Shown here in pieces: positions 1 through 34,834 of a stretch of DNA of 34,834 nucleotides. Within the stretch, counting starts at the first letter, position 1, and every line of letters starts with the position of its first letter. Made by a program: the position numbers and the translations under genes. The stretch spans positions 1 to 34,834 of the IMG/VR virus record IMGVR_UViG_3300045044_000038. One strand, written 5' to 3'. The stretch is from a virus. The notes under the pieces were generated by a model. The model was given only the letters and a program-made list of their open reading frames with translations. It did no database searches and was not told where the DNA came from.

Positions 1-920
1 GTTTGCGTTCCTATTGTAGCTGTCGCAAGAGTCGTGTCTGCCGTGCTCCCATTGGTCCCTTTTTTGAGCAGAATCTGAAAGGTTCCAGTTCCGGCAGCCG
101 TCTTCGTCATCGCCAACTTCCAGCGCATTGTCGTTCCTGCGCCGATAGCGGTAGTGTAAGACGCCGGCATATTGAGATTCGAGTTGGTGATATAATACTC
201 GGTCCCAGATACAACCGCTTGGGACTGCTGCGTCGTGGCGAAGTTAAAAATTCCGCTTGCGGTAGTCCCATTATAGGCCGTTGCCGTGATTGACGACCCG
301 GAATTTATCTTTCCGTTTACATCTAGGTCGAATGAACCGGGGGTTTTATTGATTCCGACTCTAGCATTGCTCGTATCCACATCTACGACACGCGTTGACC
401 CATCCGCTTTGAATACCTGAAATGCCGTTGTCGAATCCGATGGAACGGTGATAGCCGGAGTTTTAAGCGAGGTAGTGAAACTTGGGGTTGTATCGAATAC
501 CAATTTCCCGGTTCCAGTAGCGCCCGTAGAGGTAACGCCTTCCAGCGTAAGGTGACCTGTCACTGCCAGTGTGCTCGCAAAGTTGACCGCTCCATTTACG
601 TCCAGATCGAACGCGCCAGGAGCCTTGTTGACGCCAAGGCGCTTGTTTGTGGTGTCAATCGTGAGAATCGTGCTCGACTTGGCGGCGTTCTTGATTAGCA
701 ACGAGGCCGTTCCGTCCGCGGTCGGGTAAAGGATGAATCCGTTTGAGCCTTTTATGCCCGTGGGGGTGGAAAGCTCCCCCGTAAGCCCTGTCATGGAAGT
801 GATATCGCCGTTCGCGCCGGTTGCCGCGCCCGAGCCGGGGGCAAAGATGCCGCTACCGAAAGCGTCGAGCGCAAGGCACGCAAAGAGAAAGAGAGGGAAG
901 AATAGTTTTTTCAGTTTCAT
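1..920 (-). CDS. Signal-peptide tail-fibre-like protein, 3' end cut by window edge
   Basis: The frame opens at the ATG ending at 920 and stays open to base 1 (306 codons seen), so the C-terminus is missing. The N-terminus is a Sec-type leader: MKLKK, then a hydrophobic stretch FFPLFLFACLALDAFGSG. Two copies of a fibre-type repeat follow: RLGVNKAPGAFDLDVNG near residues 94-110 and RVGINKTPGSFDLDVNG near 187-203. Motifs of the type G-V/I-N-x-x-P-G-x-x-DLDVNG are common in phage fibres and bacterial surface proteins and often precede a receptor-binding or chaperone tip. It is the last gene seen of a block of signal-peptide proteins and probably forms part of a fibre or surface adhesin. The exact role is inferred. 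Confidence 0.75.
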   Translation of the reverse strand, partial: MKLKKLFFPLFLFACLALDAFGSGIFAPGSGAATGANGDITSMTGLTGELSTPTGIKGSNGFILYPTADGTASLLIKNAAKSSTILTIDTTNKRLGVNKAPGAFDLDVNGAVNFASTLAVTGHLTLEGVTSTGATGTGKLVFDTTPSFTTSLKTPAITVPSDSTTAFQVFKADGSTRVVDVDTSNARVGINKTPGSFDLDVNGKINSGSSITATAYNGTTASGIFNFATTQQSQAVVSGTEYYITNSNLNMPASYTTAIGAGTTMRWKLAMTKTAAGTGTFQILLKKGTNGSTADTTLATATIGTQ

Positions 921-953
921 TTTTTTAAGTTTTTTGGCGACGGGCTTTTGTTT

Positions 954-3164
954 TTACCGTCCTTTTTTTTTGAAAATTGGGCCTTTCTTGGCCGGTGGTG
1001 CGGGAAGGTTGGAGCCTATGGTTATTGCCAGGGACGCGCTCCCTGTGCCACTCGCGTTGGTTGCGTTTTGCGTTGCGTTCGTAGTTGCAACAGCGTTCGG
1101 AGTGCCGGTAATTAGCCCGGTCGAAGTATTGACTGATGCCCACGCCGGGAGTGAGTTTGAGCACGTGGAATTGCAAAAACTTGTCGGAGTATTGGTAGCA
1201 GCAATTTGAAAACTAAATGCGACCCCAAGAGTTCCAAATGCAGCCGTTCCGCTTGTAATTACTGGAGCGGATACAGTAGCAGTGTTCAATGGGTGCGGAT
1301 AGGTGTAAGGGGTGTAGGAAAGCGTCCATGTGTTTGTTGCCGTGCATTGATACAGGTTCCCGCTCGCCCCGCTTTGCTGAACGCCTTGAGGATTTGAGCC
1401 GGATGTATTCCAGCTTCCTTCGTCCGTTGCCCAATAAGCTACCCCGGTCGTGCAAGTAGCTGGACGATTGGCCTTAGTCCCCCAACCAGTTCCAGTTGTT
1501 CCGTTAAACGGAGTAGTGGAGTTAGTCTGTATTCCGCTGGCCGGAAGATAGTAATCCCGATCCGATACTACCCTTCCTCCAGTCTCATCCCCAACTAAGG
1601 TATTTGGAGATATAGGGGTGCCGACATTATTCCAGAAATACATTGGTTCTTTAGCTTGATTAGGCCAGTGAAGCGTTCCCCCAACACACCCTCCCGCTCC
1701 CGCAGCGCAGTCGGCAACCAAACTTCCCGGGGAACCGGAAATCAAGTCTCCCGCGCCGCGCCCCGGCTGATCGAGGCAGGGATAACCGAGCGTGTCGGTG
1801 TTCCCATCCCAATTTGATGCTACCCAATAGCTAATACCCGTAAGGGGTGCGCCAGGAATCGGAACCGTGTCACCTACGGCTGATTGCGAGATCGTAAGAT
1901 GGGTCGTGTCCGCTACAGAACTTATGTAGTAGCGCTTATCGACTCCGCTGATTTTCAACATTATCATTTTGGCATTTGCGCCCGTCCAATGTGAAGTGTC
2001 GAAGGTGTTACCAGCAGTTTGCAATAATGTCGTGCCGCCTGACTGAACGGTTACAGTCCCGGTAGCGACAGGCGTAGGACCGCAAAATCCCCAATAAGTA
2101 GCCGGATCGCCCATTCCGTAGGTATTGTCGTTTTTGCGCGTGACGTTAAAATGATACACGCCCCCAGAGCCGTAAACTTGATCCCAACTGTTACCCCACA
2201 CCATCGCTGTTCCGCTCCCAATGTCCACGGCGTCAAAATTGGGGTTTGTGAGTGCGGGGCCGGTAGCATCTGCGAGATTGCCGTAAACCTCCCTGCTTCT
2301 CGCGCCGCGGGCGTCCCCAGAGTTGCCAGTGGCGTGCGTTTCTAGTACACACGACCGATGCAGGGTGTTAAATCTGACTACGACCTTTGCGCCGAGAAAT
2401 GTATCAAGAAGTCTTGTGCCGTAAGAGATTCCGTCTATGGACGCACCGTTTATGATGTTATCTTCTAGGAACAGATAATCCGAGCCGCCAAAGTTAGTTG
2501 CGTTCTTCCACTCAAGATGAGCGTGGCTATCTCCGCCACTACTCCTGCCGTTTAGGACATAAATAGCGTTTAGGCCAGTTAGATCGAAAATGTTATGATC
2601 CATTACCCCGAAAACGCCTGCCCCGATGTTCATCGTCTGCTCCTGTATAGTCGTAGCAGATACAACGTGACAATGGTCAAAGCGCAAGCTAGACATATCG
2701 CCAAATGCAAGGCCACTGTTGTTCTTGTTAGATTCGTTGATACGGAATGTTATGCCCGTGACTCGGTAAGTCGCGTTTGAAGTTCCGTGCCAGTTGAATG
2801 TCACTCCGCCGTTGGTAACTCCGTCAGTCAATGTTGTTACATCGCCGCCGCCCGTCGCGGTAGTGCCAGCACCCTTGATAGTTATAGATGCGTAAGTTGA
2901 AGCCAAAAACGGAGTGCTCCACGTTGCCGATCCCGCAGGCAAAATTAGAGTATCGCCATCGGCCAACGGAGTTATGCAAATGTTACTCGGGCAATCGCCG
3001 CCCAAGGTGCTCGTTATGGAGCCAACCGGGGGGCCGTAAACCTGATCCCCATTGATCGCGTTGGCTACCGTTGCCTCATCTAAAGTTCCGCACGTTCGTG
3101 TTTTCGATCCAAAAGCCGACGAAACTATTAACAATGAGAGTAGCAGAAGCAGAAGATTTTTCAT
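954..3164 (-). CDS. Signal-peptide beta-helix-like tail spike with C-terminal putative Ig domain
   Basis: This 736-residue protein starts with a strong Sec leader (MKNLLLLLLSLLIVSSAFGS). Residues about 60-400 are rich in short G, N, T and V strands with patterns such as DTLILPAGSATW and ITIKGAG, typical of right-handed parallel beta-helix (pectate-lyase-like) spikes. Near 630-720 a segment with PVITSGTAAFGTLGVAFSFQ and LITGTPNA resembles a putative Ig (He_PIG type) domain. The C-terminus is a short basic tail (KKGPIFKKKGR). Several cysteines near the N-terminus would fit an exported protein with disulfides. Its start overlaps the stop of the upstream gene as ATGA. The likely role is polysaccharide binding or depolymerisation; no catalytic residues could be assigned. 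Confidence 0.75.
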   Translation of the reverse strand: MKNLLLLLLSLLIVSSAFGSKTRTCGTLDEATVANAINGDQVYGPPVGSITSTLGGDCPSNICITPLADGDTLILPAGSATWSTPFLASTYASITIKGAGTTATGGGDVTTLTDGVTNGGVTFNWHGTSNATYRVTGITFRINESNKNNSGLAFGDMSSLRFDHCHVVSATTIQEQTMNIGAGVFGVMDHNIFDLTGLNAIYVLNGRSSGGDSHAHLEWKNATNFGGSDYLFLEDNIINGASIDGISYGTRLLDTFLGAKVVVRFNTLHRSCVLETHATGNSGDARGARSREVYGNLADATGPALTNPNFDAVDIGSGTAMVWGNSWDQVYGSGGVYHFNVTRKNDNTYGMGDPATYWGFCGPTPVATGTVTVQSGGTTLLQTAGNTFDTSHWTGANAKMIMLKISGVDKRYYISSVADTTHLTISQSAVGDTVPIPGAPLTGISYWVASNWDGNTDTLGYPCLDQPGRGAGDLISGSPGSLVADCAAGAGGCVGGTLHWPNQAKEPMYFWNNVGTPISPNTLVGDETGGRVVSDRDYYLPASGIQTNSTTPFNGTTGTGWGTKANRPATCTTGVAYWATDEGSWNTSGSNPQGVQQSGASGNLYQCTATNTWTLSYTPYTYPHPLNTATVSAPVITSGTAAFGTLGVAFSFQIAATNTPTSFCNSTCSNSLPAWASVNTSTGLITGTPNAVATTNATQNATNASGTGSASLAITIGSNLPAPPAKKGPIFKKKGR

Positions 3165-3871
3165 GGGTTGTCTCCTATTGCTGAACTACTTACTAGAACG
3201 TGATCAGCTATTGCGTTGGAGTCGTTAAAGTAAAGGCTCATTAGACCGGCTGGTACGTTTACTCCGTTTATAGTCACTACGACATGGGTAGCATCGTCGG
3301 AACTAGGTCTAGTTGTGGTTGTGCTCATGTATAGCGTGCTAGTACCGCCAGCGACAAAGTGCATCCACATGCTATAGGTTGTTCCGGTCGATAAGGTACA
3401 AGCCGAATTTGAACTACTAGAGCCATCAGAAAATACACTTACTGTTCCAGTGTTATTTAACTGTAGGCATAAAAGATTTTTTGTTACCGGATTGTCTTGG
3501 AACCTAAAGGTTATGCCGTTAGCGGAGGTAAATGAGATAAATCTGATAAGGCAATACATCCACACGTCGCTTTGGTTGGCGAAAGTGGTATGAACCTGCG
3601 CGTTCCCGCCAGAACCATGAAGACTCTGAGTCCCCCTTAAGATCGTGGTTGTGTAAACTGGGTCTATGGTCGCGCTGTCAACAACCCATGTTTCTCCGTT
3701 ATCGTAACCCGTCGAAGCAGTTTCAAAGTTCTGACAGACTAGATAGCCAGCGCACGGATTACCACCTCCACCGCCTCCGCCGCCAGCTCCAGGGGGATAG
3801 CGAATGCCGCCATCCCCAAAGAGGCTATAGGGCAAGAGCAACGATAGAACTAAGAGTAGCCTTAGAACCAT
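3161..3871 (-). CDS. Signal-peptide LamG/concanavalin-like protein with polyglycine linker
   Basis: The 236-residue product begins with a hydrophobic leader (MVLRLLLVLSLLLPYSLFGD), then a GAGGGGGGGG linker at about residues 28-37. The rest is a beta-rich domain containing CAGYLVCQNFE, GTQSLHGSGGN and a C-terminal INGVNVPAGLMSLYFND segment. That arrangement resembles concanavalin A-like (LamG/jelly-roll) sugar-binding modules, but it is a fold-level guess. It overlaps the previous gene by 10 bases and the next by 4 (ATGA), so it sits inside a translationally coupled block of surface proteins. It is probably a carbohydrate-binding fibre or exported adhesin. Confidence 0.65.
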   Translation of the reverse strand: MVLRLLLVLSLLLPYSLFGDGGIRYPPGAGGGGGGGGNPCAGYLVCQNFETASTGYDNGETWVVDSATIDPVYTTTILRGTQSLHGSGGNAQVHTTFANQSDVWMYCLIRFISFTSANGITFRFQDNPVTKNLLCLQLNNTGTVSVFSDGSSSSNSACTLSTGTTYSMWMHFVAGGTSTLYMSTTTTRPSSDDATHVVVTINGVNVPAGLMSLYFNDSNAIADHVLVSSSAIGDNP

Positions 3872-4209
3872 TTACAGAGGAACTTGTCGCCCGTGTTGGG
3901 GCCAATTATGTTGACCGTGTCCCGCGGGATAAATACGTCCATAAACAGGGAAGCTCCGGGCGAAAGATCGATTGAACTTTGCCCAGTGCTTGCAGCAGCA
4001 GCGCCAAAATTGACGTAGAGATGGTCTGTAGCTTCCCGGTTCTGGATGAGTAGGAACGTCCTGCCGACAGATTGCGCGGCCAGGATTTGTTGTGAAACGC
4101 CACCGGTCGCGATTGTGCCGCTGGCGTCGTTTGGCTCAGCGGCGTTTAAGGCAGGAGCTAGCCCGCCGAAAAAGCCAAGAGCGGCGATTAAGATTAATCG
4201 TTTGTTCAT
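3862..4209 (-). CDS. Small signal-peptide virion/decoration-like protein
   Basis: The 115-residue product has a Sec leader ending near ALNAAEP. The mature part holds SGTIATGGVSQQILAAQ, RTFLLIQNREATDHLYVNFG, a PGASLFMD segment and a closing IIGPNTGDKFLCKW. This order (repeat start, LLIQN, VNFG, SPGAS, GxxTGxKF) matches a widespread family of small beta-sandwich phage proteins of unknown function, usually about 100 residues and lacking a leader. The signal peptide is the odd feature. A good ribosome site (AGGAG) lies about 10 bases before the ATG. Confidence 0.65.
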   Translation of the reverse strand: MNKRLILIAALGFFGGLAPALNAAEPNDASGTIATGGVSQQILAAQSVGRTFLLIQNREATDHLYVNFGAAAASTGQSSIDLSPGASLFMDVFIPRDTVNIIGPNTGDKFLCKWF

Positions 4210-4234
4210 GGGGAGAACTCCTGTCTTATGTTAC

Positions 4235-4840
4235 TTAGTCAACGTAGTACCAAACATCGACAACCGCCGTGCCTGTGCCGGTGATAAATGCCGCTGTTTG
4301 GTTACTGATAAACAGACCCAAGTTTTGAATCGAGGTCGAGGCCAGGTCTGAGATGACCGCGCCGTTACGCAAGGAAACGGTCGTGCCAGCCGCGCCGGTA
4401 ATAACCGTAGACGCGAGCGTTGAGTCAGCCGATTGCTGACCTCCACCAGTTGCAGTGTTACCGTATTGGAAGATTACGGCGCCACCGTTCGCGTAAGCGG
4501 TCGATGTGCGCGTAATCGTGAACACGATTTTATCTACAACGATAGTTTTGCCTGATCCTGGGGCAGCGATTAACTGCACCGGGGTTGCGCTCATCGCCAA
4601 AATGTTGGCCGAGCTAAGGTTGACGGTCACGTGTTGTTCCATTCCGCCTCCGATATTAACGCCGTCTGTGACGAAAATATCGTAGGGGCGATGGCCCAAT
4701 GTTAAAGATCCAAGATCCGAGTAGCCGTCGCGGTTAAAGAAGTTTGAGGCTTCTCTGTTCATCCCGGCTGGGCTTGCCGCCAACGCAAGCGTGACTGGCA
4801 ATAGCACAAGCGCGAGTATTTGTTTTAGTGTTTTATTCAT
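4235..4840 (-). CDS. Signal-peptide structural protein of phage head-fibre-like family
   Basis: The 201-residue product starts with a leader (MNKTLKQILALVLLPVTLALA, cleavage near AAS). The body contains HVTVNLSSANILAMSATPVQ, LIAAPGSGKTIVVDKIVF and YANGGAVIFQYG, a pattern common in small phage virion proteins that I know as head-fibre or hypothetical structural proteins. The APGSGKT string looks like a P-loop but sits in a beta-rich family and is not expected to bind ATP. A 67-base gap separates it from the upstream hydrolase gene; I see nothing in that gap. It is first in transcription order of the five leader-bearing genes. Confidence 0.65.
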   Translation of the reverse strand: MNKTLKQILALVLLPVTLALAASPAGMNREASNFFNRDGYSDLGSLTLGHRPYDIFVTDGVNIGGGMEQHVTVNLSSANILAMSATPVQLIAAPGSGKTIVVDKIVFTITRTSTAYANGGAVIFQYGNTATGGGQQSADSTLASTVITGAAGTTVSLRNGAVISDLASTSIQNLGLFISNQTAAFITGTGTAVVDVWYYVD

Positions 4841-4907
4841 TCTGAGGTTTACTTTGCTTCTGTTGTTCTGTTTTTCCGCCGTGCCTCGAAGCCAGTCACG
4901 TAGGAAA

Positions 4908-5393
4908 TTATCGATAGGGTTGAAGGTGAAAGGTTGTCTCCCCGATCACGGCAGGGATTCCGGGCCAGAGTTCGTACTGGATAATGTGATCCGCTTCGCC
5001 ACCGCTCGTGGGCGACGGATTGATCCCAATCGCTTTAGCCGCGGCAACTGAGATTTCACCGATTTTGTTTTCCGGCCCGATGTCCGCCACGACGCACAGG
5101 CACGAAAGTTGGTTGACAAGGTTCGTAATCCGCGCCCTGCAACCGAGCACAATCCCGCGGACTCTTCGTATGATGATAGGGGGAACAGTGACATAAGGTA
5201 TTAAATCTGCGTTGACGGATTGCCCGTTAAATTTGAGTGAAGTAGAAGGTTGCCAGCACGGATCGTTGTGCGAGTTCTCCGGGGTTCCATCGCCGTCAAT
5301 AGCCGCCTTAGAGATAAAAGTAACTTTTCCGTTTTCGTGCTCAGTAATTTTTTCGCCTTCACGGATTGCGATTGTTTTTAGCGGGCGAACCAT
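4908..5393 (-). CDS. GH75 chitosanase-like hydrolase, candidate endolysin or depolymerase
   Basis: A 161-residue product if it starts at the ATG ending at 5393, which overlaps the preceding small gene by 16 bases. The frame could extend to an ATG ending at 5468, but that would bury almost the whole preceding gene. KAAIDGDGTPENSHNDPCWQ, TSLKFNGQSVNADLIPYVTV, VLGCRARI and VADIGPENKIGEIS match glycoside hydrolase family 75 (fungal-type chitosanase fold). The Asp of VADIG (D104) and the Glu of IGEIS (E113) fit the known catalytic Asp/Glu pair. The substrate here is inferred: host peptidoglycan or a chitosan-like polymer. No signal peptide is visible, so a holin would be needed if it acts in lysis. 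Confidence 0.75.
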   Translation of the reverse strand: MVRPLKTIAIREGEKITEHENGKVTFISKAAIDGDGTPENSHNDPCWQPSTSLKFNGQSVNADLIPYVTVPPIIIRRVRGIVLGCRARITNLVNQLSCLCVVADIGPENKIGEISVAAAKAIGINPSPTSGGEADHIIQYELWPGIPAVIGETTFHLQPYR

Positions 5394-5536
5394 GCGATTA
5401 GGATAATGGCTCCGATAATGCTCCCAATCGTGCCTAGAACCATTTGCATCTGCCGGTCGCGTTCCCACTGGCTTTTACTGCCCCAGGCGTAGTGGAACTC
5501 GTCGTCGTATTCGCCGTAGCGGTCAGACTTCTTCAT
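5378..5536 (-). CDS. 52-residue single-TM protein, holin-like or spanin-like
   Basis: The small frame encodes an acidic/aromatic N-terminus (MKKSDRYGEYDDEFHYAWG), a charged middle (SQWERDRQMQM) and one C-terminal membrane segment (VLGTIGSIIGAIILIAWFA) ending in Arg. Its start lies inside the end of the upstream gene and its stop inside the start of the GH75 gene, so all three are translationally coupled. Position right before a wall hydrolase suggests a lysis role such as a small holin. The family is not recognised. Confidence 0.65.
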   Translation of the reverse strand: MKKSDRYGEYDDEFHYAWGSKSQWERDRQMQMVLGTIGSIIGAIILIAWFAR

Positions 5537-5696
5537 TCTTTTTTGCTTTCTTTTTGGCGGCTTCGGCTAGAGCCTTTCGCAAGGCTTCCATGTGCTGAGG
5601 AGCGACATCGTAAAAGTTGTCGTGCCGATGCTCGGCGTAATCGCTGACCGCTTGCGCGGCTGCTCTTACCGGATCTTCCTTCTTCTGGACACTCAT
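5523..5696 (-). CDS. 57-residue charged protein, function unknown
   Basis: Starts MSVQKKEDPVRAAAQ and ends in a lysine-rich helix (ALAEAAKKKAKKNEEV). The ATG overlaps the stop of the upstream gene in an ATGA, and its own stop overlaps the next ATG by 14 bases. It looks like a short soluble helical protein of the late operon. No known family is recognised; coupling to both neighbours and lack of internal stops support it as a gene. Confidence 0.55.
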   Translation of the reverse strand: MSVQKKEDPVRAAAQAVSDYAEHRHDNFYDVAPQHMEALRKALAEAAKKKAKKNEEV

Positions 5697-5872
5697 TGTT
5701 CTGCGGGCTTAGCTTTCTTTACGTCCTGTGCCTGCACGCTTACCGAAATTCCGTTTAGGAGTTCTCGAATCTTGTCGATCTTGGCGTCCAGCAGCGTGTC
5801 CAGCTCGCGGATATATTTTTCCGCCAACTGGTCCAACTGCTGAACGCGTTTCTCAAGATCGAGAATATCCAC
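5693..5872 (-). CDS. 59-residue coiled-coil protein, GTG start
   Basis: The frame opens with GTG three bases after the upstream stop and ends in an ATGA overlap with the next gene. Its product is a heptad-rich helix (DILDLEKRVQQLDQLAEKYI, then LDTLLDAKIDKIRELLN), so it probably oligomerises as a coiled coil. No catalytic motif is seen. Function unknown; it sits inside the lysis-like cassette. Confidence 0.55.
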   Translation of the reverse strand: MDILDLEKRVQQLDQLAEKYIRELDTLLDAKIDKIRELLNGISVSVQAQDVKKAKPAEQ

Positions 5873-5875
5873 GCC

Positions 5876-6235
5876 TTAGGCAGCTGGAGGAGCGTCCGGG
5901 GCTGGTGCCGCCGGGGCTGCTGGAGCTGCTGGAGCGGCCGGAGCCGGAGCTGCCGGGTCGATTGCCGCTAAGGATGAAACGCCCGCGCTGATTCGATCAA
6001 CTTCCGGCTGAAGGTCTGGGCCTTGCATGCCGGCGTTAATCTTGTCTTGGAGGGCTTTAATGTCAGCCGCCACGCGAGCCGCGGTATCCGCGATTGCGCT
6101 TTGGAGGCTGTCTAATGCTGCGTCTAGTTCTTGTTTTGATGCCATATGGTCTATGATGTAGTTGAGTTTGTGATTTAGGGTTATGAAATTGTGATCGAAA
6201 GCGTCCCAGTTGGGGTCTCGCGAGAAAAAGCCCAT
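5876..6235 (-). CDS. Coiled-coil protein with Ala/Pro-rich tail
   Basis: The ATG ending at 6235 is preferred over an in-frame TTG at 6256, giving 119 residues and a 2-base gap to the upstream stop. Residues 1-80 are helical with heptads (LNYIIDHMASKQELDAALDS, QSAIADTAARVAADIKALQ). The last 25 or so residues are an APA/PAA-rich low-complexity tail. This looks like a phage structural spacer or stalk protein. The function is unknown. Confidence 0.6.
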   Translation of the reverse strand: MGFFSRDPNWDAFDHNFITLNHKLNYIIDHMASKQELDAALDSLQSAIADTAARVAADIKALQDKINAGMQGPDLQPEVDRISAGVSSLAAIDPAAPAPAAPAAPAAPAAPAPDAPPAA

Positions 6236-6237
6236 GT

Positions 6238-6414
6238 TTAGTCGATGACGCTCCAAGCCGGATCGGTCTTATGAGCCGCGATAGCGTCGTCTAAAGCCTT
6301 TTCCTGTTCTGGCGTCAGTTCGCCTTTTTGTTTCAGATCGTCGATCAGTTTGGGGATGTAAGGGAGAGCTTGCAAAGCAAGTTGCACCACGAGGAGTTCT
6401 AGGTTTGGAGGCAT
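6238..6414 (-). CDS. 58-residue helical protein, function unknown
   Basis: Starts MPPNLELLVVQLALQALPYI, continues with IDDLKQKGELTPEQEKALDD and ends in DPAWSVID. It appears to be a small amphipathic helix followed by an acidic helical hairpin. It lies between the lipoprotein gene (5-base gap) and the coiled-coil gene (2-base gap). Short phage proteins of this type, with the LTPEQ turn, recur next to holin genes, but I cannot assign a function. Confidence 0.55.
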   Translation of the reverse strand: MPPNLELLVVQLALQALPYIPKLIDDLKQKGELTPEQEKALDDAIAAHKTDPAWSVID

Positions 6415-6419
6415 AAAAT

Positions 6420-6890
6420 TTACGGTCCTGCGTTGACTGTGCTGGGGGATGGAGTTGCGGCTGGGGTCGGGCTAGGAGCGACAACTTGAGATCCTATTCC
6501 GAGCGCCACGTTGATTTGCGCGATGTAAGACTGAGACTGAGCTATAGCCGCTCCGAGAACGGCAAGGGCCGTGTCCAGGTTAGCTTTGTTGTCCGCCGAG
6601 CGATTGTTCTTGTAAGCTACCGTGCAAGCTCGGGCTGTTTCCAGCCACTGCACGCCGTTACGCCTAACTAGGTTCGCGTAAGCGTGGATTTGCGGGTAGG
6701 CTTTCGGGATAACGCTTTGGAGCGCGGCTTGGTTGTTTCGCTCAAGGTGCACGAAAGCATCCAGGAGGTCGTTGCCTGTTCGCGTGACTTTCTCGGCGTT
6801 GACGACGGGGTCGGTTGCACAGGAAACGAGAGTCCCTGCAAGTAGCAGGGCAATGAGGCATTTTCTGGGGTTGGCATAAGTTGATTTCAT
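6420..6890 (-). CDS. Outer-membrane lipoprotein, spanin-like candidate
   Basis: The 156-residue protein has a clear lipoprotein leader: basic N-terminus, hydrophobic LIALLLAGT and lipobox LVSC with Cys at residue 24. The mature part is helical with many Ala and Asn and ends in a Pro/Thr/Ser-rich linker (SPTPAATPSPS). It starts directly after the stop of the holin-like gene. An exported lipoprotein encoded beside TM and coiled-coil genes fits an outer-membrane spanin or an exclusion lipoprotein. It is longer than classical Rz1 proteins. The lipobox is seen; the role is inferred. Confidence 0.7.
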   Translation of the reverse strand: MKSTYANPRKCLIALLLAGTLVSCATDPVVNAEKVTRTGNDLLDAFVHLERNNQAALQSVIPKAYPQIHAYANLVRRNGVQWLETARACTVAYKNNRSADNKANLDTALAVLGAAIAQSQSYIAQINVALGIGSQVVAPSPTPAATPSPSTVNAGP

Positions 6891-7259
6891 CTATTTGTTC
6901 CTTTCGTTGTCGGTTGCTTCCCGCTGGGCTACTACCGCTGCCTTTTCAGACGGGGGAGAGGCTTCTAGGGTTGCATCCACTAAACTTTGTTTGCCGGGTT
7001 CTACTTTGTTTCCCTCAATAGTTTGTTGCACGCTGCCGCCGGTAACTGCCTTGTCTTTTTGGACTGCGCCGTTAACGAGCCGGGCTACAAATGCGATCAC
7101 GCCGCAAATCGCGATAATCTTGTCGCGGTACGGGTAAAGAGCGGTCGGAAGGATGTCCAGTTCGCTCGGGGCCGCAGCGATTGCGGTTGCGGTTGCGAAA
7201 ATAAGCGCGACCGCGTTAGAAATTGTTGTGCGCCAGTTTGCGCCTAAGAGAGAGTTCAT
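6891..7259 (-). CDS. Holin-like two-TM membrane protein
   Basis: The 122-residue product has a hydrophobic segment near residues 13-30 (ISNAVALIFATATAIAAA), a second near 47-65 (KIIAICGVIAFVARLVNGAV) and then QKDKAVTGG. The order LLGxNWRTT, two membrane helices, KDKxVTGG matches a family of small holin-like proteins I have seen in many phages. The soluble C-terminus is charged. Start and upstream stop overlap as ATGA. Position just before the lipoprotein supports a lysis function, although biochemical proof is lacking for this family. Confidence 0.65.
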   Translation of the reverse strand: MNSLLGANWRTTISNAVALIFATATAIAAAPSELDILPTALYPYRDKIIAICGVIAFVARLVNGAVQKDKAVTGGSVQQTIEGNKVEPGKQSLVDATLEASPPSEKAAVVAQREATDNERNK

Positions 7260-7585
7260 TGCGTTTTATGCCCGTTTAGTAGTATGGTTTCGATTCTTGC
7301 AATAGCTTCTCCGGTCGTGGCTTGTTTTTCGGAAATCAATTCCACTTTGTTCTCTAACCGGACAAAGGCCGAATTAACTTCGTTGCGTAGTGCATGGCGG
7401 GTAGTTTCAATCTGCCGTTCAATCCCAGATTCCATTCGCAGTAGTGCCGACTCCATTTCAGGCTTCGTCACAAAATCCTTCGTTAATCCCTTGTGTAGCT
7501 TGAACAGCAAGGATATCGCGTACACGAACACTATCAGTCCAAGTATCCAAAGCCCTATTTGCGCTGCCGTAATTTGTTGTTGCAT
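7256..7585 (-). CDS. Inner-membrane anchored coiled-coil protein, i-spanin-like
   Basis: The 109-residue product has one N-terminal TM segment (IGLWILGLIVFVYAISLLF, residues 10-28) and a long helical region with heptads (ESALLRMESGIERQIETTRH, VRLENKVELISEK). This single N-terminal anchor plus periplasmic coiled coil is the design of inner-membrane spanins and of DUF-type holin accessory proteins. The paired lipoprotein two genes downstream strengthens a spanin reading. No sequence family match is claimed. Confidence 0.6.
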   Translation of the reverse strand: MQQQITAAQIGLWILGLIVFVYAISLLFKLHKGLTKDFVTKPEMESALLRMESGIERQIETTRHALRNEVNSAFVRLENKVELISEKQATTGEAIARIETILLNGHKTQ

Positions 7586-7605
7586 TCAAGGTTTCACCAA
7601 GTTGG

Positions 7606-7827
7606 TCACCATGTTTTGTCATCCCGCCAGATTCGTTTCAGCTCGCTCTTGCTGTAACCTGTCTTAGCGAAATCGTGTCCTTCGCACTCACGCTCGTACA
7701 TGCCCGCGAGCACTCGTTCCCTGAAGCTCTTCCCATCTTCGCCGGGTTTATGTATCAAAATTTGGTCAGAGGAAATGGCGCGGACGTTACCGGACTTATC
7801 CGTTATATAGCGGTAAGTCTTTCTCAT
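7606..7827 (-). CDS. 73-residue basic protein, function unknown
   Basis: Starts MRKTYRYITDKSGNVRAIS and ends KSELKRIWRDDKTW; the ATG ending at 7827 is preferred to an in-frame TTG at 7836. It is rich in Lys, Arg and Tyr with no clear TM or zinc motif. It lies between the head genes and the lysis-like cassette. No family is recognised. Confidence 0.55.
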   Translation of the reverse strand: MRKTYRYITDKSGNVRAISSDQILIHKPGEDGKSFRERVLAGMYERECEGHDFAKTGYSKSELKRIWRDDKTW

Positions 7828-7848
7828 CCGCGCCAAATCTCTTTTTAC

Positions 7849-8142
7849 TTACCCTAGTCCTCCGACTGGAACGCCCTGCGACGCCTGCAAAAGCGAGGCT
7901 TCATCGGGTTCGTTGTCATCTGAGTTGGAGGGAGGAGCTTGCGGTGGCTCGCCATTGATCTTTTCAAGGCGGACACAAGCTGAATCGTTCTCGATGGAAT
8001 CAACTACGCCTTCCCAATCGCCGCTTACGCGGTCGCCTTGTTTTGGTGAAGTCCCATCAATATTGAGCGTATCCAGCTTCGGGTAAATCTTACCCGCGTC
8101 GCTACTACTTCCACTAGCACTAGGATCAATTGTGCTGTCCAT
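7849..8142 (-). CDS. Small head-associated protein downstream of capsid gene
   Basis: The 97-residue acidic product contains a compact beta-barrel-like core (GDRVSGDWEGVVDSIENDSA, then CVRLEKINGEP) framed by disordered Ser- and Pro-rich tails. Small proteins with this G-D-x-V...V-x-x-I-x-x-D-x-A-x-V...I-N-G-x-P layout often follow the major capsid gene and may decorate or stabilise the head. It starts 6 bases after the capsid stop. Function inferred from position. Confidence 0.6.
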   Translation of the reverse strand: MDSTIDPSASGSSSDAGKIYPKLDTLNIDGTSPKQGDRVSGDWEGVVDSIENDSACVRLEKINGEPPQAPPSNSDDNEPDEASLLQASQGVPVGGLG

Positions 8143-8148
8143 GTTCTA

Positions 8149-9129
8149 TTAGGAGAACGAGGAATTAGAGCGAACCAGCATGTACCAGGTCGCGTCAATA
8201 ACGCCGCAGTTCCAGTACGCTTTCGCGCCGGCCGTGACGTATTGGTTGAGCGGGTCACTCTTATCCGGGGTATCAACGATAATCACTTTGGGTGATAATT
8301 CGCTGGAACCGGCCGAGCTGCCTTTGAGTTGCGGAACAGCATACGCCTGGTCGCCGCAGACTACGCTCGTATATACCGAGCCGCCTGAGCTGTACGTGCC
8401 TTCTGAGGATTCAATCCACGGATGAGTTGTGCGGACGGCTTTAACGCCGAACCAGCTACCAATCTCGCCCTTGAACATCCCGTCTTTCGTTCCGTACTCG
8501 GACGTAACGACGAACTTGGGATCTCTCATCAGATCGTACTCAACCGCTGGCGCAACTGCCATGAAGTAGGCGCCGTTGATGGTCGGAGCGCGGTTGTTGC
8601 GAAGTTTGGTGCAAGCACCCAGAACGTCATCAAACGACAGGTAGCTTGAGGAGAGCGCGCCAAAGTTGGCTGCTCCACTCGCATAGCGTTTGTTGCCGCT
8701 TACGCCACCTGCTACGAGGCGAGTAAGGATGATGTGTTCAAAGTGCAACGCCAAGTCCTCGCCCATAACCTTGACTGAGGCTTTGAGCTGCTCGAACAAG
8801 TCGGTTGCTTTCAGCACGTCACTGATCTTGCTCTTGATACCGTATTGGTTGAGCGTTACGTCAGTAAACGTGAACGTGTAATCGCGGAAGTTAGTCGTCG
8901 GCACACCTTCACCCGCTGATGTTAAGTCTTCTACTTGAGTGTAGTCGGCCACATCGGGCTTGGTGAATCGGATCTGTTTACTGCCTTGGTTCGCGGGGAA
9001 CGCGACCTTATAGGCAGGTTGATCCATTACCGTCAACTGTTCCGCATGTTTCAGAAGTTGCCTTGAAAAGTACTTCTGATATTGCCCGGATAAACCGGAC
9101 GATGCAGTACTAAGTAATGTATTAGCCAT
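8149..9129 (-). CDS. Major capsid protein, N4-gp56 family
   Basis: The 326-residue protein matches the N4-gp56 capsid family in order and length: an N-terminal helix (YQKYFSRQLLKHAEQ), a strand region (KQIRFTKPDVADYTQVEDLT), an EGVPTTNF loop, the long spine helix around residues 95-140 and the P/A-domain motif GEIGSWFGVKAVRTTHPWIE (221-240), then VYTSVVCGDQAYAVPQ (252-267). It is preceded by the scaffold gene and follows portal and terminase. It forms the icosahedral shell. Parts of it recur in swapped order in the gene at 32026-32268. Confidence 0.92.
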   Translation of the reverse strand: MANTLLSTASSGLSGQYQKYFSRQLLKHAEQLTVMDQPAYKVAFPANQGSKQIRFTKPDVADYTQVEDLTSAGEGVPTTNFRDYTFTFTDVTLNQYGIKSKISDVLKATDLFEQLKASVKVMGEDLALHFEHIILTRLVAGGVSGNKRYASGAANFGALSSSYLSFDDVLGACTKLRNNRAPTINGAYFMAVAPAVEYDLMRDPKFVVTSEYGTKDGMFKGEIGSWFGVKAVRTTHPWIESSEGTYSSGGSVYTSVVCGDQAYAVPQLKGSSAGSSELSPKVIIVDTPDKSDPLNQYVTAGAKAYWNCGVIDATWYMLVRSNSSFS

Positions 9130-9169
9130 TGGCTAAAAGTTTTTCTTTCTTATTTGGAGGACAGAATCC

Positions 9170-10273
9170 TTAGAACTCGCCGCGGTCGAGCTTGGCGCTT
9201 TGCGCTAACAGGTGCTTCTCCATTTCGTCATCCGACATATTATCGAACGACTTCTTCGGAGCTGGCGCGCCAGCCGGCGCACCGCCACTTAGCCCAAGCT
9301 TGCGGTTAAGTTCTTTGTTTTCTGCCTCTAATTTTGTGTTCTTATCCCGCAACTCAGAAGCCGAAGCTGATTCTATGCGTAGCTTCGCCAGGTCAACCGC
9401 CATCGAGTACGGCAGGACGTTGAATATCGGCGCCAGCTTTTGATCGTTAAAGATCGAATCGACTTCCTTATACAGATCGCTTTCTGGATTAAGAAGGTCG
9501 GGGTTAGCTTGTCCTACCTGCGCCGCCTCGGCCTGCCATTGGGCGGCTAGTTGCTGCTTCTGGAACTGTTGCTGCTCCTGCCATTCGGCTTGGCGAAACT
9601 GTTGAGCTTTCGCGCTCAGTTGTTCCGAGGTTTTAAGGTTCTCCTCGAATTTTTCAATGTCGCCTTCGCGAGCCGATTTTTGCGCTCGGAGATAAAACTC
9701 GCGAGCCGCATCGAACACTTGTTTCGAGTTCGGACGGTCGCCGTTATTTCGTTGAGCCTGCTTCTGGACAGCTTCCCATTGCTGGGCGATTTGCTGTTCG
9801 TAGGCCTCTAATTCTGCTCGGCGCTGCTCGTTTTGTTCCTTAACAAGATTGGCGTTCTGCCAAGTCTTTTCGAGTCGCGCTTCCTCTTTGGCTTTCTTTT
9901 CAGCTTTCTTCTGTTCGTACTCGGATTGAGCGGGCTTGCCTTCGGAGAGTTCTTTAACTTCTTCCGGTTTTGCCTCGCCCTTCTTTACGAAGCGGCCTTT
10001 AGCGTCGCGCTCGGTAGCCTTTTCAGGTTCGGGTTCTGAGTTGTCGGGTTTTTTTGTTTCGTCCGTTACCTGCTCGACAGTTTCTTGTGTCGGCTTCTCC
10101 TCTTTTCCTTTTGCCTCCGCTTTTTCACTTGGAAGCTCGATCGGAGCGTCTGCGTCTCTTTCGCCACGCTCGATTTGAGCGATAGCGTCCTTAAACGCTT
10201 GTTCATCCGCGTCGTTTGGATCTGAGGTTAGGTCAACTTGTAGTGGCTGTTCTGCTTGTGTTATTGCTCTCAT
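9170..10273 (-). CDS. Scaffolding protein, Glu/Gln-rich coiled coil
   Basis: The 367-residue product is extremely rich in Glu, Lys, Gln and Ala with long heptads (for example KKAEKKAKEEARLEKTWQNA and LRDKNTKLEAENKELNRKLG). It ends in a Gly/Ala/Pro linker and a short acidic helix (MSDDEMEKHLLAQSAKLDRG). Composition, length and location directly before the major capsid gene fit a head scaffold that guides capsid assembly and then leaves. Sequence similarity in this class is always low, so the call rests on composition and context. Confidence 0.75.
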   Translation of the reverse strand: MRAITQAEQPLQVDLTSDPNDADEQAFKDAIAQIERGERDADAPIELPSEKAEAKGKEEKPTQETVEQVTDETKKPDNSEPEPEKATERDAKGRFVKKGEAKPEEVKELSEGKPAQSEYEQKKAEKKAKEEARLEKTWQNANLVKEQNEQRRAELEAYEQQIAQQWEAVQKQAQRNNGDRPNSKQVFDAAREFYLRAQKSAREGDIEKFEENLKTSEQLSAKAQQFRQAEWQEQQQFQKQQLAAQWQAEAAQVGQANPDLLNPESDLYKEVDSIFNDQKLAPIFNVLPYSMAVDLAKLRIESASASELRDKNTKLEAENKELNRKLGLSGGAPAGAPAPKKSFDNMSDDEMEKHLLAQSAKLDRGEF

Positions 10274-10306
10274 CCTGGGGGGACTCGCCTTTCATTTCGG
10301 TAACGG

Positions 10307-10681
10307 TTACGTTTCTATTGGTTCGAAGTCAGACAGCGAAACGTCGATCTGTTCTGCCTCGGATGCAGCACTTCGCGGCTGCGGGCGGAATCCTTCAAAA
10401 TGTTCGTAAATGGCTTCGATACCCTTGCGGATGCCGTTGGCTTCGGCGCAGTCGCGCTCGTAAGTGGCACGCGCGATCTTTGAAATTGCGTCCTTTTGCC
10501 TGGCGATAATAAAATTGTCCAGCCTAGCCTTTAGCTTTTGGCCTTCGTAGGTTTTGAAAACGTTCTGTAGCCAGCGGGCGTCATCTTGCGTCCAAAATTC
10601 TTTTGTGTCTGCTTCGTGCGCGAACGTGTAAGTGCGGGAAGCGCTACGCCAAGCTGCTAGAAATTTGGAAAAGAAAGTCAT
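10307..10681 (-). CDS. Small protein between portal and scaffold, function unknown
   Basis: The 124-residue product has a helical core (YEGQKLKARLDNFIIARQKD) followed by CAEANGIRKGIEAIYEHF. Proteins with a G-x-x-L-x-x-L segment and an A-x-G-x-x-x-G-x-x-x-x-I helix are common between portal and scaffold in T7-like and N4-gp56 phages; their role is not established. The ATG overlaps the portal stop as ATGA. An acidic tail ends the protein. Confidence 0.6.
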   Translation of the reverse strand: MTFFSKFLAAWRSASRTYTFAHEADTKEFWTQDDARWLQNVFKTYEGQKLKARLDNFIIARQKDAISKIARATYERDCAEANGIRKGIEAIYEHFEGFRPQPRSAASEAEQIDVSLSDFEPIET

Positions 10682-12807
10682 TGCGCGATAGCTGGCGGAG
10701 GTGGAGGCGGCGCTTTCGGCTGCGCCTTAGTTAAATTCTGTGCGTGCTGGATAGCTGTTTCCTGCGGACTAGCAGGCGTGTAACCTTCGCGCACTTCCAT
10801 CTGGCGTTGAATCGAAGGGGGAGCGTCTTTATAGTTAATGGACTGCGACGGCACCTTCGCTTTATCCTGACCTTGCTGCGGAGGGGCGCCGGAAGCGACA
10901 CTAGGAGCGGGAGATGTAGGCATCGCTCCGGGTCCGGCTACTACATTTTGCGGCATCTGATCGCTTCCGGCAATTTGGGTCAAAATTCCAATTATCGGCT
11001 TCATTTGCTCGCGCACCATCGGAAGGCGTTTATCCTTCTTTTGCTGCATTTGCTGATCGTGCGAACCGCCGTGTTGCAGCCCAAGCCGCGCGAGCTCTGG
11101 CGTAATCTGTTCGCCTGTCATTAGGCGGCGCTGGAAAAACTGGGCGAGCGTTTGGAGGTGCGTAGCGTCGTCGTCGCTCGGGTGCGTCTGCGCCGGCCAA
11201 CCAAAGCTCATCTCGATGCATTCCAAGGCTTGCTGTTCGGCCTGATCTTTTTGCGCTAGCCCCGGATCCTGGAACAAGCGCTCAACCGCGCGCGGGTCGT
11301 CCAGTTCGAGGATGCTCTTTACCAGTTCATCCTGTTTAACAAACGGATTACCGTTAAAGGTCTGCCAGCGTTGACCAGCCTTTTGCATTTGCGCCTGCTT
11401 GTTCCACGAGTCGGCGCTGCCGCTCGGAGCAATCTCGTACGCATCATGGATAGCAGTAGGATCGAGTTGGGTCATGCTGTCCTGCGCGACATAGGCCAAA
11501 TCCGTTGTGGCGTATTGAAGCAGGATTGACCACGAAAGATTGAGTAGCTCGCCCAAGTCCAGCCGGAACACGCGGGCGCGAACATCGTTTGTGACGCCAG
11601 CCAATCCCTGCACCGCGTTAACCCACGTTGCGGTCTGTTTACCTTGTGGTTTAGCCTGCGGACCAATCGCCTGATCCTGTCCGTAGGTCGGGAGTGATAC
11701 GCGGTACTCGGCTAGCGCTCGGGCAAATTGCTTTTGTTCTTCCAACATCTCCGGTAAGGGAGGAGATTGCACCAAATCAAGTCCGTCCGGCACGACCGCG
11801 CCTGGCCGTGAACGGTAGTTGGAGGGATTAGCAACCGGCTTTGTCATCCGAAACTGCGGTTGCGCGAAAAAGTCCATGTGAGTGCATTCCGTGTTCCAGA
11901 CTTTGTTGAGTAACATTTCCTCTTGGAACACAATCTCTGGAACTCCGCGTTCGGAATAGTAGCCTTTGTCCTTTATCTCGGTCCGAAACACGCAAAAGGG
12001 GAACCGTTCGCCGTTCTTGAAAAGCCCCTTGTTGAATGGCAACTCGAAGGGGGCGCGAATCGGTTCGGCATCATAGGCAAGGAGGGGCGAAATCGTTTCG
12101 ACCGTGATCTTGTTTGATTTCCGGTCGCGCAAATAACATTCCCACAAGATTATTACGTTTTTGTTTTCAGAGTAGCCAACACCTTCGCGTAAATCCTTGC
12201 TCTGTCGTTTCTCTGAGTTATCGGACTCGTCTTTGCCTTTTCCGGTGATAGACTCAACGTAGGCGTCGTCCTGATTGTAGTTGGAGTTCGCGCGGTACTC
12301 GGCTACGGAAAGCTGAATCACGTGCACTAACCAATCGGCGTCGCGTAACTCCTGTGTCCCTACGGGCACAATCAGGCGAAGCGGGTCAACCGCGTCCAAA
12401 GCTAACTGCCCTTCGTCCGCGTCCCACCGGACTTTCATCGGGCATTTCCCGTTCTGGAGCATTTGGTCAATCCCGATCATTGTCTCGCGCTCGAAGTTAC
12501 TGCGCTGTTTCAACTGGTAATCGAACCAGCCGCCCACGTTCGTAGTGAGTTCTGCGCTTTGTCCTTGGCGCTTGGAAACGAAACTCGCGATCGTCTGGGT
12601 AGCGTAGAGGAGCTGGACGTAAAAACCTTTCAGTTTCTCGATTAACGTGTCAGCGAGCGGGAAGTGCATGTCTGGTGCTCCCGGGTACGGACGTGACAAG
12701 CGGCGCACGCCGGTATGGCGCACGTTGTACCATGTGGAAATCTTACTTTCCCAATCCCGACGATCCCTTAGATCGTCCATGATTTGCTCATATTGCTCGC
12801 TTGTCAT
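10678..12807 (-). CDS. Portal (head-tail connector) protein
   Basis: The 709-residue protein has a typical portal opening (SKISTWYNVRHTGVRRLSRP, PGAPDMHFPLADTLIEKLKG), a core with LDAVDPLRLIVP, WLVHVIQLSV and EEMLLNKVWNTECTHMDFF, and a long Gln/Pro-rich C-terminus (PPPPPPAIAQ). Length and position after the large terminase agree with the dodecameric portal of podoviruses of the N4-gp56 capsid type. DNA is packaged and ejected through it. The start overlaps the stop of a 50-residue gene as ATGA. Confidence 0.85.
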   Translation of the reverse strand: MTSEQYEQIMDDLRDRRDWESKISTWYNVRHTGVRRLSRPYPGAPDMHFPLADTLIEKLKGFYVQLLYATQTIASFVSKRQGQSAELTTNVGGWFDYQLKQRSNFERETMIGIDQMLQNGKCPMKVRWDADEGQLALDAVDPLRLIVPVGTQELRDADWLVHVIQLSVAEYRANSNYNQDDAYVESITGKGKDESDNSEKRQSKDLREGVGYSENKNVIILWECYLRDRKSNKITVETISPLLAYDAEPIRAPFELPFNKGLFKNGERFPFCVFRTEIKDKGYYSERGVPEIVFQEEMLLNKVWNTECTHMDFFAQPQFRMTKPVANPSNYRSRPGAVVPDGLDLVQSPPLPEMLEEQKQFARALAEYRVSLPTYGQDQAIGPQAKPQGKQTATWVNAVQGLAGVTNDVRARVFRLDLGELLNLSWSILLQYATTDLAYVAQDSMTQLDPTAIHDAYEIAPSGSADSWNKQAQMQKAGQRWQTFNGNPFVKQDELVKSILELDDPRAVERLFQDPGLAQKDQAEQQALECIEMSFGWPAQTHPSDDDATHLQTLAQFFQRRLMTGEQITPELARLGLQHGGSHDQQMQQKKDKRLPMVREQMKPIIGILTQIAGSDQMPQNVVAGPGAMPTSPAPSVASGAPPQQGQDKAKVPSQSINYKDAPPSIQRQMEVREGYTPASPQETAIQHAQNLTKAQPKAPPPPPPAIAQ

Positions 12808-12956
12808 GCGTAAGTGCTCGACTCGATTTGAAAGTGCAGATAGGTAAACGGAACTCGCACCCGTACTAGCCAGCGGTAGTTATCGGCTTTGTATCTGTCG
12901 CCGTTACTAATGAACCATGATTGGCAGCCTGAATTGCGAAACCATAGAAACCTCAT
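12804..12956 (-). CDS. 50-residue gene between terminase and portal
   Basis: The frame runs from the ATG ending at 12956 to a TGA at 12804, reading MRFLWFRNSGCQSWFISNGD, then RYKADNYRWLVRVRVPFTYL and ten more residues. Both ends are ATGA overlaps: with the large terminase stop upstream and the portal start downstream. Double coupling makes a real gene likely. The product is aromatic and basic (four Trp/Tyr-rich blocks) and may be a small DNA- or connector-binding factor. No family is recognised. Confidence 0.6.
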   Translation of the reverse strand: MRFLWFRNSGCQSWFISNGDRYKADNYRWLVRVRVPFTYLHFQIESSTYA

Positions 12957-14365
12957 AGCCCTACGCAACCCCCTAACTGTTCGACTAACTCACTTTGCTC
13001 TGAATCTTCGTACAAGCCTTTGGTGAAAATGCCCGCTGGAATCTTGAATGGATCTTTTTGGAAGTAAGAGGAATCGTAAACTGCAAGTGCGCCAACTACT
13101 GCATCCGCTCGGTCAGGAGAAGGTAGATTGCGCTTCGCCATTTCGTATTTGTCCTCGATAGTCATCCGGCCGCGACTTCCCGGCTTGCCTATCCTGCGCG
13201 TAGTAAGTTGCGATTTTAACGTGTCATCCTCGGGAAGAATAACTTCGCATTTGCCGATCTGAATCCCGGCCTTGATCCACGATTCGGCGCCCCAACTGAT
13301 AAAATCTTCCGGCTCGTTAGCGGGGGAACCGAAGTTTTGACGGTTAATCGTCCAGCCGTTTGATACGAGCAGTTCCCAGATTTCTTTGTCGCTCGCGTCG
13401 CAGTAACACTGGCTAGGTTCAAGGCCCGCTTTTTTGAACTCCCGCACAAAACGATTGGCGGCGGCTTCCTTGTTGGCTTCACGCCAACAGGCAAGCAGGG
13501 AGATACGATTGCCTTCACGCAGAGCGATAACGTGTTCGGAAGTTCCGCCGCCAAAGTCACAAAACGCGACCCGCATCCCAGGAGTCCACTTGGGCGGGTT
13601 ACGTAAAGCTCTTTCCAAGTTCGTAATCGAAACGGCGTAGGTGTTCTCCAAGTCCTCCGCCATAAACTCCCCGTGCAAGACAGAACGGGTATAGGGCGCG
13701 TTTTCCCCGTAAGTTGAAATTACGCGCTCGATTTTTTCTTTCGGAATATGCGGGCAATCGAGGAGCCCGGCTTGGACGCAAATATACTGGGCACGGTTTT
13801 TCGTAAACGCGTTGTAGAAAGAGCCTTGCATTTCGCCAGGGCTAGAGACAAGCATTTTAGCTTTATATCCGCACCGATCTATTCCTTGGAAGATTGGTTC
13901 ATTGACTGATTTGGCTTCGTCAATGATGCAAAGCAGAGGCGCATCAACGCCGTCCGAATGCCAGCCCTCAGCTCGGCCAGGCTCGTCGGTTGTGAAGGCA
14001 ACGATCGTAGCTCCGTGTGGAGTTGTGACTTTGAAGTAGGGACTTTCAACGTAAGCGTAGCCCTCAAATTTGGACAGATGTTCTTTAATCGCAGGAGTGA
14101 TCTGTCCTGTGAGCTGTTTCCCGTCCTTGGTCGTGATAACACATTTACCTTTCTTGTGGACGGTAATCCACCAAAGCGCTGCGCCGGCAACGATCCGCGA
14201 GGACTTGCCACCCTCGTTAGGACTTGCGACCGCAATTTGAGTAATTTCACCTTTCGGACCTACAGCGTGAGCTAGCGCAGTCACAGCCTTGGCTTGCCAA
14301 TCGTATAGGTGTAGCCCAAGCACGCCTTCAATGAATCCGAGTGGTGTTGTAAGAACGTCTTCCAT
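12953..14365 (-). CDS. terL: Terminase large subunit
   Basis: A 470-residue packaging ATPase/nuclease if it starts at the ATG ending at 14365, two bases after the upstream stop; the longer open frame would overlap the lysozyme-like gene. The ATPase has a Walker-A-like ASPNEGGKS (about 47-55) and Walker B LLCIIDEAK (D149, E150). A coupling SSP motif follows (LVSSPGEMQG). The RNase H-like nuclease begins at VAFCDFGGG (D270), passes CDASDKE and ends near SPDRADAVVGALAVY. It cuts and translocates DNA into the prohead through the portal. Confidence 0.9.
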   Translation of the reverse strand: MEDVLTTPLGFIEGVLGLHLYDWQAKAVTALAHAVGPKGEITQIAVASPNEGGKSSRIVAGAALWWITVHKKGKCVITTKDGKQLTGQITPAIKEHLSKFEGYAYVESPYFKVTTPHGATIVAFTTDEPGRAEGWHSDGVDAPLLCIIDEAKSVNEPIFQGIDRCGYKAKMLVSSPGEMQGSFYNAFTKNRAQYICVQAGLLDCPHIPKEKIERVISTYGENAPYTRSVLHGEFMAEDLENTYAVSITNLERALRNPPKWTPGMRVAFCDFGGGTSEHVIALREGNRISLLACWREANKEAAANRFVREFKKAGLEPSQCYCDASDKEIWELLVSNGWTINRQNFGSPANEPEDFISWGAESWIKAGIQIGKCEVILPEDDTLKSQLTTRRIGKPGSRGRMTIEDKYEMAKRNLPSPDRADAVVGALAVYDSSYFQKDPFKIPAGIFTKGLYEDSEQSELVEQLGGCVGL

Positions 14366-14367
14366 GG

Positions 14368-16014
14368 TTAGTGCGCCGCCGCTAGTTGCCACGGCTGGGT
14401 AAGCCCCTGATTTCCAATAGGCGCATTCTGGAGCGCGAGGTAGTAGGGAGAAAGCTGTGCCCAATCGACTTGCGGCGGGATTAGGCTGTCAAGCTGATCG
14501 CCGGACAATACGCCGTGCCTCATGATATCGCCGGGTTGCCGCTGCGCTTCGGGCGAAATATGCCCGGCCATGAGCGCGTCCATTGGACCTGGGCTAGAAT
14601 CGCTTGAGGGATCGACGCCTCCAGTTTGATACACTGAACTGTCGTTGATTCCGGTGTTAATGTGACCTGTTACGGGCGCGCCCGAGCCGCCAAGACCTCC
14701 ATAACCGCCAAAGCCGCCACCAGCAAAACCCGCGCTACCCGCGCCGTAAGGACTACCAGCGCCGTACCCGCGATTCGTCCAGCCGGCCGGTCCGCTAACC
14801 GGAGTGTAACCCCCTGTAGTCGGGTCGAACTGCGAGATATGTCCAGTAGAGTCAACAATAGTAGATTGTAATTGCGCATAAGGGCCTTGTGCCAAGCTCT
14901 CTAGCATTGGGTCAACTTCGCTTTGGGGTGAGGTCACAAATTGTGACCCTGATTCGGCGAAGCTAGGCGGAGAAACCAAATCGCCAAAGCCTTCTGGGGG
15001 AACAGCCGGCATCGCATCGGGCGGCACTAGATCACCAAAACCCTCCGGTGGAGTTAGGGGTAAGTCTGGAGGAGTAACTAGATCTCCAAAGCCCTCGGGT
15101 GAAGCTACTAAGTCAGGTGCGTGGACTAACTCGCCGAATCCTTCCGGTGGCATCGCGCCGTAGTCGGGAGGAGTTACCAGTTGTCCGTAGCCTTCCGGCG
15201 CAGAAGAACCGTAAATGTCGTAGGGCGCAAGATGATCTGCGCTAGGCGGAGGATTGTAGAAAGCCTGGCCACTAGCTCCCGCTCCGATAAAAGCTCCAGG
15301 CGGTGCGCTCCAATCTGGAACCGCGCCCGTAATCCAGTCCGCGTAACTTGGCGGTTGCGCGAAGTCGCCGTAGGAAATCGCGCTTGGGGTAATTGAGCCA
15401 GGAGTCGCGCCGTAAATGTCGGGGGAAAGATGTAGCGCGCTCGGATCGGACACTTGGCCCGGAGTAGAAATTTCCATCCGATAACCAATGTCAGGCTGCG
15501 GCACATCGGGAAGAGTAGGCGGAGGGGTGAACGTGCCGAACCCGTGAGGCTGCGGAATTGGCGAAGGCGAAGGAGGACTAAAAGGATGAAGTTGCGGAAT
15601 TGAGGAGGGAACGGCTGGATTAAATTGCCGTGCCCATATCGGCGCCATGCGCCCAGTCTCCCCGCCCATGCGCCAGTTAGGGTTAGCGTGCTGGGCCGCG
15701 AATACGTCCTGAATCGAGCGAGCCGCGTTCATTGCCGCCCACGTTTGCGGCGCATTCTGCTGCATCGCGTCGATGTAGGCGTTCATCTGCGACACGGGGT
15801 CAACCTGTCCGCGATGCACCATCCGGTTAAACAGGCGCATCCCGGTCTGCATTAGCCCCGCACTTGTTCCGTGGTCGCTCCCGGTGAGCAACGGATTAAA
15901 GCTCGATTCCTGGTAGGCCGCGCCGACTAAATAGCGCGCGGCAACGGGACTAGCCCCGCGGTTAATCGCAGCCTGGTATAGTTGTGCGGCTATTCGCCGT
16001 TCGCGTGCGTTCAA
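14368..16014 (-). CDS. Virion lysozyme-like protein with PPEGFGDLV repeats, TTG start
   Basis: The 548-residue product starts at TTG, overlapping the upstream stop as TTGA; no ATG lies before residue 55. Residues 15-60 (AARYLVGAAYQESSFNP, E36, then TSAGLMQTG) resemble a lysozyme/transglycosylase fold with the catalytic Glu in YQESSFNP. The remainder is Pro/Gly-rich and unordered, with five copies of a P-EG-F/Y-G-D/Q/E-LV repeat at about 273-350, and then a Gly-rich segment. It may be an internal virion enzyme that opens peptidoglycan during DNA entry, with a flexible tail. It lies between the two terminase genes, an unusual spot. Confidence 0.65.
   Translation of the reverse strand: MNARERRIAAQLYQAAINRGASPVAARYLVGAAYQESSFNPLLTGSDHGTSAGLMQTGMRLFNRMVHRGQVDPVSQMNAYIDAMQQNAPQTWAAMNAARSIQDVFAAQHANPNWRMGGETGRMAPIWARQFNPAVPSSIPQLHPFSPPSPSPIPQPHGFGTFTPPPTLPDVPQPDIGYRMEISTPGQVSDPSALHLSPDIYGATPGSITPSAISYGDFAQPPSYADWITGAVPDWSAPPGAFIGAGASGQAFYNPPPSADHLAPYDIYGSSAPEGYGQLVTPPDYGAMPPEGFGELVHAPDLVASPEGFGDLVTPPDLPLTPPEGFGDLVPPDAMPAVPPEGFGDLVSPPSFAESGSQFVTSPQSEVDPMLESLAQGPYAQLQSTIVDSTGHISQFDPTTGGYTPVSGPAGWTNRGYGAGSPYGAGSAGFAGGGFGGYGGLGGSGAPVTGHINTGINDSSVYQTGGVDPSSDSSPGPMDALMAGHISPEAQRQPGDIMRHGVLSGDQLDSLIPPQVDWAQLSPYYLALQNAPIGNQGLTQPWQLAAAH
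14965..15198 (-). repeat. Five degenerate repeats coding PPEGFGDLV units
   Basis: Inside the lysozyme-like gene, five units of about 15-18 codons share the core P-E-G-F-G-D-L-V (first copy P-E-G-Y-G-Q-L-V) separated by PP-containing linkers. They differ in synonymous positions, so they are old protein-level repeats rather than a fresh DNA expansion. Confidence 0.75.
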
Positions 16015-16217
16015 GATTCTATGCCTTTAGGTGAATCGAAATAGTGAGGTACCCAGTGGCGTTTGCCGTTTATTTCTTCTATCCTCCAAAGAAAATATCC
16101 GCCGTCAGGAAATTGTTCCTTCCATTCCCCTTGCTTTTCATCCGCGCCGAAGGGCTGCCCTGTAAGCCCGGTCGGGGGCGTCGGGATAGGCGTAGGAGTA
16201 GCGTCGGGGAGCGGCAT
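16011..16217 (-). CDS. 68-residue protein, function unknown
   Basis: Starts MPLPDATPTPIPTPPTG, a Pro/Thr-rich arm, and ends in a small beta-like domain (QFPDGGYFLWRIEEINGKRH, WVPHYFDSPKG). Two bases separate it from the upstream stop, and its own stop overlaps the next TTG start. It could be a small virion adaptor. No family is recognised. Confidence 0.55.
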   Translation of the reverse strand: MPLPDATPTPIPTPPTGLTGQPFGADEKQGEWKEQFPDGGYFLWRIEEINGKRHWVPHYFDSPKGIES

Positions 16218-16219
16218 CG

Positions 16220-17281
16220 TTAGCCTAATCCTTGCGGCCGCGGGTTACCCATCCCGGCTTGGCGCGCCATTACACTCTGCACCCAGCTTGGCCATGCGCC
16301 TTGGTTACCCTGAAACTGCGCAAGCAGCGCCGCCAAGTTCGTCGGCACGGCCGCTGAACCCGTGCTAGTAGGCGGAGATGCGCTCGCTGGCATGCCTGCT
16401 GCGCCGCTGTCTGCACCGGGCGCCTGTAACCCCGGAGGGCTAGCTTGGCCGGTTTGGCCGTTAGTCATGTCGTAGGGAGCCGGAATTCCGGGCAGACCGC
16501 CCGAGGCTTTGCCGCTGTCTGCCGGAGGTGCGCCGGCCGACATTAACCCGCCACTTGTCCCTAAGCCCGGACTGCCATACGGAGTCGAGAATGTCTTGAG
16601 GATATCGGGCTGCGTCCCCACAACCCCAAAGTCGTTTTGGATCGGTTGCGCCCCACTAAGCGCATCGAACACGTTCGGCGTGCCACCCGCGTAGTGCTGG
16701 GCGTGGCCGAAGTTGCGCGCGAAGTTTGCTTCCTTGCGAATCGTAGGGCTGGGCGAGTGTAGCGCGGCCGTGATGCGCGCGGCCGGGATATGCTGCCCCT
16801 GCGGGATCCCGAGGTGCCGGTGGAGTAGCCCGCGGTGCGAAGGCTTAATCATGGGCGAGCCGCTAGCGTAGCCCTGGAGCTGCGTCCCGCGGCCTTGCCC
16901 TAGCCGGTTAAGATACGCGACACCCGCCCGAACGCCGGGCATACTGGCTGCCCCACGGTTTAGTACCGCTTCCCCGGGCGTTAGCATGGCCGGGACCGTG
17001 TCCGTGCCCTGTGCTAGGCCTAAGGGTGACGTCTGCGGCTTAGCGGGCGAGGGCACGCCGAGATGCCGCGCTAGGTGCGCGCCTAAGACCAGCGGCTTCG
17101 AAAAGCGCTTGCCTTGCATTAGGCCGCGGTAAATGTCGTTCGGGTTCATTATGTTAGAGGAGCCTCGGGCTAAGTGTTGAGGGAGGCCTTTCGGGGAGTT
17201 GTCGAAATGATGTTGCTTGACCCAGTCGTGGCCAAAGCGCCAGTTAAGGTAGCGGGATTGGGCTTGGGATTCGGCCGGCAT
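16220..17281 (-). CDS. Gly/Pro-rich virion protein with tape-measure-type TPGE motif
   Basis: The 353-residue product has a short N-terminal domain (NWRFGHDWVKQHHFDNSPKG) and the motif GTDTVPAMLTPGEAVLNRG at residues 92-110. The G-T-D-T-V-P-A-M-L-T-P-G-E box is well known near the C-termini of phage tape-measure proteins and in internal virion proteins. The rest is rich in G, A, P, S and Q. At 353 residues it is short for a tape measure, in keeping with a short-tailed particle. It is probably an internal or tail-associated virion protein; the precise role is unknown. Confidence 0.6.
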   Translation of the reverse strand: MPAESQAQSRYLNWRFGHDWVKQHHFDNSPKGLPQHLARGSSNIMNPNDIYRGLMQGKRFSKPLVLGAHLARHLGVPSPAKPQTSPLGLAQGTDTVPAMLTPGEAVLNRGAASMPGVRAGVAYLNRLGQGRGTQLQGYASGSPMIKPSHRGLLHRHLGIPQGQHIPAARITAALHSPSPTIRKEANFARNFGHAQHYAGGTPNVFDALSGAQPIQNDFGVVGTQPDILKTFSTPYGSPGLGTSGGLMSAGAPPADSGKASGGLPGIPAPYDMTNGQTGQASPPGLQAPGADSGAAGMPASASPPTSTGSAAVPTNLAALLAQFQGNQGAWPSWVQSVMARQAGMGNPRPQGLG

Positions 17282-17383
17282 TTAGGTAGTTACACTGTGC
17301 AGGTAATTATGGTAAATCGAAATCTGATGTAAGTCGTTCAGCATCAACGGTCGAGGATTTTGGACTAGTTTTATTGTCTGACG

Positions 17384-17893
17384 TTATGATGCCGGCAACG
17401 CTTTCTTCGTATCCTCCAACAGCTTCATGTGCCGCGCCTGGAGCTCTTTCGCGCTCTCAGCCGAGATCAGCACCGTCGCGCCTACATGCGTCGTTACGTG
17501 CGTCTCGGCCGGCTTATCGCCATACTTCTTGGGCGCAATCTTAGACGTATGCCACTTGCGCGCGTCCACTTTTAGCCGCACGGCGTTCGCCGTCTCAGGC
17601 GTTGCGGAATCGGCTAGCTCGACAATCTGATCTGCGAAATAATCGGCTTGCTCCTCCCTTGCGCGCGCGTACTGCTGGCGGAAGATGGAATCGCTTTCAA
17701 GCCAGCGATAAACGTTACGCGAATCAGGGAATCCAGGGCTTGCGCAGATTGCAGGTAAAGTCTCTCCTCTTGCCAAGCGTTCGCATATCTCTGCGCAAAG
17801 CTCGGGCGTCTTTAGCGTCGGCCGTCCTATCTTGCGCGGCGCTTTTGTGGCCGAGGCCTTTTGTGTTTGGGTCGGGGGAAGATCGGTAGCCAA
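17384..17893 (-). CDS. terS: Terminase small subunit, TTG start
   Basis: A 169-residue protein starting at TTG; no ATG is available near the N-terminus and an in-frame stop lies just upstream. A basic arm (KAPRKIGRPTL) leads into an HTH (ELCAEICERLARGETLPAIC, FPDSRNVYRWLESD) and then a helical oligomerisation part (YARAREEQADYFADQIVELA, RLKVDARKWHTSKIAPKKYG). The R-x-K-V-D-A-R-K-W-x-x-S-K-x-x-P-K-K-Y-G box is typical of small terminases. It recognises phage DNA and recruits the large subunit. It is the first gene of the late operon. A 102-base gap to the next gene holds no clear gene. Confidence 0.85.
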   Translation of the reverse strand: MATDLPPTQTQKASATKAPRKIGRPTLKTPELCAEICERLARGETLPAICASPGFPDSRNVYRWLESDSIFRQQYARAREEQADYFADQIVELADSATPETANAVRLKVDARKWHTSKIAPKKYGDKPAETHVTTHVGATVLISAESAKELQARHMKLLEDTKKALPAS

Positions 17894-18055
17894 AACGCGG
17901 GAAGGATTAAATAGAAATATCCCTCTCTACCTTATGTAAGAATTGGGCTATGCATATCTTGTGCTTTTAGGGGATAAGTGACGCCACAGGAGATATTTGC
18001 GCTTAAAGGACAGGCAAAGCGGAAATCTGCAATTATTTTCGCGTGCCAAAAGAAG

Positions 18056-18097
18056 GTAGGCGCACCGATTCTCACTTTGCGTAAGGAATCGCCCTAC
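18056..18097. repeat. Imperfect inverted repeat in control region
   Basis: Outer arms GTAGG and CCTAC and inner arms CGATTC and GAATCG pair around a 14-base loop, with small unpaired stretches between arms. It could be a repressor site or an RNA hairpin. It is not followed by a T-run, so it is not a standard terminator. Confidence 0.5.
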
Positions 18098-18123
18098 ATT
18101 TTAGGCCTTTTCGGACGCCGAAT

Positions 18124-18156
18124 GTTACGATTGTGTTACAATTGTGTGACATTTAC
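18124..18156. promoter_or_regulatory. Three tandem 11-bp repeats, candidate operator
   Basis: GTTACGATTGT, GTTACAATTGT and GTGACATTTAC follow each other with exactly 11-base spacing, about one helical turn, so a protein bound to each unit would sit on one DNA face. They lie 22 bases before the TTGACA box of the early operon. A regulator is likely but not identified. Confidence 0.5.
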
Positions 18157-18177
18157 ATATTTCCGGCTGTTTGGGCA

Positions 18178-18205
18178 TTGACAATCCGAAGCGGTTAGGT
18201 AACGT
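18178..18205 (+). promoter_or_regulatory. Candidate early promoter (TTGACA / TAACGT)
   Basis: A perfect -35 hexamer TTGACA at 18178-18183 is followed after 16 bases by TAACGT (18200-18205), a partial -10. The predicted start of transcription falls at about the ATG at 18211, so the mRNA would be leaderless or nearly so. The -10 match is weak. Confidence 0.4.
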
Positions 18206-18210
18206 GAGGC

Positions 18211-18486
18211 ATGAGTGAAACTACTAAACCAGTAACGGGCGAGGGCAATGCGCCTCGCATTAGCGGCCAACATTCATACACTCCAAACGAATTCGGCCTG
18301 TTAGTCGAATCGCTAATCGACAAACACACGCTAAAAGATTTGCTTGAGGCAATCGGCAATATTGCATTGGAAAAATCGTATCATATCAAAGAAAACTGGC
18401 AGGACGAAGTAACGGCTAAAACTTGGGAATCAGCTAGCAAAGCAGTTTTCAAAGCATATGCCAAAGTGACAGCATTAGGAGTCTAA
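18211..18486 (+). CDS. First early gene, 91-residue protein, unknown
   Basis: Starts MSETTKPVTGEGNAPRISG, followed by a helical part (YTPNEFGLLVESLIDKHTLK, LLEAIGNIALEKSYHIKENW). It has no membrane, zinc or HTH motif that I recognise. Being first behind the candidate early promoter, it may act in host takeover, but that is only position-based. The next gene follows after 4 bases. Confidence 0.6.
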   Translation: MSETTKPVTGEGNAPRISGQHSYTPNEFGLLVESLIDKHTLKDLLEAIGNIALEKSYHIKENWQDEVTAKTWESASKAVFKAYAKVTALGV

Positions 18487-18490
18487 TTCC

Positions 18491-18748
18491 ATGAACACAC
18501 CCAACAAAAACGCAGTAACGGGCGAGCGCACAGCGGCTCGCAGACTGAAATTCGGTCGTTGGGGATTGGCCGAGGATGCGCGTCACCTTCATTGCGTCCT
18601 AAACTGGCAAGGTCGGGAATTGTTGGGCGAAATCACCGATGCCTTTCACGATCCCGTTCTTAGTTGCACGCGCCTAGAAGTCCGACATTTCAACGGCGAA
18701 CCGTGGCCAATCAAACCAGCAGCAGCAGCAGTTAGAATTCTAGGATAA
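18491..18748 (+). CDS. 85-residue protein, unknown
   Basis: Starts MNTPNKNAVTGERTAARR, then a compact domain with WGLAEDARHLHCVLNWQGRE and EVRHFNGEPWPI, ending in an Ala-rich tail. A VTGE stretch near the N-terminus also occurs in the gene before it. The ribosome site (AGGAG) lies in the last codons of the previous gene. No family is recognised. Confidence 0.55.
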   Translation: MNTPNKNAVTGERTAARRLKFGRWGLAEDARHLHCVLNWQGRELLGEITDAFHDPVLSCTRLEVRHFNGEPWPIKPAAAAVRILG

Positions 18749-18754
18749 ACCTTT

Positions 18755-18982
18755 ATGAACACAAACCAAACACAACAATCAAAGCCTAGCGCGAAGGTCG
18801 GAACAATCGCGCAAGATGGAAATCGAGTTTTGAGCGATCGACAAGTGCAATGCTTTGTCGAATTGCTTTGGGATTTGCTAAAAGGCGATCCAGAGCACAA
18901 AGACCGCGTCAAAACTGGCTGGGGAACAAAAACCAAAGTCGGACTAATCGCCTGCATTGAACGAATCATCGAGGAAGAATAA
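18755..18982 (+). CDS. 75-residue protein, unknown
   Basis: Starts MNTNQTQQSKPSAKVG and continues with a helical domain (RVLSDRQVQCFVELLWDLLK) and a C-terminus TKVGLIACIERIIEEE. It is the middle of three neighbouring genes that begin with ATGAACAC and encode Asn/Thr/Gln-rich N-termini. No family is recognised. Confidence 0.55.
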   Translation: MNTNQTQQSKPSAKVGTIAQDGNRVLSDRQVQCFVELLWDLLKGDPEHKDRVKTGWGTKTKVGLIACIERIIEEE

Positions 18983-18988
18983 ACAAAT

Positions 18989-19180
18989 ATGAACACCCAA
19001 AACACAAAAGCACAAAAGGCCGAGCGCTGGCAAAACAGCGCAGATTGCCCTGAGTGCAATCGAGAGTTGGATATTGATGAAACTGGCGAGCGTTATTGCG
19101 CGTCTTGTGGGCTCTATTGGGAGAACACAGAGACGCGGCGCATCGCGCACGCGCAGGAAGGGAGGGAAAAAGATGAATAA
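18989..19180 (+). CDS. Small zinc-ribbon protein
   Basis: The 63-residue product has a four-cysteine ribbon: CPEC at residues 20-23 and CASC at 38-41, in SADCPECNRELDIDETGERY and CASCGLYWEN. Such ribbons bind zinc and often occur in nucleic-acid or transcription factors; the exact partner is unknown. The end overlaps the next gene by 8 bases. Confidence 0.65.
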   Translation: MNTQNTKAQKAERWQNSADCPECNRELDIDETGERYCASCGLYWENTETRRIAHAQEGREKDE

Positions 19181-19472
19181 GGAACCTGCGGAAGCAACGG
19201 AGGCACACGTGATAAGCAAAGACACAGGCAGCGTTTGGTCGGATCAAATGGTTTTCATTCGGTTTGGTTCGCATCGTGCGAGAGATTACGGGCTTCGCGC
19301 CTTATCCCGTAGGCCGAAATCGTTTTTCTCGCTTCGCCGTAACACCAGCCCCGGCGGAGTTTACCAAGTTACACTTGCGGAGGTCGCCTTAATGCGAGCA
19401 TATTCGCAGCACGCTAGGTTTACTAGCTTTAAGGACAGAGGCGACCTCTCGCCTTGTTGGACGATTCGATGA
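19173..19472 (+). CDS. 99-residue basic protein, unknown
   Basis: The ATG at 19173 is preferred because a strong ribosome site (GGGAGGG) precedes it; the frame is open further upstream inside the zinc-ribbon gene. The product has a segment VWSDQMVFIRFGSHRARDYG, then RRPKSFFSLRRNTSPGGVYQ, rich in Arg. It may bind nucleic acid. Its stop overlaps the next start (ATGA). Confidence 0.55.
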   Translation: MNKEPAEATEAHVISKDTGSVWSDQMVFIRFGSHRARDYGLRALSRRPKSFFSLRRNTSPGGVYQVTLAEVALMRAYSQHARFTSFKDRGDLSPCWTIR

Positions 19473-19645
19473 ATAAGCACGCGCAAGCCTTGGGGCGGTT
19501 AGGCGGCAAGGTTCGATCCCTTGCCAAGGCTAAGGCAGCCAGGGAGAATGGGAAGAAAGGCGGAAGGCCTTGTTTAAGACCTGCGGGAGCACCGGCGCCA
19601 CAGGAGCAAGAACCTCAGGAGACAGGCAACGCTACAAAGCCGTGA
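19469..19645 (+). CDS. 58-residue basic KGGRP-type protein
   Basis: Starts MNKHAQALGRLGGKVRSLAK and continues AKAARENGKKGGRP. The pattern ALGRLGGK...AKAxAARxNGxKGGRP is very common in small phage and bacterial proteins. It resembles AT-hook-like DNA-binding arms, although a function has not been shown. The Pro/Gln-rich tail looks disordered. Confidence 0.6.
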   Translation: MNKHAQALGRLGGKVRSLAKAKAARENGKKGGRPCLRPAGAPAPQEQEPQETGNATKP

Positions 19646-19673
19646 CGTTCTCCCCGGAACTTTAACTTTTTAT

Positions 19674-19724
19674 GTCATACGGCTCCGTCATAGGCGGCCG
19701 TCTAGGCGGATGTCATACACGGGC
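19674..19724. repeat. Four iteron-like direct repeats, candidate origin or operator
   Basis: In the 117-base gap before the replication genes the core GTCATA recurs at 19674, 19687, 19700 (as GTC-TA) and 19712, with 13, 13 and 12-base spacing. Unit 1 is GTCATACGGCTCC, unit 2 GTCATAGGCGGCC, unit 3 GTCTAGGCGGAT and unit 4 GTCATACACGGGC. Tandem repeats of this length next to an initiation gene are the usual form of iterons bound by a replication initiator. The rest of the gap holds nothing clear. Confidence 0.55.
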
Positions 19725-19762
19725 GTTTGCCAGCCCTTGCCCTTGCCAGCGATGTTGCCGGC

Positions 19763-20056
19763 ATGAACAACATTGCACGCGAAAAGGCAAAGCAAACTCA
19801 ACGCCGTAATCAGCAAAAGTGGGCAAGCCAGACAATTAAGGTCGATTCGGAGTGGGAAATCCGGCGCGAAGATGAACTAAATTGGGGCATCTGGCACAAG
19901 GGCAAGACTAAAAACTGGTATTATCCGTCAATTCCGGCGGCTTTAACTGCTCTTCCCCTCAAGATGCTCAACGAGGAGGCCAAAGGCACGCTAAAAACCG
20001 TATTATCTATCCAAAAGGGCATCGTGGATCGGATCGAGAACGCGTTTGCCCTATGA
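19763..20056 (+). CDS. 97-residue basic protein, unknown, before replication gene
   Basis: The ATG at 19763 is preferred to an in-frame TTG at 19727. The product starts MNNIAREKAKQTQRRNQQKW and has a segment WEIRREDELNWGIWHKGKTK followed by a helical tail (GTLKTVLSIQKGIVDRIENA). Its stop overlaps the next ATG (ATGA). Position between the iteron array and the replisome gene suggests a replication accessory role, which is only inferred. Confidence 0.55.
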   Translation: MNNIAREKAKQTQRRNQQKWASQTIKVDSEWEIRREDELNWGIWHKGKTKNWYYPSIPAALTALPLKMLNEEAKGTLKTVLSIQKGIVDRIENAFAL

Positions 20057-20817
20057 ATGGCTACACGAAGCTCTTTTCGGACATAATCATGTCCACCATT
20101 TGGCGTGAGGACGATAAGACCCGGCTCGTATGGGTAACAATGCTCGCCCTCCGCGACAAAGATCACATCGTTTCGGCTTCGGTGCCGGGTTTAGCCGACG
20201 CCGCGCGAGTCTCGATCGAGGATTGCCGCAAAGCGATAGCCAAACTCGAATCACCTGATCCTGACAGCCGATCGGAGGCTCTAGAAGGCCGGAGGATTGT
20301 CAAAATTGAAGGCGGATGGTTCATCGTTAACGGCGCCAAATACCGGCACAAAGATTGGCAGGAGGACAAGCTGGAACGGCACAGAGAGGCGAATAAACGC
20401 TACTACGACAAGAAGCGTTCGGATACTAATTCGGATAATTCGGATCGAATCGGACACAAGACAGAGACAGAGACAGAGACAGAGACAGAGACAGAGACAG
20501 AGACAGAGACAGAGACAGAGAATAAGAAAGAAGAAAAGAAGAAAAAGAAAGAAGAACTACCCAGCTATTCCTTTTTTGATTCTAAGCTTCAAAACCTCTT
20601 CAATTCCGAATGGATCCCGTACCGCCGGAAACTCGGGAAATGTAAAGACTTCCCTGCCATGTTCCGGAAACAAGCGGAGTGGCTCGCCGGGTTCGACTTC
20701 AAAACCGCTTCCGAGATTGTTAATCAATCAATCCGCAACGGCTGGCAGGGGTTGTTCCCGCCTAAGACTGCGCCGAGTGCCGGGAAAGCACCAAAAGACG
20801 ATTCGCGGGTAGTATGA
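20053..20817 (+). CDS. Replisome organizer-like protein with TE-repeat linker
   Basis: The 254-residue product opens with a winged-helix-like domain (YTKLFSDIIMSTIWREDDKT, VPGLADAARVSIEDCRKAI, RIVKIEGGWFIVNGAKYRHK) typical of phage replication-initiation (replisome organizer) proteins. A linker with ten TE dipeptides (137-156) and a Lys/Glu run joins it to a C-terminal helical part (WIPYRRKLGKCKDFPAMFRK, SIRNGWQGLFPPK). The C-terminal NGWQGLFPP motif is frequent in phage initiators that load helicase. It is followed directly by the DnaB-like helicase (ATGA overlap), which supports helicase loading at the nearby iterons. Confidence 0.75.
   Translation: MNGYTKLFSDIIMSTIWREDDKTRLVWVTMLALRDKDHIVSASVPGLADAARVSIEDCRKAIAKLESPDPDSRSEALEGRRIVKIEGGWFIVNGAKYRHKDWQEDKLERHREANKRYYDKKRSDTNSDNSDRIGHKTETETETETETETETETETENKKEEKKKKKEELPSYSFFDSKLQNLFNSEWIPYRRKLGKCKDFPAMFRKQAEWLAGFDFKTASEIVNQSIRNGWQGLFPPKTAPSAGKAPKDDSRVV
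20461..20520 (+). repeat. (ACAGAG)10 hexanucleotide microsatellite
   Basis: Ten perfect tandem copies of ACAGAG inside the initiator gene, read as Thr-Glu ten times. Copy-number change would alter only linker length and keep the frame. Perfect identity suggests a recent expansion or ongoing slippage. Confidence 0.9.
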
Positions 20818-22088
20818 CCGATATTCAGCGCCCGCCGCCCCACAGCCAAGAGGCCGAGCAAGGCGTTCTAGGCTCGATTCTGTGCGATTGCAAGGCCATT
20901 GCGAAGGCGGCGCAGATACTTAAACCCGAGCACTTCTACGTTCCAGCTCACCAAACCATCTACGTTCTACTCCTCGAACTGTGGACGGCCGGAAAGCCAA
21001 TTGACCTTATCACTTTCACCCAAACCCTCCGGGACCGCAACGTGCTGGAACAAGTCGGCGGTGCGCCGGGAGTCACGGCCTTATTCACCTTCGTTCCCAG
21101 CTCGGCCAATTTGGATTATTACGCCGAGATTGTGCGGGATAAATACGTCCTGCGTTCAATTATCGCGGCCGGCACCCAAAGCGCCGCCAATGCGCAGGAG
21201 AGTGAGGATGCGGCCGAAACCCTGGCCCAAACCCAAAAAGCCTTTGCCGATATCGCAAGCTCGCGCATCGCCCGCGCCGACCGAAAGACTTTCAAACAAC
21301 TAATGCTCGAAAAGCTGGAGCGCATGGACAACCCCGTTAAGCAAGACAACTGCATCCCGACCGGCCTAGTCAAGCTGGACAAGCTTTCCCCCGTTTTCCC
21401 CGGCGATTTTCCCCTTCTCATGGCCGAGCGTAAGACTGGTAAGACAATCCTCGCTCTTAACATTTCGGTTAACGCGGCGGCCGAGGGTAAGCGCGTTCTG
21501 TATTTTAGCTTGGAAGATCGAGCTAACAAGGTTGCTGACCGGATCTTCGCCATGCGGACCCGCGTCCCGATGTTCAAGCAGCGCAGCCTTGAACTCACCC
21601 CCCAGGAAGTTAAATGCTGCGGCGCTGTGGCCGGACACCTGTCCGAGTTCCCGATTACGCTCGTGGACGACGCTTTCGATTTGATAGACGTGGTAGCCCT
21701 CGCCCGCGAGCACAATACCCGCCATAAGCTCAGCCTAATTGTGGTGGACTACGCGCAACTTATCCGAGTCCCGGAAGGTAGAGACAACCGGGAGCGCGCA
21801 GTAGCCAGTATCAGCCGCACCCTGCGCCTGCTCGGTATGGAACTGGATGTTGCGGTTCTGCTGTTGTCGCAGATTAACGAGGCTGGCCGCGCACGAGAAT
21901 CCCGCGCCCTAGAACAGGATTGCACCGCGGTATGGTGGTTACGCCACGACATGGAAGAGGACGGCCCGAATGTGCGCTGGCTCGATATCCCCGCGCAACG
22001 CAACGGAGAGAGCGGCATCAAGTTCCCGCTCCATTTTTCGGGCGAGATAGCGTTTTTCGGCAACTACCAAGAGGAGGAAAAGGAGTGA
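20814..22088 (+). CDS. DnaB-like replicative helicase
   Basis: The 424-residue protein has the DnaB N-terminal domain (PHSQEAEQGVLGSILCD, VPAHQTIYVLLLELW, ITFTQTLRDRNVLEQVGG) and a RecA-like C-terminal ATPase: Walker A AERKTGKT (204-211; the usual GxxxxGKT starts here with Ala), Walker B SLIVVDYAQL (307-316) and a sensor-like LLLSQINEAGRA. It unwinds DNA at the fork as a hexamer. It is somewhat shorter than host DnaB. Its stop overlaps the GTG of the methyltransferase gene. Confidence 0.9.
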   Translation: MTDIQRPPPHSQEAEQGVLGSILCDCKAIAKAAQILKPEHFYVPAHQTIYVLLLELWTAGKPIDLITFTQTLRDRNVLEQVGGAPGVTALFTFVPSSANLDYYAEIVRDKYVLRSIIAAGTQSAANAQESEDAAETLAQTQKAFADIASSRIARADRKTFKQLMLEKLERMDNPVKQDNCIPTGLVKLDKLSPVFPGDFPLLMAERKTGKTILALNISVNAAAEGKRVLYFSLEDRANKVADRIFAMRTRVPMFKQRSLELTPQEVKCCGAVAGHLSEFPITLVDDAFDLIDVVALAREHNTRHKLSLIVVDYAQLIRVPEGRDNRERAVASISRTLRLLGMELDVAVLLLSQINEAGRARESRALEQDCTAVWWLRHDMEEDGPNVRWLDIPAQRNGESGIKFPLHFSGEIAFFGNYQEEEKE

Positions 22089-23062
22089 ATGAACCAACGC
22101 ACCTCGACCTCTTCTCAGGAATCGGAGGATTCGCCCTCGCAGCAAGATGGGCAGGATTCAGGACAATCGGCTTCTGCGAGATCGACAAATACTGCCAGAA
22201 AGTCCTCGCCAAAAACTTTCTGGCCGACGCCGCAGGCAGATACAACAACAACATTACAACACGGCAAACCGAGCCTAACCCTTGCAGCCCAGTTATCATG
22301 TCGGACATCAGAGAACTCGACGGACGAACCTTTGCAGGCGTCACCCTCATCACAGGTGGATTTCCTTGCCAGCCTTTCAGCTGCGCCGGGAAGCGACGAG
22401 GCAAGGAGGATGACCGTCATCTCTGGCCGGAGATGCTGCGCGTTATTGCGGAAGCAAGACCCACTTGGGTGCTTGGCGAAAACGTTACTGGAATCATCGG
22501 CATGGAACTCGACTCTTGCCTATCTGACCTGGAAACCATCGGCTACGCCACGCGGCCGTTTGTTATTCCAGCTTGCGGTGTCGATGCCAAGCACAGACGA
22601 AACCGGGTCTGGATTGTTGCCAACGCCCAACGCGATGGATGTTCTGCCACCGAATCCCGACCTGGAACGCTACAGCAACCTGCGCGATCGGGTGGCGTTT
22701 CAGATGTGGCCTACGCCCAATACTCCGACCGGAGGACCGAACACAAAATCGACCGAGAAACACACGGGCGGCATGGACTTAGACGGAGCGGTCAAGATGT
22801 GGCCGACAATGAGAGCCAGCGATTACAAGGGAAGCGGTCCGGTCGGGTCAAAGAGCCAGAAGCACATGAGCGAGAGGGAATATCTCTGTGCAACAGTGGC
22901 GACGGATCAGTCTGGAGCCCTGAACCCGACGTGGGTCGAGTGGCTAATGGGATACCCAATCGGGTTCACAGGCTTAAAGGACTCGGAAACGCCATCGTCC
23001 CGCAGGTCGCCTACCAAATTCTCCGCGCAATCGCGCAAATCGAAAGGGGCGAAATAGAATGA
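22085..23062 (+). CDS. DNA cytosine-C5 methyltransferase, GTG start
   Basis: The 325-residue product carries the C5-methyltransferase motifs in order: I DLFSGIGGF (8-16), IV with the catalytic Cys in GGFPCQPFS (C95), VI ENV (132-134), VIII RRNR (171-174) and X GLGNAIVPQVA (299-309). Motif X ends the protein, as usual. The GTG follows AGGAGG-AAAAGGA and overlaps the helicase stop. The region between motifs VIII and X is poor in structure and holds repeats like DVAY and DVAD. Residues 45-75 hold an insertion (GRYNNNITTRQTEPNP). No partner restriction gene is present, so host-restriction evasion or gene control is likely. It overlaps a second open frame almost completely. Confidence 0.88.
   Translation: MNEPTHLDLFSGIGGFALAARWAGFRTIGFCEIDKYCQKVLAKNFLADAAGRYNNNITTRQTEPNPCSPVIMSDIRELDGRTFAGVTLITGGFPCQPFSCAGKRRGKEDDRHLWPEMLRVIAEARPTWVLGENVTGIIGMELDSCLSDLETIGYATRPFVIPACGVDAKHRRNRVWIVANAQRDGCSATESRPGTLQQPARSGGVSDVAYAQYSDRRTEHKIDRETHGRHGLRRSGQDVADNESQRLQGKRSGRVKEPEAHEREGISLCNSGDGSVWSPEPDVGRVANGIPNRVHRLKGLGNAIVPQVAYQILRAIAQIERGEIE
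22089..23057 (+). CDS. Overlapping +1-frame gene, WPTP-motif protein, possibly dual-coded
   Basis: An open frame of 322 codons starts at the ATG four bases after the methyltransferase GTG and ends five bases before its stop. The product shows features I know from phage proteins of unknown function found beside methyltransferases: repeated WPTP/LPTP motifs (45, 177, 207 and WPT at 238), GSDEARRMTVISGRRC, DPLGCLAKTLLESSAWNST, TPRGRLLFQLA and LNPTWVEWLMGYPIG near the C-terminus. The same DNA in the other frame gives VANA, DVAY and DVAD. It may be a real overprinted gene or a by-product of the methyltransferase code. Both share one ribosome site. Confidence 0.5.
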   Translation: MNQRTSTSSQESEDSPSQQDGQDSGQSASARSTNTARKSSPKTFWPTPQADTTTTLQHGKPSLTLAAQLSCRTSENSTDEPLQASPSSQVDFLASLSAAPGSDEARRMTVISGRRCCALLRKQDPLGCLAKTLLESSAWNSTLAYLTWKPSATPRGRLLFQLAVSMPSTDETGSGLLPTPNAMDVLPPNPDLERYSNLRDRVAFQMWPTPNTPTGGPNTKSTEKHTGGMDLDGAVKMWPTMRASDYKGSGPVGSKSQKHMSEREYLCATVATDQSGALNPTWVEWLMGYPIGFTGLKDSETPSSRRSPTKFSAQSRKSKGAK

Positions 23063-23289
23063 GCACCCGCCCCAAGCGCGTGCCTAAGCCGCGCAAGTTT
23101 AAGACCCGCCGGGAAGCTAGGAGTGCGGCACTCAAATGGGCGCGGAAGTTTATGCCCGAGTACGAGCCGCCGGATGATTTGGAAGTTAATGCCTGGGAAG
23201 AACAAGCCCGCGATTACCAGCACGGCTACGGGGGAACGTTCAAGACTGCCAATCACACCGGCGAATGGCCGGCAGACGATAATGAATAA
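23059..23289 (+). CDS. 76-residue basic protein, unknown
   Basis: The ATG overlaps the methyltransferase stop (ATGA). The product starts MSTRPKRVPKPRKFKTRREA, a Lys/Arg arm, followed by SAALKWARKFMPEYEPPDDL and an acidic tail. It could bind nucleic acid through the basic arm. No family is recognised; the end overlaps the exonuclease start by 8 bases. Confidence 0.55.
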   Translation: MSTRPKRVPKPRKFKTRREARSAALKWARKFMPEYEPPDDLEVNAWEEQARDYQHGYGGTFKTANHTGEWPADDNE

Positions 23290-24019
23290 GCCGCCGCGGA
23301 TACTTTTGCTCGACATCGAGACAGCTCCCGGCCTCGGCTGGACGTTCGACGGCAAGTACGAGGCGAATATTATCGAGTTTAAGGAACATAGCTACATGCT
23401 TTCCTTCGCCTTTCAATGGCTCGGGCAAAAAAGAATCCGCGTCGAAACCTTGGCCGATAACGGCACCGAAAAACTTCTGATTAACGAACTGTGGCATTTA
23501 TTGGATGAGGCCGATGTCGTGATCGGGCATAACGGAGACAAATTCGACATAAGAAAATCCAATGCCCGACTCATAAAATACGGATTTAAGCCACCGTCGC
23601 CGTACAAAACGATCGACACGCTAAAGATCGCCCGTAAACACTTTGGATTCGCTTCCAATCGGCTTGATGATCTCGCGCAGTTTTTTGGCATAGGTCGCAA
23701 GCTCCCCCACCGCGGCAGAGACACGTGGTTCGGCTGCATGGCGAACGATCCGATTGAGTGGAAAACGATGCGCCGCTACAACGCGCACGATGTGTATTTG
23801 CTTGAGCAAGTTTACTTGCGCCTCCGGCCGTGGGCGACAACGCACCCGAACTTGGATTCCTTTGCCAAGGCTGGCAACTGTCCAACCTGCGGCAAAGATA
23901 GCTTGCAACAACGCGGCTGGATTGTCACCAAAACGGGACGGCGCAAACGCTTTCACTGTCAGGCGTGCGGCGCGTGGAGTAGCGGAACGAAACTCGAAAA
24001 GGAAAAATTGGCGGCATGA
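23282..24019 (+). CDS. DnaQ-like 3'-5' exonuclease with C-terminal zinc ribbon
   Basis: The ATG at 23282 gives 245 residues; the frame is open further upstream. Exonuclease motifs are Exo I LLLDIETAPG (D11, E13), Exo II HNGDKFDIRK (D89) and Exo III YNAHDVYLLE (D170), the RNase H-like DEDD arrangement. A C-terminal ribbon has CPTC (200-203) and CQAC (226-229). It resembles the exonuclease domain of B-family polymerases and YprB-like RNase_H_2 proteins, but no polymerase domain follows. It may proofread or process DNA ends in replication or recombination. Confidence 0.75.
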   Translation: MNKPPRILLLDIETAPGLGWTFDGKYEANIIEFKEHSYMLSFAFQWLGQKRIRVETLADNGTEKLLINELWHLLDEADVVIGHNGDKFDIRKSNARLIKYGFKPPSPYKTIDTLKIARKHFGFASNRLDDLAQFFGIGRKLPHRGRDTWFGCMANDPIEWKTMRRYNAHDVYLLEQVYLRLRPWATTHPNLDSFAKAGNCPTCGKDSLQQRGWIVTKTGRRKRFHCQACGAWSSGTKLEKEKLAA

Positions 24020-24225
24020 AACCCTACAAGCAAAAGAAAGATAAATTCAAATGGGCGATTTACATTCTGTGCGCTCTAATCTTCGCGGCGCATTACGTCC
24101 TCGCCTACCGCATCGAATCCCGCAGGGCGCGGCGGGACAGGATCGAGCTTTACTTAAAGAGCATCGCGTTGCCGCCACCGTTTCAACACCCGGTAGAAAA
24201 ACGAAAGGATACCGACGACAAATGA
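24016..24225 (+). CDS. 69-residue single-TM protein
   Basis: The basic start (MKPYKQKKDKFK) is followed by one membrane segment (WAIYILCALIFAAHYVLAY, residues 13-31) and a charged tail. The ATG overlaps the exonuclease stop (ATGA). Function unknown; it may alter the host membrane. Confidence 0.6.
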   Translation: MKPYKQKKDKFKWAIYILCALIFAAHYVLAYRIESRRARRDRIELYLKSIALPPPFQHPVEKRKDTDDK

Positions 24226-24464
24226 CCCGCGCCGAGGCCAAAGCCTACCGCAAGATGCGCCGACGGGAAATCGGCGTTTCGATGTACGATACGATGACGA
24301 GCGCACACACCCACATCGGGGTCGAGGACGAGTTTAACGCCCGCACGATCCGGCAATACGCGCATACGCTCCTTTCCCTCGCGCGCGAGTATCACGAACT
24401 AATGAAACTGGACTTTCCCATTACCCACGACGATTTCGGGAACCGAATCAAACGCAGAAAATGA
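24222..24464 (+). CDS. 80-residue protein, unknown
   Basis: The ATG at 24222 overlaps the previous stop as ATGA. The product starts MTRAEAKAYRKMRRREIGVS and has a helical middle (RTIRQYAHTLLSLAREYHEL) and a basic end (NRIKRRK). The family is not recognised. It ends the first early gene block before an AT-rich gap of 110 bases. Confidence 0.55.
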   Translation: MTRAEAKAYRKMRRREIGVSMYDTMTSAHTHIGVEDEFNARTIRQYAHTLLSLAREYHELMKLDFPITHDDFGNRIKRRK

Positions 24465-24537
24465 TGCAAATCTGCATGTTCTACCTAGGGATTTTACCTA
24501 TGAGGGAATAGGCTAAAAAAATAAATGAAAAAAGATT

Positions 24538-24567
24538 TTGACAGCATGGCTCTGAGTATGCTACACA
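24538..24567 (+). promoter_or_regulatory. Candidate internal early promoter (TTGACA / TACACA)
   Basis: In the AT-rich gap 24465-24574 a perfect TTGACA lies at 24538-24543, followed by 18 bases and TACACA (24562-24567), a weak -10. The predicted transcription start is at about the ATG at 24575, again giving a near-leaderless message. A short repeat pair (TACCTAGGGA and TACCTATGAGGGA) lies upstream at 24482-24510. Confidence 0.4.
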
Positions 24568-24574
24568 TATTTAA

Positions 24575-24817
24575 ATGAAAATTGAAACCGAGGCTGAGAC
24601 AGCAAACGAGGTACTAGATATGCAAACAGATTCATCCAGCCTAAAGCGCCAGCCGATCTACGTCCGAAGCGATTACCACGAAGCCCTGAAAGTGTTGGCC
24701 GCGATCCAGGGTAAAAATCTCTACGAGCTTACGGAAGAAATCTTGGCGCCAAAAATCACCGATTTTTTAGATAACCTTGAATCAGTCAAAACCGATATGG
24801 AAGGAAAAGACCAATGA
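24575..24817 (+). CDS. Ribbon-helix-helix-like regulator
   Basis: The 80-residue product has a strand plus two helices typical of ribbon-helix-helix proteins: RQPIYVRSDYHEALKVLAAI then QGKNLYELTEEILAPKITDF. The N-terminal 25 residues are acidic and likely flexible. As first gene after a promoter-like box it may regulate this or other phage operons. The fold is inferred from pattern. Confidence 0.6.
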   Translation: MKIETEAETANEVLDMQTDSSSLKRQPIYVRSDYHEALKVLAAIQGKNLYELTEEILAPKITDFLDNLESVKTDMEGKDQ

Positions 24818-25017
24818 GACACCTACATGAAGAAGATCGCTTTGAAGAACGATTCCTCTCCGAGCATTGCTGCGAGCATAACGTCCCTATGGAAGAGTTC
24901 TGCGCAGAGTGTGAAGTGAAAACAACGCAAGTGTTCGACGAAATGTTTAGTGAAGGCAGGGAGATTTTTGGGAACGAAACCCCGAAGCAGTTGAAAGCAT
25001 TAACCCGAGGAGATTAG
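24814..25017 (+). CDS. 67-residue Cys/His-motif acidic protein
   Basis: The ATG overlaps the regulator stop (ATGA). It contains HCCEHNVPMEEFCAECE (residues 19-35), a likely zinc site made of CC..H...C..C. The rest is acidic and helical. Such small Cys/His proteins are common in phages and often target host factors. Partner unknown. Confidence 0.6.
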   Translation: MRHLHEEDRFEERFLSEHCCEHNVPMEEFCAECEVKTTQVFDEMFSEGREIFGNETPKQLKALTRGD

Positions 25018-25028
25018 CGAAACACTTT

Positions 25029-25265
25029 ATGGATTTACCCGAGACTGTCGTCAGCATGGAAGAGCACAAGGCGAACGCGGCCAGGATCAAGAAGTTTGCC
25101 GAGGAAATGCCCCACGAAACTGGCAGATTGCGCCCCTTGACCCGGTTTGATGTACTAATCCAAGCCGCCGAGGAAGGTGCGCAGTTACTCACGACCTTCG
25201 AGATTGGGACGCGTGGGTACGAGGCTGGGATAAGAATTTTGAAAGCGATAGAAGCAGTCAAATAA
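25029..25265 (+). CDS. 78-residue protein, unknown
   Basis: Starts MDLPETVVSMEEHKANAARI and ends IGTRGYEAGIRILKAIEAVK. It appears all-helical and has no known motif. Gap sizes of 11 and 5 bases place it in the same transcript as its neighbours. Confidence 0.5.
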   Translation: MDLPETVVSMEEHKANAARIKKFAEEMPHETGRLRPLTRFDVLIQAAEEGAQLLTTFEIGTRGYEAGIRILKAIEAVK

Positions 25266-25270
25266 ACAAA

Positions 25271-25885
25271 ATGCCGCACCGTATCACAGGCTATCATTTT
25301 ACCGGCGACACGCTCCGGGATGGTCGTCCGATTCCCGAAGTCGGCGAATGGTTAATCCACGAAGGTGAGGTCGCTCCGTGCGAAGTCGGGCTCCATGCCA
25401 GTCCGCATCCGTTTGACGCGCTCCTATATGCGCCCGGGAATCGGTTGCACAAAGTAGTTTTACGTAAGGGCCTCAAATCTCACGGCGATCCGATAGACAA
25501 ATACGTTGGGAAAGAGCGCAAAATTATCGCCTCAATCGACGCTGAAAAACTTCTGCGCGATTTCGCTAGATGGTCTGCCCTGAAAGTCATTCACTTATGG
25601 GACGCGCCTGATGTAGTAAAGCAATTTCTCGAAACCGGTGACGAGAATTTGCGGGCTGCGGCGCGGGATGCGGCGTGGGCTGCGGCGCGGGATGCGTTGG
25701 CTGCGGATGCAGCGCGGGTTGCGGCGTGGGCTGCGGCGTGGGCTGCGGGGCGGGATGCGGCGCGGGATGCGGCGTGGGCTGCGGCGCGGGCTGCGGCGCG
25801 GGATGCGGAGTGGAATGCGGCGTTTAAGAAATTTACCAATAAAGCCCGCAAAGAATTTAAGAAACGAGTTGAAGTAGCATTTTAA
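25271..25885 (+). CDS. Phage protein with N-terminal DUF-like domain and Ala/Arg/Trp repeats
   Basis: Residues 1-125 form a domain seen in many phages: TGDTLRDGRPIPEVGEWLIH, CEVGLHASPHPFDALLYAPG and LHKVVLRKG, ending with RDFARWSALKVIHLWDAPDV. Residues 128-185 are a periodic helix of AAARDAAWAAARD type. A basic tail (KARKEFKKRVEV) closes it. This family (often a DUF with variable repeats) has no known function. The repeat region is low in complexity at DNA level and may vary between relatives. Confidence 0.6.
   Translation: MPHRITGYHFTGDTLRDGRPIPEVGEWLIHEGEVAPCEVGLHASPHPFDALLYAPGNRLHKVVLRKGLKSHGDPIDKYVGKERKIIASIDAEKLLRDFARWSALKVIHLWDAPDVVKQFLETGDENLRAAARDAAWAAARDALAADAARVAAWAAAWAAGRDAARDAAWAAARAAARDAEWNAAFKKFTNKARKEFKKRVEVAF
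25652..25825 (+). repeat. GCGGCG-rich degenerate tandem repeat coding A-A-W/R-D/A units
   Basis: Units of 12 bases such as GCGGCGTGGGCT and GCGGCGCGGGAT alternate and encode AAWA and AARD. Near-identical codon choice suggests recent DNA-level expansion. The helix it encodes places Trp or Arg regularly. Confidence 0.75.
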
Positions 25886-25912
25886 GAAAGCAAAAACAAA
25901 ACAACGCAAAGC

Positions 25913-26338
25913 ATGAAAACTGAAACTGTAACCGTAGCATTTGTTAACCCGCCTAAAACCCCGAAAGGTCCGGGCAACATCAAACTAAGTGACGGTCGCT
26001 ACGTCAAAGTGTGGCCGGACGATCTAGGGCACTTCGATAAGGGCGGCAGTTATGAGATAAAGATCGAGGAGGAACAATACCAAGGAAAAACCTACTACAA
26101 CTTCAAGGGATTTGCGAACGGCGCCGTAGAACGCAACTCTCGCGTCTCGCAATTTGGCGACGACCGATCTAAACGGATCGAGCGCCAGCATTCGCAGCAC
26201 ATGGCGCTTATCGCTTTTGAACTGATCGGCAAGACCTCCACGGACGGCCTACGAGAAATGATTGACTGGTTCCAACGTGATATCGGGCATTCCTGTGAGA
26301 AACAAGAACAAGAAGTAGAAGAAGAAAAGGAGTGGTAG
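25913..26338 (+). CDS. OB-fold-like ssDNA-binding candidate
   Basis: The 141-residue product starts MKTETVTVAFVNPPKTPKGP, then GNIKLSDGRYVKVWPDDLGH and GGSYEIKIEEEQYQGKTYYN, a beta-rich order common in small phage OB-fold proteins. The C-terminus is acidic (EKQEQEVEEEKEW), as in ssDNA-binding proteins that recruit partners. This suggests a phage SSB or replication clamp-like role, not proven. It is followed by nuclease genes. Confidence 0.6.
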   Translation: MKTETVTVAFVNPPKTPKGPGNIKLSDGRYVKVWPDDLGHFDKGGSYEIKIEEEQYQGKTYYNFKGFANGAVERNSRVSQFGDDRSKRIERQHSQHMALIAFELIGKTSTDGLREMIDWFQRDIGHSCEKQEQEVEEEKEW

Positions 26339-26344
26339 GATTTT

Positions 26345-26569
26345 ATGGCTGAAATACTGACTACGCGCATTAACAAAACCCGCGAAGAGACAGGCACAGA
26401 TTCGGGGGAGTGGAAGGATAAAGATTTTGTCCATGCCGCTTCTTGGAACAATAACACTGAAATTGGCGAGGTGTTCATAGCCTATTGCGGGGCGCGAGTG
26501 AAGCTGCGTGAACACGCCCGTAATAAACCCGCCAACCTTTGCCCCATCTGTAGCGCGTTATGGCACTAA
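26345..26569 (+). CDS. Small putative zinc-binding protein
   Basis: The 74-residue product has C48, then CPIC at 66-69 and a terminal His, in VFIAYCGARVKL and ANLCPICSALWH, enough for one zinc site. The N-terminal half is polar. The last 10 bases overlap the HNH gene. Function unknown. Confidence 0.55.
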   Translation: MAEILTTRINKTREETGTDSGEWKDKDFVHAASWNNNTEIGEVFIAYCGARVKLREHARNKPANLCPICSALWH

Positions 26570-26853
26570 ACTCAACCTTCCGTAAGCCTCGTAGCCCGCT
26601 CCGCAAGGTGTCGCCGAAACGCGAAGAGGAGAATAAGACTTATGAAATCCTACGTTCGAAATTCTTGGACAAACATCCCCGGTGCCAGTGGAAGGGATGC
26701 ACGCGGCGCTCGTTCGATGTCCATCACGTCGCAGGGCGCGGAGGAAAGAATTACTTGGACACTAAAACCTGGAAAGCGCTCTGCCGAGTTTGCCACGACC
26801 GGATCCATTTCGCGGACCCGAAACAAGCCAGAGCAATGGGATTCTTAAAATGA
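26560..26853 (+). CDS. HNH nuclease, NinG-like
   Basis: The 97-residue product has a basic arm (FRKPRSPLRKVSPKREEENK) and an HNH core: CQWKGC (42-47), FDVHHVAGRGGKN (H55, H56, N64), then ALCRVCHDRIH (C75, C78, H83). The four cysteines bind zinc; the His residues and Asn form the metal site of the nuclease. Size and order match NinG-type or phage HNH endonucleases used in recombination or packaging. Substrate not known. Confidence 0.75.
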   Translation: MALNSTFRKPRSPLRKVSPKREEENKTYEILRSKFLDKHPRCQWKGCTRRSFDVHHVAGRGGKNYLDTKTWKALCRVCHDRIHFADPKQARAMGFLK

Positions 26854-27026
26854 AAATGAACGACGAAACATTCAGATTACGCGAAGCCCGTCCCTACGGC
26901 TTTATTCAACAACAAAAACGTAAGATACCGACCCTGGGGATGCATGACCCGCTTTCCATGCTATACCTCGCGCATCGGCTTAAACGGACGCGCTCAACAT
27001 GCAAGAAGTGGGGCTTTGTGCAATGA
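26850..27026 (+). CDS. 58-residue basic protein, unknown
   Basis: Starts MKMNDETFRLREARPYGFIQ, with QQKRKIPTLGMHDPLSMLYL and a basic C-terminus (LKRTRSTCKKWGFVQ). The ATG overlaps the HNH stop and its own stop overlaps the next gene's ATG, so it is coupled on both sides. It could bind nucleic acid. No family is recognised. Confidence 0.55.
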   Translation: MKMNDETFRLREARPYGFIQQQKRKIPTLGMHDPLSMLYLAHRLKRTRSTCKKWGFVQ

Positions 27027-28054
27027 AGGACGAACCTATCGGCCTAAAGGGCGCGCTTGCCGAGATTATGCGGCGTAACGCACCAAGCGAAAACAATTTG
27101 AGCGGCGGCGTAGAAGATAAGCCTAGTGCCTGCGGCGATAATAGCATTACTTCGACCGGGAAAAAAGCTATCGGGACGAAACTAGAGGAAGTGCCCGTAC
27201 CGGCCTCTATAACGACCGCCGCTCAAAAACTTCCCCGGTATAAGTTCGTGGACGAGAACAAGAAACACCTCCACACTCTTGATGGGCGCCCGCTACTCGG
27301 CACTTCCAGCGTGATCGACATCCTGGCTAAGCACGGCCTCGTATGGTGGGTGGCTGAGGAAGCTGCTCTTGTCTGTTTCGAGGCCGGGATTCCCGAGCCC
27401 GTACCGACCCTCCGCGACGAACTGGCGGAAGTAAAGCAGCTGGAGGGCTACGCCAAAAAGAAGGCAATGGATGCACTCCAAAAGAAATACCCGCTCCTCA
27501 AATCCGCGCGTTACGCGCACAAGAACAAAAAAGAGGAAGCGGCGCAGCCCGGAACCGACATGCACGAGGAGCTCGAGAATTACATCAACGACTGCATCTA
27601 CGATAACGCCGGAACGCCGATTGCCCCAACTCTGGACGATTCGGAACCCGTCCAAATCTTCGCGGATTGGGCGATTAAAAACGTTATCGAATTTCTTTGG
27701 AGTGAAGCGCATTGCTATTCGGAACGGCTTTGGGTCGGCGGGATATGCGATTTCGGGGCAATGCTTAGGACGGGGGGCTGGGTAATCGGAGATTTTAAGT
27801 CTTCGCGCGAAGCCTATTTCGGGCACTTTGTCCAGGCCGGCGGATATGCCCTCCAGATTGGGGAGAATGGCCTACTGCGTGCAGACGGGACATCAATCTC
27901 AACGGGCATTAGGTACCTGCACCCTAAGGCGCTAGTCGTCTTTCCCTTCGGCGGGAAATGCGAGCCGAGGATCGAAACAAATGTCGAGGATTTCAAGAGG
28001 GCATTTGAGGGAGCAATCGCGATATACAAACTCCAACAAAAATATGACACGTAA
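27023..28054 (+). CDS. PD-(D/E)XK exonuclease, RecB/Cas4-like
   Basis: The ATG at 27023 (ATGA overlap) gives 343 residues. Motifs: GTDMHEELE (177-185), WSEAHCYSE (E228), GGICDFGAM (D243), VIGDFKSSR (D257, K259) and a VQAGGYALQ helix (Q271, Y275), the Q-x-x-x-Y signature of RecB/Cas4-type nucleases. About 70 residues at the N-terminus are disordered. It is likely a phage recombination exonuclease working with the OB-like protein. No Cas4-like iron-sulfur cysteine set is evident. Confidence 0.8.
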   Translation: MKDEPIGLKGALAEIMRRNAPSENNLSGGVEDKPSACGDNSITSTGKKAIGTKLEEVPVPASITTAAQKLPRYKFVDENKKHLHTLDGRPLLGTSSVIDILAKHGLVWWVAEEAALVCFEAGIPEPVPTLRDELAEVKQLEGYAKKKAMDALQKKYPLLKSARYAHKNKKEEAAQPGTDMHEELENYINDCIYDNAGTPIAPTLDDSEPVQIFADWAIKNVIEFLWSEAHCYSERLWVGGICDFGAMLRTGGWVIGDFKSSREAYFGHFVQAGGYALQIGENGLLRADGTSISTGIRYLHPKALVVFPFGGKCEPRIETNVEDFKRAFEGAIAIYKLQQKYDT

Positions 28055-28310
28055 CGCAAAAGAAACTTTAGGCGCACTCATTATAATGGCATGGCTCGCA
28101 ATGGGCATCCTTCTATTCGTGGGCGCGGTTAAACACCCGCAACCACTCCCACCGCAGCCCGCTTCGCCGGCTCGTAGCCCGAGCTATTTCAAGAAAAGCC
28201 TTGTCTCGCCGCCGCCTAGCGAGGCTACGGTCGAAGCCTTGCCACGCGGTATTCGTCAAAGGGACGTTGACGAATCGCGGGATAGACTACGCAGCGAGGG
28301 CGAATTATGA
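28044..28310 (+). CDS. 88-residue single-TM protein with Pro-rich tail
   Basis: The ATG at 28044 overlaps the nuclease end by 11 bases. One membrane segment (LGALIIMAWLAMGILLFVGA, residues 9-28) is followed by a Pro-rich tail (HPQPLPPQPASPARSP) and a charged end. Probably an inner-membrane protein with an exposed tail. Function unknown. Confidence 0.6.
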   Translation: MTRNAKETLGALIIMAWLAMGILLFVGAVKHPQPLPPQPASPARSPSYFKKSLVSPPPSEATVEALPRGIRQRDVDESRDRLRSEGEL

Positions 28311-28681
28311 CAACCGCAACCGCAGATTATACTGACGGAGCTACCGCTCAAAGCCGGATGAACAAGGCCGCGGACAGGCTCTACGAAATGTGGGATGATA
28401 TTTCTCTCGCCCACACCGTGACCGATTTTGCTTCCGAGCGCAGGAAAAACGCGCTGTCGCAATACACCGCGCCCTTAATCGAAACGGGTCGTAGCCAGCC
28501 TCAAGCCGAAGCCCTAGCTCGCGCGAGCGAGGAATATCGCTCGGAGATAGCGATGCAGGAAAAGCAATACCAGCACGCTCAAGCGGTCCTAGCCAAGGAG
28601 CGCGGCCTAGATCGCATCTGGAAATCCATGCAAAGCAGCTTGAGCTACAACAAAGAAACGGTAAGACGATTCGAGGGTTGA
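28307..28681 (+). CDS. 124-residue helical protein, unknown
   Basis: The ATG overlaps the previous stop (ATGA). The product has a helix near DRLYEMWDDISLAHTVTDFA and a long charged helical end (SEIAMQEKQYQHAQAVLAKE). No active-site motif is recognised. A coiled-coil-rich structural role fits. Confidence 0.5.
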   Translation: MTTATADYTDGATAQSRMNKAADRLYEMWDDISLAHTVTDFASERRKNALSQYTAPLIETGRSQPQAEALARASEEYRSEIAMQEKQYQHAQAVLAKERGLDRIWKSMQSSLSYNKETVRRFEG

Positions 28682-28686
28682 ATTTT

Positions 28687-29103
28687 ATGATAATAATCGC
28701 AAGCAAACAGGAACGTGATCTACTTCAACGGTTAAGGAGGATCGGAACATCGGAGGATAAAGAGGGTGCTTTGTCTGCCGAAATCATAACCCTAAAGCGC
28801 CAGATTAACGATCTGGAAATTTCCAAGTCAAAAAAGCAGGAGGATTTTGACAAGCAGGAGCGCGAACTGCGGCACATGATCGGCCTCGAAAAGAAACGCC
28901 AGGAGTTCGAGATCGAAACCGCGAAGAAGGAAACGGCTATTTCGGTCCGCGAAGAAAACTTGAAATTTGAAAAGCAACGATTTGAGGAGCAGCTAAAGTT
29001 TAATACGCAGCGTTTCGAGACTATGGAAAAATATCTCAAGGGGATGTTTTCGGACGTTCTCGCTCGCCTTCCGAACGTTAACATGGAGATCAAGAGAAAA
29101 TGA
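28687..29103 (+). CDS. 138-residue coiled-coil protein, unknown
   Basis: The ATG at 28687 is used; an in-frame TTG lies 9 bases upstream. The product is a long heptad-rich coiled coil (IITLKRQINDLEISKSKKQE, EKQRFEEQLKFNTQRFETME) with a short tail. It may form a dimer or trimer. The function is unknown. Confidence 0.55.
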   Translation: MIIIASKQERDLLQRLRRIGTSEDKEGALSAEIITLKRQINDLEISKSKKQEDFDKQERELRHMIGLEKKRQEFEIETAKKETAISVREENLKFEKQRFEEQLKFNTQRFETMEKYLKGMFSDVLARLPNVNMEIKRK

Positions 29104-29342
29104 GCACCGGTTTTATGGGCGGTGGTTACGGCGCAGGTTTAGGCCGCATGTTGCCAGGTTCGCTCTTAAATGTCTCGGCTCAATATGGGCTATACCTTCA
29201 ACAACTCCAAAACACGTATTGGCAAGGTGTTTCGCACAAGTTACTACAGGCTGATTCGTGCGGCGCAGAGGCTCTGAAACCCGCGCCAAGCGAGTTTGCG
29301 TGGCTGAGAAACCGCGTAAAAGAGATTTCGTGGAACGGCTAA
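29100..29342 (+). CDS. 80-residue Gly-rich protein, unknown
   Basis: The ATG overlaps the coiled-coil gene stop. Starts MSTGFMGGGYGAGLGRMLPG, a glycine-rich arm, then LNVSAQYGLYLQQLQNTYWQ and EFAWLRNRVKEISWNG. No known family. Confidence 0.5.
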   Translation: MSTGFMGGGYGAGLGRMLPGSLLNVSAQYGLYLQQLQNTYWQGVSHKLLQADSCGAEALKPAPSEFAWLRNRVKEISWNG

Positions 29343-29375
29343 AAAATTTTGCCAATACCTCTAAGGAAATCACCT

Positions 29376-29579
29376 ATGCCCTTATCCGTTAACGACCGAT
29401 ACAACCGGGTGCATCACTTCCCCAAGTGGCTGCTGGAGGAGTCGAACGTTTACTTTTGGTATCACACCCAAGGGCTACGTCACGAATGGCGGGTAGAACT
29501 TTCCGGTAGCTATACCGGCTTCGGTCCGACAATCGCAATCGCGGCCAAGGAAGCGCGCAAAGCGAGGGAGGGGAAATGA
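29376..29579 (+). CDS. 67-residue protein, unknown
   Basis: The ATG at 29376 follows a TAAGGA ribosome site; an upstream TTG at 29349 is less likely. The product starts MPLSVNDRYNRVHHFPKWLL and continues EESNVYFWYHTQGLRHEWRV, ending with a basic helix. No family is recognised. Its stop overlaps the resolvase ATG. Confidence 0.5.
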   Translation: MPLSVNDRYNRVHHFPKWLLEESNVYFWYHTQGLRHEWRVELSGSYTGFGPTIAIAAKEARKAREGK

Positions 29580-30022
29580 ACAGTCGGGCTAAAGGCTGCC
29601 GCGGTGAACGCGAATGGCGAGACGAACTGCGCGCGGCTGGATTTATCGCTAGGCGCGGACAACAGTTCTGCGGCCTTGGCGGCGCGGACGTTGTTTGTGA
29701 CGACTTGCCGGAAATTTGGTGGGAAGTAAAGCGAACTCAGCGCGGCAATCCTTACGACTGGCTTACGCAAGCCTCGATAGACGCTTTGCAAAATGATAGG
29801 ATTCCCGTCATTGCCCACAAGCGCAACCATTCTCATTGGATCGTGGTGCTACGCGCTCACGATTTCCTAGACATTTTACGGCGCAGCGACCTACCCGTCG
29901 CCAGCGATAACAGCATACAGGCAGCGGGACCGAAAGTGGGGACGCCGCAATCTAAGCCAGATGGAAGGCTTGCAACCCACGATAGCCCTGGATCGGTCTG
30001 TTCCACGAAAAAGATAACCTAA
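29576..30022 (+). CDS. Hjc-like Holliday junction resolvase / PD-(D/E)XK nuclease
   Basis: The 148-residue product starts MNSRAKGCRGEREWRDELRA (E11), then GLGGADVVC (D38) and EIWWEVKR (E50-x-K52), the E...D...ExK metal site of archaeal Hjc-type and phage resolvases. The length of the catalytic part (about 100 residues) agrees. The C-terminal 35 residues are odd and low in structure; two other frames are partly open there. It is likely to resolve branched DNA before packaging. Confidence 0.75.
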   Translation: MNSRAKGCRGEREWRDELRAAGFIARRGQQFCGLGGADVVCDDLPEIWWEVKRTQRGNPYDWLTQASIDALQNDRIPVIAHKRNHSHWIVVLRAHDFLDILRRSDLPVASDNSIQAAGPKVGTPQSKPDGRLATHDSPGSVCSTKKIT

Positions 30023-30273
30023 AATGGCAGTTCCTACTTCAAATATGCACTCGCCGGAAAATTCCGGTCGAGACCGTAGTCTATTGCCGGCGCGTAGAAA
30101 AGTGGACGGCGCGGAAGAAGCCGCTGGAAGACCAATCGCTACTTCAAACGCGCAACAAGGTGATCCGCGAACTAGAGGCCAAAGGAGTCAAACGAACGGA
30201 GCTTGCCCGCATCTTCAACCTGACCTACCGGCAAATCGTTCGCGCCATCGGGAAGATAAACGGAGCAACGTGA
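29998..30273 (+). CDS. Frame-hidden HTH protein without standard start codon
   Basis: In a frame not matching the ATG at 30024, the DNA encodes a natural-looking protein: LKWQFLLQICTRRKIPVETV, VYCRRVEKWTARKKPLEDQ, then KVIRELEAKGVKRTELARIF and NLTYRQIVRAIGKINGAT. The first part resembles the short HTH of GIPxxTVxxRxxxGWxxxKAL type; the second is a helix-turn-helix (RTELARIFNLTYRQIVRAIG). The frame is open from 29986; no ATG, GTG or TTG occurs before the GTG at about 30160. CTG at 29998 is a placeholder start. The stop overlaps a GTG start (GTGA). A sequencing indel is possible. Confidence 0.45.
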   Translation: MFHEKDNLKWQFLLQICTRRKIPVETVVYCRRVEKWTARKKPLEDQSLLQTRNKVIRELEAKGVKRTELARIFNLTYRQIVRAIGKINGAT

Positions 30274-30428
30274 GACCGGAATCCTACGCTTTTACGCCGG
30301 GACATTGCCATCTGCGGGACGGTTCGCTGCGGTACGCGGATAAGGATTACCGTTACAACCCTAAACCTGTCTCACTGGAATTGGTTCGGTTAAGCAAACA
30401 ATACTGGTGGTGGGCGCAATCGAGATAA
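30270..30428 (+). CDS. 52-residue aromatic protein, GTG start
   Basis: Starts at a GTG that overlaps the previous stop (GTGA). The product runs RPESYAFTPGHCHLRDGSLR, YADKDYRYNPKPVSLELVRL, SKQYWWWAQSR. The frame is open upstream to 30024, but that extension is low in protein-like character. Function unknown. Confidence 0.5.
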   Translation: MRPESYAFTPGHCHLRDGSLRYADKDYRYNPKPVSLELVRLSKQYWWWAQSR

Positions 30429-30434
30429 GAAAAA

Positions 30435-30464
30435 ATGACAACACCCGAACTGGAAGCGATAGCG
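30435..30464 (+). repeat. Gene-start repeat, copy 1 (MTTPELEAIA module)
   Basis: Thirty bases at the start of the next gene encode MTTPELEAIA. The same module begins the genes at 31726 (27 bases, one ACA codon fewer) and 31899 (30 bases, one base different). Confidence 0.85.
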
Positions 30465-30836
30465 GAGAAACTGTTGCGCGATTTGTCAGAGTGGCATGAC
30501 CGGCTTTCAATTAGCCGAGAAGATATAGCCCTCGCCGCCCTGCAAGAAGCGGTCGAGCTAGGTCGGAAAGATCAAATCGTGAGGGAAATGCCTGATGCGG
30601 AGCGAGCAATAAGATTGGAAGGCATGGTAGATCGACTGACTGAGAAAGCAGCGGAAGTCCCGCTATTGAAAGCCGACCTCGCCCGCGCCCGCGAGGATAC
30701 GAAGCGGCTGGATTGGTTGGACGAACAGCGCGGGATTATTGGAGAGCTCGATTACGATTGGAATTGGCTGCAAGTTAGCTACGACACGCTCCGCGAAGCC
30801 ATCGACGCCGCCCGCGCGCAGAAGGAGAAGGAATGA
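30435..30836 (+). CDS. 133-residue helical protein starting with the repeated module
   Basis: Starts MTTPELEAIAEKLLRDLSEW and contains a coiled-coil middle and a C-terminal EDTKRLDWLDEQRGIIGELD, then REAIDAARAQKEKE. The D-T-K/E-R-L-D-W-L-D segment with a closing REAIDAAR helix is frequent in phage proteins of unknown role. The stop overlaps a 25-residue gene (ATGA). Confidence 0.55.
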   Translation: MTTPELEAIAEKLLRDLSEWHDRLSISREDIALAALQEAVELGRKDQIVREMPDAERAIRLEGMVDRLTEKAAEVPLLKADLARAREDTKRLDWLDEQRGIIGELDYDWNWLQVSYDTLREAIDAARAQKEKE

Positions 30837-30910
30837 ATTACGACGAACTCGGAACAATTCTTATTGCTATCGGATTTGGAATTTTGCTTGCAGTCTTTTT
30901 TATAGGATGA
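30833..30910 (+). CDS. 25-residue membrane peptide
   Basis: The frame encodes MNYDELGTILIAIGFGILLA plus VFFIG, one membrane helix with an acidic N-terminus. It starts in the previous stop (ATGA) and ends 7 bases before the next gene. A tiny membrane peptide may modulate a host complex. Very short, so moderate confidence. Confidence 0.45.
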   Translation: MNYDELGTILIAIGFGILLAVFFIG

Positions 30911-30917
30911 GGAAGCA

Positions 30918-31517
30918 ATGACAAAATGCGGTGATGATGTAACGGTAGCATTGCCGCTTTTCCAAGCGGACTATGGCGGTTCAACTCCGACCTCACCGCT
31001 CCAACTTCGCATCTATAAAATTACTCCCGCGCTGGCAGTTAGGCTCAATGAGTTATGGCACAGTCGCTTACCGCACATTTCGGTAAACAATTTAATCGGA
31101 ACTGGGATGCATATTTGTTTCGGCGCGGAGTGCGGAAATATTTGGTATGCGGTAGGACTTTGGAGTGCGCCCATAGCTAGGCACTTGAATGACCGCTCAA
31201 CCTTGGAGTTAAGGAGATTTGCTATCTCGCCAGATGCTCCCCGTAATACCGCTTCGAGGATGCTTTCGGTGATGAAAAAACTGATCGAAAGCAGGTTGCC
31301 TCATATCAAAAAACTAATTTCCTATCAAGACAATGAAGTGCATTCAGGAGTGATCTATAAGGCATCGGGATGGACGAGGGAATCAATCAGCAGTGCATAC
31401 GATTGGAGAAAGTGTAAGCGTGGCCAAAGGAAAAACAACAGACCGCAAGCACCATCACCCAAAACAAGGTGGTCAACATTCATCGCCCGCGCCGCGATGG
31501 AGAAGGAGGGGAAGTGA
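30918..31517 (+). CDS. Mom-like GNAT-fold DNA-modification protein
   Basis: The 199-residue product has LELRRFAISPDAPRNTASRM (97-116) and SYQDNEVHSGVIYKASGW (135-152). The order L-R-R-F-A...P-K/R-N-T-A-S-R followed by S-Y-Q-D-x-x-V-H-x-G-x-I-Y-x-A-x-G-W is that of phage GNAT proteins related to Mu Mom, which makes a modified adenine in DNA and so blocks restriction. The C-terminal 40 residues are basic and may bind DNA. Modification chemistry here is inferred. It would act along with the cytosine methyltransferase. Confidence 0.7.
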   Translation: MTKCGDDVTVALPLFQADYGGSTPTSPLQLRIYKITPALAVRLNELWHSRLPHISVNNLIGTGMHICFGAECGNIWYAVGLWSAPIARHLNDRSTLELRRFAISPDAPRNTASRMLSVMKKLIESRLPHIKKLISYQDNEVHSGVIYKASGWTRESISSAYDWRKCKRGQRKNNRPQAPSPKTRWSTFIARAAMEKEGK

Positions 31518-31729
31518 TGAACGACGAAGAACCAATTAAAACTACCCCAGCATTTCGCAAAAACTCAATTTACCTCTCCAGCCAGCTTCGATCTGAAATC
31601 CAAAACGGGTTACTGGAATCCTTCGAGCAAATGCTACATCGAGCGGAGGCTGCATTACCTAAATTAAAGCGCGGCCAGAAGAAACGATTTCACTTGAAGA
31701 ACTGTTACATTGAAATCTCAAAATCATGA
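31517..31729 (+). CDS. 70-residue basic protein, unknown
   Basis: The ATG at 31517 overlaps the Mom-like stop by one base (TGATG). The product starts MNDEEPIKTTPAFRKNSIYL, then SSQLRSEIQNGLLESFEQML and a basic strand-like tail (KRGQKKRFHLKNCYIEISKS). No family is recognised. Its stop overlaps the next gene's ATG. Confidence 0.5.
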   Translation: MNDEEPIKTTPAFRKNSIYLSSQLRSEIQNGLLESFEQMLHRAEAALPKLKRGQKKRFHLKNCYIEISKS

Positions 31730-31752
31730 CACCCGAACTGGAAGCGATAGCG
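31726..31752 (+). repeat. Gene-start repeat, copy 2 (MTPELEAIA module)
   Basis: Twenty-seven bases identical to copy 1 except for the loss of one ACA codon. They form the start of the 58-residue gene here. Confidence 0.85.
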
Positions 31753-31902
31753 CAGAAGGCAGTAGAGGAGGCAGTTAGGCTGCGTGGAGCATTGATCGAA
31801 TCTAATGGGCAATTGAAACTGATTTACGAACATGGAATTAAGGCTGGATCAATCGCAATTGCCGAACAAATAGAGCGAAATTGTTACGCACTAAAACAAT
31901 GA
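31726..31902 (+). CDS. 58-residue helical protein with repeated start module
   Basis: Starts MTPELEAIAQKAVEEAVRLR and ends GIKAGSIAIAEQIERNCYAL-KQ. The ATG overlaps the previous stop (ATGA) and its own stop overlaps a mini-ORF. Apart from the repeated first nine residues, it has no similarity to the gene at 30435, except an overall helical nature. No family is recognised. Confidence 0.5.
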   Translation: MTPELEAIAQKAVEEAVRLRGALIESNGQLKLIYEHGIKAGSIAIAEQIERNCYALKQ

Positions 31903-31931
31903 CAACACCCGAACTGGAAGCGTTAGCGTGA
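31899..31931 (+). CDS. 10-codon mini-ORF, third copy of the start module
   Basis: ATG to TGA encodes MTTPELEALA only. It is the start module of 30435 with one base change, cut by a TGA after ten codons. The ATG overlaps the upstream stop and its TGA overlaps the next GTG, so it may serve as a translational relay. It could instead be a decayed gene copy. Confidence 0.4.
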   Translation: MTTPELEALA

Positions 31932-32029
31932 TCTTTGCCGGTATCGTGCTTAACTTGGTAGGTGGCTTTTGCCTGTGGGTGATTGCGTGGCTGATCCTTG
32001 GAGCCTTTGTGCTGCCCCCGCCAAGATGA
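31928..32029 (+). CDS. 33-residue membrane peptide, GTG start
   Basis: Starts at a GTG overlapping the mini-ORF stop (GTGA). The product has one membrane helix (FAGIVLNLVGGFCLWVIAWL, then ILGAFVLPPPR). Its stop overlaps the ATG of the Tat-leader gene. Very short, but the double overlap supports it. Confidence 0.45.
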   Translation: MIFAGIVLNLVGGFCLWVIAWLILGAFVLPPPR

Positions 32030-32268
32030 ATCGCCGCGCCGCGATACGAAAACTATTCGGTGCTGCGGCCGTTATTGCCATTTCGCCGCAAATCTTGGCC
32101 GAGATTGGGCAGCAGGAAGCGACCGTTGCTGCTAGTAAAATAAGTCTAGAAGAAGTTTTCTATACCGCCGTTATCCGCGGCGATCAGGCGTATAACGCAC
32201 CGATGATAGGCAGCTGGTATGGAGTCAGAATAGTCGAGGCAACGCATCCTTGGGTTGAGCAACTATGA
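32026..32268 (+). CDS. Tat-leader protein with swapped capsid-protein segments
   Basis: The 80-residue product begins MNRRAAIRKLFGAAAVIAIS, a twin-arginine (RRAAIRK) leader with a hydrophobic core and a PQILAEI end. The remainder holds FYTAVIRGDQAYNAP (45-59) directly followed by IGSWYGVRIVEATHPWVE (61-78). Both match the major capsid protein of this phage (YTSVVCGDQAYAVP at 253-266 and IGSWFGVKAVRTTHPWIE at 223-240), but in reversed order. By hand alignment 9 of 14 and 12 of 18 positions agree. The role is unknown; it may be a capsid-derived exported peptide. It starts in an ATGA overlap. Confidence 0.6.
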   Translation: MNRRAAIRKLFGAAAVIAISPQILAEIGQQEATVAASKISLEEVFYTAVIRGDQAYNAPMIGSWYGVRIVEATHPWVEQL

Positions 32269-32510
32269 TTTGCCCCGGTCGCCCTGGACGTAAATTGCGT
32301 GGCCGGCAAACGGGTAACGCCGTCATGCACGACGGGTTCCGAATCCACGAAAATCCAGACGGCTCGTGCGTGTTCGTGGAGGGAAAAAAGCTAACAGGGC
32401 GCGGCCGAGGGATTCAAGCCGTGTGGACGCAGGAGGATGAGGCGGCGCTAAATGCGTGCTGCGCTAGGCGCGGGATCGTGTTCGAGTTCCAAGGGGGAAA
32501 GTGGTACTAG
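32265..32510 (+). CDS. 81-residue protein, last early gene
   Basis: The ATG overlaps the previous stop. Starts MICPGRPGRKLRGRQTGNAV, a basic arm, then HDGFRIHENPDGSCVFVEGK and GIQAVWTQEDEAALNACCAR, ending FEFQGGKWY. No family is recognised. Its TAG (32508-32510) shares CTAG with the stop of the converging minus gene, leaving no space for a terminator. Confidence 0.5.
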   Translation: MICPGRPGRKLRGRQTGNAVMHDGFRIHENPDGSCVFVEGKKLTGRGRGIQAVWTQEDEAALNACCARRGIVFEFQGGKWY

Positions 32511-34126
32511 GGCAAGCGGTTTTTCATCGCTTCCCAAATGGATCTGGGATGGAAATATCTATCGGTTTCCTGCTTGGAATATCTAGGCTTATTCCATAGG
32601 GTCGCTTTTTCGAGCGGGCTTCCTGGGGTGTGCTCGGCTTTCTGTACGTAATTCGCCGCCTCTGGCACGACCTTACTCGCCACCAGTTTCCGGCCGTATT
32701 CCCTAAACGGTTCCTTTGACTGGCGGTATTTAGGTTCTGAAGCGTTCGTCAATGGCTCTGCCATGTCCGTGACCGTTTTCATAAACGGAATATCGTACAT
32801 CGCCATCTTACCAAGTTCTTTTTGGTCGCCTTCTCCGAGGTTGGCAAACAGATTTAGGACCATTGCCTGCGAGGTATGCTGAAACCAAGTGGGAAGGCTT
32901 TTGAGTTCCCGGCTAATTTCTCTGTGGTTGTAGTACGCGTAGGCTGCGAGCGCAAGCCCAACCGTTCCTTGGGAGAACTGCCGCATGATTGAATCGGCGG
33001 TTTCGGGACGCAGATTCTCTAGCCCTTCCGCGCCAGCTTTAATCGCCCGGAATAGCCCGTGCGGAACGCCAAGTGCATGATTCCAAACCTCTACCACCAG
33101 GTTTGAGGGAACGCGCGTTACGGGAGCAAACGTAGCTTTAAGTATTTTGCCAGCAGGACCGTAGTTGTCCAGTTGCGAAACCCAACTCGCAAAGCCATTG
33201 CTATTTTGCAGAATCGCCCTATTAGCGTCAATGGCCGCTTCGTTGGTAAGCCTGTCGATAACCGCGGGGTGAGACACGTCCTCGCCCTTTCGCATTGAGG
33301 TTTCGATGCGTTGCTCCAGCGAGCGGGTAAATTCCGCGCGCCTGATAGGAGCCTTAATCGCAGCGTGGACGCTCCCCGTTACCTTGTCGTACCAATAACG
33401 GGTGTACTTATCTTTGCTCGAAAGCTGGTCAATCTCGCTTCCGTATTTGGAAAATGATTTAGCCGAATCTATGATGCCCTTTGTGATCGCAGCCGCCTTC
33501 GCCTTAAACTCCGATTTCACAATCCCTTTCAGGCTAGGGTTACGGCCGGAAATATCGACAATCCTGCTAAGGCCGGGAAGTTTGGAATAGCCAAGGCGAG
33601 TCGCGCCATAGACGGGGGCTAAGCCTTCCCTGACCGCGGCGGCAACGCCCAACTTGCCTACAACGGCTGGGCTACTTAGCACGCCAGCGCGCAATAGGCC
33701 GGCGGTATGCGTAACCAACTTTTGCCCCGGTGACATGTTCTTGCGCTCAATATCGGCTACGTGCCGATTAAATTCTCCTTTGAGTGCGGCTAGCCTTTGG
33801 CGCATCTGGTAAAGTGCCCTGTCCACGACCGGAGCTGCTTTCTCAGCCTTAGCGAAATCTCCCCGTTCAAGCCTCGCCTTTAATCCCGCAATCTCCTGCG
33901 CGGTCCGAGTCTTATTCGCAGCCAGTCGTGCGGCGCCGGGATCACGAAATACCTTTTCGGTGTCAAAATGAATGGCTCTCGCCCCATCGTAGGTTTCCTT
34001 TAAGCTAGGTCGAATCTTGTCGCCAAATTCACGCACCATTTCCTCTGCCCAATCAGCGAAGGTTCTAGCGCCCTTAGAAAACTTCTCCGCGCCCACTGTA
34101 GCGTATTCGAGTTTACACGGGTTCAT
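32507..34126 (-). CDS. Large polyvalent-type internal virion protein, C-terminal part
   Basis: A 539-residue product from the ATG ending at 34126. Near the N-terminus VGAEKFSKGARTFADWAEEM, then VREFGDKIRPSL, is a motif widely seen in large polyvalent phage proteins that are packed inside capsids and enter the host with DNA. The middle is helix-rich, with GLLRAGVLSSPAVVGKLGV and ASWVSQLDNYGPAGKILKA segments; a membrane-like stretch occurs at QGTVGLALAAYAYYN. The end is basic and Pro-rich. The upstream gene overlaps as ATGA. It was probably derived from one longer protein. Confidence 0.65.
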   Translation of the reverse strand: MNPCKLEYATVGAEKFSKGARTFADWAEEMVREFGDKIRPSLKETYDGARAIHFDTEKVFRDPGAARLAANKTRTAQEIAGLKARLERGDFAKAEKAAPVVDRALYQMRQRLAALKGEFNRHVADIERKNMSPGQKLVTHTAGLLRAGVLSSPAVVGKLGVAAAVREGLAPVYGATRLGYSKLPGLSRIVDISGRNPSLKGIVKSEFKAKAAAITKGIIDSAKSFSKYGSEIDQLSSKDKYTRYWYDKVTGSVHAAIKAPIRRAEFTRSLEQRIETSMRKGEDVSHPAVIDRLTNEAAIDANRAILQNSNGFASWVSQLDNYGPAGKILKATFAPVTRVPSNLVVEVWNHALGVPHGLFRAIKAGAEGLENLRPETADSIMRQFSQGTVGLALAAYAYYNHREISRELKSLPTWFQHTSQAMVLNLFANLGEGDQKELGKMAMYDIPFMKTVTDMAEPLTNASEPKYRQSKEPFREYGRKLVASKVVPEAANYVQKAEHTPGSPLEKATLWNKPRYSKQETDRYFHPRSIWEAMKNRLP

Positions 34127-34834
34127 AGGCAATTGACCCCTTCCTCCGCCATCTGCCTTATACGGGTGCGAGCGGCATCTGCTTTTTCGGCCAGGAAGTC
34201 GGCCATGCTTTTGCCCTGTAACCTCGCGTCCACGGCATCGCCCCTAATCTTAATTCGCTCCATTCGCGGCCGCGCTTTCCCGGCGTTGTATTGGTTTTGC
34301 TGCCTTTCAAGAGTCTCGATCCGCTTCTGCAAATCTTGGATGTATTTGGCCTGCTTATCGGTGAGCCTTGCCCCGTCCTGTGCCGCTCTTACGGTCGCTT
34401 CCATGCGAGCTAGGCTGTAGTCCTCGTTTGCCATCATCTTGCGTGCGCTAAAACCGTGGGAGAGCTCCGTGCCTGCCTTGGCATCCGCATCCAAAATCGC
34501 CTGGTAATTGTCGCGTGCCTGTTGGAGCCGCGCCTTTGCCGCGTCGATCGCGTTGGGGTCGCCGGATTTGTCCGCCGCGTTCTTAGCGTCAACCGCATCC
34601 GAGTGCTCCATCCTAGCTTTGATCTGCTCGCGAAGTAGAATCGCGTTATCTACGCGATCTATCGCTTTAACCTTGCCGCTATTGATGTCGGCTACGAGCC
34701 GTTGCCCGGCATTGGGATCCTGCTCTAGCCTTTGCCCCGCTTCGTCCCAAGTCTGCTGCCCAAAATCTTCCGCAGCAGCTTGGCTAATCCGTTCAGGTAA
34801 CCCAGCTTCTTCGCGGGCAAGATCGGTAGCAGCG
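34123..34834 (-). CDS. Polyvalent virion protein, 5' part cut by window edge
   Basis: The frame is open from base 34834 down to a TGA at 34123 (about 236 codons seen), so the N-terminus is outside the window. It begins in the window with ATDLAREEAGLPERISQ, AAAEDFGQQTWDEAGQRLEQ and SGKVKAIDRVDNAILLREQI. It ends with a coiled coil (KQAKYIQDLQKRIETLERQQ) and RTRIRQMAEEGVNCL. This Leu/Ala/Glu-rich helical style is typical of large polyvalent proteins upstream of the FADWAEEMVREFG motif, which here starts the next frame. The pair may be one protein split by a frameshift, or two coupled genes. Confidence 0.65.
   Translation of the reverse strand, partial: AATDLAREEAGLPERISQAAAEDFGQQTWDEAGQRLEQDPNAGQRLVADINSGKVKAIDRVDNAILLREQIKARMEHSDAVDAKNAADKSGDPNAIDAAKARLQQARDNYQAILDADAKAGTELSHGFSARKMMANEDYSLARMEATVRAAQDGARLTDKQAKYIQDLQKRIETLERQQNQYNAGKARPRMERIKIRGDAVDARLQGKSMADFLAEKADAARTRIRQMAEEGVNCL

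Follow-up and report, generated by a model that had tools for sequence, protein, structure and literature searches.

A phage C5-cytosine methyltransferase gene and the gene overprinted on it probably encode two subunits of one split enzyme

Two reading frames of a phage genome that cover almost the same DNA, termed here alpha and beta, most probably encode the two subunits of a single, naturally split C5-cytosine DNA methyltransferase, a reading to which we give a probability of about 90%. The window analysed is the whole stretch of 34,834 nucleotides of the IMG/VR virus record IMGVR_UViG_3300045044_000038, and the helicase gene, alpha, beta and their motifs described below lie on its plus strand. 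As the initial annotation had stated, two overlapping open reading frames are present. Alpha (22085–23062) starts with GTG and encodes a C5-methyltransferase large-domain subunit of 325 amino acids with motifs I–VIII and X, and beta (22089–23057) starts with ATG in frame +1 and encodes a protein of 322 amino acids that belongs to the WPTP family (phrog_1008). Nearly all of this DNA is common to both genes. The large domain of C5-methyltransferases comprises motifs I–VIII and a part of motif X, and the small domain comprises the target-recognition region (TRD) and motif IX (PMC5944983). Beta is proposed to be the small subunit carrying the target-recognition region and motif IX, and its best reading is a DNA-recognising subunit of the M.EcoHK31I kind. 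The computed support consists of the conservation of both frames, the selection acting on them zone by zone, the lack of a small domain in alpha and the motif IX match of beta. From these results we infer the expression of the pair and translation of beta, the assembly of both chains into a complex, and its activity, specificity and biological role.

The order of signals at the beginning of the two genes is compatible with their joint translation. Because the upstream gene for a DnaB-type helicase (20814–22088; PF03796, E 2.1e-35) ends with the TGA at 22086–22088, which overlaps the GTG of alpha, the ATG of beta stands directly after the helicase stop. The putative ribosome-binding site GGAGG (22073–22077) precedes both starts, with a spacing of 7 nt to the GTG at 22085 and of 11 nt to the ATG at 22089, which agrees with the earlier proposal that the two start codons, 4 bases apart, have one ribosome site in common. 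Translational coupling is possible in such an arrangement, and beta of the window probably initiates via reinitiation or from the common ribosome-binding site. The start codon of beta is not uniform among relatives. It lies exactly at +4 relative to alpha in 14 of 110 representatives, the median offset of the first available start is 163 nt inside alpha, and in many relatives this start is found approximately 160–185 nt inside alpha. A beta start codon was present before or at the edge of the beta core in all 110 representatives, and at least one beta start was located behind a Shine-Dalgarno (SD)-like site in 97 of them.

Two repeat arrays were observed elsewhere in the window. A perfect AGACAG hexamer array of 10.5 copies (20459–20521) lies inside the ORF 20053–20817 and encodes (TE)n in the gene frame and (RQ)n in a second one; the array may vary in length. 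A tandem 12-base unit, GCGGGATGCGGC, is repeated in 14 copies (25651–25822) inside the ORF 25271–25885, the N-terminal part of which matches DUF7666.

Alpha matches PF00145 (E 1.6e-39) and phrog_363 (1.3e-74), as well as generic methyltransferase models of PADLOC, and contains motifs I, IV (PCQ), VI (ENV), VIII and X. The initial annotation had assigned all main C5-methyltransferase motifs to this frame. This was confirmed for motifs I–VIII and X but not for motif IX, which, together with the target-recognition region, lies outside the alpha frame and is under selection in the beta frame. The AlphaFold2 model of alpha was confident for residues 1–185, except for loops near 53–62 and 90–110, and for the motif X helices (pLDDT 86–97), whereas residues 186–292 were without structure and mostly below pLDDT 50. 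Its best structural match was M.HhaI (Z 23.1, 204 residues, rmsd 2.7), a single-chain C5-methyltransferase; both ends were aligned, and about 120 of the 327 M.HhaI residues were left unmatched. The large domain and motif X of M.HhaI are thus matched by alpha, but the one chain of M.HhaI, unlike alpha, also contains the recognition region and motif IX. The model therefore predicts a C5-methyltransferase large domain for alpha, with a disordered stretch in the place of the small domain. As residues 186–292 are both structureless in the model and nearly neutral in selection, alpha alone would represent only the large-domain part of an enzyme.

Beta matches phrog_1008 over residues 86–296 (E 1.4e-32) and is thereby placed by profile in PHROG 1008, a family labelled "DNA methyltransferase". 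Pfam and NCBIfam gave no family match for beta, PADLOC gave none, solved structures were matched neither by sequence nor by profile, and a Foldseek search with the beta model returned no match at E below 0.001. The AlphaFold2 model of beta alone was weak (pLDDT 58.6, pTM 0.27). The protein contains WPTP segments followed by the motif-IX-like LNPTWVEWLMGYP. Its most conserved segment, LNPTWVEWLMGYPIGF, is located at the expected position of motif IX and is similar to this motif in related enzymes, both single-chain and split, a match that rests on about 20 residues, their position and the bridging relatives described below. Beta therefore appears, as judged from these segments, to carry the piece that is missing from alpha.

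The two frames are conserved together. Beta was found at exactly +1 of alpha in 160 of 160 related viral loci, and both proteins occurred in this register in 309 of 311 loci, diverse bacterial genomes included; 293 of the 311 pairs overlap largely, 16 partly, and two are apparently one ORF. In 70 phage records, the loci found by tblastn with beta (E to 4e-37) were those of alpha; the search also matched at least 595 stretches of viral contigs and, in bacterial genomes, at least 398. The initial annotation had named frequent +1 stop codons in homologues as a sign against a second gene. Such stops were rare: in 203 non-redundant loci, 35 were present in the beta core, against 704 expected from synonymous-codon shuffles that keep the alpha protein, with stop zones defined by alpha alone, which is an approximately 20-fold depletion. 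The depletion was confined to the beta core, with 3 stops against 255 ± 10 expected over motifs IV–VIII and 17 against 249 ± 11 between motifs VIII and IX, whereas motifs I–III (428 against 458) stayed at the shuffle level and motif X held 427 against 387. Nearly all residual stops lie downstream of motif IX, where beta has ended, and belong to alphas that have an insertion ahead of motif X; in one locus (L009) the beta core is interrupted, and L189, a single-chain relative, lacks the normal layout. Most loci were fetched with beta, which favours loci having it, and the 79 new loci that were retrieved with alpha are the only ones free of this bias; loci fetched with alpha alone (48 non-redundant) contained no stop in the beta core.

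Several individual loci depart from the common layout. Two alphas (L008:2805–4136 and L004:1–1095) have a repeated C-terminal tail, in which GRVANGIP..., an insert of about 110 residues and PRVAKGVKxRxxRLRGLGNAIV follow one another, and beta ends before this insert. One phage contig holds two adjoining alpha-beta units (L148:3001–3714 and 4421–5089). Five alpha-beta places with identical match scores were found on one chromosome of a Roseovarius MAG (OX638333.1, L239–L243) and are perhaps repeated prophages. In L076:1362–3962, an ORF of 867 codons joins an N-terminal part resembling the terminase large subunit (PF03237, 2.4e-06) to alpha with no stop between them, and beta is still overprinted on the methyltransferase part.

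The distribution of purifying selection between the frames was estimated from 44 independent, codon-aligned pairs, in which each change was sorted according to what it does in either frame and w was obtained by a simplified counting method with Jukes-Cantor correction. Over motifs I–III (22085–22354), alpha was constrained (w_alpha 0.11) and beta was not (w_beta 0.86), and this part of beta is often missing in relatives. Both frames were constrained over motifs IV–VIII (22355–22621; w_alpha 0.14, w_beta 0.32), where beta reads "GSDEARRMTVISGRRC...WNSTLAYLTWKPSATPRGRLLFQL". In the target-recognition zone between motifs VIII and IX (22622–22919), the WPTP segments of beta were constrained (w_beta 0.34), and alpha was a nearly neutral linker with VADx repeats (w_alpha 0.85). 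The motif IX zone, which in the beta frame of the window reads LNPTWVEWLMGYPIGFT (22920–22970), gave w_beta 0.11 and w_alpha 0.65. Constraint then returned to alpha over motif X, LKGLGNAIVPQVAYQ (22976–23020; w_alpha 0.10, w_beta 0.97). The ratio of changes at third and first codon positions in alpha numbering (p3/p1) followed the same course, with 3.25 for motifs I–III, 1.62 for IV–VIII, 0.60 for the TRD, 0.27 for IX and 3.75 for X. Pair by pair, p1 exceeded p3 in the TRD zone in 38 of 44 cases, and p3 exceeded p1 in the motif X zone in 37 of 44. Purifying selection thus changes frame along the gene, acting on alpha over motifs I–III and X, on both frames over IV–VIII and on beta over the TRD and motif IX. 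The zone-wise w values and the flip of codon positions therefore indicate that one enzyme's worth of constraint is divided between two frames. The true overprinting that the initial annotation had considered is strongly supported, since the +1 frame is constrained beyond what alpha imposes on it.

The border between the two chains appears, from the order of motifs in relatives, to shift while the motif set stays complete. Motif X is found on the beta chain in 16 loci (Mycobacterium phage Bombshell gp79/gp78 and relatives, L185 and L254), in which alpha ends soon after motif VIII and both chains together give one set of motifs I–X. In mycobacteriophages of the A4 type (Bombshell, L163; A4 is a cluster name), gp79 stops right after motif VIII. 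The Bombshell-type gp78 matches the beta profile (E 2.1e-20), holds LPTP segments, RLNAAFSEWMMGWEEGWVTD and motif X, and overlaps its partner only little. The two loci counted as one ORF are L254 and L183. In L254, from a Bacillota MAG, alpha ends after motif VIII, and a typical beta (E 1.8e-80) is extended by a motif X tail in the style of alpha; L183 runs in a single frame from motifs I–VIII through LPTP segments to motif IX, and its motif X appears frameshifted. Of the relatives L182 and L183, one is split at +1, and the other continues in one frame from motifs I–VIII to the LPTP segments and motif IX. In L189, a single chain holds motifs I–VIII, RLSPPFVEWLMGLPAGHVTD, which is the counterpart of motif IX of the window, and motif X.

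Other explanations of beta have to be weighed against these results. One family could be only a shadow translation of the other, as the initial annotation had also allowed, with the +1 frame looking conserved merely through the constraint of the alpha protein on the DNA. Over motif IV, beta ("GSDEARRMTVISGRRC") does sit on highly constrained alpha residues, but shuffles that preserve alpha predict about twenty times more core stops than were seen, beta is constrained in the TRD and IX zones, where alpha is close to neutral, and mycobacteriophages have beta-type chains that are almost un-overlapped. With the stop depletion, the zone-wise w and the pair-by-pair flip of codon positions all against it, this explanation was rejected and retains next to no probability. 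Beta could also be a separate regulator of the methyltransferase, such as an inhibitor, an anti-restriction factor or a specificity switch, and not belong to the enzyme itself. Its constant genetic linkage to alpha would suit such a role. However, the small domain is absent from alpha, and what beta provides is precisely the motif IX and the recognition zone that alpha lacks; beta without alpha was found in none of the 311 loci, most of which had been fetched with beta. Moreover, the presence of motif X on the beta chain in 16 loci would be expected only of two chains that make up a single enzyme. A regulator is thus highly improbable. Among the roles suggested earlier for the second protein, an inhibitor or anti-restriction factor is not supported, and "cofactor" came closest, in the form of a second subunit with the target-recognition region and motif IX.

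Another possibility is that a programmed +1 frameshift near motif VIII is the sole source of beta, which would then exist only as the extension of alpha in a fused I–VIII–TRD–IX chain. A natural join, HRRDRV-GLWPTP, exists at a GTCT word in 64 loci, and in the class with motif X in beta a +1 shift would restore a full canonical enzyme. Against this, the GTCT word is accounted for by beta's own Ser codon, beta is under selection over motifs IV–VIII, upstream of any shift and in a part that would then not be made, and the beta start codons and SD-like sites of the 110 representatives point to separate initiation. The unshifted alpha must also be needed, because its motif X is strongly constrained. 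Frameshifting as the only source of beta is therefore very unlikely, and the reading of alpha and beta as two subunits of one split enzyme is preferred.

Two-polypeptide C5-methyltransferases offer the closest known systems. In M.EcoHK31I the small gene lies inside the large gene in another frame, as beta does in alpha, and the subunits have about 309 and 176 amino acids, lengths within the range of the present loci. This YGGCCR methyltransferase is built from two polypeptides, the smaller of which bears motif IX (PMC3404938) and the large one motifs I–VIII and X, and the same layout was found in the window by the selection zones, the alpha model and the motif IX comparison; the likeness is one of motif layout. 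The two systems differ in that the published TRD of M.EcoHK31I is in the large subunit, whereas selection and the bridging relatives place it in beta, and in that M.EcoHK31I is part of a restriction system, whereas the present pair is encoded by a phage, and no restriction enzyme was identified next to it. M.AquI (CYCGRG) is naturally split after motif VIII, and its small chain carries motifs IX and X, as in the 16 relatives that include the Bombshell type and unlike the window, where motif X is on alpha and the genes overlap almost completely. The Paenibacillus phage Shelly gp56 ("g55 internal gene") and ORF28 of phage K1H ("Mte8-like") belong to the same beta family as PHROG 1008. The family has thus been annotated inside the C5-methyltransferase gene in some phages, with annotations that give no subunit function, and many records annotate only one of the two frames. 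Because of M.EcoHK31I and of the phage annotators who marked the inner frame, this kind of gene pair is already known. A literature search on nested methyltransferase genes found only papers on split enzymes, and relative to the literature searched the breadth of the family, the measured hand-off between frames, the TRD in beta and the movable motif X appear to be new.

In the mechanism we propose, alpha would form the large domain, which binds SAM and contains the PCQ catalytic loop, motifs IV, VI and VIII and the helices of motif X, and would reach motif X by reading the recognition-region DNA of beta as a disordered linker of about 100 residues. Beta, translated from its own ATG 4 bases after the alpha GTG, would provide the small domain in trans, with an N-terminal part over motifs IV–VIII, the WPTP target-recognition region and motif IX. 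Given the common ribosome-binding site and the ATG directly after the helicase stop, both subunits could come from one message and assemble into a methyltransferase in which beta recognises the target and alpha carries SAM and catalysis. This complex would methylate a specific sequence, plausibly protecting phage DNA from host restriction.

Summarizing, the alpha-beta pair is an unusually clear case of a long same-strand gene overlap in prokaryotes, in which the passage of selection from one frame to the other can be read within a single gene. Natural split methyltransferases of this kind would be usable for targeted methylation, for which artificial splits are in use today (PMC3439449, PMC5944983). 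It is likely that the pair is widespread and old, overprinted across phages and many bacterial phyla as obligate subunits with a motif X movable between the chains, and that split C5-methyltransferases are common and mostly unannotated, not rare like M.EcoHK31I. Hundreds of annotated phage and bacterial "cytosine methyltransferases" are probably half-enzymes, with their DNA specificity encoded in a second frame that many annotations omit; therefore, an annotated ORF that has been recoded would probably yield a dead enzyme, and a specificity predicted from alpha would be wrong.

Follow-up and report, generated by a model that had tools for sequence, protein, structure and literature searches.

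An 80-residue phage mini-protein with two segments of capsid-family sequence in swapped order

The DNA analyzed here (the window) is a single virus record of 34,834 bases. Two parts of it are compared: the gene for the major capsid protein, and an open reading frame (ORF) that encodes a mini-protein of 80 amino acids and has the position and length given for it in the original prediction from the sequence. The features of these two parts are as follows.

8149 to 9129, minus strand: major capsid gene of the N4-gp56 family (profile and predicted fold)
8332 to 8373, minus strand: capsid residues 253 to 266, counterpart of block A
8410 to 8463, minus strand: capsid residues 223 to 240, counterpart of block B
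31726 to 31902, plus strand: ORF, upstream member of a chain of overlapping ORFs
31899 to 31931, plus strand: 10-codon ORF with the product MTTPELEALA, one of three copies of a gene-start cassette (the third), which overlaps the ORF on either side
31928 to 32029, plus strand: hydrophobic ORF of 33 amino acids with a GTG start, its stop codon overlapping the start codon of the mini-protein gene (ATGA)
32026 to 32268, plus strand: gene of the 80-amino-acid mini-protein with swapped capsid segments (ORF, alignment, BLASTP, shuffles)
32026 to 32100, plus strand: mini-protein residues 1 to 25, basic N terminus and hydrophobic core, signal-like, with a possible cleavage site inferred at ILA|E
32161 to 32202, plus strand: block A, mini-protein residues 46 to 59, matching capsid residues 253 to 266 (9 of 14 identical)
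32206 to 32259, plus strand: block B, mini-protein residues 61 to 78, matching capsid residues 223 to 240 (12 of 18 identical)
32265 to 32510, plus strand: ORF of 81 amino acids, its ATG overlapping the stop codon of the mini-protein gene; no family match

The capsid gene lies where it had been placed before, and we can add that it is on the minus strand. Its product matches TIGR04387 at 1.3e-46 (159 bits, with a cut-off of 60), and the best Foldseek match of its model (mean pLDDT of 78) is the phage N4 capsid 9e99, with an E value of 1.3e-15. The product is thus identified as an N4-gp56 family capsid protein both by the TIGR04387 cut-off and by the N4 capsid fold of the model. The secondary structure of this model has strands at residues 222 to 226, 229 to 233, 252 to 258, and 263 to 266.

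The two blocks of the mini-protein stand in the reverse of their order in the capsid, as predicted, and the predicted identity of about two-thirds over 32 positions is also accurate (21 of 32 residues, or 66%); DNA identity in the two blocks is 71% and 67%. The local alignment score of the mini-protein and the capsid is 82, compared with a mean of 26 and a maximum of 42 for 1,000 shuffles, and this is the strongest match among all pairs of the 58 ORFs in the window (7e-7, with the runner-up pair at 0.001). Block B matches the capsid with a BLASTP E value of 1e-8. The segment that includes block A (residues 27 to 60) scores 50 against the phage's own capsid, a score that none of 5,000 shuffles reaches (maximum, 46; Gumbel p of 9e-5). 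Against a first capsid profile, made from 86 relatives with the own capsid left out, the mini-protein outranks 2,000 shuffles and aligns in two stretches in swapped order. A second profile, made from 65 distinct closer relatives kept from 70 capsids and also excluding the own capsid, supplies the comparison with N4-gp56 capsids that the original prediction had proposed: block B scores 19.3 bits, which is not reached by any of 4,000 shuffles, and block A scores a weak 2.7 bits, which is reached by 47 of 4,000.

Based on the profile score of block B and the score of block A against the own capsid, we assign the mini-protein partial descent from the N4-gp56 capsid family. By these sequence comparisons the descent of block B is certain. 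That of block A is well supported, but it rests mainly on the lineage of the own capsid, because the family profile is weak there and the own-capsid score is clear. No capsid match for the mini-protein was found in Pfam, PHROG, or NCBIfam, so it does not qualify as a full-length HK97-type protein, and a PDB sequence search with it gave no match. Folded alone with AlphaFold, the mini-protein gives a model with a pLDDT of 42.6, which is too poor to use.

The N terminus had been described as a twin-arginine leader. In agreement with this, there is an arginine pair at residues 3 and 4, residues 10 to 25 are uncharged when judged by eye, as an arginine pair followed by an uncharged stretch would have it, and the hydrophobic core is 10 residues long, with a mean KD value of 2.66. 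However, the Pfam TAT_signal model does not match the mini-protein even at an E value of 10, while a real leader used as a control matches at 8.2e-10, and the NCBIfam models also give no Tat match. The N terminus is therefore signal-like by composition only, and the more specific designation of a recognized Tat leader is unsupported.

The mini-protein gene belongs to a chain of overlapping ORFs that spans positions 31726 to 32510. No clear ribosome site was seen ahead of its ATG, and the overlaps within the chain support translation of the mini-protein by coupling. Nearby genes on the plus strand encode a RusA-like resolvase and a Mom-like protein, with a DnaB helicase further up, and the plus-strand genes near the mini-protein gene run opposite to the structural genes. 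The Mom-like DNA modification protein (window positions 30918 to 31517) matches PHROG 1384 with an E value of 2.4e-18. A 38-nucleotide gene-start cassette (MTTPELEAIA) is present in three copies, at 30432 to 30469, 31720 to 31757, and 31896 to 31933, which indicates that short duplications occur in this region. On the minus strand, a 541-amino-acid protein (32507 to 34132) has a short DarB-like antirestriction match over residues 20 to 59 (PHROG 10089, 1.6e-6) and a 25% identical homologue in genome G001.

The nearest relatives of this phage among the matches listed are two IMG/VR records with approximately 41 to 44% identity in capsid or portal. In IMG/VR, the alignment scan for relatives kept 80 of 477, the portal scan kept 80 of 123, and a single-protein capsid scan gave no match. 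The host may belong to the Verrucomicrobiota, since one capsid relative sits in a Verrucomicrobiia MAG, although this is a weak inference. In G001, the first of the two nearest relatives, homologues of the genes that flank the small-gene region are ~0.5 to 0.8 kb apart, without a mini-protein gene between them.

A search for the same permuted arrangement in related phages had been suggested, and none was found in phages, plasmids, IMG/VR, or 387 Verrucomicrobiota genomes. A tblastn search of phages with the mini-protein returned just four Listeria phage records at E values of 3 to 4, which is chance level; the plasmid search and the IMG/VR scan returned no second mini-protein; and the Verrucomicrobiota genomes, searched without a positive control, gave no match at an E value of 0.01. 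The three matches in 48 capsid-bearing viral records all lie within capsid genes, and so do all matches in the loci of relatives (43 matches from a set of 84 loci, and 6 from a set of 90 loci that counts the L090 to L092 places twice). Scanning with a block B pattern gave 0 matches. Both matches to a block A pattern fall in a long protein that is unrelated and was met at two loci, and the two matches to a swapped-order pattern are both chance ORFs.

Among 149 capsids, the own capsid included, the own capsid is the nearest to the mini-protein (score of 132, with the next at 101). The two have five rare residues in common (T254, Q261, W226, H236, and W238 in capsid numbering), and a tree of the 32 aligned columns pairs them with a support of 0.80. 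The 11 sites at which they differ have a mixed pattern. At R68 and E71, the mini-protein has the common family residue and the capsid has changed, whereas at A48, R51, N57, A58, and A72 it is the mini-protein that departs from the common family residue. Therefore, both lines have changed, and the mini-protein, which keeps family residues lost in the capsid and also has changes of its own, is a sister of the capsid segments rather than a fresh copy of them.

In the two blocks, 9 of 19 informative codons are identical between mini-protein and capsid, compared with 6.7 expected at saturation, which places synonymous sites near saturation. The NG86 method gives a dN of 0.25 and a dS of 1.58, although dS is very noisy for 32 codons. 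In a neutral simulation with 0.4 substitutions per site on the mini-protein branch, 11 or fewer of the 32 residues changed in 2% of runs; this is a rough guide, as the simulation started from the present mini-protein codons, treated all base changes as equal, and ran for a time that was assumed. With 21 of 32 residues kept and synonymous sites near saturation, long neutral decay is unlikely. What remains is that the segments were captured recently from the capsid of a sister phage or that selection has kept them.

The reading that we favor, by a modest measure, is that the mini-protein gene is young and translationally coupled and arose when capsid-coding DNA in this lineage was joined head to tail at one point. 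A capsid stretch of approximately residues 222 to 267 would have undergone a head-to-tail doubling, or its end would have been linked to its start in some other way, and one new joint, from capsid residue 266 to residue 223, would then give the order of end piece followed by start piece. The joined product would have been trimmed at both ends and placed behind a short basic-hydrophobic start in an early small-gene operon, where the mini-protein would be translated by coupling to its upstream neighbor and its start would probably direct it to the membrane or anchor it there. The capsid segments may have been taken recently from the capsid gene of a sister phage, or selection may have preserved them from the time the joint was formed, and both possibilities fit the data equally. 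We infer the head-to-tail joint from segment order alone, no intermediate having been seen, and two independent captures would also suit the two-block arrangement. In its present state, the mini-protein is likeliest a little-tested novelty with no capsid-subunit role.

Both blocks come from the N4-gp56 capsid family (TIGR04387; PHROG 1357), but a protein that has 32 of the ~326 capsid residues, in swapped order and behind a signal-like N terminus, cannot act as a subunit of the capsid. There is also a likeness to genes born by fragment duplication and fusion, such as deletion-born fusions (PMC12803068), in which a new small gene is likewise made from the pieces of an old one; the mini-protein gene differs in that it derives from the capsid lineage of the phage itself and in that its pieces were joined in reverse order. 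The origins of orphan small phage genes are rarely traceable, and in this case the parent gene can still be seen in the genome that carries the new one, with the joint recorded in the order of the segments. Truncated Gag restriction factors (Ty1 p22 and Fv1) are pieces of a shell protein turned against their own kind; unlike the mini-protein, for which interference would be conjecture, they keep the order and most of a domain. We know of no described case of a phage capsid look-alike of this kind from a limited search of open-licence PMC.

An alternative that we consider unlikely, although it is the strongest of the rivals, is that the mini-protein is a selected mimic that imitates part of the capsid, either binding a capsid-sensing host defense or disturbing the way in which a rival phage or a satellite assembles its heads. 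The roles put forward in the original prediction (assembly decoy, export of a capsid-like epitope, interference with superinfection or with satellites) are likewise conjectural. The retention of residues while synonymous sites approach saturation, with long neutral decay unlikely, is what such selection would produce, but a recent transfer from a sister capsid yields the same codon pattern. Capsid proteins are reported to trigger host defenses in CmdTAC (PMC11618068) and staphylococcal Thoeris (PMC11312562), CapRel is a capsid-sensing defense (PMC9712102), and Tab is a phage-encoded block of virion assembly. The capsid-sensing defenses offer a reason for a phage to make a capsid look-alike. 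However, none of them is linked to this phage, and the connection is speculation; in addition, the mini-protein has no defense-family match, and its signal-like N terminus would draw it away from cytoplasmic capsids. More doubtful still is the fuller proposal that a piece of the phage's own capsid, with its two neighboring strand pairs rejoined in reverse, is now an early membrane-directed mini-protein kept by selection for capsid imitation, whether to lure away a capsid-sensing defense, to hold back the head assembly of a rival, or for some similar use. If selection does keep the mini-protein, the phage would be making a look-alike of a capsid, and this could be tested directly against capsid-sensing defenses.

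It is improbable that the leader represents an earlier, decayed copy of block B, in which case the gene would be a tandem duplicate that still shows its first copy (order B', A, B). BLASTP does join mini-protein residues 4 to 61 to capsid residues 220 to 268, and leader residues 4 to 25 score 22 at capsid residue 220, the position at which they match the capsid best (free-register shuffle p of 0.0018). None of 26 real Tat leaders (those usable by our filter from 28 loci) reaches 22 at this place, where their maximum is 12. But the place was picked after being seen, and real leaders score just as high at other capsid positions (mean, 20.7). Residues 1 to 26 give nothing against a profile of the downstream region (capsid residues 241 to 272; 635 of 4,000 shuffles reach the score), and nothing about the leader region stands out when it is compared with the entire capsid (p of 0.343), on which ground we set this candidate aside.

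Slightly less probable again is that the pieces are in normal order, the whole mini-protein being a decayed copy of capsid residues ~178 to 240 and its "leader" the capsid strand that precedes block B. The original prediction had itself named a normal, unpermuted capsid fragment as the finding that would count against it, and when looked for, this was not borne out. When the capsid is compared by tblastn with the masked window, capsid residues 170 to 239 are joined in normal order to positions 32005 to 32256 (9e-5), the alignments of several relatives start at mini-protein residues 12 to 21, and leader residues 1 to 26 score against a profile of the upstream capsid region at a level reached by 96 of 4,000 shuffles. 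It is block B, however, that carries the joined alignments. Residues 1 to 45 compared with the upstream region of the own capsid give a p of 0.198, which becomes 0.325 once in-frame upstream codons are added (166 of 4,000 shuffles against the upstream profile), and residues 27 to 60 give nothing against that profile (1,841 of 4,000). We regard normal order as largely refuted and keep the simple reading of the sequence, in which a single joint would have set the later capsid piece ahead of the earlier one, as in a head-to-tail doubling.

Chance similarity or an assembly artefact is very improbable, for although strings like GSW..V...HPW do arise by chance (a match in a Verrucomicrobiota genome, E value of 0.29, reads GSWYGVRRIFRCHPW, which we take to be a YidD-type motif), here two blocks match one and the same protein past shuffle and profile controls, and a chimeric contig would hardly yield diverged, swapped, in-frame segments.

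Two further observations concern other parts of the window and the capsids of relatives. Twelve-base repeats, with 13 overlapping copies listed, occur at 25630 to 25834, within the ORF at 25271 to 25885. Among the 65 relative capsids, 6 (L011, L012, L134, L135, L140, and L162) have an in-frame hydrophobic N-terminal extension with an MK start before the usual start, and these are possibly a clade with a leader or membrane anchor. By the ATG rule that we used, the remaining 59 have at most 19 residues before the usual start, and in one of them, L100, a comparable hydrophobic stretch is open but lacks an ATG.
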